A program made the translations under genes and the position numbers. Below the pieces are notes generated by a model that worked only from the letters and a program-made list of their open reading frames with translations, was not told the DNA's origin and ran no database searches. Positions 1 to 64,000 of a stretch of DNA of 64,000 bases are shown here, one piece after another (position 1 is the stretch's first letter; every line of letters begins with the position of its first letter). Origin of the DNA: Frankia sp. QA3 (lineage in GTDB: Bacteria; Actinomycetota; Actinomycetes; Frankiales; Frankiaceae); the NCBI RefSeq assembly GCF_000262465.1, contig NZ_CM001489.1, forward strand, positions 1,399,781 to 1,463,780, written 5' to 3'.

Positions 1-408
1 GCCGGTGGTCGGCCAGTTCTCGTCGACCGGCTGATCCTTCCCCCGGGGGCGGTAGGCGCCGACCGACGACGCGTGCACGAGCGCCGGCACCCCGGTGGCC
101 AGCGCCGCCGCGAACACGCGTTCACTCCCGGCGACGTTCGTCGCCTCCGTGACGACCGTCGCCCGCTCGGGCTGGATCAGCCAGGCCAGGTGGACGACCG
201 ACGCGCAGCCGCGGAACGCCTTCTCCAGCTCGCCGAAGGCCCCGGGGCGGGACACGTCGAGCGCCAGCCAGCGGACCTTGCCCGGCTGCGGACCGGGCGG
301 CGGCCGGCGGGCGATCGCGACGATCTCCTCGACCCGCCGGTCGGCCTCCAGCTCGCGGACCAGATGAAAACCGATGTTGCCGGATGCTCCGACGATGGCG
401 ACACGCAT
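1..408 (-). CDS. NAD-dependent epimerase/dehydratase (extended SDR), 3' end outside window
   Basis: This is the N-terminal 136 residues of a nucleotide-sugar epimerase/dehydratase-like protein; the gene runs off the left edge. The protein begins MRVAIVGASGNIGFHLVREL, a Rossmann first strand with a glycine-rich turn of the GxxGxxG kind used for NAD(P) binding. LALDVSRPG (the strand-3 acidic residue) and VVHLAW follow, then VHASSVGAY, which resembles the SSxxxY region of extended SDRs. The catalytic YxxxK would lie beyond the window, so substrate and activity cannot be judged. The ATG at 408 is chosen because the Rossmann fold starts at residue 3. It is divergent from the M20 peptidase gene that starts about 80 bp away. 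Confidence 0.85.
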   Translation of the reverse strand, partial: MRVAIVGASGNIGFHLVRELEADRRVEEIVAIARRPPPGPQPGKVRWLALDVSRPGAFGELEKAFRGCASVVHLAWLIQPERATVVTEATNVAGSERVFAAALATGVPALVHASSVGAYRPRGKDQPVDENWPTTG

Positions 409-486
409 CCTGTTCCCGTGCCCCGCCCACGGCCATCAACCCGTATGTGGCCCGGCGCATCGCCGCGGTGTCCGTACGATCCCGTC

Positions 487-1863
487 GTGGCCGACCCTCT
501 CGCTCAGCTCGACGACTACCTCGCCGCCCGCCGCCCCGAGTTCACCGACCGGCTCACCCGTCTCGTCGGGATTCCCGGAGTCAGCGCCGATCCCGCCCAC
601 CAGCCCGACATCGGGCGCACGGCCGACCTTGCCGCGACGCTGCTGACGGACGCCGGGCTGGCCGCCCGGATCGTGCCGACTCCCGGCAATCCCGTCGTCC
701 ACGCCGAGCACATCGCCGGTTCCGACTGCCCCACCGTCACGATCTACAACCATCTCGACGTCCAGCCCGCCGACCCCGCGCAGTGGGACAGCGAGCCGTT
801 CCGCCTGACCATCTCCGGGGACCGCTACGTCGGTCGCGGCAGCACCGACGACAAGGGCCCCGCCCTCACCGCGCTGCAGGCAGCCCAGTACGCCATCGCC
901 CGTGAGCTGCCGGTCAACATCGCCTTCGTCTGGGAACTGGAGGAGGAGATCGGCAGCCCCAACTTCGAGGCCTTCGTCCGCCAGGAGCTGCCGCGCCTGG
1001 CCACCGACTCCGTCCTCGTCTCCGACTCGGTCTGGATCGCCGCCGACCGGCCCGCCATCGACTACGGCCTGCGCGGCCTGGTCACCTTCGAGGTGACCCT
1101 GCAGACCGGCACCGCCGACACCCACTCCGGCCTCACCGGCGGCCCGGCCCGCAACCCGCTGGCCGAACTCGCCCAGATCGTCGCCGAATGCCTCGACCCC
1201 GCGACCGGGCGTGTCCTCATCCCCGGCTTCGCCGACGCCGTCACGGCGGTGACCGACGCCGAGATCGACAGCTTCGTCGCGTCCGGCTTCGACGTCGCCA
1301 CCTTCATGGCGACGCACGGCCTGACCTCGATGCGCACCACCGACCTCCGCTCCGTCCTCGCGCGGATCATGGCCGAACCGACGTTCGAGGTGCACGGCTT
1401 CACCGGCGGCTACACCGGCCCGGGGGTGAAGACCATCATCCCGCCGCACGCCGGCGTGAAGCTCAGTTGCCGCATCGTCCCCCACCAGGACCCGCACGCC
1501 GTGTTCGAGCTCGTCCGCGACTTCATCGAGCGCCGCCACCCCGACGCCCGCGTCGAACTCGAAGCCGCCCTGCCCGCCTACCTCGGCCCCCGCACCGGCC
1601 CGCACGCCGACGCCGCCCGCGCCGCCGTCGAGTACGCCTTCGGCGTCACCCCCGCGTTCGTCCGCGAGGGCGGCTCGATCGGCTCGGTGCTCACCATGGA
1701 CCGCTACCTGAAGGCTCCCGTGATCCTGCTCGGCCTCAGCCTGCCCAGCCACGGTTATCACGCGCCGAACGAGCACTACGACTGGAACCAGGCCGCCGGC
1801 GGCACCAAGATGTTCGCCCACTACTTCGCCCACCTGGCCGCAGGCAGGCACGAGGGCCGCTGA
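487..1863 (+). CDS. M20 family metallopeptidase (dipeptidase-like)
   Basis: Predicted cytosolic zinc dipeptidase or deacylase of the M20 (ArgE/DapE/carnosinase) family, 458 residues, a normal length. The motifs appear in order: YNHLDVQPAD (first metal His and bridging Asp region), GRGSTDDKGP, ELEEEIGS (catalytic Glu pair), a lid domain with DTHSGLTGGPARNP, REGGSIG, and SHGYHAPNE near the C-terminus with the last metal His. The set matches the Xaa-dipeptidase/carnosinase branch rather than ArgE, but the substrate cannot be read from sequence. The frame is open upstream to position 73, but the GTG at 487 gives the usual M20 N-terminus (ADPLAQLDDYLAARR), and the upstream part is antisense to the epimerase. 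Confidence 0.9.
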   Translation: MADPLAQLDDYLAARRPEFTDRLTRLVGIPGVSADPAHQPDIGRTADLAATLLTDAGLAARIVPTPGNPVVHAEHIAGSDCPTVTIYNHLDVQPADPAQWDSEPFRLTISGDRYVGRGSTDDKGPALTALQAAQYAIARELPVNIAFVWELEEEIGSPNFEAFVRQELPRLATDSVLVSDSVWIAADRPAIDYGLRGLVTFEVTLQTGTADTHSGLTGGPARNPLAELAQIVAECLDPATGRVLIPGFADAVTAVTDAEIDSFVASGFDVATFMATHGLTSMRTTDLRSVLARIMAEPTFEVHGFTGGYTGPGVKTIIPPHAGVKLSCRIVPHQDPHAVFELVRDFIERRHPDARVELEAALPAYLGPRTGPHADAARAAVEYAFGVTPAFVREGGSIGSVLTMDRYLKAPVILLGLSLPSHGYHAPNEHYDWNQAAGGTKMFAHYFAHLAAGRHEGR

Positions 1864-2043
1864 TCCGCCACGTCCGGGAGGCGGTCGTCAGGTGCGCCGA
1901 GGGCGGCCGAGGGGTGCGGGCGTATCGGTGCACGGAGTAGCGTCCGGATGAAACGTCCGGGATGTGTCGCTGGCCGGGCTGTGCGTCGGACCAGGCGGCC
2001 GCGTGACCGGGCGACGGTTTGGACGGACGCGGGAGGCGGCTTC

Positions 2044-2808
2044 ATGGCAGCGGTAAGGCTTGACGCGCGGCGCATCGTGATCACGGGCGGGGCCAGCGGC
2101 ATGGGCGCGGGGCTCGTGCAGGCCCTGCCCGGCCTCGGCGCGGAGGTCGTTTCGCTCGACATCACCGCCGAGGTCGGCGAGCGGATCGCCGCCGACGCCG
2201 GCGCCCGCTTCGTGCCCTGCGACGTCACCGACAAGGACTCGGTCGACACCGCCCTGGCGAAGGCCGTCGCCCATCTCGGCGGCCTGGACGTCCTCATCCA
2301 CGCCGCCGGCATCGCGCCCGCCGCGCCGGCAGCCGAGCTCTCCCTCGACCACTGGAACAAGATCCTCGCCGTCAACGCCACCGGCACCCTGCTCACCAAC
2401 CAGGCCGCGTTCACCCACCTGCGCGAGCACGGCGGCCAGATCATCAACTTCGCCTCCGCCGCCGGCGTGCTCGGCTACCCGAACAAGGCCGCCTACGCCG
2501 CGAGCAAGGGCGCCGTCGTCGCCTGGACCCGCACCGTCGCCGTCGAATGGGCCAAGCAGGGCATCACCGTGAACGCGATCGCCCCGGCGATCAGGACGCC
2601 GATGTACGAGCGGACCCGCGCCTCGATGACCGCCGAGCAGCTCGCCGCGCACGACGCCGACCTCCAGCGGCAGATCCCGATCGGCGGGAAGCTCGGCGAC
2701 GTCCAGCGCGACTTCGTCCCGGTCCTCGCCTTTCTCGCCAGCGACGGCGCCCGCTTCATGACCGGCCAGATCTTCCCGGTCGACGGCGGCACCCTGATGA
2801 TGCGCTGA
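2044..2808 (+). CDS. SDR family oxidoreductase (classical short-chain dehydrogenase)
   Basis: Classical short-chain dehydrogenase/reductase, 254 residues, expected to be a soluble NAD(P)(H)-dependent alcohol/ketone oxidoreductase. Visible features are the cofactor motif TGGASGMGAG near residue 15, the acidic LDI after strand 2 (favouring NAD over NADP), CDVTD, HAAG in place of NNAG, the active-site Asn region NATG, the catalytic Ser in FASAAG, and YAASKG with the Tyr-x3-Lys pair. The C-terminus MTGQIFPVDGGTLMMR is typical of the family. The ATG at 2044 follows GGAGG at good spacing, so the longer upstream frame is not used. The substrate is unknown and neighbouring genes give no pathway hint. 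Confidence 0.93.
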   Translation: MAAVRLDARRIVITGGASGMGAGLVQALPGLGAEVVSLDITAEVGERIAADAGARFVPCDVTDKDSVDTALAKAVAHLGGLDVLIHAAGIAPAAPAAELSLDHWNKILAVNATGTLLTNQAAFTHLREHGGQIINFASAAGVLGYPNKAAYAASKGAVVAWTRTVAVEWAKQGITVNAIAPAIRTPMYERTRASMTAEQLAAHDADLQRQIPIGGKLGDVQRDFVPVLAFLASDGARFMTGQIFPVDGGTLMMR

Positions 2809-2926
2809 CGCCGCCCGCCCGCCCGGCCGCGCCGTTCATCCACGGGGGCGATGACCCGCCGCCTCGGTCGCCGCATCCAGCCCCACGACACCCCTGGGTC
2901 CTGACCACCGAGAGGCCAACGGCCGC

Positions 2927-4675
2927 TCAGATCCGGGCGCCCTTTTCCTGGTTGCAGCGCCGGCACAGCAGCTGGAGGTTGTTCACGCTCGTCGCGCCGC
3001 CGCGGCTGTGCGGGATGACGTGGTCGAATTCCAGGTATTCGGTAGCCTGGCACTGGACGCAGGCACCGCCGTCGCGCTGCCAGACCTCGGCCTTCACCGC
3101 CTGCGGGATGGCCCTGCTGTCGCGGGCCCCGGGGGCGATCACCAGACGCCGGGCGACCCGCAGCGCGCCGGACAGCACCGCGGCGACATACTCCGGATCG
3201 TCGACCTGGTACCTACCGCCGCCCCGGCTCGTCGTCGCGGCGATGTCGACGCGGCCGTGACCCGCCGTCACCTCGACGATCTTCTGCCAGGCGATCTCGT
3301 TGCCACCGCCGGTCCGGCCGAGGAAGCGCAGCTTGCGGCTGCTCGCGACGAGCCGTCCCGGCGTCTCGCGAGGACCGCTGGCGAGCTGGCGGACCTGGAC
3401 CGTGGCCACGTCCAGGTGGACGAACTCGTCGAGATCGAGGTGCAGCGTGGTGGAATGCACCCGTGGAAGCTGGCCGCCCCGGATGCGGGAGAGCTCCAGC
3501 CCACGGCGCAGCCATCGGCGCATCTCCTCGACGGCCGGATCGTGCAGGCCCAGCCGGCGCACCTCGTTCTCGAAGAACGCGACCTCGCTGTCCTCGATGA
3601 CCCCGTCGCCGAAGGCAAAGGTCACGACCCGCTGGAGATGGCCGAGCCCCACCGAGCGGTAGACCGCCTCGCCCGCGGCCCGCGGCACGGCGTGGAACCG
3701 CAGCTCGGCCCACAGCGCCGCCAGGGCCGCCGGTCCGGGCGCGCCGGGGGTGCCGGGCGTGGCGCCCACCACCTGCGTGACCTTGTGCTGCCAGTCCCAC
3801 AGCAGGCGGCGGATCTCCTCGTCGCAGGAGGCGCAGGGCACCGGGCGGCCGGCGAACGGGCGGCGGCGTTTCTGAGCCCCGCAGCGCCCGCACGCCGTCG
3901 CGGTGTCGACCATCGGAGGCCGGCTGTGCGTCGTCCAGGCCATGCCGTCCCACCAGCGCAACCGGCCGGCCGCGTCCGGGTCGGGATACCAGTCCGCGGG
4001 CCGCGCAGGTCCCGGGTCGGGAACCGGCGCCTGGAGGGGAACCGGGGGAGCCGGCTCCCGGCGTGAGACCGGCGCCGGCGCCGGCGATCCGGACGGCGCC
4101 GTCCGCGGCTCGGATCGCTGGTCCGGCCGCTCCCCGGGCTCGTCGGGCTCGTCGGGCTCGTCGGGCTCCTCGACGGAGATCCCGTAGCTGCGGGCGAGTC
4201 CCGCGAGCCCGCTGCTCCAACCCTGGCCGACGGCCCGGAACTTCCAGCCGGCCCCGCGTCGGTACAGCTCACCGAAGACCATCGTGGTGACCGGCTCGGT
4301 CGAGTCCGGGCGGAACCCCGCGACCAGTCCACCCGCGTCGTCGACGACCTGGATCAGCAGGCCGCCGAGGCCGGCGAACGTGCCGTCGTCGACGGAACCG
4401 GCGAGCACCACCGAGGTGATGTCCGGCTCGATCGCCGCGAGCGCCACGGTCAGCGTCCCGCCGCCCTCGTCGGCCGCGACGCCGACGGCCCCGCAGCGAT
4501 GCCGCGGCTGGTTGAAGAAGACGAAGTCGTCGTCCGAGCGGACCGATCCGGCACCGGTCAGGAGGACCGCGCAGACGTCGAGCGGCAGGGCCGAGCCGGA
4601 CCGCACCACCGCCCGGACCGTCCCGGTGGGCACGCCGACGTTCGCGCCTTTCGGCAGCATCGTGACAGCACCCAT
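2927..4675 (-). CDS. TerD-domain / HNH endonuclease fusion protein
   Basis: A 582-residue multidomain protein. Residues 1-170 are a TerD (calcium-binding tellurium/stress response) domain, starting MLPKGANVGV and containing SDDDFVFFNQP. An acidic EPDEPDEPDEP linker and a Pro-rich stretch follow. Residues 227-254 are a DUF2510 motif (WYPDPDAAGRLRWWDG). Two CxxC knuckles lie at 262/265 and 281/284. Residues 340-400 are helical and may be a TerB-like module (GDGVIEDSEVAFFENEVRRLG). Residues 405-510 look like a beta-rich PH/GRAM-like region. The C-terminus is an HNH nuclease with CVQC (539-542), DHVIPHSRGG (551-560), N566 and CRRC (571-574). All HNH ligands are present, so nuclease activity is plausible. 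The ATG at 4675 follows a G-rich SD. Linking Ter-type stress sensing to DNA cleavage is inference. Confidence 0.85.
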   Translation of the reverse strand: MGAVTMLPKGANVGVPTGTVRAVVRSGSALPLDVCAVLLTGAGSVRSDDDFVFFNQPRHRCGAVGVAADEGGGTLTVALAAIEPDITSVVLAGSVDDGTFAGLGGLLIQVVDDAGGLVAGFRPDSTEPVTTMVFGELYRRGAGWKFRAVGQGWSSGLAGLARSYGISVEEPDEPDEPDEPGERPDQRSEPRTAPSGSPAPAPVSRREPAPPVPLQAPVPDPGPARPADWYPDPDAAGRLRWWDGMAWTTHSRPPMVDTATACGRCGAQKRRRPFAGRPVPCASCDEEIRRLLWDWQHKVTQVVGATPGTPGAPGPAALAALWAELRFHAVPRAAGEAVYRSVGLGHLQRVVTFAFGDGVIEDSEVAFFENEVRRLGLHDPAVEEMRRWLRRGLELSRIRGGQLPRVHSTTLHLDLDEFVHLDVATVQVRQLASGPRETPGRLVASSRKLRFLGRTGGGNEIAWQKIVEVTAGHGRVDIAATTSRGGGRYQVDDPEYVAAVLSGALRVARRLVIAPGARDSRAIPQAVKAEVWQRDGGACVQCQATEYLEFDHVIPHSRGGATSVNNLQLLCRRCNQEKGARI

Positions 4676-5094
4676 AGATCCCCCCGTGCCCAGACCCACA
4701 CCGTTCCAGCAGGTGGCGGCGATGCGCAGCGTCCGATCGGACGGCGCCACCCGGGCGGCCACCTGCCAGACTATGCGCGGCCGGGGCTCGCGGCCGGTTC
4801 CGCTACCTGCCAAAGCCGTTGCGGGACATGGGGTGCCTGGCAGCAACTGACGTCGACCCGGTCGACGTTCTCCGGGGTTCGCCTGCCACCTCCCGCCTCC
4901 GCGCCGCGCGGTCGGCCGGGGCTGTGGAGCGGGCTCCAGGCCGGGCCGGGCGGGGTTTGCCGCCGCGGGCGACGGCAATATCGGGGGAGGGTCCAGGAGA
5001 TGGGGAAAGTTCGGGCAATCGGGACCTAGGCGTAGCCGGTGACGGGGCGCGGCCCGCCCGCCGGGGGCGGGCCTGACTGTCGCATACGGGATCG
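4676..5094. other. Divergent intergenic region between the TerD-HNH and diguanylate cyclase genes
   Basis: A spacer of 419 bp with no convincing gene. It must hold promoters for both divergent genes. The clearest structure is a 19-bp palindrome at 4850-4868, listed separately. A GC-rich hairpin (GCCCGCC/GGCGGGC) lies near 5050-5072, just upstream of the diguanylate cyclase gene. Confidence 0.6.
4850..4868. promoter_or_regulatory. 19-bp perfect palindrome, candidate operator
   Basis: ACGTCGACC, a single C, then GGTCGACGT form a perfect 9-1-9 inverted repeat in the spacer between two divergent genes. This is the expected form of a homodimeric repressor site. The cognate regulator is not evident nearby. 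Confidence 0.45.
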
Positions 5095-6837
5095 GTGGGC
5101 GAGGGGAGTAGGCGAACGGCCGCGAGGACGAGGATGCGAGCGAGCCGCCACGGGGCGAACCACCCGTGGGACGGCGGCGGCGTGAGCGGGGCGATCGCCA
5201 TCACGGAGCATGACAGCGGGCTGGGCGCGGCGTTCGCCTCCGGCGGGGAGATGGGCCGGCTCATGGCGGCCAAGGACTGGGGGTCCACCTCTCTCGGCCC
5301 GCCCGAGACGTGGAGCACCAGCCTGCGCACCTGCGTCGGCCTGTGCCTGGAGTCCCGTTTCTCCATGGTGATCACCTGGGGTTCGGAGCTGGCCTACCTC
5401 TACAACGATGCCACCATCCCCATCCTGGGCCGTAAGCATCCGGGCGCCCTCGGCCGGCCGTTCCGGGAGGTCTGGCCCGAGATCTGGGACTTCATGCGGC
5501 CGCTGCTCGACCAGGTGATGTCCGGCGGCGGCGCCACCTGGTCACAGGACCAGCGGCTGCTGATGCTTCGGCACGGCTACCTGGAGGAGACCTACTTCAC
5601 GTTCTCCTTCGGCCCGGTGCGCGACGCCGAACGCGGCGGGCAGGTCGTCGGCGCGCTGACGACCGCGCAGGAGACGACCCGGCAGATGATCGACACCCGC
5701 CGTCTCGGCTGTCTGCGCGATCTCGCCGCCATCGCCTCGCACCGCGGCGACCAGCGCTCGGTGTGCGCCCGCGCCGCCGCGGTGGCGGGCCGCTGGCCGG
5801 ATGACCTTCCCTACTGCCTCATCCTGCTGCGGGACCAGCGGCGGCCACGCTCGCCGCCGCGGCTCATGGGATGGTCGGGCCTGGCCGACGAGCGCGCGGC
5901 CGCGGACCTGTTCGCCGCGCTCGCGCCGGGGGGTCCCGTGCCCGAGGCGACGCGGGTGCTGACAGCGGGTCATGTCCAGGTCGTGGACCGGCTGGCGTCG
6001 CGGTGCCGGGTGGTACCTGCCGACGCCTCGCCGCCGTCGAGCGCGGCGCTGGCCGTGCCGTTCGCGAACGGCCGTGACGGCCAACCGATCGGCCTGCTCC
6101 TGGCCGGCGTGAGCGACCGGCTCGCGCTCGACGGCCCCTACCGCGACTTCGTCGCCCTCGTCGCCGGTCAGATCTCGACCGCCGTCGTGTCGGCCCGTGG
6201 CTACGAGGCGGCCCGGGCGCGGGAGGCGCGCGCCCGCCGCCGGGCGCTGCGTGACGGGCTCACCGGCCTGCCCAACCGGGTGTCGTTCCTCGACCGGCTC
6301 GGGCTGGCCCTCGCGCGGGCGGAGGCCGGCGGGTGGCAGGACCGGGTCGGGCTGCTCTTCGTGGATCTCGACGGTTTCAAGGCGGTCAACGACTCGGCGG
6401 GCCACCAGGCGGGGGACTGGGTGCTGCGCGACGTGGCGGCGCGGCTGCGGCGGGCGGTCCGCCCCGGCGACACCGTCGCCCGGCTCGCCGGTGACGAGTT
6501 CGCCGTGCTCTGCGCGGGGATCACCTCGTTGGAGGCCGTCGTGGGAATCGCCGACCGCATCGTCGAGACCACCGCCGTGTGCTCGCCGGGGGGCGGCCCG
6601 CAGGTCACCTCCAGCGTCGGCGTGGCCGTGTCCGGCCCGGGGCTGACCGATCCCCGCGAGATCCTGCACGCCGCCGACATCGCCATGTACGCCGCCAAAC
6701 GGCAGGGACGTCATCGTCGCGTCCTGTTCGACGAGTCCCTGCGCACCCAGGCCACCCGCCGCCAGAAGTACCGGCCCGGCCCGTTTGCCCGCCCCGGGGC
6801 CGCCCCCGCGCAACCGGGTCCGGTCGGGGCAGCCTGA
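5095..6837 (+). CDS. PAS-type sensor diguanylate cyclase (GGDEF)
   Basis: Predicted c-di-GMP synthase of up to 580 residues without a transmembrane segment. The N-terminal region (GEMGRLMAAKDWGSTSLGPP, then SLRTCVGLCLESRFSMVITWG and LAYLYNDATIPILGRKHPGA) is the PAS-like domain often found ahead of actinobacterial histidine kinases and phosphatases. A GAF-like region spans roughly residues 200-360. The cyclase domain starts at LTGLPNRVSFLDRL and has LFVDLDGFKAVND. The active-site loop reads RLAGDEF (AGDEF near residue 465), a tolerated variant of GGDEF. An RPGD inhibitory-site motif lies five residues upstream, implying product feedback. No EAL domain follows. The start is uncertain: the GTG at 5095 is the most distal, and the GTG at 5182 would also keep the PAS domain. 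Confidence 0.88.
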   Translation: MGEGSRRTAARTRMRASRHGANHPWDGGGVSGAIAITEHDSGLGAAFASGGEMGRLMAAKDWGSTSLGPPETWSTSLRTCVGLCLESRFSMVITWGSELAYLYNDATIPILGRKHPGALGRPFREVWPEIWDFMRPLLDQVMSGGGATWSQDQRLLMLRHGYLEETYFTFSFGPVRDAERGGQVVGALTTAQETTRQMIDTRRLGCLRDLAAIASHRGDQRSVCARAAAVAGRWPDDLPYCLILLRDQRRPRSPPRLMGWSGLADERAAADLFAALAPGGPVPEATRVLTAGHVQVVDRLASRCRVVPADASPPSSAALAVPFANGRDGQPIGLLLAGVSDRLALDGPYRDFVALVAGQISTAVVSARGYEAARAREARARRRALRDGLTGLPNRVSFLDRLGLALARAEAGGWQDRVGLLFVDLDGFKAVNDSAGHQAGDWVLRDVAARLRRAVRPGDTVARLAGDEFAVLCAGITSLEAVVGIADRIVETTAVCSPGGGPQVTSSVGVAVSGPGLTDPREILHAADIAMYAAKRQGRHRRVLFDESLRTQATRRQKYRPGPFARPGAAPAQPGPVGAA

Positions 6838-6904
6838 CAGACGCTCGCCCATCCAGCGCGGGAGAAGACAGCGCGCGGTGGGAAGCCGAAGTCCGGAAAC
6901 CCGC

Positions 6905-7369
6905 CTATCCGAGTGGCCGTTCGAAGGTGACCAGGATGCCCTCGACACCGCCCGGCCCGAGGCGTCCTTTGACGTCCGCCGCCGTGATGGCCTTGAGCTG
7001 CCACCCCTGTTGCGCGTGGCTGTTGAGGATCTGTTCCAGTTTGCCGCCGGACATCTTGCCCCCGATCAGGCCCTCCCGCAGCTCCACAACCTTGTACTGG
7101 AAGCGTGCGGTGCCCGGGGCGGCCCATTGAGCAGCGCCCGGCGAGGCGACCGCCTCGTTGGCTGGCGCGGGACGGTGACCGTGGCGGTCGTAAGGGGCTG
7201 GTCGATAGTCCCGCGCGTGCTCCCGGTCGCCGCGGTGACCTTCGGGGTGAGCGTGGCGATCGGGTGAGACCGATCGATCGTCGCGTCTGTGGTCCTGGTC
7301 ATCGCGGTAGCGTTCGGGCCGGCGCCCGGCCGGCCGGCCGTATCGCCGTTCGCTGTCGTCCCAGGCCAT
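6905..7369 (-). CDS. DUF4177 domain-containing protein
   Basis: A 154-residue protein. The first 85 residues are very rich in Arg, Asp, His and Pro and look disordered. The C-terminal 65 residues match DUF4177: FQYKVVELREGLIGGKM, then LEQILNSHAQQGWQLKAI and a closing strand GILVTFER. DUF4177 is a small ferredoxin-like fold of unknown function. The ATG at 7369 is preceded by AAAGAGG at normal spacing. The gene stands alone; a 277-bp spacer without a recognisable gene separates it from the epoxide hydrolase gene upstream. Confidence 0.8.
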   Translation of the reverse strand: MAWDDSERRYGRPAGRRPERYRDDQDHRRDDRSVSPDRHAHPEGHRGDREHARDYRPAPYDRHGHRPAPANEAVASPGAAQWAAPGTARFQYKVVELREGLIGGKMSGGKLEQILNSHAQQGWQLKAITAADVKGRLGPGGVEGILVTFERPLG

Positions 7370-7646
7370 GTTCCGGACCTCTTTCAGAGTCGAACCCACC
7401 CTTTGACGAACAGCGGCGTCGGAAGCCTCGGGCACCGCGGTCGCGGTGGGCCGTCGACTGCGAAGACCAGCGTCACCCCTGTCGTCTTTCCCCCGCCTGA
7501 GTCGTGGTGTCCGATCCTTACACGTCCCATCGCCCTGAGCAACGATCGCACGAGTATTCGAGTGACTGCTGTCGCACATCCATGACCTGGTCACGTTGCC
7601 GGGCGACCGACTCGCCGGCGCTGGCCAGAACGACGGCCGCGTCGGC

Positions 7647-8876
7647 CTAGCGCCGGCCGCGGAAGGTGCGGCGCAGGTCGGCGACCCATTCCTCGGGGAT
7701 CTCCCACGGAATGAAATGCCCGCCGCGGTCGTGCGCGGTGACATTGACGTGGTTGTACCAGGCGGCGCGGTCGCTTTCGAGGAAGTTCCGCACCCGGGCC
7801 TCGCTCGTCGTCACGCCGGGGGGATTCTCGTAGCCGACGAAGGTGATACCGGTCGGTGCCTCGACGGCCGGCCGGCGGTCGTGCGAGGGGGTCCACGGAT
7901 GGCGGTTGTTGTTGGCGTAGGTGCGGATCGACGTGTCGATCGAGGCGCCGGCCCAGTAGATCGTCGCGTGGGTCAGCAGGTCATCCCGGGAGAACACGGT
8001 CTCGACGTCCCCGCCGCAGTCGGACCAGGCCGCCCAGCGTTCCAGGATCCAGGCGAGCATGCCGGCCGGGGAGTCTGCCAGGCCGTAGCCGAGCGTCGAC
8101 GGGGCGAGCATGTGCGCGGCGAGATGGACGGCGAAGCGCCGCTCCAACTCGATCACCCGGTCGTGCAGGGCCGGGGCGAGCCCGTCGGGGATGGGCCGGC
8201 CGCCGGTGACGTCCCAGGCGCGGTCGCCGTCGAACAGGGTGAGCTTCTGCGCGGAGCCGATGTGGATCCCGACGAGCTCGCCGGCGTAGCGGTGCCCGAG
8301 CTGCCCGGTCACCAGCGCGCCGACGTCGCAGCCGGCGGCGGCGTACCGCTCGTACCCGAGGACCGTGGTCATCAGCTCGTGCCAGACGTCGGCCATCTTC
8401 CAGAAGTTCATGTCGGGCCGATCCGCCAGGGGCGTCGAGAACCCGAAGCCGGGCAGCGAGGGCACGATCACGTCGAACGCCTCCGCCGGATCGGCCCCGT
8501 ACGCGGCCGGGTCGGCGAGCGGGTCGACGACCTTCGACCAGTGCCAGAACGTCCACGGCCAGCCGTGGCTGAGGATCAGCGGCACCGGATCCGGACCGAC
8601 GCCGGGCCGGCGCATGAAGTGGACCGGCACCCCGCCGACCCGCACCCGGTAGTGCTCGTAGGCGTTGATGGCCCGCTCGGCGGCGCGCCAGTCGAAGCCG
8701 TCCGCCCAGTACGCCACGAGTTCCCGCAGGTAGGAACGGCGCACGCCGTAGAAGCCGTCGTCGTTGCCGGCGTCGAGCGGCCAGCGGGTCGCCATCAGCC
8801 GGCGGCGCAGGTCGTCGAGCACCTCGTCGGGCACGTGGATCGGGGTCTGCGCGAGCGGGAACGATCGGGTCGACAC
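7647..8876 (-). CDS. Epoxide hydrolase, alpha/beta-hydrolase with N-terminal EHN domain
   Basis: Predicted microsomal-type epoxide hydrolase, 409 residues, converting epoxides to diols through a covalent aspartyl ester. The N-terminal EHN segment runs to about residue 110 (DDLRRRLMATRWP, YLRELVAYWADGFDWRAAE). The oxyanion motif HGWP is at 104-107, the nucleophile is Asp184 in AGCDVGA, and the catalytic His lies in RGGHFIPWEIPEEW near the C-terminus. All catalytic landmarks are present. The GTG start is preceded by GGAGG. It lies 135 bp downstream of the MarR gene on the same strand and is probably co-transcribed with and controlled by it. The gap contains repeats of a GGCCGCCGTGGTG motif (about 8927-8985). 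Confidence 0.9.
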   Translation of the reverse strand: MSTRSFPLAQTPIHVPDEVLDDLRRRLMATRWPLDAGNDDGFYGVRRSYLRELVAYWADGFDWRAAERAINAYEHYRVRVGGVPVHFMRRPGVGPDPVPLILSHGWPWTFWHWSKVVDPLADPAAYGADPAEAFDVIVPSLPGFGFSTPLADRPDMNFWKMADVWHELMTTVLGYERYAAAGCDVGALVTGQLGHRYAGELVGIHIGSAQKLTLFDGDRAWDVTGGRPIPDGLAPALHDRVIELERRFAVHLAAHMLAPSTLGYGLADSPAGMLAWILERWAAWSDCGGDVETVFSRDDLLTHATIYWAGASIDTSIRTYANNNRHPWTPSHDRRPAVEAPTGITFVGYENPPGVTTSEARVRNFLESDRAAWYNHVNVTAHDRGGHFIPWEIPEEWVADLRRTFRGRR

Positions 8877-9011
8877 GGGTGGTGTCCTCCTGGCCGTCGG
8901 GCGGGCCGGTTGCGGTAACGGCGGGCGTGGTGGCCGCCGTGGTGTGCTGGCCGCCGTGGTGTGGTGGCCGCCGTGGTGCGTGCCGGCTGCGCTGGTACGC
9001 CGGCCGTCGCG

Positions 9012-9506
9012 TCACGGACGTTTTGGCTCCGGCCGGCGCCGCGGTGCGGGGCCCGCGGCCCCGTCGGACGTCGCGATCTCGGTCAGCCGCGTCAGGACGC
9101 CCACCGCCGCGGCGAGCGTGTCGCGTTCCTGGTCGTCCAACCGGTCGACCAGTCGCGCCAGGTTCGCTACCCGGTCGGCGTGGCGGGCGTCGACGATCTG
9201 CCGGCCCTTCTCGGTCAGGGACAGCAGGACCGCGCGCCCGTCGTTCGGATCCCGGCGGCGGGACACCAGCCCGTCGCGCTCCAGCCTCGCGACGAGGCTG
9301 GTGAGCGCCGGCTGTCCCAGCGGCTCCGTCGCCGTCAGGTCGGTCAGGCGCAGCGGCCCGCGGCGGGCCAGCGTGTGCAGCACCGACAGAGTCGAGAAGG
9401 TGAGCCGGCGAACCGACGGGAGCCGGATGAAGATCGAGTTGAAGTCCTCGATCGCGGTGGTCAGCTCGTCCAGGTCCAGTCGACCGGCCGCGCGCGAGGG
9501 GTCCAC
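9012..9506 (-). CDS. MarR family transcriptional regulator
   Basis: Winged-helix DNA-binding repressor of the MarR family, 164 residues. It contains FSTLSVLHTLARRGPLRLTD, a recognition helix in LGQPALTSLVARLERDGLV, and the wing signature RRRDPNDGRAVLLSLTEKG. Dimerisation helices occupy both ends. The GTG at 9506 is chosen because the helix-rich N-terminus starts there; no good in-frame ATG exists upstream. It precedes the epoxide hydrolase gene in the same direction, so it likely controls that gene and itself in response to a small aromatic or epoxide-like ligand. The ligand is inference. Confidence 0.88.
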   Translation of the reverse strand: MDPSRAAGRLDLDELTTAIEDFNSIFIRLPSVRRLTFSTLSVLHTLARRGPLRLTDLTATEPLGQPALTSLVARLERDGLVSRRRDPNDGRAVLLSLTEKGRQIVDARHADRVANLARLVDRLDDQERDTLAAAVGVLTRLTEIATSDGAAGPAPRRRPEPKRP

Positions 9507-9517
9507 GGGCGAACCAT

Positions 9518-9530
9518 ATCGATTTTCGAT
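9518..9530. promoter_or_regulatory. Candidate MarR operator (ATCGA-TTT-TCGAT)
   Basis: An AT-rich inverted repeat, ATCGATTTTCGAT, lies 12 bp upstream of the MarR start codon in otherwise very GC-rich sequence. Its size and position would suit autoregulation. No experimental link can be seen. Confidence 0.4.
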
Positions 9531-9794
9531 GCAAATTTCCCCGGCTCTCGGTCGGACCTTCACCGTCGGGTGGTCGGCGGGGTCGCCGGACACCGGACCG
9601 TCCGCTGCCTCTGTCGTGGTGATCCCGAAGGATCCCCCGGAGGAACCTGTCGATACAGTCACTTTTCGGCGGGGCCCGGACACGGTGAACCCCGTGTCCG
9701 GGAGGCCGGGCCGAGCCCCGGATGGCAGCCGGCGCCCGCACGGGTGGCCGGCCTCCGGCGCGTGGCCGCGCGCCAGGTCGAAAGGAGAGCCCCG

Positions 9795-10673
9795 GTGGCG
9801 GTCCCCGGTGTGGAACCGGACCTGCCTGGACCACTGACCCCCGTACCCAGGCGCCGACGCCGCCGGGCCGAGGCCGACCAGGCTCGGCCGAAATTCGACA
9901 TGCCGGACTCGGCCCGCTATGCATCCGCGGCGCTGACCTACCTCGCCCTCCCGGCCGCAGTCGCCGGATGGCTGCTCGCCGACGCCCACGAGGTCCCCCC
10001 GCAGCTCGGCGCTGTGCTCGGATACGCCGTGCATCAGCTCGTCGTGGGCCTGCTCCTCGTGCCCCTACTGGTCCGGGTGTCCACGGTGCCCTGCCCCGAG
10101 CTGCGCCGCGGCCGGCTCGTCGCCCTGGGCGCCGCGATGGGGGCGCCCGTCCGTGACGTCCGGCTGTGGCCTGCGCGGCGTGGCGAATTCCTCGGCGTCG
10201 GTGCCTACAGCCTCGTGCCGAACCGGGTGCACCTGGTCCTCGCCGAGGGCGTGACGGTACTCAGTCCGGCGGAGCTCGACGCGGTCGTCGCCCATCAACT
10301 CGGGCGCGCCAGGTCGCGCGTCTGTCAGGTCAGGATCCCGGTCGGTCTCATGGCCTGGTCCGGCCTGGCCCTCGGCTTCGGGCGGCTCGCCGAGAACTGG
10401 ATGGCGGCCGCCCTGATCACCCTGGTGTCGTTCCTGGGCGGATTCTTCGCTCAGACCTGGTGCCAGATCGTCGGTGAACGGCAGGCCGATCGCCACGCGG
10501 CGGCCGTGGTCGGTGCTCGGGCCCTGGCCGACGCCCTGGAACGACGCCACCGCCTCGGCGGCATCTACCCGCCGGGGTTCAGCCTCTGGCTGCTTCTCAC
10601 CTACCCGCAGTACCTGCTGGACCGCCGACTGGCGGTTCTACGCGACGAACCCCCGGGCCGTCCCCAGCCCTGA
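9795..10673 (+). CDS. M48-like membrane protein with a degenerate zinc motif
   Basis: A 292-residue integral membrane protein with about four hydrophobic segments: ALTYLALPAAVAGWLLA, VVGLLLVPLLV, VGLMAWSGLALGF and ALITLVSFLGGFFA. Its layout resembles M48 (HtpX/Ste24-like) peptidases: LSPAELDAVVAHQLGRARSR sits where AVLAHELGH is expected, and GERQADRHAAAV matches the downstream third-ligand motif ExxAD. The HExxH motif is changed to HQLGR, losing the catalytic Glu and the second His. It is therefore probably not a protease. The GTG at 9795 has AAGGAG eight bases upstream, a strong reason to prefer it over the ATG at 9900. The N-terminus carries a run of six arginines before the first membrane segment. 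Confidence 0.7.
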   Translation: MAVPGVEPDLPGPLTPVPRRRRRRAEADQARPKFDMPDSARYASAALTYLALPAAVAGWLLADAHEVPPQLGAVLGYAVHQLVVGLLLVPLLVRVSTVPCPELRRGRLVALGAAMGAPVRDVRLWPARRGEFLGVGAYSLVPNRVHLVLAEGVTVLSPAELDAVVAHQLGRARSRVCQVRIPVGLMAWSGLALGFGRLAENWMAAALITLVSFLGGFFAQTWCQIVGERQADRHAAAVVGARALADALERRHRLGGIYPPGFSLWLLLTYPQYLLDRRLAVLRDEPPGRPQP

Positions 10674-10808
10674 TCGGCGGCCTTGCGAATCCCGGGCGCA
10701 CCGCCGCCGCCTCCCCTGGTCGGTCAGGGCTCCGTCAGGACCGCCGGGTAGCGGACGGAATTCGGTACTGTCCGGTCAGGTACTTGCCACGACGTACGGG
10801 GGAATGGG

Positions 10809-13370
10809 GTGCGCGCCGGGCTGCGGGTCTTTGTCAGTCACACGTCGGACATGAACAGGTACCCGGCTGACCGGGCCTTCGTGCGGGCGGCGGCGGACGC
10901 CGTGCGCCGCAGTGGGCACATCGCCATTTCCATGGAGGACTTCACCGCGGTCAGCAGGCTGCCGGCGTCCTATTGCCAGGAGCAGGTCCGCAGGTGCGAC
11001 GTGTACATCGGGGTCATCGGCTTCCGGTACGGCTCGCTGGTGACCGGCGGCCTGCACGGCGACGGCACCGCGGTGGCCCGCAAGTCCGGAACCGCCCTGC
11101 CTGCGGGAGATCCGTCCGGGTGGACCGGCTCGCCGGCCGGCCCGCCGAGTCGGACGGCGGTCTCCTACACGGAGCTGGAGTTCCTCACGGCGGTCGAGAG
11201 CGGGATTCCTCGGCTGGTGTTCCTGCTGCACGAGGACACCCCGATTCCGCGCAGTCTCACCGACCGCAATCTCGAGCTGGTCGAGGCATTCCGGGAACGG
11301 CTGCGTTCCGCCGGCGTGACCGTCGGTACCTTCCGCACCGCCGACAGCCTGGAAGCGCAGGTCACGCTCGCGCTGACCCAGCTGCGTCACAGCGGTGAGG
11401 TCGATGCCGCGCTGGTCGCCGAGCCGGGCGGGCCGAAGCCGGCCGTCGCCTCCGGCAACGGTGGGCAGCCCTTGCGGCCCCCCGATCCGACCCACCCGAC
11501 CGGCCCGACCACCGAAGCCGCCACCGACCCGGCCGGCTCCGCGTCCGGACCGGACGACCTGGTGGCACAGCCGGTGGCACAGCCCGGCGACGCGGGCTCC
11601 GGTGCGACCGGCCGCAAGCCCGAGGCCGCCGCCGCGGTGTCGGGCGCCGTCCCGATGGCAGCCGGCGCCCGACGCCGGCGCCGGCTGCGTTACGTGATCG
11701 GTGCGGCGGTCCTCGCCTGCGCCGTCGCCGCCGGGGTGGTCCTCGGCGCCGGGGTGGGGTGGCCGGGATCGTCGGGCGCCTGCCAGTCACCCGACCCGGT
11801 GACGGCGCTGCCGGCCGCGGCGACCTGGGTGGGCTCCCACGACGGGCAGTGCATCGGGTTCAGTGACGGCGCGTACACCTTCGACTCCACCTCTCCCGAC
11901 CTCGTCGCGCTGCTGACCACGATCGGCCGGCAGAACGCCGCGCTCGCCGGCAAGGGCGGGGTGTACACGGTGGTGGTCGCGGCCCCGCTGACCGGGCTGC
12001 ACTCCCGGCCGGGCGGCGGGCAGGCCGACTCGCCGACGACCGTCGGGCAGGGGGGCCTCAACGAACTGCTCGGGGCGCGGCTCGCGCAGGCGGCGATCAA
12101 CGCCGCCGCGGACGCCCCGGGCGCCCGCTCCCGGTCCCGGATCCGGCTGCTGGTCGCCAACGTCGGCTGGCACTCGGGCGGCGCGCTCACCGTCGCCGAA
12201 CGCATCGACGCGGTGGCCCGCGCCGATCCGGGCCTCGCCGGGGTCCTGGGCCTGTTCCAGAGCACCGCGGCCGCCCGGCGGGCGGTGGCGCTGCTCAGCG
12301 GCACCACCCACATCCCCATCGTGTCGTCCACCGCCTCCGACGACGGCTTCACCCGGCCCGTCGGGCCGCCCGGGCACACGCGCCGCGCGTTCGACTGGTA
12401 CTTCCGGGTCGGGCCGACCAACCGCCGGGAGGCGGGCGTCATCGTCCGGGCGATCCCGGAGATCATGAAGCGGGAAGGGCGCGGCGACGAGCCGATCCGA
12501 CCGTTGATCGTCTCCGCCGGCGTGGTCAACGACGCGAAGGCCGCCAACGCCGACCATTACAGCGACAACCTGGCCCAGGACGTCAGCGCCGAGCTGCGCC
12601 GGCTGCCCCGCGCCGCCCCGGCCGTCCACGTGCCGTTCCCCGACGCCGAGCAGGCGGCGGCGGCCAGCGCCGAGGACGGCGGCCCCACCGTGCTGGGCGT
12701 GCTCGGCCACGCCCTCAGCGCGCGCTGCACCGCCCCGCAGCCGCCGAACCTGATCGTCTACACCGGCCGGACCACGAGCGTGAACACCCTGCTGCAGGCG
12801 CTGACCGGCTCCGCCTGCGGGCGGGCGGACCCCCCTCTGCCGATCATCTCCGGGGACGACGCGATGGAGCTGGAGACCGACCCGGGGGAGATCGCGGCGG
12901 GCGCCATGGGCGGCCACAGCTTCTACTTCGCCGACTTCGGCCTCGCCCAGCCCGGCGACATCCCGCCGTCCTACCTGGAGCAGACCGGCACGGGCGGCGC
13001 GGTGCCCGCGCAGTGGGCGGCGCAGGTGCGCGGCACCCCGCAGCGGCTCATCTCCGGCCACACGATCGTCGCCTTCGACGCGATGTCGGTCCTGGCCCGG
13101 GCCATCAGCGCCGCCGAGCTCAACACCCCGCCGCCCGGCCAGCTCCGCGCGAACGTCAAGGCGAGCCTGGACGGCACGTGCGGCAACCTCGCCCTCGCCG
13201 GCGCGAACGGCTACGTCAGCTTCAACCGGTACGGTGACTCGACCACCGCACCGGTGCTCATCCGCCGGTTCGACCCGACGGACGCCACGGTGACGACCGT
13301 CGCGCCCGGCACGACCGCGGAAAGCCTGCGCCGCCCCACCGCCGCGACGGCCGACTGCACCACCCTCTGA
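10809..13370 (+). CDS. DUF4062 - transmembrane - periplasmic-binding-like receptor
   Basis: An 853-residue single-pass protein. Residues 1-195 form a cytoplasmic DUF4062 domain (LRVFVSHTSDMNRYPADRAF, YIGVIGFRYGS, SYTELEFLTAVE, RLVFLLHED), a TIR-like alpha/beta fold. A Pro/Ala-rich linker follows, then RRRRLR and one membrane helix (YVIGAAVLACAVAAGVVLGAG, about residues 298-318). The remaining 500 residues are outside the cell and resemble a type 1 periplasmic-binding fold of branched-chain amino acid receptors (VLGLFQSTAAARRAVALLSG, IPIVSSTASDDGFTR, LIVYTGRTT). The shape suggests a receptor transmitting an extracellular ligand signal to a TIR-like effector; the ligand and output are unknown. 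It starts at GTG 10809. The 123-bp downstream spacer carries twin palindromes before an MFS gene. Confidence 0.78.
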   Translation: MRAGLRVFVSHTSDMNRYPADRAFVRAAADAVRRSGHIAISMEDFTAVSRLPASYCQEQVRRCDVYIGVIGFRYGSLVTGGLHGDGTAVARKSGTALPAGDPSGWTGSPAGPPSRTAVSYTELEFLTAVESGIPRLVFLLHEDTPIPRSLTDRNLELVEAFRERLRSAGVTVGTFRTADSLEAQVTLALTQLRHSGEVDAALVAEPGGPKPAVASGNGGQPLRPPDPTHPTGPTTEAATDPAGSASGPDDLVAQPVAQPGDAGSGATGRKPEAAAAVSGAVPMAAGARRRRRLRYVIGAAVLACAVAAGVVLGAGVGWPGSSGACQSPDPVTALPAAATWVGSHDGQCIGFSDGAYTFDSTSPDLVALLTTIGRQNAALAGKGGVYTVVVAAPLTGLHSRPGGGQADSPTTVGQGGLNELLGARLAQAAINAAADAPGARSRSRIRLLVANVGWHSGGALTVAERIDAVARADPGLAGVLGLFQSTAAARRAVALLSGTTHIPIVSSTASDDGFTRPVGPPGHTRRAFDWYFRVGPTNRREAGVIVRAIPEIMKREGRGDEPIRPLIVSAGVVNDAKAANADHYSDNLAQDVSAELRRLPRAAPAVHVPFPDAEQAAAASAEDGGPTVLGVLGHALSARCTAPQPPNLIVYTGRTTSVNTLLQALTGSACGRADPPLPIISGDDAMELETDPGEIAAGAMGGHSFYFADFGLAQPGDIPPSYLEQTGTGGAVPAQWAAQVRGTPQRLISGHTIVAFDAMSVLARAISAAELNTPPPGQLRANVKASLDGTCGNLALAGANGYVSFNRYGDSTTAPVLIRRFDPTDATVTTVAPGTTAESLRRPTAATADCTTL

Positions 13371-13420
13371 GCCGACCCCGGCGCCGTCGCCTGGGCGATC
13401 GCCCCGGTGGGGCCGCGGGG

Positions 13421-13452
13421 CAACTGGTTGCGTCCGGGCGCAACCGCGGTTG
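13421..13452. promoter_or_regulatory. Twin palindromes upstream of MFS gene
   Basis: CAACTGGTTG (13421-13430) and the perfect palindrome CAACCGCGGTTG (13441-13452) have centres 21 bp apart, about two helical turns. The intervening GGTTGCG/CGCAACC pair (13426-13445) can also form a 7-bp stem. They lie about 40 bp before the MFS start. This suits cooperative binding of two repressor dimers. A terminator for the DUF4062 gene is a less likely reading, since no T-run follows. Confidence 0.45.
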
Positions 13453-13493
13453 ACGATCGGAGGGTTTGGCCCACGGGCCTGGAGGGGAGCAGC

Positions 13494-14984
13494 GTGGTTG
13501 CGCAGGACCAGGGCCCGGGGCGGGCCTCACCGTCGCCCCCGTCGTTCGTGCCGGCCCAACCGGCCGCGGACCTCGCCGAGGACGAGCCCTTAGCCGGCCC
13601 CGCCGGGCGCCGGGACCGGCAGCTGATCCTGCTGACCTGCCTGGCCGGGATGTTCGCGACGACGTTCACGGCGACCGTGCTGTCGGTGTCGATCCGGACG
13701 GTGGCCGGCGACCTGCACAGCAGCGTCGACGTCATCTCCTGGGCGGTGACCGGCTCGCTGCTCGCGCAGGCGGTCGCGATGCCCATCCTCGGCCGGGTCG
13801 GCGACATCCGCGGGCACCGGCGCACCTTCCTCGTCGGCTCCGTGCTCGCCGTGGTGTTCTCCGTGGCGACCGCGGTGGCCTGGGACCCGGTGTCGCTCAT
13901 CGCGTTTCGCGCCGCGGCGCAGGTGGCCGGCGCCGCGACGATCCCCGCGTCGTTCGCGATGCTGTTCCACGCCTTCCCGCCGCACGAGCGGGTGCGGCCG
14001 TCGGCCTGGGCGTCGGGGGTGCTGTCCGGGGCGTCGGTGAGCGGGCTCGCGATCGGGGGTCTGGTCATCGACTCGATCGGGTGGCGGCCGCTGTTCCTCA
14101 TGCAGGCCGGGATCGCCCTGATCCCGCTGGTCGCGGCGGTGAAGGTGCTGCCGGTCGACGCCGGCGACCGCAGCCTGACGCTGGACAAGGCCGGCGCGCT
14201 GGTGCTCGGCGCGGCGACGTTCGCGCTGACCTTCGGGGTCAACCGGGCCGCCGGCTGGGGGCTGCGGCCGATCGTGGTCGGCCTGCTCGTGGCCGTCCCG
14301 CTGCTGCTGTGGCTGCTGGTCGTGGTCGAGCGGCGCACCGCCATGCCGGTCATCCCGACCGTGCTGCTCGTCGAGCGCGACATCCGGGCCGCGGGGGCGA
14401 GCTCGTTCCTGCTCGGCGCCGCCCACATGGGCAACTTCCTGGTCACGCCGCTGCTGCTGGAGGGTGTGTTCGGGCTGTCGGTCGCGGCCACCTCCCTGGT
14501 GACGATGACCCGCACCCTGTCGATCGCGCTGGCCGCGCCGTCGGCGAGCCGGCTGGGGGCCTGGATCCCGCCGCGGGTGCTCGCGGGCGTGTCCGGCGGG
14601 GTCTACACCGTCGCCCTGGCCGTGCTCGCCCTCGGCACGCAGTACGACCAGCTCCCCGTGGTCATCGCCGGCCTGATCGTCAGCGGCCTGGCGTTCGGGC
14701 ACGCCCAGCCGCCGCTGCTCGTGATCACCGGCAACGCCGCCTCCACGGACAACTTCGGGCTGGCCACCTCGCTGCAGCAGACCGCCAACCAGATCGGCGC
14801 GGTGATCGGGATGAGCCTGCTGTCGGCGATCGTCGGCGACGCGCTGCACGCCGCCCCCTTCACCGTCGCCTACCTGGCCGCCGCCGGCCTCTCCGCGGCC
14901 GCCGGCCTCGCCATCCTGTTCGCCCGCCGCCCGCCCACCCTGCCTGTCCAGAGGAATGAAGCGGACGCGGAACCCTCCGGATAA
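13494..14984 (+). CDS. MFS transporter, DHA2-like multidrug exporter
   Basis: A major facilitator superfamily protein of 496 residues with 12-14 hydrophobic helices. The first helix (LILLTCLAGMFATTFTATVL) leads to the motif A region GRVGDIRGHRRTFLVGS. A drug-exporter-type arrangement follows (ASFAMLFHAFPPHERVRPSA). Its overall shape fits proton-driven efflux; the substrate is unknown. The GTG at 13494 follows GGAGGGGAG and is preferred to the upstream GTG at 13407. Twin palindromes lie just upstream. It converges on nadE across a short repeat-filled gap. Confidence 0.88.
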   Translation: MVAQDQGPGRASPSPPSFVPAQPAADLAEDEPLAGPAGRRDRQLILLTCLAGMFATTFTATVLSVSIRTVAGDLHSSVDVISWAVTGSLLAQAVAMPILGRVGDIRGHRRTFLVGSVLAVVFSVATAVAWDPVSLIAFRAAAQVAGAATIPASFAMLFHAFPPHERVRPSAWASGVLSGASVSGLAIGGLVIDSIGWRPLFLMQAGIALIPLVAAVKVLPVDAGDRSLTLDKAGALVLGAATFALTFGVNRAAGWGLRPIVVGLLVAVPLLLWLLVVVERRTAMPVIPTVLLVERDIRAAGASSFLLGAAHMGNFLVTPLLLEGVFGLSVAATSLVTMTRTLSIALAAPSASRLGAWIPPRVLAGVSGGVYTVALAVLALGTQYDQLPVVIAGLIVSGLAFGHAQPPLLVITGNAASTDNFGLATSLQQTANQIGAVIGMSLLSAIVGDALHAAPFTVAYLAAAGLSAAAGLAILFARRPPTLPVQRNEADAEPSG

Positions 14985-15036
14985 GCAGGGCGGCGTGCGG
15001 CAGGACCGGCGGGGCCGTCCGTCAGGGGACCCGCGA

Positions 15037-15089
15037 GGGCGGCGCGGGACCAGCAAGGGCGGCGCGGGACCAGCAAGGGCGGCGCGGGG

Positions 15090-15096
<7 letters not shown>
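15037..15096. repeat. Three tandem 20-bp repeats at the 3' end of nadE
   Basis: The unit GGGCGGCGCGGGACCAGCAA occurs at 15037-15056 and 15057-15076 exactly, with a diverged third copy at 15077-15096. The third copy overlaps the nadE stop codon (15090-15092), so the array sits in the gap between the converging MFS and nadE genes. Confidence 0.9.
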
Positions 15097-17162
<2,066 letters not shown>

Positions 17163-17235
17163 ATCGCCTCGCATCCTGTCGATCCCGCGCCATCGGCGCC
17201 GCAGCCGGCCCGGGTTGGCGTCGGCCGGGTGTGTT

Positions 17236-17301
17236 GCGGGGGCCCGCCCGCATTGCCGGGGCACCCCGCCTGCATTGTCGGGGCACCCCGCCCGCATTGT
17301 C
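17236..17301. repeat. Three tandem 22-bp repeats upstream of nadE
   Basis: Three units end at 17257, 17279 and 17301. The second and third differ by one base and the first is diverged. Each contains a GCATTG core preceded by CCCGCC. They lie 75-140 bp upstream of nadE in the spacer shared with nifJ, where they could be protein-binding iterons or a neutral minisatellite. Confidence 0.8.
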
Positions 17302-17588
17302 GCCCTCCCGCCAACGGGTGAGCACCTCCGATCCGTCCGCACCGCCGGTGGTGCCATCGGCGGCCCGGTTCGGGGCGGCTCACGGCCGCGGGGCGAGTCC
17401 GGCCGCCCGCCCGCGCCCCGGCTCCCGCCGCCGGGCAGCCGGCTTCCACCTGGCGGCGCCGCGCCGTGTGCAGGACCGATGCCGCCGTCTACCGGACGAC
17501 AGGGCAGGCGCAGGACCCTCAACAGGGAGTCGTAACGGTAACTTCCGTCTTCGGGGAAGGGAAGGAAGTCCCTCGCCGCTCCGTCATC

Positions 17589-17604
17589 CCCAGTCGACTC
17601 TGGG
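17589..17604 (+). promoter_or_regulatory. Hairpin next to the nifJ start codon
   Basis: CCCAG (17589-17593) and CTGGG (17600-17604) flank TCGACT and end three bases before the ATG. No Shine-Dalgarno is visible between the hairpin and the start, so it may affect initiation or mark a leaderless promoter region. Confidence 0.35.
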
Positions 17605-17607
17605 TGT

Positions 17608-21135
<3,528 letters not shown>

Positions 21136-21141
21136 CCGTCC

Positions 21142-21186
21142 GGCCCCCGCCGCCGACCGCTGCCCAGCCGGACGGCGGTGGGGGCC
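21142..21186 (+). terminator. Hairpin downstream of nifJ
   Basis: GGCCCCCGCCGCCG (21142-21155) pairs with CGGCGGTGGGGGCC (21173-21186) over 14 positions with one G-T wobble, starting seven bases after the nifJ stop. There is no T-run, as is common in high-GC actinobacteria. Confidence 0.55.
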
Positions 21187-21293
21187 CGGGTGGGTCAGGA
21201 CCGGCGAGCTACGGAGGCTCGCCACGTAGTGTCTGGATGTTCCGGTGGATTTGCGCCGGTTTCTGAGCATTTTCAGTCTAGGAGGGTTCGGCG

Positions 21294-21869
21294 TTGACGG
21301 AGAAGGTTGGTCCGGAGTGGGGGCCGCTGGCGGCCCTGGCCGGCGAGTGGGAGGGCGACCAGGGTGTCGACGTCGCCTTCGGCAACGTCGAGGGTTCGAT
21401 GATCACCACCCCGTACCGTGAGCGGGTCACCCTGAAGCCGTTCGGTCCGGTGGACAACGGCTCGCAGCACCTCTACGGCCTCGACTACAAGATGGCCGCG
21501 TGGCGGTTCGGGGAGGAGAACCCCTTCCACACCGAGCTCGGCTACTGGCTGTGGGACGCCGAGCTCGGCCACGTCATGCGCAGCTTCCTGGTGCCCCGCG
21601 GCCAGACCCTGATCGCCGGCGGCGTCGTCGCGCCGGACGCGACCAGCTTCACCCTGCGCGCGGAGCTCGGCTCCACCACGTACGGCATCCTGTCCAACCC
21701 GTACCTGGCCCGCGCGGCGAACACCACCTCCTACGAGGTGGCCATCACCGTCAACCCCGACGGCAGCTTCGCCTACGACGAGACCACAACGATTAGTCAC
21801 GTGCGGGTGCCCGGCAGCCCGGTCGCCCACACCGACCGCAACGTCCTGCGCCCCGTGCCCGGCGCCTGA
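21294..21869 (+). CDS. Nitrobindin-like heme-binding beta-barrel protein (FABP-like)
   Basis: A 191-residue protein with the N-terminal pattern LAALAGEWEGDQG. This recalls the GxWxGxG signature of the nitrobindin/THAP4 C-terminal (UPF0678, formerly DUF1794) ten-stranded barrel. It continues as alternating beta-strands (YRERVTLKPFG, FHTELGYWLWD, VMRSFLVPRGQTLIAGG) and ends with ISHVRVPGSPVAHTDRNVL, which could supply the proximal histidine. Nitrobindins bind ferric heme and handle NO or peroxynitrite; that role here is family inference. The start is TTG, fixed by GGAGG eight bases upstream (21281-21285). Confidence 0.65.
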   Translation: MTEKVGPEWGPLAALAGEWEGDQGVDVAFGNVEGSMITTPYRERVTLKPFGPVDNGSQHLYGLDYKMAAWRFGEENPFHTELGYWLWDAELGHVMRSFLVPRGQTLIAGGVVAPDATSFTLRAELGSTTYGILSNPYLARAANTTSYEVAITVNPDGSFAYDETTTISHVRVPGSPVAHTDRNVLRPVPGA

Positions 21870-22003
21870 CACCCCGCGCCTGACACCCGACACCTGGCCC
21901 CGCCGGACCGTGGTCGCGGCCTGATACCGGCCGCCCGCAGTTGCGGTGCGTTCCGCATTGGCTCGCGAGAGGCCGGGGCGTCAGGCGACTGTCATCCGGG
22001 AAC

Positions 22004-22032
22004 CCCCGGGCGGACCACTGGTTCGCCCGGGG
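22004..22032 (+). terminator. GC-rich hairpin in the 21870-22197 spacer
   Basis: CCCCGGGCG (22004-22012) and CGCCCGGGG (22024-22032) form a perfect 9-bp stem with an 11-base loop. It is the only strong structure in the 328-bp gene-free stretch between the nitrobindin-like gene and the small ORF. It may end the upstream transcript. Confidence 0.4.
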
Positions 22033-22197
22033 CCTGTCGTTCACCCGATCCACGAGCGGATCAGGGAAGCTTGCCGTGACACGGGCGGGCAGCTCCGTGC
22101 CTCGTCGGTGCCTCCCGCCGTCTCCGTGCTGGGAATCTGCCCTCGGGAAGCCGCTGATTGTCGGGACTGGACTCCACGGTTCCCTCATCATTGAACC

Positions 22198-22434
22198 ATG
22201 GAGATTGCGGACAGTACGGTCGCGGTTGTGCGCGACACCTTTGCGGAGGAACAAGTCCCGGTAGTCCTGGCCATACTACGGGAATATGGCACCGAAGAAT
22301 TCCATTATGAACCCGACCGTGTGCACCGGGCGATTGTGAAGCTCGGCCAGGGCAGGGTGGACCACATCAGGCGCTATCTCAACGTCGCTAGAGCGGACTA
22401 CCGTGACGTCTTGTACTACTCGGGCGACTACTGA
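22198..22434 (+). CDS. Small conserved hypothetical protein (78 aa)
   Basis: A 78-residue soluble acidic protein without Cys or membrane segments. It looks like a mostly helical small family often seen in bacteria, with the pattern VHRAIVKLGQGRVDHIRRYL followed by ARADYRDVLYYS. I do not know its function. Codon usage is clearly less GC-rich than in the neighbours (AAT, ATA and TTG codons occur), which hints at recent arrival. The last 47 bp overlap the 3' end of the oxidoreductase gene on the other strand, so the two messages are partly antisense. Confidence 0.65.
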   Translation: MEIADSTVAVVRDTFAEEQVPVVLAILREYGTEEFHYEPDRVHRAIVKLGQGRVDHIRRYLNVARADYRDVLYYSGDY

Positions 22435-23992
22435 GGTGTTCTCGTACTGATCGCGGAACATATGGTGGCTCGGCGCGTAAGATGCGGCGGGCCCGGTGCG
22501 CGATGTCCCCCTGGATCGAGGTGACGATGTCGACCGCCCGGTCCACCAGGGACTGGATGCCGAAGGTGAAGAAGAGGCTGCCCATCGCGAGATCCCCGAG
22601 CGCGTACAGCCGCCGGTCCGGGCGTGCGTCCACCGTCAGGCGGCTGGTGGCGCGCTCGAGGTGAAATCCACCGCGCGGATGTGGCTCGGCGAGGCCGGCG
22701 TCCACCAGCGATGCCAGCATCGGCGCGGCGAGGTCGGTGACGCCGCCCAGGCGGCCGTTGACGGCGTTGACGACGACGGCCGCCCGATGTTCGCCGCGAG
22801 CGGTGCTCGCCACGAAGCCGCCGTCGCCCGGCTCGATCCGCTCGAGTCCTCCGATCAGCTCGAGCTGCCCGGATTCCAGCAGTCGCAGCAGCGCGGCGGC
22901 GCTGGCGGGCGGCATCGGACAGCACAGGCTCATGAACGCGCGGTTGTGGTCGGCCAGCAGGCGGTCCTTGTCGTGTTCGGACAGCAGCGGCCAGACATCC
23001 GGTCCGACGTCGGGCATGATCTGCTGCAGTAGGCGCAGCGTGCCGCTCGCTGCGTTGACCTCGCCGAGCTGCCGGCGCAGCCGGTGCGTGGGTTCCTCCC
23101 GGCGCGCGGCGTCGATCTCCGTCCGCACGGCGTCGATGTCCTCGCCCGCCGCCGCGAGCTCGTCGCCGATCATGGCGATCAGGTCGGCCAGGGGCAGTGA
23201 TCCGCCCGAGGCGGCCATCGCCCGGAACCGCGCCGCGGTGACATGGCGCGGGGTGAACCCGGCGGGCCGCTGTCGCACGGCGGGCAGGACCGCCTGCCGG
23301 GAATGCATCCGGATCCTGCCGGTGTGTCCGCGGGCGGCCAGGGCGAGGGCCACGTCGACCCCGGTCAGGCCGCTGCCGACCACGGCCAGGTCGTCGTCCC
23401 GGCGGATCGTGGCGAGCGTCTCGGCGGCCGGGTAGGGATCTCGCACGAACCCGGCGGAACCGGCCAGCCCATACAGGTCGGCGGGTCGTCCCGCGCCGGT
23501 GGCGAGGACCGCATAGTCGACCTCGTGATCCTCGCCGTCCGCCGTGCGCAGGGCCAGACCATGGCGGGTGGATGTGGCGCGGTGAACCATCCGCCGGTTC
23601 AGCTCGACGCGCCAGCCTCGCTCGGCCAACGTCACCAGCGCCGCGCTGGCGGACTGCTCCAGGTACTCCCCGAACATCGCCCGCGGGATGAACGGCGCGC
23701 CGGAGATGGGATCGAGGAAGGACGTCTCGGTGTCGACGAAGAGCCTACGGGCGGCGAGCCATTCGGCGAGATGGCCGTCGTCGCCCGCCCGTACCGACAT
23801 GTCCTGCGGTATCGCGTTGACCCGCATCGTGCCCAGGTCGGGCTGATAGGGGCGACCACGCCACAGACGTCGCCCGCCGTCGAAGATCGTCAGGTTTCCG
23901 GCGGGCAGGTCCTGCTGGTGCGCCAGCGCGTCGAGAAGGCAGACCGCGGACGGACCGCCGCCAATCACGCCGATCTTCGGGGTGGCTGACAT
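22388..23992 (-). CDS. FAD/NAD(P)-binding oxidoreductase (FAD-NAD(P)-binding family)
   Basis: A 534-residue flavoprotein. The N-terminal dinucleotide-binding motif is IGVIGGGPSAVCLLDAL, followed by LTIFDGGRRLWRGRPYQP. A second Rossmann signature, DDLAVVGSGLTGVDVALALA, lies near residue 195, and the closing FAD motif ALGDLAMGSLFFTFGIQSLV is near residue 485. This fits the family in which a FAD domain contains an inserted NAD(P)-binding domain, related to hydroxyacylglutathione-linked and lysine N-hydroxylase-like proteins; the reaction is unknown. The C-terminal 30 residues are irregular and overlap the small convergent ORF by 47 bp. Confidence 0.82.
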   Translation of the reverse strand: MSATPKIGVIGGGPSAVCLLDALAHQQDLPAGNLTIFDGGRRLWRGRPYQPDLGTMRVNAIPQDMSVRAGDDGHLAEWLAARRLFVDTETSFLDPISGAPFIPRAMFGEYLEQSASAALVTLAERGWRVELNRRMVHRATSTRHGLALRTADGEDHEVDYAVLATGAGRPADLYGLAGSAGFVRDPYPAAETLATIRRDDDLAVVGSGLTGVDVALALAARGHTGRIRMHSRQAVLPAVRQRPAGFTPRHVTAARFRAMAASGGSLPLADLIAMIGDELAAAGEDIDAVRTEIDAARREEPTHRLRRQLGEVNAASGTLRLLQQIMPDVGPDVWPLLSEHDKDRLLADHNRAFMSLCCPMPPASAAALLRLLESGQLELIGGLERIEPGDGGFVASTARGEHRAAVVVNAVNGRLGGVTDLAAPMLASLVDAGLAEPHPRGGFHLERATSRLTVDARPDRRLYALGDLAMGSLFFTFGIQSLVDRAVDIVTSIQGDIAHRARRILRAEPPYVPRSVREHLSSRPSSTRRHGSPL

Positions 23993-24216
23993 TACCTGAC
24001 CTCAACTGTTGGCTCTCCGATAGCTGCCCGGCACCCGCCGCGGAGGCGGTTGTCCACCTTGTCGGCCGCCATCCCCATCGTCGCCTCGAAGACGGTGTCG
24101 GTCACCTCGGGGTCGCTGCCGGGCTCGCCGGGCCGGGCTGGGCCGAACGGCAGCCGGACACCCGTGCCACCGGGCGGAGCAGCGGGCGGACCGTGCGGCT
24201 ACCTCCGCAACCCGGC

Positions 24217-25074
24217 TCAGGACAACCGAGTGTCGAGATCGGTCAGGGCGGCCAGGGCGCCAAGCGGGACGGAGACGCCGGTGCCGGAGCGGATCTCGGG
24301 CTCGGTGGGATTGAGGCGGATCAGGTGGCCGGCGAGGGACTCGGCGGTGCGGCGCACGGTCGCCACGGCGGTGCCCGCGCCGATCTCGACGACCACCAGC
24401 GGGCCGTCGCTGCCCGGAGCGGTCACCTCGTCCAGCCAGGATGAGCAGGAGCGCAGCGCGGCGTCGGTCCGCTCGCTCACCCAGGATCCATCGCCGAACA
24501 TCAGGATGTTCGGCCGGGCCAGGTCGCCGCACGACGGGCAGCGGGGCAGTGGCTCGCCCGCGCGCATCGTCTCCGGATCGACGTCCACCTCGACGCCGTC
24601 GGCCGGCCAGATCTCCCCACTGCACGGGCCGACGCACTGCAGGTGGTGGATGGAGCCGTGGACCTCCGCCACCGCGTCGATACCGGCCCGCTGGAACTGG
24701 CCGTCGACGTTGGACGTGAACACGTACATCCCGCCGGGCAGCCGCGCGCCCCACCGGCGTAGCACGGCGAAACCCTCGTGCGGCACGGTCGACCGGTACA
24801 GCCCGAGGCGGTGGCCGTAGAAGCCCCAGGCCAGCGCCGGATCGTCGCGGAAGTGGACCGGGTCGGCCAGCTCCACGAACGACAGGCCGAGGCGTTCGTA
24901 CGGCGGGTAGGCCCGCCAGAAGCCGGCGTCGCCCCGGAAGTCCGGCAGCCCGGAGTCCACGCCCATGCCGGCGCCGGCGCAGACCAGCAGCGCCCCCGCG
25001 CCCGCGAGCAGCGCGGCGGCGGCGTCCAGCGCGGCCTCGACCTCGGAGGTGAACCCCCCCGCAGCGGTGGTCAC
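24217..25074 (-). CDS. Sir2 family NAD-dependent protein deacetylase
   Basis: A 285-residue sirtuin, expected to remove acyl groups from lysine using NAD+. The family motifs are present: CAGAGMGVDSGLPDFRG (NAD binding), TSNVDGQFQRAG, the catalytic His in EVHGSIHHLQC, zinc cysteines CVGPC and CPSC, RPNILMFGD (the equivalent of RPxVVxFGE), and VVVEIGAGTAVATVR. It is longer than CobB, with an insertion around FRGDAGFWRAYPPYERLGL as seen in one sirtuin subgroup. The GTG at 25074 has a GGGAGGGGG ribosome site. A 215-bp spacer without a gene separates its end from the start of the FAD oxidoreductase. NadE also lies in this window, but a functional link is only conceptual. Confidence 0.92.
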   Translation of the reverse strand: MTTAAGGFTSEVEAALDAAAALLAGAGALLVCAGAGMGVDSGLPDFRGDAGFWRAYPPYERLGLSFVELADPVHFRDDPALAWGFYGHRLGLYRSTVPHEGFAVLRRWGARLPGGMYVFTSNVDGQFQRAGIDAVAEVHGSIHHLQCVGPCSGEIWPADGVEVDVDPETMRAGEPLPRCPSCGDLARPNILMFGDGSWVSERTDAALRSCSSWLDEVTAPGSDGPLVVVEIGAGTAVATVRRTAESLAGHLIRLNPTEPEIRSGTGVSVPLGALAALTDLDTRLS

Positions 25075-25170
25075 GGGACGCCCCCTCCCTGATCACTGCG
25101 GAGGCCCCCGCGGCCGGCCTGGGTCATCACGTCCATTCTCGCCGGGCGGTTCGGCGAATTCGCGGACGGT

Positions 25171-25199
25171 GTCAACCTGCCGCCGCCGGGTGGCGTTAG
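25171..25199 (+). promoter_or_regulatory. Candidate ECF-type promoter upstream of the sigma factor
   Basis: GTCAACC (25171-25177), a 16-base spacer and CGTTAG (25194-25199) match the general form of an ECF -35/-10 pair. They lie about 50 bp before the sigma factor start, suggesting autoregulation. Confidence 0.45.
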
Positions 25200-25250
25200 G
25201 GAGGGCGTCCGGGAGTACGGGCAAGCGCGGGAGAGGAAGGGACGTGTCGG

Positions 25251-25781
25251 GTGCGGGAACGCGACGAGCGGGCGTTCGAGGAGTTCGTCGCCCACAGCGG
25301 CGACCGGCTGTTGCGCAGCGCGGTGCTGCTGGTCGGCGATCGGGCGGCCGCCGAGGATCTGCTGCAGGGGGCGCTGGAACGCACCTACCGGCACTGGCCG
25401 CGGGTGTCCGCCGGGCAGCCGGAGGCATACGTGCGCCGCGCCCTGGTCAACGCGGCGGCCAGCCGCTGGCGGCGGCGGATCCGGGAGGTGCCGTGGGAGG
25501 CGGACACGGCGGTCGGGCAGCCCGACCCCGCTGACCGACTGGTGCAGCGTGACGGGCTGATCCGGGCGCTGCTGACACTGCCCGTGCGGCAGCGGGCCGT
25601 GCTCGTGCTGCGTTACCTCGACGACCTGCCGGAGGCCGAGGTCGCCGCCGCGCTGGGCTGCAGCGTCGGGTCGGTCAAGAGCCAGGCCTCGCGCGGGCTG
25701 GCCCGGCTGCGGGCCAGCGCGCATCTCGACAGTGCCCCGCAGGGGGATGGCGCCCTGCCGGTCGTGAGGAGGAGCTCGTGA
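25251..25781 (+). CDS. SigE family ECF RNA polymerase sigma factor
   Basis: A 176-residue extracytoplasmic-function sigma factor of the actinobacterial SigE-like group. Region 2 reads FEEFVAHSGDRLLRSAVLLVGDRAAAEDLLQGALERTYRHW, broken here only by its usual helices; region 4 contains LPVRQRAVLVLRYLDD and the recognition helix ALGCSVGSVKSQASRGLARL. There is no C-terminal extension. It starts at GTG 25251 behind a purine-rich GAGAGGAAGG. Its stop overlaps the GTG of the next gene (GTGA), so the downstream membrane protein is translationally coupled and may act as its regulator. Confidence 0.93.
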   Translation: MRERDERAFEEFVAHSGDRLLRSAVLLVGDRAAAEDLLQGALERTYRHWPRVSAGQPEAYVRRALVNAAASRWRRRIREVPWEADTAVGQPDPADRLVQRDGLIRALLTLPVRQRAVLVLRYLDDLPEAEVAAALGCSVGSVKSQASRGLARLRASAHLDSAPQGDGALPVVRRSS

Positions 25782-27001
25782 GCAGCAGCGACGTCGAACG
25801 GGAGCTGTGGGACGAACGGGAGCTGCGCGACGCCATGCTGGCGGCGACGGCGCAGGTCGTGGCGGGGCCGGACACGGCGGCCGCGGTCCGCGCCCGGTTC
25901 CGTCGGCGCCGGCGGGCCCGGCGGGCCGTCGCGGCGGCGGTCGCGGCGGTCATCGTGGTGGCCGTCCCGTCCGGCCTGGTGCTGGCGCGTCCGGACGGTG
26001 ACCCGGTGGAGGTCCGCCCCGCCCGTCCGGCGCCGTCCGCCGGGCCGGGCAGCGGTCCCGCCGTCGGACCGGTGTCGTCGGCGGGTCCGACGATCGGGCC
26101 GATGCCACCCGCCACTCCGAACGCCGGGTCGGGGCGCGCCGACGCGGGCGGCGTCGGTGTCACCTGGCTGCCCGCCGGGGTGACCTTCGACTCCGCGGAG
26201 GTCGGGGCGAGCCAGAACACCCGTGGTGCCCTCCGTTACCGCGCCGACTACGTCGGGATGTCCGGGGGGAGGCGCTCGTTCATCTCCGTCGAGGCGCAGT
26301 GGGGGACGACGCCGACGCTGGCGGCGGTCGAGGCGACCAGGCGGGCGGCACAACCGCAACGGACCTTCACCCCGACGACGGTCCGCGGACAGCCGGCGCT
26401 GTTCACCCGGATGGCGGCCAAGGACGAGTTCAGTCTGATCTGGATCGAGCGGGACGGGCTGCTGCTGGAGGTCGCAGGGGGCGCGCCGGTGACCACGGAC
26501 GACGTGCGCCGCGTCGCCGTGGGGCTCGTCCCGGCCGGGCCCCGGCCGGCCACCCGTCCCGCCGTCGAGCAGGCGATCCGCCAGGCGCTCACCCGGGCCT
26601 TCGCGGCCGGGGTGGACCCGGACACGGCGCTCGCCGCGATCGAGGACGGCCGATCCCTGGCCGCCACCCGGGCCCGGTACCTGGCCAGCCATCCCGGTCT
26701 CGCCCGGACACTGCGGGTGGATGTGCACGCCGTCGCCGCGCGCGATGCCACCCATGCCGTGGCCACGATCACCCTGACGTTCGACGACCCGACCCTGATC
26801 GGGCCGGCACCGGACCGCGGCGACCCGGCCGGCACCCGGTCCTACGACGCCGGCGTCACCGTGGTGCGCACGGCGGCGGGCTGGCAGGTCAGCCGGAACA
26901 GCTACTGCGGGCTTGCCGTGGAAGCCTGCTCGCCGACCGTGCTCAGGGGCGGCAGCACGCCGGGGGCGGGGCGCAGCCCGTCGACGAGCAGCGCGAGGTA
27001 G
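25778..27001 (+). CDS. Single-pass membrane protein coupled to the sigma factor
   Basis: A 407-residue protein with a short cytoplasmic N-terminus (SSDVERELWDERELRDAMLA), a basic stretch RRRRRARR and one membrane helix (AVAAAVAAVIVVAVPSGLVLA, about residues 49-69). A Pro/Gly-rich linker and a large extracellular region follow. In many actinobacteria a protein of this shape follows a SigE-like sigma gene. Anti-sigma function is inferred from context only, since no ZAS zinc motif (HxxxCxxC) is present. It starts at GTG 25778 overlapping the sigma stop. The last 100 bp overlap the convergent TetR gene, and the final 30 residues are compositionally odd, so the true ancestral stop may have been lost. 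Confidence 0.75.
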   Translation: MSSSDVERELWDERELRDAMLAATAQVVAGPDTAAAVRARFRRRRRARRAVAAAVAAVIVVAVPSGLVLARPDGDPVEVRPARPAPSAGPGSGPAVGPVSSAGPTIGPMPPATPNAGSGRADAGGVGVTWLPAGVTFDSAEVGASQNTRGALRYRADYVGMSGGRRSFISVEAQWGTTPTLAAVEATRRAAQPQRTFTPTTVRGQPALFTRMAAKDEFSLIWIERDGLLLEVAGGAPVTTDDVRRVAVGLVPAGPRPATRPAVEQAIRQALTRAFAAGVDPDTALAAIEDGRSLAATRARYLASHPGLARTLRVDVHAVAARDATHAVATITLTFDDPTLIGPAPDRGDPAGTRSYDAGVTVVRTAAGWQVSRNSYCGLAVEACSPTVLRGGSTPGAGRSPSTSSAR

Positions 27002-27519
27002 CGCCGGCGGTCGAGGCCCGCCGGGTCGTCGGGGCGCACCGTGGCCAGGGCCATCACGATGACCGCGGACAGGTCGCGGCGTTCGAGCTCGGGGCGCACC
27101 GCGCCGGCGCCGCGGGCGCGGCCGAGCAGACGTTCCATCGACTCCAGGTAGCGGTGCACCCCCTCGACGTGGAAGGCGTCGGTCTCGCGGGCGAGGGCGA
27201 GGATCACCTGCCGGCCGGCCAGCGCCTCCACGGTGGCCTCCAGCGCGCCGACGAGGTCGCGCCACGGGTCGTCGGTCTCCCGCGTCACCCGTGGCACGAT
27301 CTCGGTGCTGACGAGGTGGTCGAACACTGCGCGCAGGAGCTGGTCGCGGTTGCGGAACCGGCGGTAGACCGTCGCGACCCCCACGCCGGCGCGCCGGGCC
27401 ACCTCCTCCAGGGTCACGGCCCGCCCGACGTCCTCGAACGCCTGATCGGCCGCGGCGATGATCCGCTCGTAGTTGCGCGCCGCGTCGACCCGCAGGCCCC
27501 GTCCGCCCGTTGCTGCCAC
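26902..27519 (-). CDS. TetR/AcrR family regulator
   Basis: A 205-residue repressor. The N-terminal HTH is clear: RIIAAADQAFEDVGRAVTLE followed by VARRAGVGVATVYRRFRNRD. The ligand-binding helices are divergent. It starts at GTG 27519 without an obvious Shine-Dalgarno. It is divergent from the CDF metal transporter gene (153-bp spacer), which makes that transporter and the regulator itself the likely targets, though I found no convincing palindrome between them. Its 3' end overlaps the upstream membrane protein gene by 100 bp in antisense. Confidence 0.9.
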   Translation of the reverse strand: MAATGGRGLRVDAARNYERIIAAADQAFEDVGRAVTLEEVARRAGVGVATVYRRFRNRDQLLRAVFDHLVSTEIVPRVTRETDDPWRDLVGALEATVEALAGRQVILALARETDAFHVEGVHRYLESMERLLGRARGAGAVRPELERRDLSAVIVMALATVRPDDPAGLDRRRYLALLVDGLRPAPGVLPPLSTVGEQASTASPQ

Positions 27520-27672
27520 CTGGGCACGCTAACAGCGCGCGAACCGATCCCGCGTCGGGCGGACGGGTCCGGCTGGTCAGGTGAGCGGCACCCTGCCGGC
27601 CCGCGGCGATCCGTCGGACACATCCGGTCTTGTCGGGTTAGAACATGGTCATCGCGGGCTAAGGACGAAGGC

Positions 27673-28872
27673 ATGCCTGCTGACACGGATGACGCGCCCG
27701 CCGCCGCCTCGCCTGTCCCAGCCCCGAAAGCGCCGGCCCCGAAAGCGCCGGCTCCAAAAGCGCCGGCGTCGAAAGCGCCGGCGTCGACATCGGTGCCGGC
27801 GGCAGCCGAGGAGTGTGAACCGGCGGCCGAGAGCCTGTCGACGCCGCCCGCCCCGACGGAGCTGCCGCCGGAGGCGCAGGACGCGATCCCGCTGCAGCAG
27901 GACGGCGGTGCCGACAAGAGCGAAAGCGGCCTCACCGTCGCCATCGCCTTCGTGGCGAACCTGGTCATCGCGATCGCGAAGACGGGGGCGGCCCTGCTCA
28001 CCGGCTCCGCCTCGATGGTCGCCGAGGCCGCCCACTCCTGGGCTGACACCGGCAACGAGGTCTTCCTGGTGCTGGCGAACCGCCGCTCGCGCCGCCCGCC
28101 GGAGCCGGGCCATCCGCTCGGGTTCGGCCGCGAGGCCTACGTCTGGGCGCTGTTCGCGGCCATGGGGCTGTTCGTCGCCGGGGGCGCGGTCTCCATCACC
28201 CACGGGGTGCAGGAACTGTTCGCGGGCGACTCCGGCGGCGACTACCTGATCGGCTACATCGTGCTGGCGGTGTCGTTCCTGCTGGAGGGGACCTCGTTCC
28301 TGCAGTCGGTGCGCCAGGCCAGGCTCGAGGCCGAGTCGATGAACCGGGACGTCATCGAGCATGTGGTGGAGACGTCCGACCCGACGCTGCGCGCGGTCTT
28401 CGCCGAGGACTCGGCGGCGCTCGTCGGGGTGGTGATCGCGGCGCTCGGCCTGGCGCTGCACCAGATCACCGGCGTGGCGGCTTTCGACGCGCTCGGCTCG
28501 ATCCTGGTCGGGGTGCTGCTCGGTGTGGTCGCCATCGTGCTCATCAGCCGCAACCGCCGGTTCCTCATCGGGCAGGAGGCCGACCCGCAGGTGCGGGAGG
28601 CGACGCTGCGGGCCCTGCTGGCGCTGCCCGAGGTCGACCGGGTCACCCGGCTGCGCCTGGAGGTCGTCGGCCCGAGGATGATCACCGTGGTCGGCGACGT
28701 GGACCTGATCGGCGACGACATCGAGCCCAACGTCGCGATGCGCCTGCGCGGGGTGGAGGCCAAGCTGTCCGCCTCGCCCGCCGTCGTCGACGCCGTGCTC
28801 AGCCTCTCCGCCCCCGACGAGCCCTCCCTCACTCCCGACGACGCCCCCGACGACGGCCCCGCCACGTCCTGA
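27673..28872 (+). CDS. Cation diffusion facilitator (CDF) family transporter
   Basis: A 399-residue metal efflux protein. An N-terminal 80-residue tail is made of Ala-Pro-Lys repeats (PAPKAPAPKAP) and acidic stretches and looks disordered. The CDF domain then shows six hydrophobic helices starting at LTVAIAFVANLVIAIAK. The first metal-site region is in AEAAHSWADTGNEV (His/Asp in HSWAD) and the second in VFAEDSAALVG, with a zinc-binding-like C-terminal domain (VREATLRALLALPEVDRV). Family members export Zn2+, Fe2+, Mn2+ or Co2+ in exchange for protons; the ion is not certain. The ATG at 27673 follows AAGGACGAAGG. A second partial copy of the gene's 3' end lies at 36618-36681. Confidence 0.88.
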   Translation: MPADTDDAPAAASPVPAPKAPAPKAPAPKAPASKAPASTSVPAAAEECEPAAESLSTPPAPTELPPEAQDAIPLQQDGGADKSESGLTVAIAFVANLVIAIAKTGAALLTGSASMVAEAAHSWADTGNEVFLVLANRRSRRPPEPGHPLGFGREAYVWALFAAMGLFVAGGAVSITHGVQELFAGDSGGDYLIGYIVLAVSFLLEGTSFLQSVRQARLEAESMNRDVIEHVVETSDPTLRAVFAEDSAALVGVVIAALGLALHQITGVAAFDALGSILVGVLLGVVAIVLISRNRRFLIGQEADPQVREATLRALLALPEVDRVTRLRLEVVGPRMITVVGDVDLIGDDIEPNVAMRLRGVEAKLSASPAVVDAVLSLSAPDEPSLTPDDAPDDGPATS

Positions 28873-28885
28873 CGGATCCGCGCAG

Positions 28886-30442
28886 GTGCGGCTCGTGGTT
28901 CCTGTCCCGAAGGTGATGCCCGACAGCGGCCGGCTCATCACGGCCGCCCGCGACGGCATAGTCCGGGTCTGGGACCCGGACACCGACAGCGACCAGCCGG
29001 TGTCCGAGTTCGAGGCGTGGCCGCAGGGCGTCGTGGCCTGCGCGGTGTCGGCCGACGGCAGTCGACTGGCCGCGGTCGGGCCGGCCGAGACGGTCGTGTG
29101 GCGGGTGGACGACGGGAGTCGGCTCACCCAACTGGCGGCGAAGCGGGTGCACCACTGCGCGTTCTCGCCCGACGGCCGCCACCTGATGTTGGTCGGCGCG
29201 GACGGGTCGGTCCGCCGGTGGGATCTCGCGGCCGGCCCGGTGGACCCGGCTCGGCACACCAGGACGATCGCGAGCGGGACCGGGCCGGTGTATGCCTGCG
29301 CGTTCTCCCCGGAAGGTGCGATGTTCGTGACCGCGGGTCAGGACACGCTGGTCCGGCTGTGGAACCCCCACGCCGTACCGGGCCGGCCGGTCGTCCTGCA
29401 CGGGCACCGCGAGCCGGTCGCCGCGTGCGCGTTCGCGCCCACCGGTGAGTTGCTGACCGGTGGCAGCGACGGCGACGTGCGGGTCTGGGCGGTTCCGCGC
29501 GACGTGATGGCGCGTGCTTCGACGCGGTCGGCCCACATCGGCTGGGTGAACTGCTGCGCCTACGCCGCCGACGGTCGTGCGCTGGTGGTCGGCGCCGAGA
29601 ACGGCACGACCTTCGTCCGTTCCGCCCCCGCCGGCAGGGGAGGCGGCGCGGGCTGGGGTGGCGACGCCCGGCGGGAGTTCCCGGCGGAGCTGGCCGCCGG
29701 TGGGCCCGCCGCGGTGAGGGCGTGCGCGACGGGACCGGGGAGCCTGTTCGCCACGGCGGGCATGGGGCACGTGGTGCGGGTGTGGGACGCCGCGGCGGGT
29801 CCCCAGCCCGTGCACCGGCTCGAGGCGTCCGGGATCAGCGATCTGACCGGCTGCGCGATCTCGCCCGACGGGCGTCACGTCGCGGCGGTGGGCAACGACG
29901 TCGACGTCCGGCTGTGGGCGATCGGCGCGGGCCGCGACGACGGGCCGCAGCGGTTGCGCGGCCACACCGACGCGGTGCGTACCTGCGCGTTCGACGCACG
30001 CGGCACCCTGTTGGCCACCGGGGGCAACGATCACGTGGTCCGGCTGTGGAAGGTGCCGAGCGGACAGTCGCACATGATGTTGTCCGGGCATCGGGGAACC
30101 GTCTCGGCCTGCGCTTTCTCGCCCGACGGGGACGTACTGGTGACCGGGGGGTTCGATCATTCGATCATGGTGTGGGACCTGCTTCGGCAATCCTCTTACG
30201 AGCTTACGGACCACGACGACCTCGTCACCGGAGTCGCCTTCGCGCCCGACGGGCGCCGCTTCGCGAGCGTCGGGCGGGATCGGCGGATCATGGTCTGGCA
30301 GGCCGCCGACCCGGCGGCGCCGTACCGGATCTGCGATCTGCCGGTCGCGGAACCGCTGGCCGGCGTGGCGTGGGGCGCGGATAACCGGATAGCGGCCGTC
30401 GGTCATGGGGGTGTCTACGAGTTCGAGCTGGTCGAGAACTGA
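28886..30442 (+). CDS. WD40 repeat beta-propeller protein
   Basis: A 518-residue protein made almost entirely of WD40-type repeats, at least ten blades, with units such as CAFSPDGRHLMLVGADGSV, CAFSPEGAMFVTAGQDTLV and FATAGMGHVVRVWD. No enzyme domain or signal peptide is visible. It should act as a scaffold or ligand-recognition platform. It starts at GTG 28886, 13 bp after the CDF stop, and leads with a short gap into two GTPase genes. Together they look like one operon (WD40, GTPase, GTPase, unknown). A Gly-rich insert (AGRGGGAGWGGDARR) interrupts one blade near residue 250. The propeller is a plausible partner for the GTPases; this is inferred from context. Confidence 0.88.
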   Translation: MRLVVPVPKVMPDSGRLITAARDGIVRVWDPDTDSDQPVSEFEAWPQGVVACAVSADGSRLAAVGPAETVVWRVDDGSRLTQLAAKRVHHCAFSPDGRHLMLVGADGSVRRWDLAAGPVDPARHTRTIASGTGPVYACAFSPEGAMFVTAGQDTLVRLWNPHAVPGRPVVLHGHREPVAACAFAPTGELLTGGSDGDVRVWAVPRDVMARASTRSAHIGWVNCCAYAADGRALVVGAENGTTFVRSAPAGRGGGAGWGGDARREFPAELAAGGPAAVRACATGPGSLFATAGMGHVVRVWDAAAGPQPVHRLEASGISDLTGCAISPDGRHVAAVGNDVDVRLWAIGAGRDDGPQRLRGHTDAVRTCAFDARGTLLATGGNDHVVRLWKVPSGQSHMMLSGHRGTVSACAFSPDGDVLVTGGFDHSIMVWDLLRQSSYELTDHDDLVTGVAFAPDGRRFASVGRDRRIMVWQAADPAAPYRICDLPVAEPLAGVAWGADNRIAAVGHGGVYEFELVEN

Positions 30443-30497
30443 GCTATCGTGGATTCGCCGCCGTCGGCGGTCAGCATCGGGGGGCTGCGCAAGGCAC

Positions 30498-31442
30498 ATG
30501 AAGATAGTCATGCTGGGCCATTCCAATGCGGGGAAGACGACGTATCTCACCGCGGCCTACTATGCGATGCAGCACGACCCGAGAATCTTTCAGATCAGCG
30601 CGGGACGAAGAGACCACCGCCGATTGATGAGAAGCGGGCGCGTGCTGGCCGCCGGCCGCGGGTATCCGCCCCCCTCGGATGCCAGATCCGTCCACGAGTT
30701 CGTGGCCAGTCGCGACGGCATCGACCCGGTCGAGATCAGCTGGATCGACCATCGCGGCGGCGCGGCCGTGGCGAAGACGGCCGACGGCCAGGCCCGGCGG
30801 CTCCAGGAGGATCTGTCCGCCGCCGACGCGGTGCTCCTGTTCGGTGACGCGGAGCGGCTCGTCGGTCACACCCATTCCCAACGTGAGATCGACACCCTGG
30901 TCCCCATGCTGCTACGCGCCTTTGGGGATCGGGGCGGGAGCTCCACCATCCCGTTCGCGGTCCTGATCACGAAGGTGGACGCGCTCGGCGATGCGCTCGA
31001 CGAACTGCGGCCGGCGCTGCACCGTCCCTTCACGGCGCTGATGGACGGGGTGCGGCGGGCCGAGTGGGCCGTTGCCCGGTCGTTCGAGGTCGCCTGCGGT
31101 CCGTCCGCGCGGAATGTCGTCGAACCCCTGTTATGGATCATGCAGGCGGTGATCGACGACCGCATCGATACGCATTACACCGGCCTTGACGCCTCGCTTG
31201 CGACGATGCGTACGAAAGTGGCCGAGGACAAGGTGTCGGCCCGCTTCCGGGCTCATGTGAACGGGGTGCCGACGGGGCAGGCCATCGTTCGGGGCGAGTT
31301 GGAGAAGGCCATCGGCGCGCTGGCCGCGCTGCGACCGCTGCATACGGTCGCGCGCGAACTCGCGGCCGCCCTCGCGCATCTCGGGGCCGTGGAGCCCGAC
31401 GGCGCGCCGGAAGGCGGGCAGCACCAGGCAGTTCCTTCGTGA
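30498..31442 (+). CDS. Small P-loop GTPase-like protein A
   Basis: A 314-residue P-loop NTPase. It opens MKIVMLGHSNAGKTTYLTA with the Walker A/G1 motif GHSNAGKT at residues 7-14. The G3-like motif is WIDHRGGA, and the specificity motif ITKVDA matches TKxD of GTPases. Helices rich in Ala, Glu and Arg fill the C-terminus. No family name comes to mind beyond TRAFAC-type. It shares the unusual WxDxRGGA signature with the next gene, so the two are paralogues. Codon use near the 5' end is poorer in G/C than usual here (AAG ATA GTC ATG, AAT GCG, TAT). It lies 55 bp after the WD40 gene and 10 bp before its paralogue, so an operon is likely. Confidence 0.8.
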   Translation: MKIVMLGHSNAGKTTYLTAAYYAMQHDPRIFQISAGRRDHRRLMRSGRVLAAGRGYPPPSDARSVHEFVASRDGIDPVEISWIDHRGGAAVAKTADGQARRLQEDLSAADAVLLFGDAERLVGHTHSQREIDTLVPMLLRAFGDRGGSSTIPFAVLITKVDALGDALDELRPALHRPFTALMDGVRRAEWAVARSFEVACGPSARNVVEPLLWIMQAVIDDRIDTHYTGLDASLATMRTKVAEDKVSARFRAHVNGVPTGQAIVRGELEKAIGALAALRPLHTVARELAAALAHLGAVEPDGAPEGGQHQAVPS

Positions 31443-31452
31443 GGCGTCTCTT

Positions 31453-32553
31453 GTGGACGCCGTGGCGCGTGCGGGAAAGAACGGTGATGACGTGGAGATT
31501 CCGACGGTCAAGGTGACGATGCTCGGGACCACGGGCTCGGGCAAGTCGACGTTCATGCTCGGCATGTACGCGACCCTGTCCGCGGGCCTGCGGGGCTATT
31601 TCGTCTACGCCCAGGACCAGGACGACCACATCGATCTGACCGACGCGTGGGACCGGCTTCTCGACGACGGCCTGTTGCCGCCGCCCACGACGGAGGAGCG
31701 TTCCCGCCGCTACGAGTTCGTCTTCACCCAGGGTTTCGACACCCTGCTCAACATCGACTGGCTCGATTACCGCGGGGGTGCCCTGACGGACCGTAAGACC
31801 GCGCGGGACACCGCCGAACTACAGCAGCGGCTGGGGCAGTCCGACAGCGTCTATCTGGTGCTGGACGGCAATGCGGTCGGCCGGTGGGTGCGGTCCATCG
31901 TCGAGGGCGAGGGCGATAACCCGAGCCTGCGGCTGGAGCGGATCCAGCGCGAGCTCAAGGTCCAGGACATGACCGCGCAGCTCAACCGGTGCGTGGGCGA
32001 ACGCCGCAAAGCTGGGCTCCCGGCACCGTCGGTCGTCGCGCTGATCACCAAGATGGACACCCTGCCGGTGACCAGTGGGCTGGACCGGATCGATGCGATC
32101 AACCTCGCCGTGGAACACCTGCCCGAGCTGCTGCCGGTCGTGACCTCCGGCCTCACGACGCTGGTGAGCCCCGTCCAACTCGGGGAGTTCGGGACCGAAC
32201 ATCACGACACGGTCGACACCCAGCGCGTCAACCCGACGCATCTGCACAAACCTTTCGTGTTCACGCTGATGCAGTATCTGTGGTCGGGAATCGAGGACAA
32301 CGAGACCGAACTGGAGAATCTTGCCGCCGCCGACGTGGCCGCCGCCACCGAGCTGGAGCGGCTGCGTTCCGGAGTCGTCCGCAGCCTGCGTAACCGCGGC
32401 CGCATCAACAGCCTGCAGAGTGAGAAACAGCGGCGTCGGTCAGCGGCCGAGTCGCGGCGCTCGACGGTAAACTTGATGAACAGCCGGGTGCAGCAGCTTC
32501 GCGACGAGCTGATGAACCTTCCCATCTACCGGAACGGCAAGCTGGCGCCATGA
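31453..32553 (+). CDS. Small P-loop GTPase-like protein B (paralogue)
   Basis: A 366-residue P-loop protein with VKVTMLGTTGSGKSTFMLGM (G1 at residues 25-32), WLDYRGGA as the G3-like motif and ITKMD as the G4-like motif. An insertion after G3 contains DNAVGRWVRSIVEGEGDN-like sequence not seen in its paralogue. The C-terminal 90 residues are strongly charged and helical, with SLQSEKQRRRSAAESRRST, and probably form a coiled coil. It starts at GTG 31453 with GAGG upstream, 10 bp after its paralogue. The pair may work as a heterodimer of two GTPases, as in several prokaryotic GTPase pairs; this is inference. Confidence 0.82.
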   Translation: MDAVARAGKNGDDVEIPTVKVTMLGTTGSGKSTFMLGMYATLSAGLRGYFVYAQDQDDHIDLTDAWDRLLDDGLLPPPTTEERSRRYEFVFTQGFDTLLNIDWLDYRGGALTDRKTARDTAELQQRLGQSDSVYLVLDGNAVGRWVRSIVEGEGDNPSLRLERIQRELKVQDMTAQLNRCVGERRKAGLPAPSVVALITKMDTLPVTSGLDRIDAINLAVEHLPELLPVVTSGLTTLVSPVQLGEFGTEHHDTVDTQRVNPTHLHKPFVFTLMQYLWSGIEDNETELENLAAADVAAATELERLRSGVVRSLRNRGRINSLQSEKQRRRSAAESRRSTVNLMNSRVQQLRDELMNLPIYRNGKLAP

Positions 32554-32635
32554 CGTGCACCCCGGTGGGCCGCCGGCCGGCCGTGGCCGGCCATCTGCGC
32601 GGTGATGTGCCCCGCAGGACCGGGGGAGGTGGGGC

Positions 32636-33919
32636 GTGAGCGAGTTCGCGTTCGAGTGGTCCCCGGTCGTCTACGGGCGCACGGTCCGCGCCGACAACTG
32701 GTGGCGCGCGGTGCCGGTGGGCGCGGATCACCATGGCTGGCTGTCGGCCGTGGTCAGTTGCGCCGTCGCCGGCGGTGAGCATCTGCAGGACGGGCCGCGG
32801 TTTCTGCTGGCCCGCCTACGCGGCCGCTGGGTGGTGGGTCTCGCCTGCCGGGCGGCCGAGCTCAGCGAGTCGATGAACTCCGACGGGCAGCGGCCGTTGT
32901 TCTGCTTCGTCGGCTGGGCCGCGCCCGAGGACGCCGTCGTCGGGCCGCCGGGCCTGGCCGCGTTCGAGGAACACTGGCGGGTGTGGGCCGGCGAGATCTA
33001 CGAGCACTGGCTCGGCCGCGACTGGAACACCCATCCGAGCCTGGTCCGCGAGCCGCATGACAGCGAGCCGGTCGCCGCGCCGTGGGCACCCACCGTGGCC
33101 GTATCGGAGCCGGTCGCCGAGACGCCGGAGCGGAGCCCGTCGGCGCGCGGCGTCGAGGTGCCGGTGTCCGATGGGCCCGCCGTCGACGTGCCGGTGTCCG
33201 ACGGGCCGGCCGTCGACGTGCCGGCCGTCGAGGTGCCGGCCGTCGAGGTGCCGGCCGTCGAGGTGCCGGCCGCGGACGGGCCGGTGGCCGCTGTACCGCC
33301 GCGGGATTCGGCGGTGGTGCCCGAGCCCGTAGCGCGGGAGCCCGGCGAGAACGGTCGGCGGCGGGCGGAACCGGACTCGGCTGGCCCGCCGCGGCACGAG
33401 GAATTCCCGCCCGAACGCGCCCTCGGGCGGGCGGAGCCATCCCCGCGTGGTGGCGATCCCACGCGGGTGCACCCGATGATCGTGGTGTGCCCAACGGGCG
33501 AGCGGGCGGCGCTCTGGGAGGAGTTGCTCGCCGAGACAGAGCCGTTTGTCCTGGTGGTGGGATGGTCGCGGCTGCGCTCGGCGTACCTGCCCGGCGTGAC
33601 GCACGTGAGCGCCGACGACGTCGTGGGCCGTGGCGCCGTCGACGTCCCGAAGGACTGGTTCGGGCCGCCCGCGATGGCCCGGCCCGAGCCGCCGCCCGCC
33701 CGCCCCGACGATGCCTCGGACCCCGACGATGCCTCGGACCCCGACGAGGCGGTCACCGCCCGGCGCGGGCATACGTCCCGCGGCGTCCACTGGGACGAGG
33801 GCCGGGACGACGGCGGGGATGAGGGTGGGGATGAGGGCTGGGAGGCGCAGCCGCCGCACGCGGGGAGGCGTAAGCGCCTGAAGGGATGGGTCGGCAAACC
33901 CTTCCGCGGCATCCTCTGA
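32636..33919 (+). CDS. Unknown protein with conserved-looking N-terminus and disordered repeats
   Basis: A 427-residue protein I do not recognise. Residues 1-135 look like a compact globular domain (FAFEWSPVVYGRTVRADNWW, HGWLSAVVSCAVAGGEHL, EEHWRVWAGEIYEHWLGRDW). A low-complexity middle includes tandem EVPAVEVPAVEVPA (15-bp DNA repeats at about 33215-33270). A second small domain (PMIVVCPTGERAALWEELLAE, LVVGWSRLRSAYLPG) follows, then acidic DPDDASDPDD repeats. The C-terminal end is basic (RRKRLKGWVGKPFRGIL). It follows the GTPase pair after 82 bp on the same strand with a GGGGAGGTGGGG site, so it is likely the fourth gene of that operon and perhaps an adaptor or effector. Confidence 0.65.
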   Translation: MSEFAFEWSPVVYGRTVRADNWWRAVPVGADHHGWLSAVVSCAVAGGEHLQDGPRFLLARLRGRWVVGLACRAAELSESMNSDGQRPLFCFVGWAAPEDAVVGPPGLAAFEEHWRVWAGEIYEHWLGRDWNTHPSLVREPHDSEPVAAPWAPTVAVSEPVAETPERSPSARGVEVPVSDGPAVDVPVSDGPAVDVPAVEVPAVEVPAVEVPAADGPVAAVPPRDSAVVPEPVAREPGENGRRRAEPDSAGPPRHEEFPPERALGRAEPSPRGGDPTRVHPMIVVCPTGERAALWEELLAETEPFVLVVGWSRLRSAYLPGVTHVSADDVVGRGAVDVPKDWFGPPAMARPEPPPARPDDASDPDDASDPDEAVTARRGHTSRGVHWDEGRDDGGDEGGDEGWEAQPPHAGRRKRLKGWVGKPFRGIL

Positions 33920-33939
33920 CCGGTTCTCGGCGGCCGAGG

Positions 33940-36444
33940 TCAGGCGCCCGCGTCGGTGTGGAGACGACGGGCGCCGGCGAGGGCGACGATCCGGGCCGCC
34001 GCCGTGCCCGTGGTGAGGGCCTGTTCGTCGACCCGGGTGAGTTCCGCGATCAGGGCCGCACCGCCGCCGTCGAACATCGCCGGCCAGATCTGTCGCTGCA
34101 CCGGGCGGGTGAGCCGCTCGTAGTGCCACTCGACCTCGTTGGTCTGGGACACCTGGACGAAGAAGCGGTCGGCGGCGGCGGCGAGGATGCTGGCGGTGGT
34201 GCGTGCCTCGTGCAGCAGCGCCTGTTCCAGCTCGTCGATGCGGCGGTGCAGGATCGTGGTGAGCTCCTCGTAGAGCCGCCGGGTGCCCCGCTGGGCCTGT
34301 TGGCGTTCGGTACCGCCGAAGTCGAGGTCGCGATCGGAGGCGGGGCCCGTGGGACCGTCCGGTCCGTCGGAACGGCTCCGGCTGCGGCGCGGCGGGGCGG
34401 CGGCGGCACGCCGCGGCTGACGCCCGGTGACCGGCGGGTCGTCCTGGTAGCGACGCCCGGCCGCCGGGGGCGTCGGGGCGGTCGCGCTCGCGCTCTCTCC
34501 GACGTTGACCAACAGGATGTCGTCGGCGTCCCAGTGGATGCGGCGCACGATGGGCTGCGCGACCCGCAGGACGATACTGCCGAAGTTGATCCGCAGGTCG
34601 AGCAGTTCGGTCAGCGCGGCGGCGATGATCGGCGCGTCGTGGTCGGACGCCGTCCCGCGCAGGGCGCGCAGCGGTTCGTCGGCGGCGGTGCCCCCCGCCG
34701 ACGGCGGAACCAGTCCTTCGGTGAGCCGTTCCCGCAGCAGATCGGCGACCTCGACCCACAGGCGTTCGACGGACTGGCTGAGGGACAGGTCGATCCGGCC
34801 GAAGACCCGGCTGGCCTCCGAGCGCAGCCGGTAGTACTCGTCCTGCTTGGCGTCCAGGGCCCCGGCGGCGTAGGCGCGTTCCGTCGCCGTCGTCCACGCC
34901 TCCCGGCTGCCGCGGCCGAGGCCGGCGTCGACGTACGCGCGCATCGTCTGCGCCGCCTCGGTGATGCCGCGTTCGAGGTCCTCGATCGGCCGGTCGTCCT
35001 GGACGAGCTCGTCGTAGCGCGCGAGCAGCGCCGTCAGATCGAGCGCGATCGTGTTGCGCAGGTCGATGGCGAGCCGGCGGAAGGCGTCCTGCTCGTTCGG
35101 CAGCTGGCTGCGCCAGCCCCGCACCCGCTGCTGTACCTCCTGTGTGAGCGCCTGGACGTCGCGTCCGACCTGCTCGACGGTCTGCAGCACCCGGGTGACC
35201 GCGGCCCGGTCCATCTCGGCGAGCCGCGCCGCGAGATGGGCCAGGGCCGGCTCCATCAGCCCGGTGACGACCTGCCCGGGATCGGCGACGTCGGGCGCGA
35301 GCACCCTGATGCCACGCTTGGCGGTCTCCGTCGTGATCCGCTGTATCGCGTTGTCGAACAGGGCCTGCGGCAGGTGCGCGGAGTCGCGGTTGACGACGAC
35401 GAACACGAAGTCGTCCAGGCCGACCCCGCCCCGGGCGGCGTCGGCCAGCCGGATCGTCTGCCAGTCCTCCTCGGTGACGAACGCCGAGGCGACCGTGGGC
35501 CGCTTGACCATGAGCAGGAGGTCGACCTCGTTGCGGATCCCCTGCAGGAACTGGCGCTCGACGTCGAGCCCGGCCTCACCGCGGCCCGGCAGGTCCACCA
35601 GTCCGACGTCCGACACGTCGAGGTTGGGGAAGGCCTGCTCGATCCGGACCCCGCGTACCGCATGGTAGGGCCGGTAGTCGGGATCGTGCACCCCCTCGAC
35701 GGGGTAGGCCACGAAGGGCCGCAGCCGGCTGAGCGACACGTCCAGTTCACCGCCGCGCAGCAGCGGCTCGTAGCTGGCGAACGACGACCGGGCCGCGATC
35801 AGGCGGGTGAGGAACTTCTGCACGTCCGCCCGGGCGTCGGGATCCTCGGGGACGTGCGGATAGTGGGTCTGGGCGAACTGCCCGCGGGTCGAGGGAGCGG
35901 GTCCGAGGCCGGCGGCGGCGTGCAGCGGAGCCAGGTAGCCGTCGCGGAAGGACTCCCACGTGTGCAGGGACAGCGTCGCCGAGGACGGCCCGCTGCGATG
36001 GTAGATCCGGCTGGACGTGGCCGTTGTCGGATCGTTCTCGGTCGACGGGATGACGTCGTCCGGCAGACCCGTGATCGTCCGCAGCAGCGTGCTCTTGCCG
36101 GCCTTCGTCATGCCGACCACGCCGAGATTCACCGTGTCGCGATGGACCCGCTGGACCACCGCCTCGACATCGGCCTGCGCGTCGGCGGCCCGCCGGGCGA
36201 GCTCGGCGATCCGCCGCCTGCCCTCGGCGCTGCCGAACTCCGACAGCGCGTCGCTGACCCGTCGCTGCTCCTCGCTCGGCCGCTCGAGTGATCTGAGTGC
36301 CTGGCTGGCCGCGGCGATACCGCTGTCAAGATCTGCCAGGCCGCTGGAGAGCTGCGTCCACAGGTCCGCGAGCTCGGTCACGAAGGCCCGCTGACTGCGC
36401 CGGCCTTCGAGGGCCGCCGCGATCCGTCGCTGCACATCCGACAT
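33940..36444 (-). CDS. Dynamin-like GTPase
   Basis: An 834-residue large GTPase. Residues 1-105 are helical, then the G domain begins: G1 GMTKAGKS at 111-118, G2-like Thr in NDPTTATS, G3 DLPG at 284-287 and NRDS at 352-355 in the G4 position. Long amphipathic helices fill the middle. A disordered Pro/Arg/Ser-rich insert (residues about 655-720, PRRAAAAPPRRSRSRSDG) separates the last helical region (HRRIDELEQALLHEARTTAS). This is the plan of bacterial dynamin-like proteins, which remodel membranes and in some cases protect against phage; no membrane segment is obvious. It converges on the WD40-GTPase operon (20-bp gap) and may be a partner. Confidence 0.82.
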   Translation of the reverse strand: MSDVQRRIAAALEGRRSQRAFVTELADLWTQLSSGLADLDSGIAAASQALRSLERPSEEQRRVSDALSEFGSAEGRRRIAELARRAADAQADVEAVVQRVHRDTVNLGVVGMTKAGKSTLLRTITGLPDDVIPSTENDPTTATSSRIYHRSGPSSATLSLHTWESFRDGYLAPLHAAAGLGPAPSTRGQFAQTHYPHVPEDPDARADVQKFLTRLIAARSSFASYEPLLRGGELDVSLSRLRPFVAYPVEGVHDPDYRPYHAVRGVRIEQAFPNLDVSDVGLVDLPGRGEAGLDVERQFLQGIRNEVDLLLMVKRPTVASAFVTEEDWQTIRLADAARGGVGLDDFVFVVVNRDSAHLPQALFDNAIQRITTETAKRGIRVLAPDVADPGQVVTGLMEPALAHLAARLAEMDRAAVTRVLQTVEQVGRDVQALTQEVQQRVRGWRSQLPNEQDAFRRLAIDLRNTIALDLTALLARYDELVQDDRPIEDLERGITEAAQTMRAYVDAGLGRGSREAWTTATERAYAAGALDAKQDEYYRLRSEASRVFGRIDLSLSQSVERLWVEVADLLRERLTEGLVPPSAGGTAADEPLRALRGTASDHDAPIIAAALTELLDLRINFGSIVLRVAQPIVRRIHWDADDILLVNVGESASATAPTPPAAGRRYQDDPPVTGRQPRRAAAAPPRRSRSRSDGPDGPTGPASDRDLDFGGTERQQAQRGTRRLYEELTTILHRRIDELEQALLHEARTTASILAAAADRFFVQVSQTNEVEWHYERLTRPVQRQIWPAMFDGGGAALIAELTRVDEQALTTGTAAARIVALAGARRLHTDAGA

Positions 36445-36617
36445 GGCGGAGCCTCCCGATGTGTCCCCCGATGCGGCACATGCGGACCGGCCCCCGTACC
36501 GCCACTGTCACGATCATATCGCGCGCAGTGGGCAGGGCGGCACATCCCTCGCGCAGGCGCCGGTTCTGCGCGTCCCGCCCCCGCAGACCCGGCCATCCCG
36601 CCGGGACGCCGCGTTCA

Positions 36618-36681
36618 GCCGTGCTCGGCGCCCGACGAGCCCTCCCTCACCTCCGGCGGCGCCCCCGCCGCCTCCTGACGG
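36618..36681 (+). repeat. Partial copy of the CDF gene 3' end
   Basis: This stretch repeats the terminal part of the CDF transporter gene: GCCGTGCTC, then CCCGACGAGCCCTCCCTCAC (20 of 20, 36631-36650 versus 28813-28832), then TCCTGACGG including the stop codon (36673-36681 versus 28867-28875). In the matching frame it reads DEPSLTSGGAPAAS-stop against DEPSLTPDDAPDDGPATS-stop. It lies in the spacer between the dynamin and kinase genes, in the same orientation as the CDF gene. Confidence 0.55.
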
Positions 36682-36731
36682 CCAACCGCCCTCGGGACGT
36701 CAACGACGACCGACGACCATCGGGCTGACCG

Positions 36732-38468
36732 TCACCACCCGGGCCCGGGGCCTGCGGGCCCGGGGCGGCGAGGCTCCTGCCCGGAGGCGGCGCTGACCGC
36801 GGCGCTGACCGCGGCGAGCTCGGCGGAGACGCGCCCCGCGGGCCGGCCCCGCAGCAGTCCCATGTCCATCACGACCTCGCAGCCCAGCACCGGGTTGTAC
36901 CAGGCGAACCGGTAGCGCCCCTTCGGGTTCCTGCGGGCCGGCCGCGGCAGCCCGGCGGCCCATGGCGCGGTGGGCCGCGCCGGCCAGACCGCCAGCACCT
37001 CCCGGCGGCCCAGCCGGATGACGTCGGCGCGGGCGACCTCCGGCCAGGCGCGTTCGTACCGCTGCCCGCCGACCTCCGCGCGCAGCCCGTACCGGCCGAT
37101 CGTCAGCCTCGGGGGCCGTAGGCCGAAGCGGAGACGCCACCAGCCCGGGAACAGCGCGGCGACACCGACGACCGCGCCCACGCTCGCGCCCACGCTCTCG
37201 TCGGACAGATCGCTGAAGCTCATGGCCCGATAGGTGACCAGGATGTTGATGAAGACGATCATCGCCGCACCCACCAGGACGGCGCCGATGCCGACCAGCA
37301 GCAAGCCGGCCAGCAGGAATCTCCGCCGCTGACCCGGGAAGACGACGCTGTCGACCGCGGGGTGGCGGGGGGCGTGAACCGGCGCGCGGTCCACCGCCGC
37401 GGCCTCGGCGTCCCAGGCCCGCCTCGGCGGCGGGGGCGCGGGAGTAGGCGGCGGAGGTGTGGGAGTAGGTGTCGGCGGCGGCGGGGGTGTCGGCGGGGGC
37501 GGGACGTACGTGGCGGCCATGACCCGGGTCGGCGACCGGGGGGCGTCCGGGGTCGCCCACCGGGCGGGCGGGTCCGAACGCGTCGGCGGCAGGTGCTCGC
37601 CGATCTCGGCGGTGCGCTGCGCCACCAGCCTGGTGACCGCCGGCGGCCAGGTCTCGGTCGCGACCTCCACCCCGTCGGCGAACCAGCGCAGCAGCATGCC
37701 GGGGTCGGGCCGCTCGGCCGGGTCCTTCGCCAGGCAGGACCGCAGCGCGTCGCCCAGATCGGCCGGGACCCCGGTCAGGTCCGGGGAGCCGTGCACCACC
37801 CGGAACAGCATCGCGGCCGGGTTGCCCTGGCCGAACGGGCCGCGCCCGGTCGCGGCGAAGACGAGCACGGCGGCGGCGGAGAAGACGTCGGCTGCCGGCC
37901 CGGCGGCACCACCGGCGGCCTGCTCCGGCGACATGTACGCGGCGGTGCCGAGGACGTCGCCCGCCCGCGTCAGCTCCGTGTGGTCGACGGCCCGGGCGAT
38001 GCCGAAGTCGATCAGGCGCGGTCCGTCGGCGGCGAGCAGGACGTTGCTCGGCTTCACATCCCGGTGGACGACACCGGCCCGGTGCACGGCGACGATCGCC
38101 TCCAGCACGCCGGCCCCCAGCCGACGCAGCACGGCCGGCCCGAAGGGCCCGCAGCGCGTCACCGCCTCGTGCAGCGACGGGCCGGGCACGTACAGGGTGG
38201 CGAGCCACGGCGTCGCCGCGTCCGGGTCGGCGTCCACGACCGGGGCGGTGAACGCCCCGCTGACCAGCTTCGCCGCCGCGACCTCCCGCCGGAAACGGTC
38301 CCGGAACCCGCCGTCCCCGGCCAGCTCCGGCCGGACCACCTTGACGGCCATCAGTCGACCGGAGGGCGAATGGGCCAGGAACACCCGCCCCATGCCGCCC
38401 TCACCGATGCGGGCACGCAGGTTGTAGGGGCCGATCGTCGACGGATCCCCCGGTTCAAGATTCTGCAT
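36732..38468 (-). CDS. Membrane Ser/Thr protein kinase (Hanks type)
   Basis: A 578-residue kinase. The kinase core starts YNLRARIGEGGMGRVF (Gly loop 22-27), Lys43 in MAVKVV, catalytic HRDVKPSN (135-142), DFG at 154-156, and the activation segment GTAAYMSPEQA. All catalytic residues are present. A Pro/Thr tract (PPPPTPPPPPTPTPTP) forms a long linker, followed by two membrane helices (LLAGLLLVGIGAVLVGAAMI and VGASVGAVVGVAALF). The C-terminal domain is a PH-like beta region (RLTIGRYGLRAEVGGQRYER) on the cytoplasmic side. There are no PASTA repeats. It stands in the same direction as the dynamin-like gene, 287 bp downstream of the dynamin start, and might phosphorylate proteins of that cluster; this is inference. 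Confidence 0.92.
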   Translation of the reverse strand: MQNLEPGDPSTIGPYNLRARIGEGGMGRVFLAHSPSGRLMAVKVVRPELAGDGGFRDRFRREVAAAKLVSGAFTAPVVDADPDAATPWLATLYVPGPSLHEAVTRCGPFGPAVLRRLGAGVLEAIVAVHRAGVVHRDVKPSNVLLAADGPRLIDFGIARAVDHTELTRAGDVLGTAAYMSPEQAAGGAAGPAADVFSAAAVLVFAATGRGPFGQGNPAAMLFRVVHGSPDLTGVPADLGDALRSCLAKDPAERPDPGMLLRWFADGVEVATETWPPAVTRLVAQRTAEIGEHLPPTRSDPPARWATPDAPRSPTRVMAATYVPPPPTPPPPPTPTPTPPPPTPAPPPPRRAWDAEAAAVDRAPVHAPRHPAVDSVVFPGQRRRFLLAGLLLVGIGAVLVGAAMIVFINILVTYRAMSFSDLSDESVGASVGAVVGVAALFPGWWRLRFGLRPPRLTIGRYGLRAEVGGQRYERAWPEVARADVIRLGRREVLAVWPARPTAPWAAGLPRPARRNPKGRYRFAWYNPVLGCEVVMDMGLLRGRPAGRVSAELAAVSAAVSAASGQEPRRPGPAGPGPGW

Positions 38469-38650
38469 CGACGCGTCCGTCCGCAGAACTCATCACACTC
38501 CGTCATGGGATAAGGGCGGGGTCATGGGCAATAATGGGCCCGGCTGAGGAGCTTCGTGCCGAGACGATTCCCGCCGGTCATGAACAAACTAGTGCAGAGT
38601 GGAAGACTTCGGGACATCGCCCGGGTACGCCCGGCGGGTAGGCGTCCCGG

Positions 38651-39307
38651 TCAGCCGTGCTCGGCGCCCGCGGACCTGGTCGTCAGCGGCAGGACGATCT
38701 GGTCGACGACCGAGGCGACGAACTCGTCGGGCACGACGGGCTCGCGGATCAGCGAGTACTGCACGAGCATGGCGGGGCCGCTGGCGGCCACCAGTTCGCC
38801 GGCGGCCTCGGGCCGGATCTCGCCGCGCTCGGCTGCCCGGCGCAGCACCTCTCCGATGAGCTGGATGCACGGCTGGACCACGTGGCTGATGATCGTCTGG
38901 CGGACGACGGGACGATCGCAGCCCGCCTCGGCCGACACGAGCTGGAACGCGGTGCCGCGGGTGGAGCTGAACGACGCCTGCACGCAGCGCAGCAGCGCGT
39001 GGATGTCCGCGCGCACATCGCCGGTCAGCGGTATGTCGCCCGGCGAGGGCAGCCGGTGCCGCAGCGCATCGGCGATCATGTCTTCCTTGGTGGACCAGCG
39101 GCGGTAGAGCACGGTCTTGCTGGTCCCGGCGGCGGCCGCGACCCGGTCCATCGTCAGGTTGGCGTAGCCGACGGTCCGGAGCTGATCGAACACCGCATCG
39201 AAGATCGCTCGCAGCAGCGCGTCGCCGCGGCGGCGGGTGGCGACCGCGCCGGCGCGGGCGGCGGGATTCGCCTGCGCCCGCTGCGCGTCGACGGGAACGA
39301 CGCCCAC
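38651..39307 (-). CDS. TetR/AcrR family regulator of the adjacent MFS gene
   Basis: A 218-residue repressor with an N-terminal HTH (LRTVGYANLTMDRVAAAAGT then SKTVLYRRWSTKEDMI) and a C-terminal ligand domain of the TetR_C type (EVLRRAAERGEIRPEAAGEL). It starts at GTG 39307 with GGGAGG upstream. It is divergent from the MFS exporter gene, and a GATACG-N4-CGTATC palindrome lies in the 220-bp spacer, the classical arrangement for repression of an efflux pump and relief by its substrate. Its last bases (stop codon region 38651-38670) share a 20-bp exact match with 36615-36634. Confidence 0.92.
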   Translation of the reverse strand: MGVVPVDAQRAQANPAARAGAVATRRRGDALLRAIFDAVFDQLRTVGYANLTMDRVAAAAGTSKTVLYRRWSTKEDMIADALRHRLPSPGDIPLTGDVRADIHALLRCVQASFSSTRGTAFQLVSAEAGCDRPVVRQTIISHVVQPCIQLIGEVLRRAAERGEIRPEAAGELVAASGPAMLVQYSLIREPVVPDEFVASVVDQIVLPLTTRSAGAEHG

Positions 39308-39484
39308 GATCGCTCGCCTCCCGTCCGCCGGTTCGCCCGTCCCACCGGCCGGCCGGATCGCCTCGACGGTGCGACCCCCAGGCGGCGGATCGCCGGCCTG
39401 TCCCTGAGCGTACCCGCGCAGGGCGCTGCCGGTCGGCGCGGAGATGGGTGATCGGTCGGCGGCGCTCTGCTACCCTCGGAATTG

Positions 39485-39500
39485 GATACGGATTCGTATC
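39485..39500. promoter_or_regulatory. TetR-type operator, GATACG-N4-CGTATC
   Basis: A perfect 6-4-6 inverted repeat lies 28 bp upstream of the MFS start codon and overlaps a possible -10 (TATCTT, 39497-39502). Its AT content stands out from the surroundings. It is the natural candidate site for the divergent TetR protein. Confidence 0.65.
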
Positions 39501-39527
39501 TTAGAGAGTGCTGGTCGGGAGGCCGTC

Positions 39528-41081
39528 ATGTCCTCGTCGTCGCCGGAGAAGACCGCTGCCGAGCCGCCGCCCCAGGAGGCGAGGCGCGCCCGGATCGCGC
39601 TGGTCACGATCGTGACCTGCCAGCTGATGCTCGTTCTCGACATCACGATCGTGAACGTCGCCCTGCCGAGGATCCGGGAGACCCTCGGCTTCTCCGCCAC
39701 CGACCTCGCGTGGGTGATCAACGCGTACACGCTGGCCTACGGCGGCCTGCTCCTGCTCGGCGGGCGGGCCGGTGACCTGCTGGGACGCCGCGCGACGCTG
39801 CTCGGCGGGATCGCGGTGTTCACGATCGCCTCGCTGCTCGGCGGGCTGTCCACCGAGCCGTGGATGCTCATCGCCGCCCGCGTTGGGCAGGGTGTCGGGG
39901 CAGCGTGCGCGTCGCCGAACGCGTTGGCGCTCATCGCCGCCAACTTCCCGCCGGGCCCCGCGCGCACCCGGGCGATGGGCGCCTGGGCGGCGGTGGCCGG
40001 CGTCGGCGGCTCGATCGGGCTGATCGCCGGCGGCATGCTCACCACCTGGCTGTCCTGGCGGTGGGTCATGTTCATCAACGTGCCGTTCGGGCTCGTCATC
40101 CTGCTGCTCGCCCCGCGGTACCTGCGCACGCCGCCGCGTCGCGAGGGCCGCTTCGACGCGGCCGGGGCGCTGAGCTCCGTCGTCGGGCTCGCCTCCCTGG
40201 TTTACGGGTTCATCCGAGCCTCCTCGGACGGCTGGGGCGACGGACGGACCCTCGGCGCCTTCGTGCTCGCCGTCGTCGCGCTCGCGGTGTTCGCGGGCGT
40301 CGAGTCGCGGGCCGCGCAGCCGGTCGTCCCCCTGCGGCTGGTCGCCGAGGCCAGCCGCGCGCGGACCTACCTCCTCCTGCTGCTGCTGACCGGAAGCATG
40401 CTGAGCATGTTCTTCTTCGGCACGCAGGTCCTCCAGGAGGTCCTCGGCCTCAGCGCGCTGCGCGCGGGGCTTGCGTTCCTCCCGCTGTCCCTGGGGATCC
40501 TGGTGTCGGCCTCGCGGGCGTCGAAACTGCTGCCCAAGGTGGGTCCGAAGCCGCTCATGCTCGTCGGTGCCGCGCTGAGCACCGGGGCCATGCTGTGGCT
40601 GGCGCAAGTCTCGGTGACCAGCAGCTACACCTCGGTCGTACTCGGGCCGCTGCTCATGTTCGGCGCCGGTCTGGGCCTGCTGTTCGTGCCGCTGAGCGTG
40701 AGCCTCGTCGCGGGCGTTCCCGCCGAGCACTCCGGGGCCGCCGCAAGCATGATGGTCACGACCCAGCAGGTCGGCGGGTCGCTGGGACTGGCCGTCCTCG
40801 TCACCGTCTTCGGCAGCGCCGCCCGGCACGCGCGCGGCGACGCGCCGGCCGGTCTCGCCCCCGGCGAGCTGGCGAGGTACGCGCTGGCCCACGGGGTGGC
40901 CGAGGCGTTCACCGTCGGCGCGATCTTCGTCGCGGTCATCTTCCTCATCGTGCTGCTGACCCGTCCGATCCCGGTCGGGGACGCACCGCGGCCGCCCGGC
41001 CCCGACGCCGCCCCGGGGGCGGGTGCGGCGGCGTTCGACCGAGGCCGGCAGGACGACGCCGACGCCCCCCTGGGCACCTGA
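39528..41081 (+). CDS. MFS transporter, DHA2 (EmrB/QacA) family
   Basis: A 517-residue 14-helix drug:H+ antiporter. The first helix contains QLMLVLDITIVNVALPRIR, the signature D1 motif of the 14-TM DHA2 family. Motif A appears as GGRAGDLLGRRATLLGG, and motif C-like AGVGGSIGLIAGGMLT follows. A C-terminal Pro/Gly/Ala tail (about 40 residues) is cytoplasmic. The ATG at 39528 has GGGAGG upstream. It is probably repressed by the divergent TetR protein and exports a toxic compound such as an antibiotic or dye; the substrate is unknown. Confidence 0.93.
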   Translation: MSSSSPEKTAAEPPPQEARRARIALVTIVTCQLMLVLDITIVNVALPRIRETLGFSATDLAWVINAYTLAYGGLLLLGGRAGDLLGRRATLLGGIAVFTIASLLGGLSTEPWMLIAARVGQGVGAACASPNALALIAANFPPGPARTRAMGAWAAVAGVGGSIGLIAGGMLTTWLSWRWVMFINVPFGLVILLLAPRYLRTPPRREGRFDAAGALSSVVGLASLVYGFIRASSDGWGDGRTLGAFVLAVVALAVFAGVESRAAQPVVPLRLVAEASRARTYLLLLLLTGSMLSMFFFGTQVLQEVLGLSALRAGLAFLPLSLGILVSASRASKLLPKVGPKPLMLVGAALSTGAMLWLAQVSVTSSYTSVVLGPLLMFGAGLGLLFVPLSVSLVAGVPAEHSGAAASMMVTTQQVGGSLGLAVLVTVFGSAARHARGDAPAGLAPGELARYALAHGVAEAFTVGAIFVAVIFLIVLLTRPIPVGDAPRPPGPDAAPGAGAAAFDRGRQDDADAPLGT

Positions 41082-41247
41082 CGGTCCGCAAGTCGGTCGG
41101 CGGGGTCGTTGGCGGGGTCCCGAGACACCTGACGGTCCGGCGGCGTCGCGCGCCGACCACCGGCACGGGCCCCCGCCGGACCGGTGGTCGCACCGCTGGC
41201 CGGATCTGACAGAGACGTGTCATTGCGGCCATGGTCTACCCGCGGCG

Positions 41248-42480
41248 ATGCTGCGCTGTATGGCTCCCCGGCGTGTCGTGATCGTGGCCTTCGACGGCGT
41301 CCAGCTCCTGGACGTCACCGGCCCGGCGGACGTGTTCGCGACGGCGTCGCGCGTGCTGCAGGCGCGTGCGGTCGAGGGCGGCGGCACGGGACCGGACAGC
41401 ACGGCTCCGAAGCACGGCGTGGATCCGAAGCACGGCGTGGATCCGAAGCACGGCGCGGATCCGAAGCACGGCGCGGATTTGGTACGCGGCGTGGATCCGG
41501 TGTGCGGCGTGGATCCGGCGTACGTCGTCGAGATCGCCGCGCCGCGGCCGGGGGAGATCCGCACGGCGAGCGGGGTGCGCCTGGTGGCGGACGTGGCGCT
41601 CGCCGACGTGGCGGGCACCGCCGACACGGTGCTCGTGCCGGGGGCGCTGGGAGCGCGCCCGGATGCGGGCCCCGTCGTCGTGCCGGAGATCGTCGACTGG
41701 CTGCGCGCGGTCGGCGGGCGCCCACACCGGATCGCCTCGGTCTGCGCGGGCGCCCACATGCTCGCCGCGGCCGGCCTTCTCGACGGCCGGCCCGCCACCA
41801 CGCACTGGTTCACCGCGGGCCGGCTGGCGGCCGAGTTCCCCGCGGTCGCCGTCGACCCGGATCCGATCTTCATCCGCTCCGGGCGCGTCTGGACCTGCGC
41901 GGGGGTCAGCTCCGGGATGGACCTCGCGCTGGCGATGGTCGCCGACGACTGCGGGGATGACCTCGCGCTCGCCACGGCGCGCTGGCTGGTCATGTACCTG
42001 CGGCGCCCGGGCGGCCAGAGCCAGTTCAGCGTGCCGCTCGCCCACCCGGCGCCGACCCGCGACGACATCGGGGAGCTGCATCGCTGGATCGCCGACCATC
42101 TGGCCGCCGACCTCTCCGTCGCCGCCCTCGCCCGGCGCGTCGGCATGAGTGAACGGCACTTCTCCCGGGTGTTCACCGCGCAGGCCGGCGTCACGCCCGC
42201 CGCCTACGTCGAGTCCGTCCGCATCGAGGCGGCCCGCCGCATGCTCGAACAGACCGGACACACCGTGGAGGCCGTCGCGCAGCGCTGCGGTTTCGGCTCC
42301 CCGGAGACCTTCTACCGCGTCTTCCGACGCGACCTCGCCCTGACCCCGACCGACTACCGGCGGCGGTTCCGCCTGCCCGCCGACGCGGGAACCGGGGCCG
42401 GGGCCAATGCCGATCAGCCTCCTCCGGAAAGGGGAAACCCATGGGCACCGCCGCCCTCACCCGTCCCGACACCGCGCTGA
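41248..42480 (+). CDS. GlxA-type AraC family regulator with DJ-1/PfpI domain
   Basis: A 410-residue transcription regulator. The N-terminal DJ-1/PfpI amidase-like domain has VVIVAFDGVQLLDVTGPADV and the nucleophile-elbow region IASVCAGAHMLAAAGLLDGR, followed by ATTHW. The C-terminal AraC domain has two HTH motifs (DLSVAALARRVGMSERHFSR and TVEAVAQRCGFGSPETFYRV) and ends DYRRRF. Between the first strand and the rest of the DJ-1 fold there is a run of six 18-bp repeats encoding PKHGVD-type hexapeptides, which is not typical of the family. The start is taken at ATG 41248; ATG 41260 would also fit. It overlaps the HD-domain gene by 40 bp, so the two are coupled. Confidence 0.9.
   Translation: MLRCMAPRRVVIVAFDGVQLLDVTGPADVFATASRVLQARAVEGGGTGPDSTAPKHGVDPKHGVDPKHGADPKHGADLVRGVDPVCGVDPAYVVEIAAPRPGEIRTASGVRLVADVALADVAGTADTVLVPGALGARPDAGPVVVPEIVDWLRAVGGRPHRIASVCAGAHMLAAAGLLDGRPATTHWFTAGRLAAEFPAVAVDPDPIFIRSGRVWTCAGVSSGMDLALAMVADDCGDDLALATARWLVMYLRRPGGQSQFSVPLAHPAPTRDDIGELHRWIADHLAADLSVAALARRVGMSERHFSRVFTAQAGVTPAAYVESVRIEAARRMLEQTGHTVEAVAQRCGFGSPETFYRVFRRDLALTPTDYRRRFRLPADAGTGAGANADQPPPERGNPWAPPPSPVPTPR
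41407..41514 (+). repeat. In-frame 18-bp minisatellite inside the GlxA-like gene
   Basis: Six consecutive 18-bp units, the first four nearly identical (CCGAAGCACGGCGTGGAT with one T/C change), the last two diverged. They encode PKHG[VA]D hexapeptides and, being multiples of three, keep the reading frame. Confidence 0.95.
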
Positions 42481-43040
42481 CCCGGGCCGCCGAAGACCTG
42501 CTGGTCGCCTCCTCCCCGCCGGCCCTGGTCGCCCACTGCTACCGCAGCTACTTCTTCGGTTCGGCGCTGCTGGGCAAGGCCGGGCGCGACCACGACGCCC
42601 ACGCGCTGTTCCTCGCCGCGGCCCTGCACGATCTCGGGCTCACCGCGGCCTGGGACGACCCGGCGCAGCCGTTCGAGGTGCGCGGCGCCGAGGTGGCCCA
42701 GGAGCATCTGCTCCGCTGGGGCGCGGACGTCGAGCTGGCCGGGATGGTCCGCGACGCGATCGCGGGGCATCTCGACCCCGCCACCGCCGGCGATCGGCGG
42801 CCCGAGGTCGCCGGGCTGATCCTCGGTGCGCTCGTGGACGTGCTGGGGGTGGGCCTGGCGGACGTGCCGACCGCGCTCGTCGACGAGGTGCTGACGGCGT
42901 ATCCGCGAGCGGGCTTCACCGCGTTCATCATCGACGTCCTGCGGGCCGAGGCGGCCGCGAAACCGGCGTCGACGATCGCCGCGCACGTCCGCAACCTGGA
43001 TTTCCTCGGCCTCGTCGCCGCCGCCCCGTTCACGGACTGA
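42441..43040 (+). CDS. HD domain protein
   Basis: A 199-residue metal-dependent phosphohydrolase-like protein. The HD signature is split as usual: His in LVAHCYRSYFFG, the His-Asp pair in AAALHDLGLT, and a later acidic residue in ALVDVLGVGL. The pattern HCYRSY...LHDLG resembles the cyanamide hydratase-like HD group, so a hydratase role is possible. The ATG at 42441 follows GGAAAGGGG and lies inside the end of the GlxA-like gene, so expression is coupled to that regulator. Three short tandem repeats begin at its stop codon. Confidence 0.85.
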   Translation: MGTAALTRPDTALTRAAEDLLVASSPPALVAHCYRSYFFGSALLGKAGRDHDAHALFLAAALHDLGLTAAWDDPAQPFEVRGAEVAQEHLLRWGADVELAGMVRDAIAGHLDPATAGDRRPEVAGLILGALVDVLGVGLADVPTALVDEVLTAYPRAGFTAFIIDVLRAEAAAKPASTIAAHVRNLDFLGLVAAAPFTD

Positions 43041-43086
43041 CCCTTGGGTGAACTTGACCCTGGGTGAATTTGACCCTGGGTGAACT
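43038..43086. repeat. Three tandem 16-17-bp repeats starting at the HD gene stop
   Basis: Units TGACCCTTGGGTGAACT (43038-43054), TGACCCTGGGTGAATT (43055-43070) and TGACCCTGGGTGAACT (43071-43086). Each contains an ACCC-T-GGGT inverted repeat, so each could be a small protein site. The first TGA is the stop codon of the HD gene. Confidence 0.85.
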
Positions 43087-43190
43087 ACGGCGCCCGCCCG
43101 GACGTGATGCCGACGAGGGCGCGGGACGCGGCAGGAGAGGCAGGGCATGCGAGCGGTGGACGCCGGTGCGTCGGCAGGGTCGGGCGGCTG

Positions 43191-43840
43191 ATGGGCAGAC
43201 GGCCGGCCCGAGCCGGTGCCTCGTCGCCCGACCGCGTGCCACGCGGGCTGGACCCGGCGGTTGTCGACGTCGTCTCCGTCCCCGCCGGGTTGTGGGCGCG
43301 GGCTGCGGGCCTGGCGCCTCCCGCGCCCGACGACCCGGCCCTGCACGCCTTACCGCCGCAGTCGGGGGCGGTCACCGTGATCGTCGGTGCGCCCGGTGAG
43401 CCGGTGCCGGACATCGCGGCCGTCGCGGAGCTGCTGCTCGACGCCCCGACCGCCGAGCTGACCGACGGGCTGCTCACCGCGCTGGGCCGACTCGCGGATG
43501 CCCTGCCCGCCTCGGCTCGGGTCCGGCTGCGGGTGGTGCTCCCGGCGGGCACCCCGGGCGGGCAGGCACTGCGCCTGCGCTGGGCGGTGCCCGCGCCGCA
43601 GCAGGTTCGGCCCGGCGTGTCGAAGACCGAATCGGCGGATGCCGGCCGGCGGATGAACGGCCGGCGGATGAACGGCCGGGTACGGACGGAACCGCCGAAG
43701 AACCGCCGGCCCTGCCCGCGGCCGGCGTTCCCGTGCGTCCGCCCCTGGTTCCGGCCACGCTCCTCGCGGTTACCGGCCAGGGCCGGCTGCAACTGGTGAG
43801 ACCTTCTTCGGTGGTAGCCGGACGACCGCCGGGAAGGTGA
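43191..43840 (+). pseudogene. Frameshifted hypothetical gene
   Basis: An open frame from ATG 43191 encodes AVVDVVSVPAGLWARAAGL, TVIVGAPGEPVPDIAAVAELL and VRLRVVLPAGTPGGQALRLR. It looks like a genuine Ala/Pro-rich protein up to about position 43634. There a 15-bp repeat (units 43649-43663 and 43664-43678) is preceded by a copy of only 14 bases (43635-43648). If that copy had 15 bases, the frame would continue as ADERPADERPGTDG, EEPPALPAAGVPVRPPLVP and LLAVTGQGRLQLVRP to a stop at 43838. The function is unknown. It lies next to a broken Hsp70 gene and may be a sequencing error or a true pseudogene. Confidence 0.5.
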
Positions 43841-43971
43841 CGTGCGAAGATGCGCGTCGCCGTTGTGGACGTGGAACGATTGGCACGTGGACCACGCGAG
43901 TTCGGCGCTGACCCGCCGACTGATCGGAGCTTCCCTGCGCAGCCGCCCGGCGAGGTGATGGTGCGTGGGGG

Positions 43972-44298
43972 AGGGCCCCACACGGCCGGCCGGCTGAGCA
44001 CGATGGTCTCCGGCGGCGCCCCCTGCAGGTCGGTGACCGTCCGCGCGGCGTCGCCGAGCTGGCGCTCGTACCCCAGGGCCGCGCGGTCGGGCTCCAGCGC
44101 GGCCCGGCGTACGGCCGCCTCCCCGGTCAGCAGGCGGCCGTCCGGGCCGGCGTAGACCACGGCGGGAGTGATGACGCTGCGGCTGCCCAGGTTCACCATC
44201 CAGGTGTGGCCCCAGCGGCCGAGCTCCGCCGAGACGGGATGCCCGACCGCCACCGCGGTGAAGGTGGTCCCGAGATCCACACCGAGCCCGTACCTCAC
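43972..44298 (-). pseudogene. Hsp70 (DnaK-like) family gene, N-terminal fragment
   Basis: The first 109 residues of an Hsp70/actin-fold ATPase: VRYGLGVDLGTTFTAVAV (phosphate-1 motif DLGTT), SVITPAVVYAGPDGRLLTGE, AALEPDRAALGYERQLGD and ETIVLSRPAVWGP. The following sequence in this frame loses all similarity, and no continuation appears in the other frames before the next gene, so the gene is truncated rather than simply frameshifted. Intact members of this actinobacterial group are several hundred residues long with Pro-rich tails. The GTG at 44298 is chosen because the fold starts immediately. Confidence 0.75.
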
Positions 44299-44466
44299 CG
44301 TGCCCGACTCCCGCAACAGGTGGTCCGTGATGGCATGATTCCTCCATCTTCGCCCTGCGAGGGTAAGAGGGCGACGACCGTCCGTGGACGGTGTTGTCCT
44401 GCTTTTCACCGCGACGACGCCCGGATGTTCAGATGCCCGGACGGCCGGCCGGTCGAGGGACCGGCG

Positions 44467-45582
44467 TCATCCTCCGCTGTGGGGGCGGACCAGGTGTTCG
44501 GTGAAGTGCAGGGCGGCCGGCTCGAACTGCAGCACGATGTGCTTGGCCCCGGCGTGCACGTCGCGCCACACCCGCTGCAGGGGGTCGCTCTGGGCCTCCC
44601 CCCGCACGCCGCTGCCGTTGTGCAGGGCGTCGACGGCGCTGGTGAGCAGGGCCGCGCAGAGGGCGCTGTCGCGGTGGCTGCGGGCGATCAGCGCCGGGGT
44701 GAACTCGTCGTGGTCGGCGCTGCGGGCCACCCGGGCCAGCAGCAGCTCCGCCGCGTCGATCTCCCCGGCGGCGCGGGCGAGGGCGATGCGCGCCGAGTCC
44801 CGCACGGCGCGTCCCTCGGCGGACGCCTGGGTCAGCGACTCCTCGACGATCCGAAGTGCGCCGCGGGCCGCGCCGAGGATCGGGCAGCCGAAGGTCAGGC
44901 CGTTCACCGCGAACAGCGGCGCGAACCGCCGGGGCCCCGCGACCGGCTCGGGGCGCCCGGCGAGCAGCTCCGCGCGCGGAAACGACCGGCGGGAGGGGAC
45001 GAACACCTCCTCCAGCGTCAACGACTGACTGCCGGTGGCGCGCATGCCCAGGGTGAACCAGGTGTCGGTGATGGTGTAGTCCGATCTCGGCACGACGAAG
45101 AAGCGTCCCTCGTCGACGCCCGGGACGACCGGCCCCAGCACGATCGCCCAGTCGGAGAACTCCACCCCGCTGACGAACGACCAGGTGCCGGAGACCAGCC
45201 AGCCGCCGTCGACCTCGGCCGCGGTGCCCTGGGGGACGACGGCAGCCACCAGCCGGGCGTCCGGGCCCTTCTCCCACACCTCGGCCTGCCCCTGCGGCGG
45301 CAGGAAACCCGCGAACCGCGCCGAGCCGGCCAGCAGTCCCGCCACCCAGGCGGCGGACGCGCAGCCCTCCCCGACGGTGGTCACCGCCTCGGCGAGTTCG
45401 CGGTAGCTGCGCGGCTCGCCGCCGAATTCCGGCGGGGTGAACCATCGGCCGAACCCGGCGTCGACGAGCGCGTCGACCACCTCCGGCCGCAGCCGCCGCT
45501 CGGCGTCGCCCGCAGCCGCATGCCGGCCGGCGAGTGTGCCGGCCGCCCGGACCGTGGTCGACGTCTCTGGCGCCTCTGACAT
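44467..45582 (-). CDS. Flavin-dependent monooxygenase of the acyl-CoA dehydrogenase fold
   Basis: A 371-residue protein of the two-component group D monooxygenase type (HsaA/HpaB-like with acyl-CoA dehydrogenase type 2 C-terminal domain). Visible regions are FGRWFTPPEFGGEPRSYREL, EGCASAAWVAGLLAG, VDGGWLVSGTWSFVSGVEFS (typical substrate/flavin strand), FFVVPRSDYTITDTWFTLGM, TGSQSLTLEEVFVPSRRSF, and the C-terminal NGSGVRGEAQSDPLQRVWRD. It would use reduced FMN/FAD from a separate reductase; the flavin reductase at 59 kb is not close enough to assign. The ATG at 45582 follows AAGGAGAG. It overlaps by TGATG with a possible upstream ORF containing seven 18-bp repeats. Confidence 0.88.
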   Translation of the reverse strand: MSEAPETSTTVRAAGTLAGRHAAAGDAERRLRPEVVDALVDAGFGRWFTPPEFGGEPRSYRELAEAVTTVGEGCASAAWVAGLLAGSARFAGFLPPQGQAEVWEKGPDARLVAAVVPQGTAAEVDGGWLVSGTWSFVSGVEFSDWAIVLGPVVPGVDEGRFFVVPRSDYTITDTWFTLGMRATGSQSLTLEEVFVPSRRSFPRAELLAGRPEPVAGPRRFAPLFAVNGLTFGCPILGAARGALRIVEESLTQASAEGRAVRDSARIALARAAGEIDAAELLLARVARSADHDEFTPALIARSHRDSALCAALLTSAVDALHNGSGVRGEAQSDPLQRVWRDVHAGAKHIVLQFEPAALHFTEHLVRPHSGG

Positions 45583-46149
45583 CACTTCTCTCCTTCTTGG
45601 TCGCGCTCGACCGTTTCCCTGGACTGCTCGGTTTCCCTGGACTGCTCGGCTTTCCTGGACTGCTCGGCTTTCCTGGACTGCTCGGTTTCCCTGGACTGCT
45701 CGGCTTTCCTGGACTGCTCGGTTTCCCTGGACCGCTCGGCCGGACGAAGGGTTACCACCCGGGTGGCAGGGCTGGTCGGCGCTTGTCTCGACGGCTTCGG
45801 CTTCCGTGGGGACAGGTCGCCGGAACCTCTCTTTTCCATGGCCGATTCCGAGGTGGGACCGTGCATCGTGGTGCGCACGCCGGACGGGCGTCGACGCGTC
45901 GGTCTCCCGGGGGCGGAACAGGCCGACGCCACCCCCGGATAGGCGTGGCAGGTCAACTTCGAACGGTAGCTGCTGTGACGCAAATACGCCCGAGACTGGC
46001 AACAAATGACTTCTCGTCGATGCGGTCTTGACGCACCGACCGACCGGCTGACTGGCCGGGGGCGGCGGGGCCGCGCGACCCGCCACCTGGGCGGGGATGG
46101 TCGGCGGACGCCCCCTGGCACTCGAACGGATGTTTGATATCGTCGAGCC
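45583..46149. other. Intergenic region between the monooxygenase and AlkB-like genes
   Basis: A 567-bp divergent spacer. It contains the seven-unit repeat near the monooxygenase gene and a less GC-rich segment at about 45950-46030 that probably carries promoters. A minus-strand frame open from about 45860 (MHGPTSESAMEKRGSGDLSP) through the repeats to the TGATG overlap could encode a charged protein of about 95 residues. I do not consider it proven. Confidence 0.45.
45614..45739 (-). repeat. Seven tandem 18-bp repeats upstream of the monooxygenase gene
   Basis: Seven contiguous 18-bp units, each either TTTCCCTGGACTGCTCGG or CTTTCCTGGACTGCTCGG on the plus strand; the last has one further C. 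They start 32 bp upstream of the monooxygenase ATG. On the minus strand they lie in an open frame encoding EQSRKA and EQSRET hexapeptides that ends in TGATG with the monooxygenase start. Confidence 0.95.
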
Positions 46150-46782
46150 GTGGAGCTTGCGCCGTTCCAGGCGTCGCTGCTCGATGCCGCGGCGTCGGTC
46201 GAGGTCGGTCCGCTCGCGGGGGCCGTGCGCCGGCGCGCGCTGTCGGCGGGTGCGTGGCTGGACCTGCGCCCCCGCTGGATCGAGGGGGCGGACGCCCTGT
46301 TCGAGCGGCTGCGTGACGAGGTCCCCTGGCGGGCCGAGCGGCGCTCCATGTACGAGCGGATGGTCGAGGTCCCGCGGCTGCTGGCCTTCTACGGCGACGG
46401 CGAGGCGCTGCCCGACCCGGCGCTGGCCGCGGCGCGGGGCGCGCTCGACGAGCACTACGCGGCCGAGTTGGGGGAGCGGTTCGTCACCGCGGGGCTGTGC
46501 CTGTACCGCGACGGCCGCGACAGCGTCGCCTGGCACGGCGACCGGATCGGGCGCGGCGACCGGCAGGACACGATGGTGGCGATCGTCGTGCTGGGCTGCC
46601 CCCGGCCGCTGCTGCTGCGCCCGCGGGGCGGTGGCCCGGCGCTGCGCTTCGAGCTCGGCCACGGCGACCTGGTCGTCATGGGGGGTAGCTGCCAGCGCAC
46701 CTGGGATCACGCCGTGCCCAAGTCGGCGCGCCCGGTGGGTCCGCGGATCAGCGTCCAGTTCCGCCCGCGCGACGTGCGCTGA
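46150..46782 (+). CDS. AlkB-like 2-oxoglutarate/Fe(II) dioxygenase
   Basis: A 210-residue protein of the AlkB superfamily, which oxidatively removes alkyl lesions from DNA or RNA bases. The double-stranded beta-helix core has AGLCLYRDGRDSVAWHGDRIGR with the Fe ligands HxD (in WHGDR), ATMVAIVVLG-like strand TMVAIVVLGCPRPLLLRPRG, LGHGDLVVMGGSCQRTWDHAVPK with the distal Fe His, and PRISVQFRPR with the two Arg that bind 2-oxoglutarate. All cofactor residues are present. The start is GTG 46150 without a strong Shine-Dalgarno. Actinobacterial proteins of this shape are often annotated alkB-like; the substrate is unproven. Confidence 0.9.
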   Translation: MELAPFQASLLDAAASVEVGPLAGAVRRRALSAGAWLDLRPRWIEGADALFERLRDEVPWRAERRSMYERMVEVPRLLAFYGDGEALPDPALAAARGALDEHYAAELGERFVTAGLCLYRDGRDSVAWHGDRIGRGDRQDTMVAIVVLGCPRPLLLRPRGGGPALRFELGHGDLVVMGGSCQRTWDHAVPKSARPVGPRISVQFRPRDVR

Positions 46783-46924
46783 GCGCCGCCGTCGAGAGCG
46801 GCCCGGCCGCGCCGACGGCCGGCCGGGATCCCGAGCGGATGCGGGGCACCAGTCAACCTTCCGTGGGCGGCAGATGTTCCCGGTCCGCTCGCATTCGTGA
46901 CCGAGAAAACGCGGGCGGATCGCG

Positions 46925-46977
46925 TTGTTGACAGATCAGTCCAGAACTCTCTAGGTTTTGTTGACCGATCAGTCCAG
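46925..46977 (+). promoter_or_regulatory. Promoter with duplicated operator upstream of MFS gene
   Basis: TTGTTGACNGATCAGTCCAG occurs at 46925-46944 and 46958-46977, 33 bp apart (three turns), with a single difference (A/C). Each has a near-palindrome GACNGATCNGTC. A good promoter is embedded: TTGACA (46928-46933), 18 bases, TAGGTT (46952-46957). The first operator covers the -35 and the second covers the start region, so a bound TetR-like repressor would block transcription. No regulator gene adjoins. Confidence 0.75.
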
Positions 46978-47044
46978 TAAGCGTTGCTGCTGCGGGTCAG
47001 CGTGCCGCCCGGCAGGCGCTGCCCATTCCTGAAGGCGAGATCCG

Positions 47045-48481
47045 ATGACTGTCCAGGACGAAGTCACCGCGCTGCGGCCGACGTCGGCCACCGGCGGCGG
47101 CCGCGACGCCCGCCCGGCGCTGGTCCTCGCCGTGCTGTCGATCGCGAGCTTCCTCGCCCAGCTCGACGTCTGGATCACCAACGTCGGCCTGCCGAACATC
47201 GGCGCGGGCGTCGGGGCCGCGTCGCTGTCCGATCTGAGCTGGGTGCTCAACGGCTACGCGATCGTCTACGCGGCGCTGCTGGTCCCGGCCGGCCGTCTCG
47301 TCGACCGTTTCGGCCGCAAGGGCGGATTCCTGCTGGGGCTGGCGCTGTTCGCCGCCGCCAGCCTCGGCGCCGGCCTCAGCGGCGACGTGTGGGTCCTCGT
47401 CGGCTTCCGCGTCGCCCAGGCCGTCGGGGCCGCGCTGCTGACCCCGGCCAGCCTCGGGCTGGTGCTGGTCAGCGCGCCGCCGGAGAGGACGGCGACCTAC
47501 GTCAAGATCTGGTTCACCACCGGGGCGCTGTCCGCGGCCTCCGGCCCGGTGCTCGGCGGGCTGTTGGTGCAGGCGTCGTGGCGGTGGCTGTTTCTGATCA
47601 ACATTCCGGTCGCGGTGGGCGCGATGGCGCTGGCCGCCCGCCATGTCCCGAGGACCCGGGGCGAGCGGGACCTGCGGGTGCCCGACATGCTCGGCGGGGC
47701 CGTCCTGATGATCGCGGTCGCCGCGCTGTGCCTCGGCATCGTCGAGGGGCCGCAGTGGGGCTGGTCGGGCGGGCGCGTCGTCGGCGCGTTCGTCGTGGCA
47801 GCCGTCGCCCTCGCCGCGTTCTTCGTCCGCTCCGCCCGTCACCCGGCGCCGGTGGTGACGCTGTCGCTGTTCCGCGACCGCATCTTCGCCGCCGGCAACC
47901 TGGTCCCGCTGCTCGCGTTCGCCTCGTTCGGGCTGGTGCTGCTCTCGGCGATCCTGTTGCTGCAGGGCCACTGGGGCTACTCCGCCATCCGCACCGGTCT
48001 GGGCACCGCACCCGGCCCGGTCATCTTCGCCGCGGGGGCCGCGCTGGCGGAGGCGCTGCACCAGCGGGGCGGGCTGCGGGTCGGCCGGATCGCCGCCGTC
48101 GGGATGGCCATCGCCGTGGTCGGCCTGCTGCTGCTGGCCCTGCTCGCCGACGACGGGTCGAGCTACGCCACCGGTTTCCTGCCCGGCTGGCTGCCGCTCG
48201 GCCTCGGGTTGGGGCTCGCGGTGCCGGCGGCGATCTCGTCGGCCACGGTCGGCCTCGCCCCCGCGGACGCCGCGACCGGCAGCGCGATCGTGTCGATGGC
48301 CGTCCAGGTCGGCTCGGTGATCGGCGTGAGCATCCTGGTCGCGATCCTCGGCACGGCCTCCTCCGCGGCGCCGGTGGCCGTCTACCGGCACGCCTGGTAC
48401 GTGGCGCTGGGCCTCGCGGTGACGGCCGGCGTCGCCGCCCTCGCCCTCGACCCCCGGCGGCAGGCGCCCGTCCGCGCCTAA
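47045..48481 (+). CDS. MFS transporter, DHA2-like exporter
   Basis: A 478-residue efflux protein. The first helix has [20 protein letters not shown] (the DHA2 LD..ITNV signature), then [20 protein letters not shown] as motif [21 protein letters not shown] is the motif C region. About 14 hydrophobic helices can be traced. The ATG at 47045 follows GAAGGCGAG. Its promoter contains two copies of a TetR-type operator, so it is likely inducible. The substrate is unknown. It is followed by the transposon relic. Confidence 0.92.
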
Positions 48482-48668
48482 CCGGGTCAGTCCGAAGTCC
48501 GGGCGGGCGGTGGCCGGCGATGGCCGGCGGTGGGCGGGCAGACCGTCCCGGTTGTCCGACGCCGAGCTCGTCCGGCCTGCGGTCGCGCAGGCTTCTGCCC
48601 GGCCACCATCCGCAGGCCCGTAGGCTGCGCCACACCGGCCGGCACCTGGCCGGCATGTTCTCCCGTGC

Positions 48669-49270
48669 CTGCCCGGCCAGTCTGCCTGCAATGCCGGCTC
48701 GCGCAGGCGCGACGCGGCTCGAACCGGCGGGCCCGGCTGCGTGCGCGGATCGGCCGGGTGAAGGCCCGGGAGGTCGACCGGCGCAAGGACTGGGTCGAGA
48801 AGACCAGCACCGATCTTGCCCGCCGATACGATCTGATCCGCGTCGAGGATCTGCCGGTCGGGACCATGACCCGCTTGGCGCGGGGGACCATCGCCGAACC
48901 GGGACGGGGCGTGCGGCAGGAAGCCGGGCTGAACCGGAGCATTCTCGCCCACGGCTGGGGACTGCTCGTCCAACGGCGGGAACAGAAAGCCCCCGGCCGG
49001 GTGGAGAAAATCAATCCTGCGTACACGTCGCAGACCTGCGACACCTGCGACACCTGCGGGACCCGGGACCGCCAGGCGCGCGAGAACCAAGCCGCCTTCG
49101 GTTGCCGGGGCTGCGGGCAGCAGGCGAACGCCGACGTGAACGCGGCATGCAACATCGCCCTGGGACCTCAGTGGGCAACCACGTGGGTGACTGCGCGGGG
49201 AGGCGACGGCCCCAGCCGGCCGGTGAACCGCGAACCTCCACACTGCGCACCCCCTCCGGCGGATGGGTAG
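48669..49270 (+). pseudogene. TnpB (IS200/IS605 OrfB) relic, C-terminal part
   Basis: The C-terminal half of a TnpB RNA-guided nuclease: GSNRRARLRARIGRVKAREV, WVEKTSTDLARRYDLIRVED (RuvC-II Glu), NRSILAHGWGLLVQRREQK, NPAYTSQTCDTC, and NADVNAACNIALG with the RuvC-III Asp. RuvC-I with its Asp and the N-terminal half are missing, so the protein cannot cleave. In the zinc finger a 9-bp duplication (49037-49054) turned CxxC into CxxCxxC. The frame is open through 48530-49270, but the upstream part does not look like TnpB. The element's right end follows directly. Confidence 0.8.
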
Positions 49271-49309
49271 AAGTTGGAATCCCCCGCGTTCACACGGGGA
49301 GGATGTCAA
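49271..49309 (+). mobile_element. IS200/IS605-type right end with omega-RNA-like hairpin
   Basis: Right after the tnpB stop, AAGTTGGAATCCCCCGCG leads into a hairpin (CCCCG 49282-49286, CGGGG 49295-49299) and GAGGATGTCAA. This is the characteristic end of IS605-family elements, where the 3' part of tnpB RNA becomes the omega-RNA scaffold and transposon DNA ends at TCAA (49306-49309). The next bases belong to the corA remnant and would have been the guide. Confidence 0.7.
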
Positions 49310-49489
49310 GAAGAAGATGACGGGCTGGGCGGCGATCATCGCGGTGCCCACCCTCATCACCGGCTTCTTCGGCCAGAACGTCCCCTACCCGGGCAGCGGT
49401 GAGAGCTGGGGCTTCGCCGTCGACCTGCTCTCCTCGTGCTGTCCGCGGCGATCCTCTACGTCGTGTTCCGGCGCAAGGGCTGGCTGTAG
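49310..49489 (+). pseudogene. CorA magnesium transporter, C-terminal remnant
   Basis: Reads KKMTGWAAIIAVPTLITGFF and GQNVPYPGSGESWGFAVDLL, equivalent to the last two membrane helices and the GMN-type loop of CorA (here GQN), then shifts frame near 49430 to LVLSAAILYVVFRRKGWL with a natural stop at 49487. The N-terminal 250 residues are absent because the transposon relic lies directly against its 5' side. It cannot make a transporter. Confidence 0.75.
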
Positions 49490-49574
49490 GCGGCGCCCGG
49501 CCGGCCCAGGGTTTCGCCGTCCGACACCCCGGCGCGCAGGTGCTGGAGGTTGCCGACGTGCCGGAGGTTGGGTC

Positions 49575-50096
49575 TCAGAGCCGGGCGAACGGCTCGGGGT
49601 AGTGGAAGGTGCCCTGCAGGGCGGGCGGTGCGGCGCTCAGGGCGCGGACCTGGAAGTGCGGCTCCCACCGCGGCACCGGCGGCGCGATGCCGTGATCGGC
49701 CGCCGGGCGAAACCCGAACCGCCGGTAGTAGGCCGGGTCGCCGAGCAGCGCGACGAGCGGCTCGCCAAGGGCGTCGGCGGCGCCCAGCACAGTGTGCACG
49801 AGGGCCAGCCCGACACCGCGGCGCTGCCGATCGGGACGGACGGCGAGCGGTGCCAACGCCAGCGCGGGCGCCGTCCCGACCCGCCCGCGGGTGCACAGCA
49901 CATGGCCGATCGGCGTGCCGTCGCCGTCGAGGGCGACAAGGGACAGCGCGGGCAGCCAGTCGGCGCCGCCGCGCAGCTCATCCACGAGCCCGACCTCACC
50001 CGGGATCCGGTCGGGCGCCGCGGGGTCGGCGAAGGCCGCGGCCGTCACGGCCCGGATCGCGGGAATGTCGGCGGGCGTCTCCCGGCGGACCAGCAC
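49575..50096 (-). CDS. GNAT family N-acetyltransferase
   Basis: A 173-residue acetyltransferase of the YhbS-like branch. The acetyl-CoA site appears as LAPLAVRPDRQRRGVGLALV (motif A, RRGVG), preceded by LSLVALDGDGTPIGHVLCTR. LVALLGDPAYYRRFGFRPA is the typical YhbS-type motif B. It would transfer an acetyl group from acetyl-CoA to an amine; the acceptor is unknown. It starts at GTG 50096. It lies amid broken genes but seems intact. Three 17-bp tandem repeats lie upstream. Confidence 0.88.
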   Translation of the reverse strand: MLVRRETPADIPAIRAVTAAAFADPAAPDRIPGEVGLVDELRGGADWLPALSLVALDGDGTPIGHVLCTRGRVGTAPALALAPLAVRPDRQRRGVGLALVHTVLGAADALGEPLVALLGDPAYYRRFGFRPAADHGIAPPVPRWEPHFQVRALSAAPPALQGTFHYPEPFARL

Positions 50097-50145
50097 CCGC
50101 CCACCCTCGGCGGCTCCGCCCGCGTCCGCAACCCGTTTTCTCCCT

Positions 50146-50196
50146 GCCCTGACCGATGACGGGCCCTGACCGATGACGGGCCCTGACCGATGACGG
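50146..50196. repeat. Three tandem 17-bp repeats
   Basis: Three exact copies of GCCCTGACCGATGACGG at 50146-50162, 50163-50179 and 50180-50196, in the spacer upstream of the GNAT gene and before the aldo/keto reductase remnant. Confidence 0.95.
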
Positions 50197-50290
50197 CGGA
50201 TGTTGGATCTGGGCCTGCCTCTGATGAACGCCCGACGTGGAGGTCGGGTCAGGGCAGGTGTCGGAGGCCCGGTGGGCCGGCGGCGGATCC

Positions 50291-50572
50291 TCGCGCTTGG
50301 CGGCGGTGTCGCTGGCCTGGCTGCGCGCCCGCGAGGGCACCGTCATGCCCATCCGCGGCGCCCGGCGCGTGGATCACCTGACGGCCAACCTCGCCGCCCT
50401 GGACGTCACCCTCACCCCCGCGCATCTGCGTCGCCTGGACCAGGTGTCGCCCCCACCCTGGACTACCCGGCCCCGATGCACGGCGAGCTGCGCGCGATGC
50501 TGCAGTTCGCGGGCACCACCGTCGACGGCGAACCGTCCACCGTCTACCCCCCGCTGCTCCAGAACCCCTCCG
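50291..50572 (+). pseudogene. Aldo/keto reductase, C-terminal remnant with frameshift
   Basis: Reads LAAVSLAWLRAREGTVMPIR, GARRVDHLTANLAALDVTLT and PAHLRRLDQVS, the NADPH-binding C-terminal part of an aldo/keto reductase. At about 50444-50452 one base is missing and similarity continues in another frame as APTLDYPAPMHGELRAMLQF, AGTTVDGEPSTVYPPLLQNP. The barrel and catalytic Tyr/Lys/His are absent. The remnant ends where the converging WD40 remnant begins. Confidence 0.75.
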
Positions 50573-51376
50573 CTACTGACCCGCCGGCAGGTAGGCGTCC
50601 AGCTCGCCGGGCCCGAACCGGCACAGCCCCATTGACCACCAGAACTCCCCGGCCGCACTGCCCACCACCGTGTAGGTGCCGTCCGGCCGGTGCATGGCCC
50701 ATCCCCCGTCCCGCAGCCCGATCATGGTCGCAATCGGGGCGCCGGTGGCCGCGTCCCAAAGACGGCAGGTGCCGGTGGTGGTGTTCCAGATCCGTGCGGT
50801 CTGGTCGTCGCCGGCGGGGGCGAGGTGGGTGCCGTCGGCTCGTCGAACACGCCCACGGCTCGCTCGTACTCCCGCCGCCGCCCGTGCTCGGCCACATCCC
50901 CGGTCACCACCACCAGGTCCGGCGTCCACCCGGGGCCGGCCGCGGCCACGTCGGCGGCGATCAGCGCCGGCAGCCGCTCGGCCTCCCGCTCGTCGCAGCC
51001 CACCAGGTCGACGTGGGACAGCCGCTCCAGCAGCGGTGTCGGTTCGCAGGCGGCGACCAGCACCGGGACGAGGAAACCGTCCCGCCGCTGCGCCCGGGTC
51101 AGCGCCGCCTCGCGCTCGGCCCGGCCGTAGCTGCCCGGATCGAAGTAGTGCGGCGACACGATCGCCACCATCCGGTCCGCGGACGCCAGCGCGGCGTCCA
51201 TCCGCCCGATGAAGCTGGTGCCCGCCGGCCAGTCCCACTCGTCGTACTCGACGTCGAAGCCGGCCCGGTCGAGCCGGTCCGCCACCCAGCGGGCCCACGG
51301 GCGGTCCGGCCCCGCCACGCTGATGATCCGGCCCCGCCACGCTGATGAACAGCCGCTCGCCGTGCCCACCGGCCAC
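50573..51376 (-). pseudogene. TIR - metallophosphoesterase - WD40 gene, broken
   Basis: The N-terminus (HGERLFISVAGPD) starts in one frame. A 22-bp tandem duplication (51305-51348) then shifts the frame, and the TIR domain continues as PWARWVADRLDRAGFDVEYD, SFIGRMDAALASADRMVAIV, SPHYFDPGSYGRAEREAALT. A start of a calcineurin-like phosphoesterase follows (PDLVVVTGDVAEHGRRREYE). Near 50835 the frame returns and a WD40 C-terminal end appears: DGTHLAPAGDDQTARIWNTT, TCRLWDAATGAPIATMIG, then WAMHRPDGTYTVVGSAAGEF. A large central part is missing. The original protein resembled TIR-effector/WD40 proteins of multicellular actinobacteria and was probably a defence or signalling protein. Confidence 0.75.
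51305..51348 (-). repeat. 22-bp tandem duplication causing a frameshift
   Basis: Positions 51305-51326 and 51327-51348 are identical. Because 22 is not a multiple of three, the copy moves the TIR domain out of frame with its own start. Confidence 0.95.
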
Positions 51377-51502
51377 GCCCCCATGAACGCAGCGTGGCAG
51401 ACCAGGCGCGAAGCGCGCAATCCGGGTGTTCCACCGGCCGGCGCTGGGCTCGTGCTGGCCCGCGCACCACGGCGACGAGCTGCCCGCCGGTGGCCGGGTG
51501 GG

Positions 51503-52114
51503 TCAGGCGGCGTACGGCTCGGCGGCGCGGGCGTGGCGCAGCGCCCGGCCCCACCAGCCCATCCGGTCGAGCAGCCGGCCCGCGGCGGCCGCCGCCGGCG
51601 AGCCCGCACCCGCCGGTCCGTCCTCGGCGAAGTCCGCCGCGGCCGCGCCGTGGAAGCTGACCCCGTCGCGGACCGTGACGGCATGCTGCTCGGCGAAGAC
51701 GCCCCGCAGGTGCTCGACGGCCCGCAGGCCGCCGCTCTGCCCGCCGTAGGAGACGAACCCGACGGGCTTGGCGAACCACTCCTGGCGGTAGGTGTCGATG
51801 ACGTTCTTCAGCGCCGCAGGATAGCTGTGGTTGTACTCCGGGGTGACGACGACGAACCCGTCCGCGGCGGCGAGGCGTTCCCCGAGCGCGCGGACCAGCC
51901 GCTGCGGCGGCGAGTCGGGGACGACGGCCATGTCGGCGGGCAGCGGGAACGCGGCCAGGTCGAGGACGTCGAGGTGGACGTCGTCGCGGCCGCGGGCGCG
52001 GGCGGCGAACCAGCCCGCGACCGCCGGCCCCAACCGCCCCGCCCGCACGCTGCCGACGACCAGGGCGAGTGCGAGCGGGCGGGGGGCGGCGATCGGTGTC
52101 GTCGAGGGTGGCAT
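51503..52114 (-). CDS. NADPH-dependent FMN reductase family protein
   Basis: A 203-residue flavodoxin-like oxidoreductase. It starts with a phosphate-binding VVGSVRAGRLGPAVAGWF (GSxRxxR-type), then LDVLDLAAFPLP and the family signature FVVVTPEYNHSYPAALKNVI. VGFVSYGGQSGGLRAVEHLR completes the FMN site. It reduces quinones, azo compounds or flavins using NADPH. The ATG at 52114 follows GGGAGGAGA. It appears intact in a region of broken genes. No partner gene is adjacent. Confidence 0.92.
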   Translation of the reverse strand: MPPSTTPIAAPRPLALALVVGSVRAGRLGPAVAGWFAARARGRDDVHLDVLDLAAFPLPADMAVVPDSPPQRLVRALGERLAAADGFVVVTPEYNHSYPAALKNVIDTYRQEWFAKPVGFVSYGGQSGGLRAVEHLRGVFAEQHAVTVRDGVSFHGAAAADFAEDGPAGAGSPAAAAAGRLLDRMGWWGRALRHARAAEPYAA

Positions 52115-52242
52115 GGGACGGGTCTCCTCCCGGCGTCGCGTCGGGTGCCGCGGTGGTCATCCGATCGCGTGCACCCAGCCTGGAAGTTGAACCCGACTTC
52201 ATGTCAAGGGCGTCGATCCCCACGCCGTCCGCCCGGGGCACC

Positions 52243-52740
52243 TCACGGGTGCAGTGCTGCGAGGCAGATCCGCACGAGGTGGCGTGCGTCGCGATCGTGG
52301 TCGCCGGTGTGCGGGTGCCGGCGGACCAGCGGGTGCGCGACGATGGGGCGTTCGTCGTCGGGAGCGCGCGTCACCCCGCGGCCGTGGGTGACGTAGCGGC
52401 CCGTCGCCAGCGCCCGCAGGTCCGGGGTCAGCGCCTGGTAGGCGGCCACGCCGCTGGCCCACAGGGTGTCCCCGCCCACGGGCGGCACGCGCACGGCCCG
52501 CAGGACCGTCGCCTCCGGCGGCGCGGGCAGGCTGCTGGCGTCGAAATGCCAGCCGACGTTGCCGCCGTGGAGCTCGTGCACGCCGGGGCGGGCCGGCTCC
52601 GGGTCGACGACGCTGGTGAACGCCAGGATCGGGCCGAACGCCTCGGCGAACGCGACCTGGCCGGCGGTGTCCATCTGCTGGTCCCGCCAGACCAGGACCC
52701 CGTGCTGGGACGGATATCGGCGGTCGCCCGCTCGGAAGCC
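52243..52740 (-). pseudogene. TauD/TfdA dioxygenase fragment
   Basis: The middle of an Fe(II)/2-oxoglutarate dioxygenase: SQHGVLVWRDQQMDTAGQVA, FAEAFGPILAF, ELHGGNVGWHFDASSLPAPP with the HxD iron ligands, and PIVAHPLVRRHPHTG. The N-terminal 50 residues and the C-terminal part with the distal His and the Arg for 2-oxoglutarate are missing, so it should be inactive. Confidence 0.78.
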
Positions 52741-53034
52741 CCCGCCGGCGCCGCCGGAAGTGCCTGGCGGGGCCGGTGGATCGGCTGGCGGCAACGACTC
52801 CCGCAGGTAAAATCTGGGCCTGCCTACGGCACGCTGCCGCCCGCCGCCCGCGTCTGTTTGCCGGGCACCGCCCGCGGGGCGTCGCCGGCCTCGCCATGTT
52901 TCGCCGGAGCCGTTCGACCCGCCGGTGATGAGCGATGCCGGTCGGCCGCCGCCCGGCCGGGCCGGGCACAGCGCCGCGGGCGGGGATCAGTCGCCGGGGG
53001 ACGCGCCACCCGCGGGTGGCCGGAGGGGGGAGCG

Positions 53035-53886
53035 ATGATCGGGCGAGGCCGGTTGCTGCTGTCGGCGGGGGCCGCGGGCAGCGGTGCTTTCGTGGGGGCG
53101 AGCGTCGGGGTGTGGCGCCTGGCGCTGTACCAGGGCGGAGCGGCCGACGGCCGGGTGCGGCCGCTGACCACCCCCGCGCCGCCGGTGCGCGAGTTCTACG
53201 GCAACCCGACGCATCCGCCGTTCACCCTCGGGATCCTCGGTGACTCCAGCGCCCAGGGCACCGGCGTGCACGACTACGACGACACCCTCGGCGGCTGGCT
53301 GGCCCGCGCCCTCGCCGCCGACCGCGACGGTGACGGCGGTAACGGGCGCGGTGACAGCGGTGGCGGTGACAGCGGCGGGCACGGCGGCGGTGGCGGTGGT
53401 GGCCGGCACGTGCGGGTCGTCAGCGCCGCCCGCGACGGCGCCCGCGCCGAGCACCTCGCCGCCCAGGTGGCCCGGGTCGCTCCCGCGGCACCCGACCTGG
53501 CCGTCATCTCCATCGGCGTCAACGACATCCGCAACCGCACCTCGCCGGCCGCCGCCGCCCGCCACCTCGCCGGCGCCGTCACCGACCTGCGCCGGGGCGG
53601 CGCCGAGGTGATCGTCGGCACCACGCCCGACCTGAGCGTCATCTCCGCCGTCCGCTCGCCGCTGCGCGAGGTCCTGTGGCTGCTCGGCCTGCTGCTCGAG
53701 CGGGCGCAGACGCCGGCGGTCGCCGCGGCCGGCGGCACGCCGGTGACCCTGCGGACCGCCGTGTCGCGGCGCTTCGCCGCCGACCCGACCCTGTTCGCCC
53801 CCGACGGCCTGCACGCCTCCCCCCGCGGCAACGCCCTCATCGGCGCCCACCTGCTCGCCGCCTACCGACCCTCCCTCCGGACCTAG
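53035..53886 (+). CDS. SGNH/GDSL-type hydrolase, membrane-anchored
   Basis: A 283-residue esterase/lipase-like protein. An N-terminal hydrophobic stretch (LLLSAGAAGSGAFVGASVGV) is a signal or anchor. The SGNH blocks are present: GDSSAQGTG (block I Ser), ISIGVNDIRN (block III, GxND) and DGLHASPRGN (block V Asp and His). An unusual Gly/Asp/His-rich loop (GDSGGGDSGGHGGGGGGGRH) is inserted after LARALAADRDGD, where most relatives have a short turn. It probably acts on an extracellular ester. The ATG at 53035 follows GGAGGGGGG. It is intact within a decayed region. Confidence 0.9.
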   Translation: MIGRGRLLLSAGAAGSGAFVGASVGVWRLALYQGGAADGRVRPLTTPAPPVREFYGNPTHPPFTLGILGDSSAQGTGVHDYDDTLGGWLARALAADRDGDGGNGRGDSGGGDSGGHGGGGGGGRHVRVVSAARDGARAEHLAAQVARVAPAAPDLAVISIGVNDIRNRTSPAAAARHLAGAVTDLRRGGAEVIVGTTPDLSVISAVRSPLREVLWLLGLLLERAQTPAVAAAGGTPVTLRTAVSRRFAADPTLFAPDGLHASPRGNALIGAHLLAAYRPSLRT

Positions 53887-54121
53887 GGTGTGTAGCTGGC
53901 CGCGGCGCACGGCCACGTGCTTCGGCCGCCTGCCCGCGCCAGCCTGGTTTCCGGCCAGATCGCGGCCAGATCGTGCCGAGGTGCAATCACGCTCTTCCGG
54001 CGCCCAAGGGCCGAAAACCGTCACTAACCCTCGGCGCCATTGTGTGTACATCTGATCACGGGAAGCCGTGAAGGGTGTACTGGCCGGTGGGCGCGTCCCG
54101 TCCGGCCACCAGCCCTGACGA

Positions 54122-54627
54122 TCATGGTGTTCCGCGGCACCGGACCTCGACGGTGTGGAAGGTCTCCCACCGGGCCGGGTCGTCGACCCAGTCGCTGTAC
54201 CACCCGGCGCTCCCGGCGTCGGGCATGACGACGATCACGTTGCGGCCGGCGGTCCGGTTTTCGACGTCGGTGTGGGCCGTCCAGTCGGTGTGGTTGGACG
54301 CCTCGTCGCTGCTGCTCGCCCCGCCGTGCAGCAGGTACAGCACCGGCCAGGTCCGGTCGGGCTGGGCGTCGTAGTCCGTCGGCAGCAGCAGGCGCACGGT
54401 CTCGTCGGCGTTCATGGCCGTCGAGTGGATCGTGACGTCGACCAGGCGCGCAGCGCCGGCGACGGGGGAGGTGACACAGGTCACCGACGATCCGTCGTCG
54501 CTGTTGGTCCCGTCGCCGGACACGTCGCCGCCTGCGCCGGGGCACTGCCGACGGTCAGGCCGAACAGCGCGCTCACCGTGATGATCGAGGACAGCACGAT
54601 CCGCCGTCGCCACATCCGCGTTCTCAT
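54122..54627 (-). pseudogene. Secreted esterase (esterase D/mycolyltransferase-like), frameshifted and truncated
   Basis: ATG 54627 begins a signal peptide (MRTRMWRRRIVLSSIITVSA, then LFGLTVGSAPAQA). The frame closes after about 45 residues (near 54505). Similarity resumes in another frame as SPVAGAARLVDVTIHSTAMN, DRTWPVLYLLHGGASSSDEA and RNVIVVMPDAGSAGWYSDWV, the N-terminal half of an alpha/beta-hydrolase esterase. It stops after WETFHTVE, before the GxSxG nucleophile would appear. Two lesions make it a pseudogene. Confidence 0.8.
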
Positions 54628-54702
54628 GGGCGAAACGTTAGGAGAATTGTCCGTTTACGCACAGTTTATGTGCGACTGTGACCCGTAATGCCTGGTCGGG
54701 GC

Positions 54703-55482
54703 CTACGCGCGGTGGACGCTCACGGCGTAGCCGGGGGTATCACCCGGCCCGTCGTCGCGGTCGTCGCGGTCGTCGTAGTCGTCGCGGTCGGGGTGATCAG
54801 GGTGATCGTTGCCCGTCTCACGTGGCCCGAAGGGGGTGCCCTGCCAGGTGGCGCACCGCCGGTCGAGGGTGAGGCCGGCGGCGGCGCACCAGCCGTCGTA
54901 GTCCCTCAGCCCGAAGGGGGCGGCGGGCAGGGGGAGATGCGCGGCGTCGAGTCCGAAGCCGGCCACGAGCAGGCCACCGGGGGCGAGGCGGCGGGCGAGC
55001 CCGTGCAGGACGGCGGCCTCCGTCCCCGGGGCGAGCAGCGCGATGACGTTGCCGGCGGCGACGATGAGGTCGAACGGCCCGTCGGTGGCCGGTGGGATCC
55101 CGGCCCGTTCGGGTGAGCCGAACGCGACGGGTGCGTCCAGGGCGGCGAGATCGGCAAGGACCCAGCGAACGGCCGCGGACCGGTCCCGGGCCACCCCGAG
55201 CATCGACGCGTCGACGTCCACCCCGACGCACCGATGGCCCAGCTCGGCCAGCCGGATTGCCACCCGACCGGTGCCGCAGCCCGCGTCCAGGATCCGGGAC
55301 CCCGCGGGCACCAGCGCGTGGCAGAAAGCCGCCTCGCCGTGCACGTCGATCCCGGCGGCGGCAAGCTGCGCGAACCGCTCCGCGTAACGCCGGCCCGACC
55401 CGCCTGCGGTGAGCGACTCCCAGCGGGTCGTCACGCTGGGATCGACGTGCTCGGGAGCATCCACGTCCCAGCTATACCGCAT
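54703..55482 (-). CDS. Class I SAM-dependent methyltransferase
   Basis: A 259-residue methyltransferase. Motif I is ILDAGCGTGRVAIRLAELGH (SAM binding), followed by CVGVDVDASML (acidic motif II residue), a motif IV-like FDLIVAAGNVIALL and the post-motif LARRLAPGGLLVAGFGL. The substrate is unknown. A C-terminal acidic run (DRDDYDDRDDRDDGPGD) comes from short DNA repeats and is unlikely to be part of the fold. It starts 15 bp after the sortase stop and so is probably the third gene of the surface-protein operon. Alternative start GTGs exist within the first few codons. Confidence 0.88.
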   Translation of the reverse strand: MRYSWDVDAPEHVDPSVTTRWESLTAGGSGRRYAERFAQLAAAGIDVHGEAAFCHALVPAGSRILDAGCGTGRVAIRLAELGHRCVGVDVDASMLGVARDRSAAVRWVLADLAALDAPVAFGSPERAGIPPATDGPFDLIVAAGNVIALLAPGTEAAVLHGLARRLAPGGLLVAGFGLDAAHLPLPAAPFGLRDYDGWCAAAGLTLDRRCATWQGTPFGPRETGNDHPDHPDRDDYDDRDDRDDGPGDTPGYAVSVHRA

Positions 55483-55496
55483 CCGTGAAACACCGG

Positions 55497-56330
55497 TCAG
55501 ACGGGAAGGGCGAGGACGATCAGGTTGTCGCGGTAGCTGTGCGTGGCGGTGTTGAACGCCCCGCCGCAGGTGATGAGGGCCAGGCGGGGCGGGCCGTCCG
55601 TCCGGAAGACACCCGTGTCCGCCAGCTTGGTCTTCACCACGTGCCGCCGGGTCACCACCCGGTAGTCGTGCTTTGTGCCGTCGGCGCTCGTGACGACGAT
55701 CAGGGCACCGACGTCGACCCGGTTGAGCGGGTACAGCGCGCCGGGGCGACCGTTGTAGTCGACGTGCCCGGCGATCACGACCGTCCCCGACGAGGCACCG
55801 GGGGCCCCGCCCCCTGCCCACCATCCCAGCGTCGCCGGGTCGACCGGCACGTTGAGTGCGTGCGTGGTCGCCTCGACGGAGGCCACCGTCACCGGCGCCG
55901 AGATGCCCAGGCTCGCCGCGGCGACGGCCGTCGGCCGGCGGCGTTGGATCGCCTGGGCATCGGTGGACGGCGACGGTGACGCGGTCGCCGCCGCGGCGCC
56001 CGTTCGGGTGGAGCTCGCGAACGCCGCCGGCCCCTGGGAGGCGGCCGGCGTCGCGCCCGCGGTGAGCGAACCGACGTCGCCGGGGGGTCTCGACGCCATC
56101 CAGCCGGCCATGCCACCGCCGCCGACGACGCCCGCGACCGTCGCCGTGACCACCAGCAGGCGGCGGCCACGGCGACGTCGACGGGTCCGGGCCAGCCGGG
56201 TGCCCGCCGGCCTGGGACGGTCCGGCCGGCCCGGGACCGGCTCCTGGCTCGCGGCCGGCGCGGCCGGTCCGTCCGACCCGTCGTCGGGTGGCGGACCGGC
56301 AGACGCCGTTCGTCGGCGCGACTCGATCAT
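55497..56330 (-). CDS. Class F sortase
   Basis: A 277-residue membrane-anchored transpeptidase. A basic cytoplasmic N-terminus (RTRRRRRGRR) precedes a membrane helix (LLVVTATVAGVVGGGGMAGW). After a Ser/Ala/Pro linker the sortase barrel has VVIAGHVDYNGRPGALYPLN with the catalytic His, LALITCGGAFNTATHSYRDN with the catalytic Cys (ITC) and Arg. All three catalytic residues are present. The ATG at 56330 overlaps the stop of the upstream DUF4397 gene (ATGA), giving translational coupling and marking that protein as the likely substrate. Class F sortases are typical of actinobacteria, and their sorting signals are less well defined than those of class A. Confidence 0.93.
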   Translation of the reverse strand: MIESRRRTASAGPPPDDGSDGPAAPAASQEPVPGRPDRPRPAGTRLARTRRRRRGRRLLVVTATVAGVVGGGGMAGWMASRPPGDVGSLTAGATPAASQGPAAFASSTRTGAAAATASPSPSTDAQAIQRRRPTAVAAASLGISAPVTVASVEATTHALNVPVDPATLGWWAGGGAPGASSGTVVIAGHVDYNGRPGALYPLNRVDVGALIVVTSADGTKHDYRVVTRRHVVKTKLADTGVFRTDGPPRLALITCGGAFNTATHSYRDNLIVLALPV

Positions 56331-57820
56331 CCCTGTCGGCGAGCCAGCCACGCTCGGCGGCGCTGCCACCCGAACAGGACCCCGGCCGATCCGACCGCGA
56401 GGCCGAGCGCCCCGATGGCCAGCACGGGCGGGTGATCGTCATCCGCGGCCAGCCCGCTGTTGCCGGCGTTGATCGAGGTGGGCGAGTTCGCGGACTGATG
56501 GGACAGCCAACCGTACGAGCCGGGGCCCCCGACGATGTAGAGGTTGGTCGTCGATCCGGGCTTGGTCGGCACCGTCTGGGCCGGCACCAGCGGCTTGCCC
56601 GTGGTGTCGGTCACCGTGACCGTGTGCGACCCCCCCGACCCTGGCGTGCCGCCGCCGGGAACGCCCCCGCCCGGGGTGCCGCCGCCTGGGGTGCCGCCGC
56701 CGGGAACGCCGCCGCCTGGGGTGCCGCCGCCGGGAACGCCGCCGCCTGGGGTGCCGCCGCCTGGGGTGCCGCCGCCGGGAACGCCGCCGCCTGGGGTGCC
56801 GCCGCCGGGAACGCCCCCGCCCGGGGTGCCCCCACCTGGGGTGCCGCTACCGGGAACGCCCCCGCCGGGAACGCCCCCGCCCGGGGTGCCGCTACCGGGG
56901 ACGCCGCCGCCTGGGGTGCCGCCGCCGGGGACGCCGCCGACTCCGGGGACGCCGCCGACTCCGGGGACGCCGCCGACACCGGGGACGCCGCCGACACCGG
57001 GTACGCAGGGGACGCTGTCCTTGGGCTTGTCGGTGACGCAGGGCACGCCGCCGACTCCGGGCACGCCGCCGACTCCGGGGACGCCGCCGACGCAGGGGAG
57101 GCGGTCCTTGGTCTTGTCGGTGGTGACGCAGGGCACGTCCACGCCGCCGACACCAGGCGTGCCGACACCCGGCACGCCGACGACGGGCGGACCGACGTAG
57201 ACGCAGGGGAGGCCGTCCTTGGTCTTGCCGGTGATGAGGCAGGGGAGGGCGTTGACGGCGACCTCAGGCGGGACAGGAGGGAGGAGGTGGACGACCTGAC
57301 CGGTGTTCGGGACGTCGCCGACGTACTTGCCGTCGATCTTGATCTGGCCGCTCGCCAGCGCCGCGACGTCGCGGACGACGATCGCCGACGTGTTGGCCGG
57401 CCAGTTCTTGCTGGCGCTGTCGTCGTAGACCCGCGCGAGGGGCTTGCCCGCGGCGTCGAGACCCACGGCGACCGAGAGCCGGGTGCCCGGGCGGACGGCG
57501 ACGTCGGTGGCGATCGGCGGCGCCGCGCTCTCCGGCTGGCCGACAGGCCGGATCTCGACGCGGTGGTCCCCGGCGACCAGCGGCTTCGGGTCCGCGACCT
57601 GTTTGGCCACCAGGTTCTTGATCAGGGTCTGCCCGTCCATGGTGACGTCCGCCTTCATATCCGGCAGCCCCTGAACCAGCGTCACCAGTCCGGCATCCTT
57701 GTTCGGCGTTGGGGTCGCTGACGCCACGCCGGGCAGACCCAACGTCAGACATCCCGTCGCCGCCACGGCGCCGATCGTTCGAGCGCCCGCTCTCAGCTGA
57801 GAGCGTGTGATCCATTGCAT
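56327..57820 (-). CDS. DUF4397 cell-surface protein with Gly/Pro repeats
   Basis: A 497-residue secreted protein. Signal peptide residues 1-40 end in GLPGVASA. A DUF4397 domain follows (VTLVQGLPDMKADVTMDGQT), then three cysteine-flanked loops (CLITGKTKDGLPC, CVTTDKTKDRLPC, CVTDKPKDSVPC) between GVPGVGG repeats. A long collagen-like tract of GVPGGGTPGGG units comes next, and a small strand-rich region (HTVTVTDTTGKPLVPAQTVP). The C-terminus has a membrane helix (VLAIGALGLAVGSAGVLFGW) and a basic tail RRRAWLARRQG, the shape of a sortase substrate. No LPxTG is seen. The ATG at 57820 follows GGGAG. It is first in a three-gene operon with the sortase, and forms a surface stalk by inference. Confidence 0.88.
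   Translation of the reverse strand: MQWITRSQLRAGARTIGAVAATGCLTLGLPGVASATPTPNKDAGLVTLVQGLPDMKADVTMDGQTLIKNLVAKQVADPKPLVAGDHRVEIRPVGQPESAAPPIATDVAVRPGTRLSVAVGLDAAGKPLARVYDDSASKNWPANTSAIVVRDVAALASGQIKIDGKYVGDVPNTGQVVHLLPPVPPEVAVNALPCLITGKTKDGLPCVYVGPPVVGVPGVGTPGVGGVDVPCVTTDKTKDRLPCVGGVPGVGGVPGVGGVPCVTDKPKDSVPCVPGVGGVPGVGGVPGVGGVPGVGGVPGGGTPGGGVPGSGTPGGGVPGGGVPGSGTPGGGTPGGGVPGGGTPGGGVPGGGTPGGGTPGGGVPGGGTPGGGVPGGGTPGGGTPGGGVPGGGTPGSGGSHTVTVTDTTGKPLVPAQTVPTKPGSTTNLYIVGGPGSYGWLSHQSANSPTSINAGNSGLAADDDHPPVLAIGALGLAVGSAGVLFGWQRRRAWLARRQG
56640..57000 (-). repeat. Gly/Pro-coding DNA repeat tract
   Basis: About 360 bp of 12-15-bp units (such as GCCGCCGCCGGGAAC and GCCGCCGCCTGGGGT on the plus strand) that encode the GVPGGGTPGGG stalk. 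Unit order is irregular, suggesting repeated slippage or recombination. Confidence 0.9.
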
Positions 57821-58950
57821 TGCTTTGAGCTCCCGGCATGTCATCCAGAAATCTGGGCATTTGCACCTTACCGCGGCGGACGCGGGCCGAAGATAGGGCT
57901 ACCCGGCGCCGGGGTCCAGAGATGATTCACACGCGCGCATATGGCCTTGATCGGAATGCTGGGCAAGGTCGACCGGGCGGACTTCCCCTGCCGTTCGAGG
58001 CCAAATCGCCAGTTCAGAGCGGTCGAGAGGGCATCGGCGACGAACGGGGGTACCCGGCGACGGGGCGCTATACGAAGGACGTCCATGCCGACCCTCGGTC
58101 ACAACTGCGACCGACGTCGCGCTCTTGGTGGCACAACCATCTTCTGTATGAAGGCGTGTCAAGTGCCGTCCGCACGGGTCGAACAGAGCCCTTTCGGGCC
58201 GTTAATCACCGAGATTCCCGGATTTCGATCCGCCCGGGTGGGCGGCGCGCCGGTTGATGATCCGCCATGGACCGAGGGATGGATGTCAAACGGCTGACCG
58301 GAAAGGGCCCGCGGAAAGGGAGTAGCCCGATTGCGCCGACGTCCGCCGGCCGCGGAAAAGAGGATGGCTGGTGGGGCCGGCTGCCGGGGCTTGCGACGAT
58401 GGCGCCCGGGTGGTCCGCCGAGGGCCCCCAAACGGGCGTGTCGACCGCGGTGGGAGCGCAAAGACGGACTGATCCGGTGCCGGCCGGTCATCCACCGTGC
58501 CGGCAGGGCGACCAGGGCAGCACGGCGCCGTCGCGGACGAGTTCGCCGTGCGGCGATCAGCCGGCCGTGGGGGAGGTCGTCCTCGCGCCGGGTCCGCGCC
58601 AGGATGCGCACGGCCGCCACCTGACCGATCTTGGACGGGATGTTGATGAACCCCGGCCACGGCCCGCCCAGGGCGCTGCCGTCGCGCACCGCGTCGCGCC
58701 AGGCGGTGACGGCCCGATCGGCGTCGTCGAGGCTCGCCAGGCCGTCGAACCTGTTCACCCTGGCGGCCCGCCCGTTGGCCGCGCTCGCCGCCCTCGGGGA
58801 ACGCGGGCTGGTGCCCCTGGCGAATCCGGACCGGGACGGTCGAAAGGCCCCGGCCTCCGAGACCACAACATAATCAACGCTGTTGACGAGCCCCCGGCGG
58901 CCCCATCAATGATCATGCAAGAGGGATGCTGACGGCCGCCGGACAGACGA
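57821..58950. other. Gene-poor region between the surface operon and the terminator
   Basis: More than 1.1 kb without a well supported gene. The first 400 bp are less GC-rich than average and hold the promoter of the surface-protein operon. Long frames exist on both strands, but none gives a recognisable protein apart from the weak candidate at 58159-58866. Confidence 0.5.
58159..58866 (-). CDS. Possible hypothetical protein (weak)
   Basis: An open frame of 235 codons starting GTG 58866. Only the first 100 residues look protein-like (RFDGLASLDDADRAVTAWRD, GPWPGFINIPSKIGQVAAVR, ILARTRREDD); the rest is Arg/Pro-rich and probably non-coding. I do not recognise it, and a small protein of about 100 residues or a decayed gene are both possible. 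Confidence 0.25.
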   Translation of the reverse strand: MVSEAGAFRPSRSGFARGTSPRSPRAASAANGRAARVNRFDGLASLDDADRAVTAWRDAVRDGSALGGPWPGFINIPSKIGQVAAVRILARTRREDDLPHGRLIAARRTRPRRRRAALVALPARWMTGRHRISPSLRSHRGRHARLGALGGPPGRHRRKPRQPAPPAILFSAAGGRRRNRATPFPRALSGQPFDIHPSVHGGSSTGAPPTRADRNPGISVINGPKGLCSTRADGT

Positions 58951-58994
58951 CGGGCGCGGGGTGGGACGGTCGATGCCGTCCCACCCCGCGCCCG
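58951..58994 (-). terminator. Perfect 19-bp stem-loop terminator
   Basis: CGGGCGCGGGGTGGGACGG (58951-58969), loop TCGATG, and its exact complement at 58976-58994. It is the strongest hairpin I found in the window and lies 25 bp after the stop of the 31-residue ORF, so it should end the transcript of that ORF and perhaps of the flavin reductase. Confidence 0.85.
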
Positions 58995-59019
58995 GGGCCG
59001 TGCTGGTGGTGCCGTGCGG

Positions 59020-59115
59020 TCAGTACCGCGGGTTACGGTTGGGATGCGCGGCCCGCTCGCGGCGACGCAGCCGAAACCGTCGCACGTCGCCCCTGATGCG
59101 TTCCAGGACCTTCAT
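59020..59115 (-). CDS. Small Arg-rich protein (31 aa)
   Basis: MKVLERIRGDVRRFRLRRRE followed by RAAHPNRNPRY and a stop. It carries a net charge of about +9 and would form an amphipathic basic helix. The ATG at 59115 is preceded by GAGGAGGG at good spacing, one of the best ribosome sites in the window. The perfect stem-loop follows just after the stop. The strong signals on both sides argue for a real small protein. It lies 75 bp downstream of the flavin reductase gene in the same direction and may be in its transcript. The function is unknown; nucleic acid or membrane binding would fit the charge. Confidence 0.6.
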   Translation of the reverse strand: MKVLERIRGDVRRFRLRRRERAAHPNRNPRY

Positions 59116-59189
59116 GGGAATCCCTCCTCGTCGGGGTCCGGTGGCCTCGTGCGTGACGACTGTGTGCCCGCCGACGGGTCGACAAACCG

Positions 59190-59948
59190 TCATCGCCCGT
59201 TTTTCGCCGACGTAGGGTGACCCGGCCGGCTCGCCCGGATGCCCAGATCGCCTTCGCCCGGGGTGGGCGGGCCGCCACCGGAGCTCCTGTTCCCGGCGCT
59301 GCCGCTGCCGCTGCCGTTGCCGCTGCCGCTGCCGTCGCCGTCGCCGTCGCCGCTTCTGACCCCGCCGCCCGGCGCCGGGGGAGTGGCGGGCTCGCCGGCC
59401 GGGACGCCGGTGGCGGGACCGACGAAGGTGCCGTAGCCGCCGTCGTGGTAGACCAGCGGCGCGACCGACCGCTCCGCCCGGCTCTCGACCACCTCGGCCA
59501 CGATCAGCCAGTGGTCGCCCGCGAGGATCCGCTCGCGGATCCGGCAGCGCAGCCAGACCGCGGCGTCCATCAGCAACGGCTCCCCGGTGCCCAACTGCCG
59601 CCACCGCGTCGGCGCGGCGAACCGGTCGGCGCCCGGCGCCGCGAAGCGGGCGGCCAGGTCGTGCTGGCCGTGGGAGAGCAGGTGCACGACCAGGGTGTCC
59701 GCGGCGTGCAGCGTCGGGACGATCGACGAGCTCGCCGACAGCGACAGCGACACCAGCGGCGGGCTCTGCGACAGCGACGCCACCGAGGTCGCCGTGAACC
59801 CGACCGGGCCGGCCGGGCCGGTCATCGTCACGATCGTCACCCCGGCGGCGTGACGCCGGAACGCGAGGCGCAGCGCGGCCGCCGCGGCGGGGGCTGCTGG
59901 CGGCGCGGGCCGCGGCGGCGCGGGGCGTGGCGGCACGTGCTTCGGCAT
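59190..59948 (-). CDS. Flavin reductase domain protein
   Basis: A 252-residue flavin reductase of the two-component oxygenase type (FMN-binding split barrel). LRLAFRRHAAGVTIVTMTGP, VGFTATSVASLSQSPPLVSL (typical GFTANSFxSVS-type motif), LVVHLLSHGQHDLAARFA and ERILAGDHWLIVAEV, then VYHDGGYGTF close the fold. The C-terminal 75 residues are a low-complexity Gly/Ser/Asp tail from hexanucleotide repeats. It is divergent from the Rieske oxygenase gene (153-bp spacer), so the two are probably one system with shared control. The ATG at 59948 is chosen because the Pro/Ala tail leads into the fold. Confidence 0.9.
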   Translation of the reverse strand: MPKHVPPRPAPPRPAPPAAPAAAAALRLAFRRHAAGVTIVTMTGPAGPVGFTATSVASLSQSPPLVSLSLSASSSIVPTLHAADTLVVHLLSHGQHDLAARFAAPGADRFAAPTRWRQLGTGEPLLMDAAVWLRCRIRERILAGDHWLIVAEVVESRAERSVAPLVYHDGGYGTFVGPATGVPAGEPATPPAPGGGVRSGDGDGDGSGSGNGSGSGSAGNRSSGGGPPTPGEGDLGIRASRPGHPTSAKNGR

Positions 59949-60101
59949 GGCCTCCACCCTGCTGCACGAGCGCGCCGCTGTACACCGCCGGCCGTGGCAG
60001 CAGCGCGGTGCGGGGCGCGCGACCAGGTCGTTTACCCAGCCGTCATCACCACTGCAGACGGGGCAATCCAGGCGCAACGGGCCGGTCCTAGCGTCCGGGT
60101 C

Positions 60102-61478
60102 ATGCCGTCCGCCGACCCCGTCCCCGCTTCCGGGACCACGGCCACCGTCCACGTCCTGCCCGTCGCGGTGGCGCCCAGCTCCGTCTCGCCGTCTGCCGTC
60201 TCGCCGTCTGCCGTCTCGCCGTCTGCCGTCCCGTCCGCGACGGCCCGCCCCGAACCTGTGCCGGCGGGCCTCGCGCCGGTCCGGTTGCTGACCGCGATCC
60301 CCGCGCCGCGGATGCCGGTGTCCGTCGACGCGGTGGCGGACGCCGAGCTCGACGCCGCGTTCGCCGCCGCCGCCGCCCGCTACTGGCATCCGGTCGCGCG
60401 TTCCGGCGACGTCGGGGCTGCCCCGGTGCGGGCGACGCTGCTCGGCGTCCCGTTGGTGCTCTGGCGGCCGGCGGGCGGTCAGAACGGCCCGACCGGTCAG
60501 AACGGCCCGAGCGGTCAGAACGGCCCGAGCGGCCCGGCCGGCCCGAGCGGCCCACGGGCTCAGAACGGTCCGACCGGTCAGGACCGCCCGGGGGGCGTGG
60601 CGGCGCTGGTGGATCGGTGCCCGCACCGCGGCGTGCCGCTCTCGGACGGCGTCGTCGACGGCGCCGGGCGGCTGCGCTGCGCCTACCATGCCTGGGCGTT
60701 CGCGGGGGACGGGCGGTGCGTCGAGGTGCCCCAGCAGCCGGGGCGGCGGGTCCCCGACATCATCGCCGCCCAGTCGGTGCGGGTCGCCGAGGGCGCGGGC
60801 CTGGTCTGGGCGTGCCTCGTCGACGCCGCGGACGAGGCCCGCCCACGGCCACGCTTCCCCGAGATCGAGGATCGCGGCTGGCCGCATCACGTCGGCGCCG
60901 TGCAGGACTGGCAGGCGCAGGCCACCCGCCAGGTCGAGAACTTCTGCGACATCGGGCACTTCTCCGTGCTGCACACCGACACCTTCGGTAACGCCGACGT
61001 CCTCGCCGTCGAGCCGTATCCGGTGCACCGCGACGGTGCCACCGTGCGCGCCGAGTACCGCTACCCGTCGGTGGACCCGGCCGCCGCGCCCGGCCCGGAC
61101 GGGCGGCGGCCCGTCGGCGAGACGCACTTCCGGTACCGCATCGAGCTGCCGTTCGCCGTGTGGCTGGCCGGCGCGCACGGCCCGGGATCGGTGATGTTCG
61201 CGGTGAGCGCCCCGACGTCGGCGACGACGCTGCGGCTGTACTGGATGTCGGCGTTCGACCCGGCGGTGCACGGCGACGGGCCCGTCGACGGTGCCGCGTT
61301 GCAGGCCGTCGAGGACCGGATCTGGGCGCCGGACCGCCGCATCGTCGAATCGCAGCGCCCCGTGCGGGTGTTCGCAGCCGACGAGGTGCACCGCGCCTTC
61401 GACGCCCTCGGCGTCGCCTACCGCCGCGCCCTGCGCGACCTCGGCTTCGCCCCGTCCGGCGTGACCGGGGGCGCCTGA
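60102..61478 (+). CDS. Rieske [2Fe-2S] ring-hydroxylating-type oxygenase
   Basis: A 458-residue oxygenase. The Rieske centre has CPHRGVPLSDG and CAYHAW, giving the Cys/His pairs for the [2Fe-2S] cluster. The catalytic domain has QVENFCDIGHFSVLHTDTFG with the His/His ligands of the mononuclear iron. It resembles the aromatic ring-hydroxylating alpha subunit group such as VanA/pheophorbide a oxygenase-like proteins. A tandem Gly/Gln/Asn/Pro stretch (GQNGPTGQNGPSGQNGPSG) is inserted inside the Rieske fold between WRP and VAALVDRC, and SAVSPSAV repeats lie in the N-terminal extension. The ATG at 60102 is the start. With the divergent flavin reductase it may form a two-component oxygenase; the substrate is unknown. 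Confidence 0.92.
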   Translation: MPSADPVPASGTTATVHVLPVAVAPSSVSPSAVSPSAVSPSAVPSATARPEPVPAGLAPVRLLTAIPAPRMPVSVDAVADAELDAAFAAAAARYWHPVARSGDVGAAPVRATLLGVPLVLWRPAGGQNGPTGQNGPSGQNGPSGPAGPSGPRAQNGPTGQDRPGGVAALVDRCPHRGVPLSDGVVDGAGRLRCAYHAWAFAGDGRCVEVPQQPGRRVPDIIAAQSVRVAEGAGLVWACLVDAADEARPRPRFPEIEDRGWPHHVGAVQDWQAQATRQVENFCDIGHFSVLHTDTFGNADVLAVEPYPVHRDGATVRAEYRYPSVDPAAAPGPDGRRPVGETHFRYRIELPFAVWLAGAHGPGSVMFAVSAPTSATTLRLYWMSAFDPAVHGDGPVDGAALQAVEDRIWAPDRRIVESQRPVRVFAADEVHRAFDALGVAYRRALRDLGFAPSGVTGGA

Positions 61479-62062
61479 GCCCGGTGGCCCTGCACGGCCG
61501 GGGCGATCGGCCCGCCCGACCGGGGACATCTGAGCACCGATGGGCACCCGGTCGGTGGTCCACCCACCTGGTCGAGACCGGTTCCGCGCCGACAGGTGTG
61601 TCCGGTCCCGGCCGGAGCCGGTGCCCGCCGGCCTCCCGGGCGGCGGCCGGTTCCACCCGCCTGCGCGCCGCCCATGGCCGGTTCCCACCCGGCTGCGCGC
61701 TACCCGCGCCCGGCGTCCACCGCTGACCGGCTGGCCCGACCGGGCGGGCGCAGACCGGTCCCGGCGCAGGTCAGGGGGCCGGTCCTGGCCCGGGCGAGGG
61801 TGCGCGGCGGTGTCCTTCGGCGGCCGGCGCCGTCGGCGCGGGCAGGAGTCGAGGTCCGCCGCCGGCGCGCGAGCGATCAGCGTCCGCGGACGGCTGGCGC
61901 TGCGTCCCGCGCCGCCTCGGCGGGGGACGCCGGGGGGCCGCCACGGTCGGGCCGTGGGATTGTGGCCGAACTCTGCGCGCCATTTCACCCATCTTTCCGG
62001 TTTCGGCGTCAGAGGATGGGTAGGGCGGTGGAATCCTCAGGAACTAGGGGGCAGGGCGAGCG
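61479..62062. other. Intergenic region upstream of the kinase gene
   Basis: A 584-bp stretch with no supported gene. It contains an imperfect direct repeat of about 24 bp (61645-61668 and 61676-61700) built on GGCCGGTTCCACCCG. The last 100 bp are less GC-rich and should hold the promoter of the kinase gene. Confidence 0.5.
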
Positions 62063-64000
62063 ATGGCGACCGACCGCGCCGCGGGCCAGGAACGTAGGCT
62101 CGCCGGTCGCTACCGTCTCGGGCGGGTGCTTGGAAGCGGCGGCGGCGGCGTCGTCCGCGAGGGCGAGGACACCCTGCTGCGCCGCCGGGTGGCCATCAAG
62201 GAGGTCCGGCGCCCGCCGGTCGCGTCCCCGGCCGAGCGGGCGGTGCTCAGCGAGCGGGTGCTGCGCGAGGCCCGCGCCGCCGCCCGGCTGCGTCACCCCG
62301 GCCTGGTGACGGTCTACGACGTCCTCGACGCCGACGATCACACGTGGATCGTCATGGAGTACGTCGACGGCACCTCGCTCGCCGACCTCATCCGCGCCTC
62401 GGGCCGGCTGCCCCCGCTGGACGTGGCCCGCATCGGCCTCAGCCTCGCCTACGCCCTGGAGGCGGCCCACCGCGGCGGCGTCGTGCACCGCGACGTCAAG
62501 CCGGGCAACGTCCTCGTCACCGCCGACGGGCAGGCGCGGCTCACCGACTTCGGCATCGCCGTCACCGAGGGGGACGCGACCCTGACCGAGGCGGGGACGC
62601 TCGTCGGCTCGCCCGCCTACATCGCCCCCGAACGTGCCCGCGGCGCCCGGGTGGGTGCCGCCGGTGACGTGTGGGGGCTCGGCGCCACCCTGTTCACGGC
62701 GGTCGAGGGGGTGCCGCCGTTCGAGGGCGACGGGCCGCTGGCCATCCTCGCCGCCGTGGTGGAGGACCGGCGCCGGCCGTTCCAGCACAGCGGGCCCCTG
62801 CGCGGGGTCCTCACCGAGCTGCTGGACTCCGACCCAGCGCGGCGCCCGTCGCTGGCCGAGGCCCGCGGGCGGCTGCGCGAGATCGCCGACCGGCTGGAGG
62901 AGGAGGACCACACCCTCGGCGGGACGCTGGTGGAGATCCCCCAGCCCGACCTGGACGGCGCGGCACCGCCGCCGGCGGCCTTCGTGGCTTCGGCCGCGCT
63001 CCCCGCCCCGGCCGGCGCACCCGCACCCGCGGCCGGGGTGCCGCCCGAGCCGGCGGGTCAGCCCGCCCCCGCCGATCCGTCCGGCCTCGCCGGTGGACCG
63101 AGCTGGGATGCTCCGCCAGGTTCCGCCGGCGAACCCGGTCCGGTCGGTGCGTCCGGGGCCGCCGGCACGCCCGCGTCCCGACCTGACGCGTCCCGACCTG
63201 ACGCGTCCCGACCTGACGCGTCCCGACCTGACGCGGACCGGCCGGCGCGTCGCCGGCGCGTCGCGCTGCTCGCCGGGGTCGCGGCCGCCGTGCTCGCCGC
63301 CGCGGCGATCGTGCTCGGCCTGGTCCTCGCCGGCGGCGGCTCGGAGCCGTCCCGGCCGACCGCCGCCGCGACGTCGCCGGCCACCGGTGCCGCGTCGCCG
63401 GCACCGCGGGCATCGGCGACGTCCACGGCGGGCACGAAGCCGCCCACGGCGACGTCCGCGCCCGCGGGCGGCCCGTCGCCGACGGGAACCCCGTCCGCGC
63501 AGGCCAGCGCGTCGCCCGCCGGGTCGCAGGTGGGCGACGACCTCGGCGCGCTCATCCCGGACACGACCGACCCCGCCGACGCCCCCGACGGCTACACCAC
63601 CCATCGGGACCGCGGCGGATGGTCGGCGGCGCTGCCCGCCGGCTGGCGGACCTCCGAGCGCGGCAACGGGCGGTTGATCACCACCGCGCCGTCCGGCTAC
63701 CCGGACCTGCTGATCGAGGTCCAGCCGAAGGCGGGTCCCTCCGCCATCGGCGCCTGGCACGACCAGGAGCCCGCGGTCCGAGGCAGCTCCGCCGGCTACC
63801 GCCGCCTGTCCATCCGCCCCGCCGACGGCGGCGCCGGGACCAGCGCCGCGATCTGGGAGTTCACCTTCACCTCCGGCGGGCGGACCATTCACGTCCTCGA
63901 CTTCGGCGTGGTGCGCAACGGGCACGGCTACGGGCTGCGCTGGCGCGTCCCCGAGCAGGGCTGGGACGCCGCCCTCGGCCAGATGCGCACGATCGTCGCC
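62063..64000 (+). CDS. Membrane Ser/Thr protein kinase, 3' end outside window
   Basis: At least 646 residues of a Hanks-type kinase; the gene runs off the right edge. The Gly loop is GSGGGG at 24-29, Lys46 is in RRVAIKEV, HRDVKPGN at 142-149, DFG at 162-164, and GTLVGSPAYIAPERARG is the activation segment. A Pro/Ala linker includes four RPDAS pentapeptides encoded by tandem 15-bp repeats (about 63178-63238). One membrane helix follows (VALLAGVAAAVLAAAAIVLG, about 395-420). A Ser/Pro-rich stretch leads to a small extracellular domain (THRDRGGWSAALPAGWRTSE, IWEFTFTSGGRTIHVLDFG) common in actinobacterial kinases. The ATG at 62063 has GGGCGAG upstream. Confidence 0.93.
   Translation, partial: MATDRAAGQERRLAGRYRLGRVLGSGGGGVVREGEDTLLRRRVAIKEVRRPPVASPAERAVLSERVLREARAAARLRHPGLVTVYDVLDADDHTWIVMEYVDGTSLADLIRASGRLPPLDVARIGLSLAYALEAAHRGGVVHRDVKPGNVLVTADGQARLTDFGIAVTEGDATLTEAGTLVGSPAYIAPERARGARVGAAGDVWGLGATLFTAVEGVPPFEGDGPLAILAAVVEDRRRPFQHSGPLRGVLTELLDSDPARRPSLAEARGRLREIADRLEEEDHTLGGTLVEIPQPDLDGAAPPPAAFVASAALPAPAGAPAPAAGVPPEPAGQPAPADPSGLAGGPSWDAPPGSAGEPGPVGASGAAGTPASRPDASRPDASRPDASRPDADRPARRRRVALLAGVAAAVLAAAAIVLGLVLAGGGSEPSRPTAAATSPATGAASPAPRASATSTAGTKPPTATSAPAGGPSPTGTPSAQASASPAGSQVGDDLGALIPDTTDPADAPDGYTTHRDRGGWSAALPAGWRTSERGNGRLITTAPSGYPDLLIEVQPKAGPSAIGAWHDQEPAVRGSSAGYRRLSIRPADGGAGTSAAIWEFTFTSGGRTIHVLDFGVVRNGHGYGLRWRVPEQGWDAALGQMRTIVA

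Follow-up and report, generated by a model that had tools for sequence, protein, structure and literature searches.

Do the six adjoining genes of Frankia sp. QA3 listed in Table 1 form a single system, and what might such a system do? A sequence-only reading of the window (the whole 64,000-nucleotide stretch of DNA that was analysed) had proposed a GTPase-centred signalling or defence module in which a WD40 propeller senses, GTPases switch and a dynamin acts on membranes. Its description of the block was accurate: all six reading frames lie where it had placed them, the gap between the convergent ORPH and dynamin-like genes is exactly 20 bp, and Pfam returns the WD40 propeller, whose gene stands 55 bp upstream of GTPase1 (GT1) on the same strand.

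Table 1. Features of the gene block, in window coordinates.
Feature	Position	Strand	Profile evidence
Direct repeat, left copy (3' end of upstream cation-efflux gene, including stop codon)	28777..28875	+	
WD40 beta-propeller protein, 518 aa	28886..30442	+	WD40 230 bits, 9 stretches (Pfam)
GTPase1 (GT1), 314 aa, DO-GTPase relative, G3 motif WIDHRGG	30498..31442	+	DO-GTPase2 33.9 bits (cut-off 27)
GTPase2 (GT2), 366 aa, DO-GTPase relative, G3 motif WLDYRGG	31453..32553	+	DO-GTPase2 20.3 bits (below cut-off)
ORPH, 427 aa, partner of the GTPase pair	32636..33919	+	Pfam: chance-level match alone, E 0.25
Dynamin-like large GTPase, 834 aa	33940..36444	-	MMR_HSR1 25.0 bits (above cut-off); Dynamin_N 22.5 bits (cut-off 27)
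Direct repeat, right copy (between dynamin-like gene and kinase)	36597..36681	+	
AfsK/PknB-like Ser/Thr kinase, membrane-type stretch	36732..38468	-	Pkinase 119.6 bits

A three-gene core common to Frankia and cyanobacteria

The expectation that these genes would recur together held in part: a three-gene core is found in other genomes and so, separately, is a link between dynamins and GTPases, but the complete six- or five-gene set is absent from every other genome examined. Both GTPases keep the same partners, with GT1, GTPase2 (GT2) and ORPH travelling together across phyla; the gene order GT1-GT2-ORPH is conserved in cyanobacteria, and of 16 loci, counting that of the window, 15 have ORPH immediately downstream of a GT2-type gene. 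These three genes are a unit common to this actinobacterium and cyanobacteria, and it is probable that they also share a function. In cyanobacteria the neighbours of the core are kinase, Hsp70, AAA+ and radical SAM genes, and in Anabaena sp. 90 two dynamins of another kind lie downstream of the GT-ORPH cluster. A convergent 848-aa ATPase of Calothrix, considered as a counterpart of the dynamin, is an AAA+ protein instead.

ORPH is patchily distributed. The phylum searches scored at most 5, 9 or 4 candidates per genome; in those for ORPH, with at most 9, a single genome among 396 from the window's phylum had it, as did 5 among 386 from the phylum of Scytonematopsis, and it is also carried on plasmids. 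Since the single genome-contig scan used two peptide patterns, the prevalence of cyanobacteria among the relatives may in part be an artefact. A scan of viral contigs, likewise by two patterns, confirmed no ORPH relatives, and the ORPH N-domain was not found in phage records.

A clade of DO-GTPases and its partner protein

The two GTPases had been described as paralogous and small. They are true paralogues (27% identity; BLAST E about 5e-12), but are related to the DO-GTPases (PF19993/PF19975) and not to the classical small GTPases of Ras type: GT1 reaches 11.6 bits against the Arf model, under the cut-off of 22.3. Among solved structures the GTPase profile found weak matches only (best E 0.059). 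DO-GTPase2 was matched by all 23 GTPases of the clade (E up to 0.1; best 2.9e-15), and against profiles built without the window sequence GT1 and GT2 scored E 5.3e-31 and 7.7e-54, respectively. In the tree, each groups with its own cyanobacterial counterparts (bootstrap not settled), GT2 with the cyanobacterial GT2 clade at 96/86. G+C content is atypical for GT1 and GT2 only, and not for the WD40, ORPH or dynamin-like genes.

The pair was correctly linked to NTP-dependent conflict systems in that its family is placed among them in the available sections of Kaur et al. (2020; PMC7159879), where a conserved Walker B glutamate is named as a DO-GTPase feature. Taken here as the E of DxxGE, this glutamate is missing after DxxG in 22 of the 23 GTPases of the clade—the one that has it is from Defluviitaleaceae—and is present in two DO-GTPases elsewhere in the Frankia sp. 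QA3 genome. Judged by these motifs, the GT1/GT2 relatives are a DO-GTPase clade without the diagnostic glutamate. The position after DxxG corresponds to Ras Gln61. Because GT1 and GT2 carry no acidic or amide residue there and have an invariant Arg within the motif, they probably need help in hydrolysing GTP.

ORPH, which had been left unrecognised, indeed belongs to no Pfam family, and its middle, read as disordered, is of low complexity; 15-bp repeats occur in the DNA there (about 33151-33328). With E 5.5e-12 against a cyanobacterial profile built without the window sequence, it is by its sequence a family of its own, in which six residues are invariant in 20 of 20 aligned sequences (a count that includes a Defluviitaleaceae gene following a GTPase). 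That gene is not a proven member: its E of 2.7e-21 is circular because it sat in the profile, and without itself it scores E 0.18-0.4.

The protein is laid out as an N-domain (about residues 1-145) with a longin-like predicted fold, followed by the low-complexity region. The N-domain of a cyanobacterial relative was modelled at pLDDT 79 and pTM 0.80, with the element order b-b-a-b-b-b-a found in longin/roadblock members, and in a fold search with it 32 of the top 50 PDB entries were longin/roadblock GTPase regulators or dynein-roadblock—a count that rests on entry titles, from which the chain matched within complexes was also judged. The best of these matches had E 0.027 (none at E 0.001), with TM-scores of 0.2-0.5. 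The model of the window ORPH itself is poor (pLDDT 44), and PF0695 and a PAS domain outrank its longin-type matches. The ORPH profile had no match among PDB sequences, and no Robl_LC7 or longin model appeared among the matches listed (25 of 29 families, 20 ORPH members). On balance we lean towards ORPH being a longin-like GTPase regulator.

How does this core compare with DO-GTPase/GAP1 systems? In the sections available, those share with it the GTPase family, a paralogous pair (two such GTPases in 38% of systems), a partner gene directly downstream, and kinase and Hsp70 links, the latter seen in relatives of the block (Kaur et al., 2020; PMC7159879). Unlike them, the block lacks GAP1-N/M, FNIII, GASH and the Glu after DxxG, and has ORPH with its longin-like predicted fold and a dynamin neighbour; the word “dynamin” is absent from the main text of that paper (PMC7159879). 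Could ORPH instead be a very divergent GAP1-N domain, and the block a derived DO-GTPase/GAP1 system? Its position directly downstream of a DO-GTPase is the same, and by eye its motif order resembles that of this genome's GAP1-N2 protein. We nonetheless consider this improbable: no GAP1 appeared among the matches listed (25 of 29 Pfam families, 20 ORPH members, E up to 1), none of the six proteins of the block matches GAP1 (-N, -M or -C), FNIII or GASH, and when the ORPH profile was aligned by hhalign with the GAP1 of this genome the probability was 0.2% (rank 170 of 352 proteins), a weak test because it used only one GAP1 sequence. This GAP1, searched against plasmids, gave no match.

The dynamin-like neighbour and the enclosing repeat

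The label “dynamin-like” is fair. In PDB, a profile of nine relatives matched immunity-related GTPases (E 7e-6), mitofusin (E 1.6e-4), dynamin-related protein 1A (E 0.0017) and BDLP (E 0.024), although the top matches span only about 50-75 positions around the P-loop and other P-loop proteins rank next. As a putative large membrane GTPase it resembles the bacterial dynamins DynA (PMC8844932, available sections), BDLP and LeoA/LeoBC, of which it weakly matches LeoBC (E 9.8e-6) and LeoA (E 6.7e-4); unlike them, it belongs to a separate subfamily, and the two best Dynamin_N matches of the genome lie elsewhere. No second occurrence was found among 395 phylum genomes drawn (E 1e-15; at most 4 candidates per genome), and a scan by one peptide pattern confirmed no relatives in viral contigs. 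Of 11 other loci with a dynamin relative, 7 have a DO-type GTPase within 5 kb of it (none was found in the remaining 4), compared with no match in 800 kb of background; these adjoining GTPases are of other DO subgroups than the window pair. We somewhat favour the dynamin-like protein as the output of the GTPase switch.

A direct repeat encloses the genes from WD40 to the dynamin-like gene, its left copy ending the gene upstream of the block (Cation_efflux, 120.6 bits). The copies are degenerate (73 identities over 101 aligned columns), and their alignment scores 78, whereas the highest score reached in a relative (80 x 20 kb, both strands) was 43. In 80 stretches of 20 kb from a relative, the search for an empty site gave scattered matches to the window and no collinear run, so the repeat is the one support for reading the block as an island. 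The kinase lies outside it. A membrane Ser/Thr kinase does exist as described (its hydrophobic, membrane-type stretch begins at residues 383-397; 292.8 bits against the AfsK model, below the cut-off of 1300), but its membership in the module is doubtful.

It is rather unlikely, in our estimate, that the functional unit is GT1-GT2-ORPH alone, with the WD40, dynamin and kinase genes as chance neighbours in a variable region. The core stands with different genes in cyanobacteria, none of the other loci examined has the full set, a WD40 gene adjoins the GTPases in none of the related loci, and the window's dynamin subfamily accompanies GT1-GT2-ORPH nowhere else; moreover, the dynamin-like gene is on the opposite strand, with 287 bp to the kinase. 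Such a view must, however, accommodate two rare families (ORPH and dynamin-like) placed 20 bp apart within one direct repeat, each of which occurs with DO-type GTPases elsewhere.

A possible membrane-directed switch

With confidence evenly divided, we propose that the block WD40-GT1-GT2-ORPH-dynamin was acquired by transfer as a signalling module with a divergent pair of DO-GTPases at its base, the following mechanism included. GT1 and GT2 would form a heterodimeric switch; the ORPH N-domain would bind the pair and determine its state, whether by acting as GAP, as exchange factor or as scaffold, the invariant arginines of ORPH being candidates for this role; and the WD40 propeller would serve as signal receiver or complex scaffold. 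A flip of the pair would release the dynamin-like GTPase or recruit it to the membrane, which it might then stabilise (like B. subtilis DynA in phage infection) or break (abortive infection).

Whether such a module would serve in defence, or instead in another stress response or in cell biology, is a closer call, and we put defence just short of an even chance; the conflict role of DO-GTPase/GAP1 systems is itself a prediction (PMC7159879, available sections). A module for envelope stress, polarity or differentiation is a real, though less than even, possibility. A GTPase encoded with a small roadblock-type regulator (for ORPH, predicted only) is the layout of MglA/MglB and of actinobacterial conservons (PMC4316618, available sections), a membrane-stress role is predicted for a DO-GTPase encoded in psp operons (PMC11237479, available sections), and membrane upkeep is also a dynamin role (PMC8844932). 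The likeness to Mgl systems and conservons has its bounds: theirs is an Mgl-type Ras-like GTPase with Robl_LC7, unlike the DO-GTPases and Pfam-less ORPH of the block, and conservons have a histidine kinase where a Ser/Thr-type kinase is found here (PMC4316618). Points against a non-defence role are the patchy distribution and plasmid carriage of ORPH, its enclosure by a repeat here, and defence genes among some of the neighbours elsewhere, i.e., a dGTPase and an “anti-phage dCTP deaminase” at one locus (L029) and a caspase-nSTAND-WD40 gene at another (L020).

The transferred module, so read, invites comparison beyond bacteria. The eukaryotic Rag-Ragulator/GATOR layout consists of two paralogous GTPases and longin/roadblock domains, with beta-propellers in the wider machinery. 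The block likewise has paired GTPases, a propeller and, through the fold-search matches of ORPH to Ragulator, GATOR1 and MglB-like regulators, a putative longin/roadblock component; no sequence homology to the block was found, and we do not claim membership. Unlikely as a whole, though worth stating, is a bacterial Rag-Ragulator-like layout: an obligate DO-GTPase heterodimer set by a longin-fold ORPH, with WD40 input and dynamin-like membrane output, would be a transferable immune or stress switch common to actinobacteria and cyanobacteria, and ORPH a third DO-GTPase partner class beside GAP1-N1 and GAP1-N2. Among CC-licensed papers, none brought together three or more of the subjects longin, bacterial GTPase, conflict system and dynamin, which does not imply absence from print.

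DO-GTPases, treated by prediction only in the available sections of PMC7159879, here gain a compact core and a partner family outside Pfam, whose likely fold suggests how they are regulated. The DO-GTPase–dynamin link would name the membrane as a target of such switches, and if ORPH is of longin type, then paired GTPases with a longin/roadblock regulator exist in bacteria beyond the Mgl/Ras family, with a bearing on the origin of Rag/Ragulator-type signalling.

The GT1–GT2–ORPH core and its occurrence

All six open reading frames that the sequence-only reading had placed in the window were found when it was read for ORFs (see table); the host genome (7.59 Mb, single contig) has a G+C content of mostly 70–78%, and its composition and gene content suggest an actinobacterium. 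PADLOC found no known defence system in the six-gene block: the dynamin-like protein matched LeoBC/LeoA weakly, the Ser/Thr kinase matched many kinase models (PD-T4-6 first), GTPase2 (GT2) matched mad8 at E 0.0029, the WD40 protein matched one model via its repeats, and GTPase1 (GT1) and the orphan protein (ORPH) matched none. The sequence-only interpretation held in part: the idea of a conserved six-gene system fell away, and what stood was a conserved three-gene switch inside the block, whose partner protein matches no Pfam family; a dynamin output is plausible.

Features of the window and of compared loci, with Pfam assignments for the six genes of the block
Feature	Position	Strand	Assignment
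Gene 1	28886-30442	+	WD40 protein
Gene 2 (GT1)	30498-31442	+	DO-GTPase family relative
Gene 3 (GT2)	31453-32553	+	DO-GTPase family relative
Gene 4 (ORPH, 427 aa)	32636-33919	+	orphan
ORPH internal KDWF	33650-33661		
Gene 5	33940-36444	-	dynamin-like GTPase
Gene 6	36732-38468	-	Ser/Thr kinase
Cation-efflux 15-bp repeats	27718-27792		
Direct repeat, cation-efflux 3' end	28777-28875		
Direct repeat, second copy	36597-36681		
AraC/DJ-1 type regulator	41023-42480		
Its hexapeptide repeats	from ~41407		
Second DO-GTPase locus (L033)	G000:C1:5085000-5102000		
Pleurocapsa 1615-aa protein	L020:2805-7652	-	
Geminocystis plasmid genes	L029:1-1961		
Stanieria third gene	L059:10148-13126		
S. aurantiacus third gene	L054:10445-11317		

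A two-GTPase profile retrieved 14 loci; cyanobacteria account for nearly all of them, and a Defluviitaleaceae MAG for one. tblastn found three cyanobacterial plasmids; on the Calothrix plasmid ORPH was matched too, directly 3' of GTPase2. The ORPH profile matched five of 386 cyanobacterial genomes, G548 and G757 being new. Counting the window, ORPH lies directly 3' of the GT2-type gene in 15 of 16 loci, a count taken without L016 (contig end), L026 (fragment) and L025 (the Defluviitaleaceae locus, of unproven kinship), and one that represents fewer independent cases, as there are near-duplicates or same-genome pieces among the loci (L013/L029, L020/L021, L013/L024, L023/L026); L053 is reversed, with ORPH ahead of the GTPase. 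Gene maps give the order GTa-ORPHa-GT1-GT2-ORPHb in Calothrix 6303, Geminocystis and G548, and ORPHa-GT1-GT2-ORPHb in Scytonematopsis and Anabaena 90. A Ser/Thr kinase sits directly 5' of the GT2-type gene in nine Pleurocapsales-type loci (L014, L015, L016, L018-L022, L026), its kinship with the window kinase confined to the catalytic core.

Against profiles built without the window and L025 to guard against circularity, the window ORPH scored E 5.5e-12, GT2 E 7.7e-54 and GT1 E 5.3e-31. A maximum-likelihood tree of 31 GTPase rows (with unsettled bootstrap; GT1 and GT2 of the window have long branches and an unusual composition) placed GT2 within the cyanobacterial GT2 clade (96/86) and GT1 outside it, a placement by which the duplication appears to predate the split and the two genes were probably passed on as a pair. 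Closer to the host, among 34 other genomes of its family, GTPase2 had no further full-length relative and one partial match (E 4.5e-6), and whole ORPH had two weak matches, both to its low-complexity part; residues 1-400 of the dynamin-like protein had one relative in 33. Across the phylum, with part of the candidates per genome scored, 395 other genomes held no GTPase2 relative at E 1e-8 and no dynamin profile match at E 1e-15, and the host genome was the sole ORPH profile match at E 1e-4 among 396.

Since Hsp70, large AAA+, coiled-coil and radical-SAM-type genes adjoin the core in Calothrix 6303, G548 and G757, it may serve larger machines as a switch.

The larger cyanobacterial clusters at L027, L052 and L053 carry an 848-849-aa AAA+ protein and a 465-495-aa protein without a Pfam match around GT-ORPH, along with coiled-coil, Hsp70 and radical-SAM/Fer4_12-type proteins. 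A Pleurocapsa Caspase-nSTAND1-WD40 protein is convergent with GT2-ORPH, and an annotated "anti-phage dCTP deaminase" and a dGTPase lie a few kb upstream of the Geminocystis GT-ORPH cluster.

Predicted ORPH fold and GTPase motifs

Searched singly against Pfam, 20 ORPH members gave scattered chance-level matches (best E 0.0012 among 25 of 29 families listed). Six residues (R15, D20, R55, D83, R86, G93) do not vary across the 20 aligned rows, which take in L025, unproven kin. Trp-Phe forms the C-terminal end in 12 of 18 cyanobacterial rows, four of the 18 have a membrane-type stretch, and the window ORPH carries KDWF internally (residues 339-342); Trp-Phe/KDWF is possibly a docking motif.

The Myxosarcina ORPH N-domain, modelled with 12 relatives (pLDDT 79, pTM 0.80, order b-b-a-b-b-b-a), had no Foldseek match in the PDB at E 0.001. 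Among the weaker matches, which begin at E 0.027, longin or roadblock GTPase-regulator entries dominate (SEA/GATOR1, Lst4, Ragulator/LAMTOR, p14/MP1, Ykt6, BLOC-3, FLCN-FNIP2, MglB) and, going by their titles, account for 32 of the first 50 matches, two axonemal dynein entries included and many redundant; the top ten include two PAS-domain chains of one entry. The window ORPH's own model is poor (pLDDT 44): PF0695 and a PAS domain lead its matches, followed by GATOR1, FLCN-FNIP2 and DENND10, with MglB and a Roadblock-Longin protein further down. Against viral structures no consistent match emerged. From these predicted structures, a longin/roadblock-like fold of the N-domain is a good lead, not proof.

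At E <= 0.1, all 23 aligned GTPases matched DO-GTPase2 and 13 matched DO-GTPase1. Their common G3 motif (DxxG) is D-Y/H-R-G, with R107 and G108 invariant in 23/23, and the residue that follows, at the position of Gln61 in Ras, is E in L025 and G, L, S or R in the other 22. For Kaur et al. (PMC7159879), a conserved glutamate in Walker B characterises the DO-GTPase family; on our reading it is the E of DxxGE. This motif occurs in two DO-GTPases elsewhere in the host genome (DSSGE, DNAGE) and in the dynamin-adjacent GTPases of Aulosira and Stanieria, as well as in two of the three such GTPases from Nostoc; other dynamin-adjacent GTPases have DYPGQ (third Nostoc), DYPGK (Nonomuraea), DYPGG (Streptomyces) and DFPGR (related genome G012).

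Dynamin neighbours and block boundaries

In the PDB, a profile of nine dynamin relatives matched immunity-related GTPases, mitofusin, a dynamin-related protein and BDLP. tblastn with the dynamin-like protein gave ten plasmid-collection records, all taken in, and G012 supplied an eleventh locus. One record, L055 (NZ_LT559118.1; 11.85 Mb, only 10 listed features), is surely a chromosome. A DO-type GTPase lies <=5 kb from the dynamin relative in seven of the 11 loci: four by a profile built without the window and L025 (L055, L058 and the near-duplicates L057/L103), two by BLAST to the L055 GTPase (L032 of G012, E 8e-11; L054, E 7e-11), and L059 by a DO-GTPase1 match of 24.8 bits, below the cut-off of 27. 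None was found by profile, BLAST or Pfam near the dynamin gene of L056, L060, L061 or L104 (fragment), and 800 kb of background sequence from the relative G001 held no match to the same profile. Downstream of the Anabaena 90 GT-ORPH cluster, from 1.7 kb on, lie another two dynamins (Dynamin_N 102 and 58.6 bits), of which the first matches LeoA as well.

In Stanieria and Streptomyces aurantiacus the dynamin and the DO-type GTPase are followed by a third gene, of 992 and 290 aa respectively; by eye its start is reminiscent of GAP1-N or ORPH in each, a likeness that neither Pfam nor hhalign bears out.

Upstream of the block, a cation-efflux gene (Pfam 120.6 bits) has its 3' end, stop codon included, repeated between dynamin and kinase. 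The direct repeat aligns with 73 identities in 101 columns (85% over 47 bp ungapped) and scores 78; no alignment in 80 x 20 kb of G001, searched on both strands, exceeds 43, and the rest of the window reaches at most 33. G+C is 68.5% in GTPase1 and 65.9% in GTPase2 versus 72.5-77.1% in other measured genes, WD40, ORPH and dynamin included. Given the repeat, the WD40-to-dynamin block looks inserted as one unit; the kinase gene lies outside the repeat. No integrase was found among the block's genes, and no empty insertion site in the 80 20-kb stretches of G001.

The cation-efflux gene also has Ala-Pro-Lys-rich 15-bp repeats in its N-terminal part, and an AraC/DJ-1 type regulator has PKHGVD/PKHGAD hexapeptide repeats in its own.

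Proposed mechanism and relation to DO-GTPase/GAP1 systems

On the genes, their families, conserved order, recurrent neighbours and repeat, all observed, we build a model in which the WD40 protein would take the signal, GT1 would pair with GT2, ORPH would bind this pair and set its state, and the dynamin-like protein would act at the membrane. The roadblock protein MglB is described as activating MglA by bringing into place a catalytic glutamine and an arginine finger that both belong to MglA (PMC4316618). As GT1 and GT2 lack the usual type of residue, one may come from ORPH; alternatively, the invariant arginine in G3 may take the role. The putative dynamin output is modelled on B. subtilis DynA, for which PMC8844932 describes delayed lysis after phage infection.

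The closest known system, DO-GTPase/GAP1, has the GTPase family in common with the block. Because the block is without the GAP1, FNIII/GASH and glutamate of those systems, we call it a new variant, set apart from their membership. The words dynamin, longin and roadblock are absent from the PMC7159879 main text. A good DO-GTPase/GAP1 case elsewhere in the host genome is L033, a second DO-GTPase locus near the published GAP1-N2/Hsp70 theme. It has GAP1-N2 (80 bits) and GAP1-M (39 bits), matches FNIII weakly, and also carries two Hsp70-like genes and a DO-GTPase-like protein whose N-terminus resembles a zinc ribbon.
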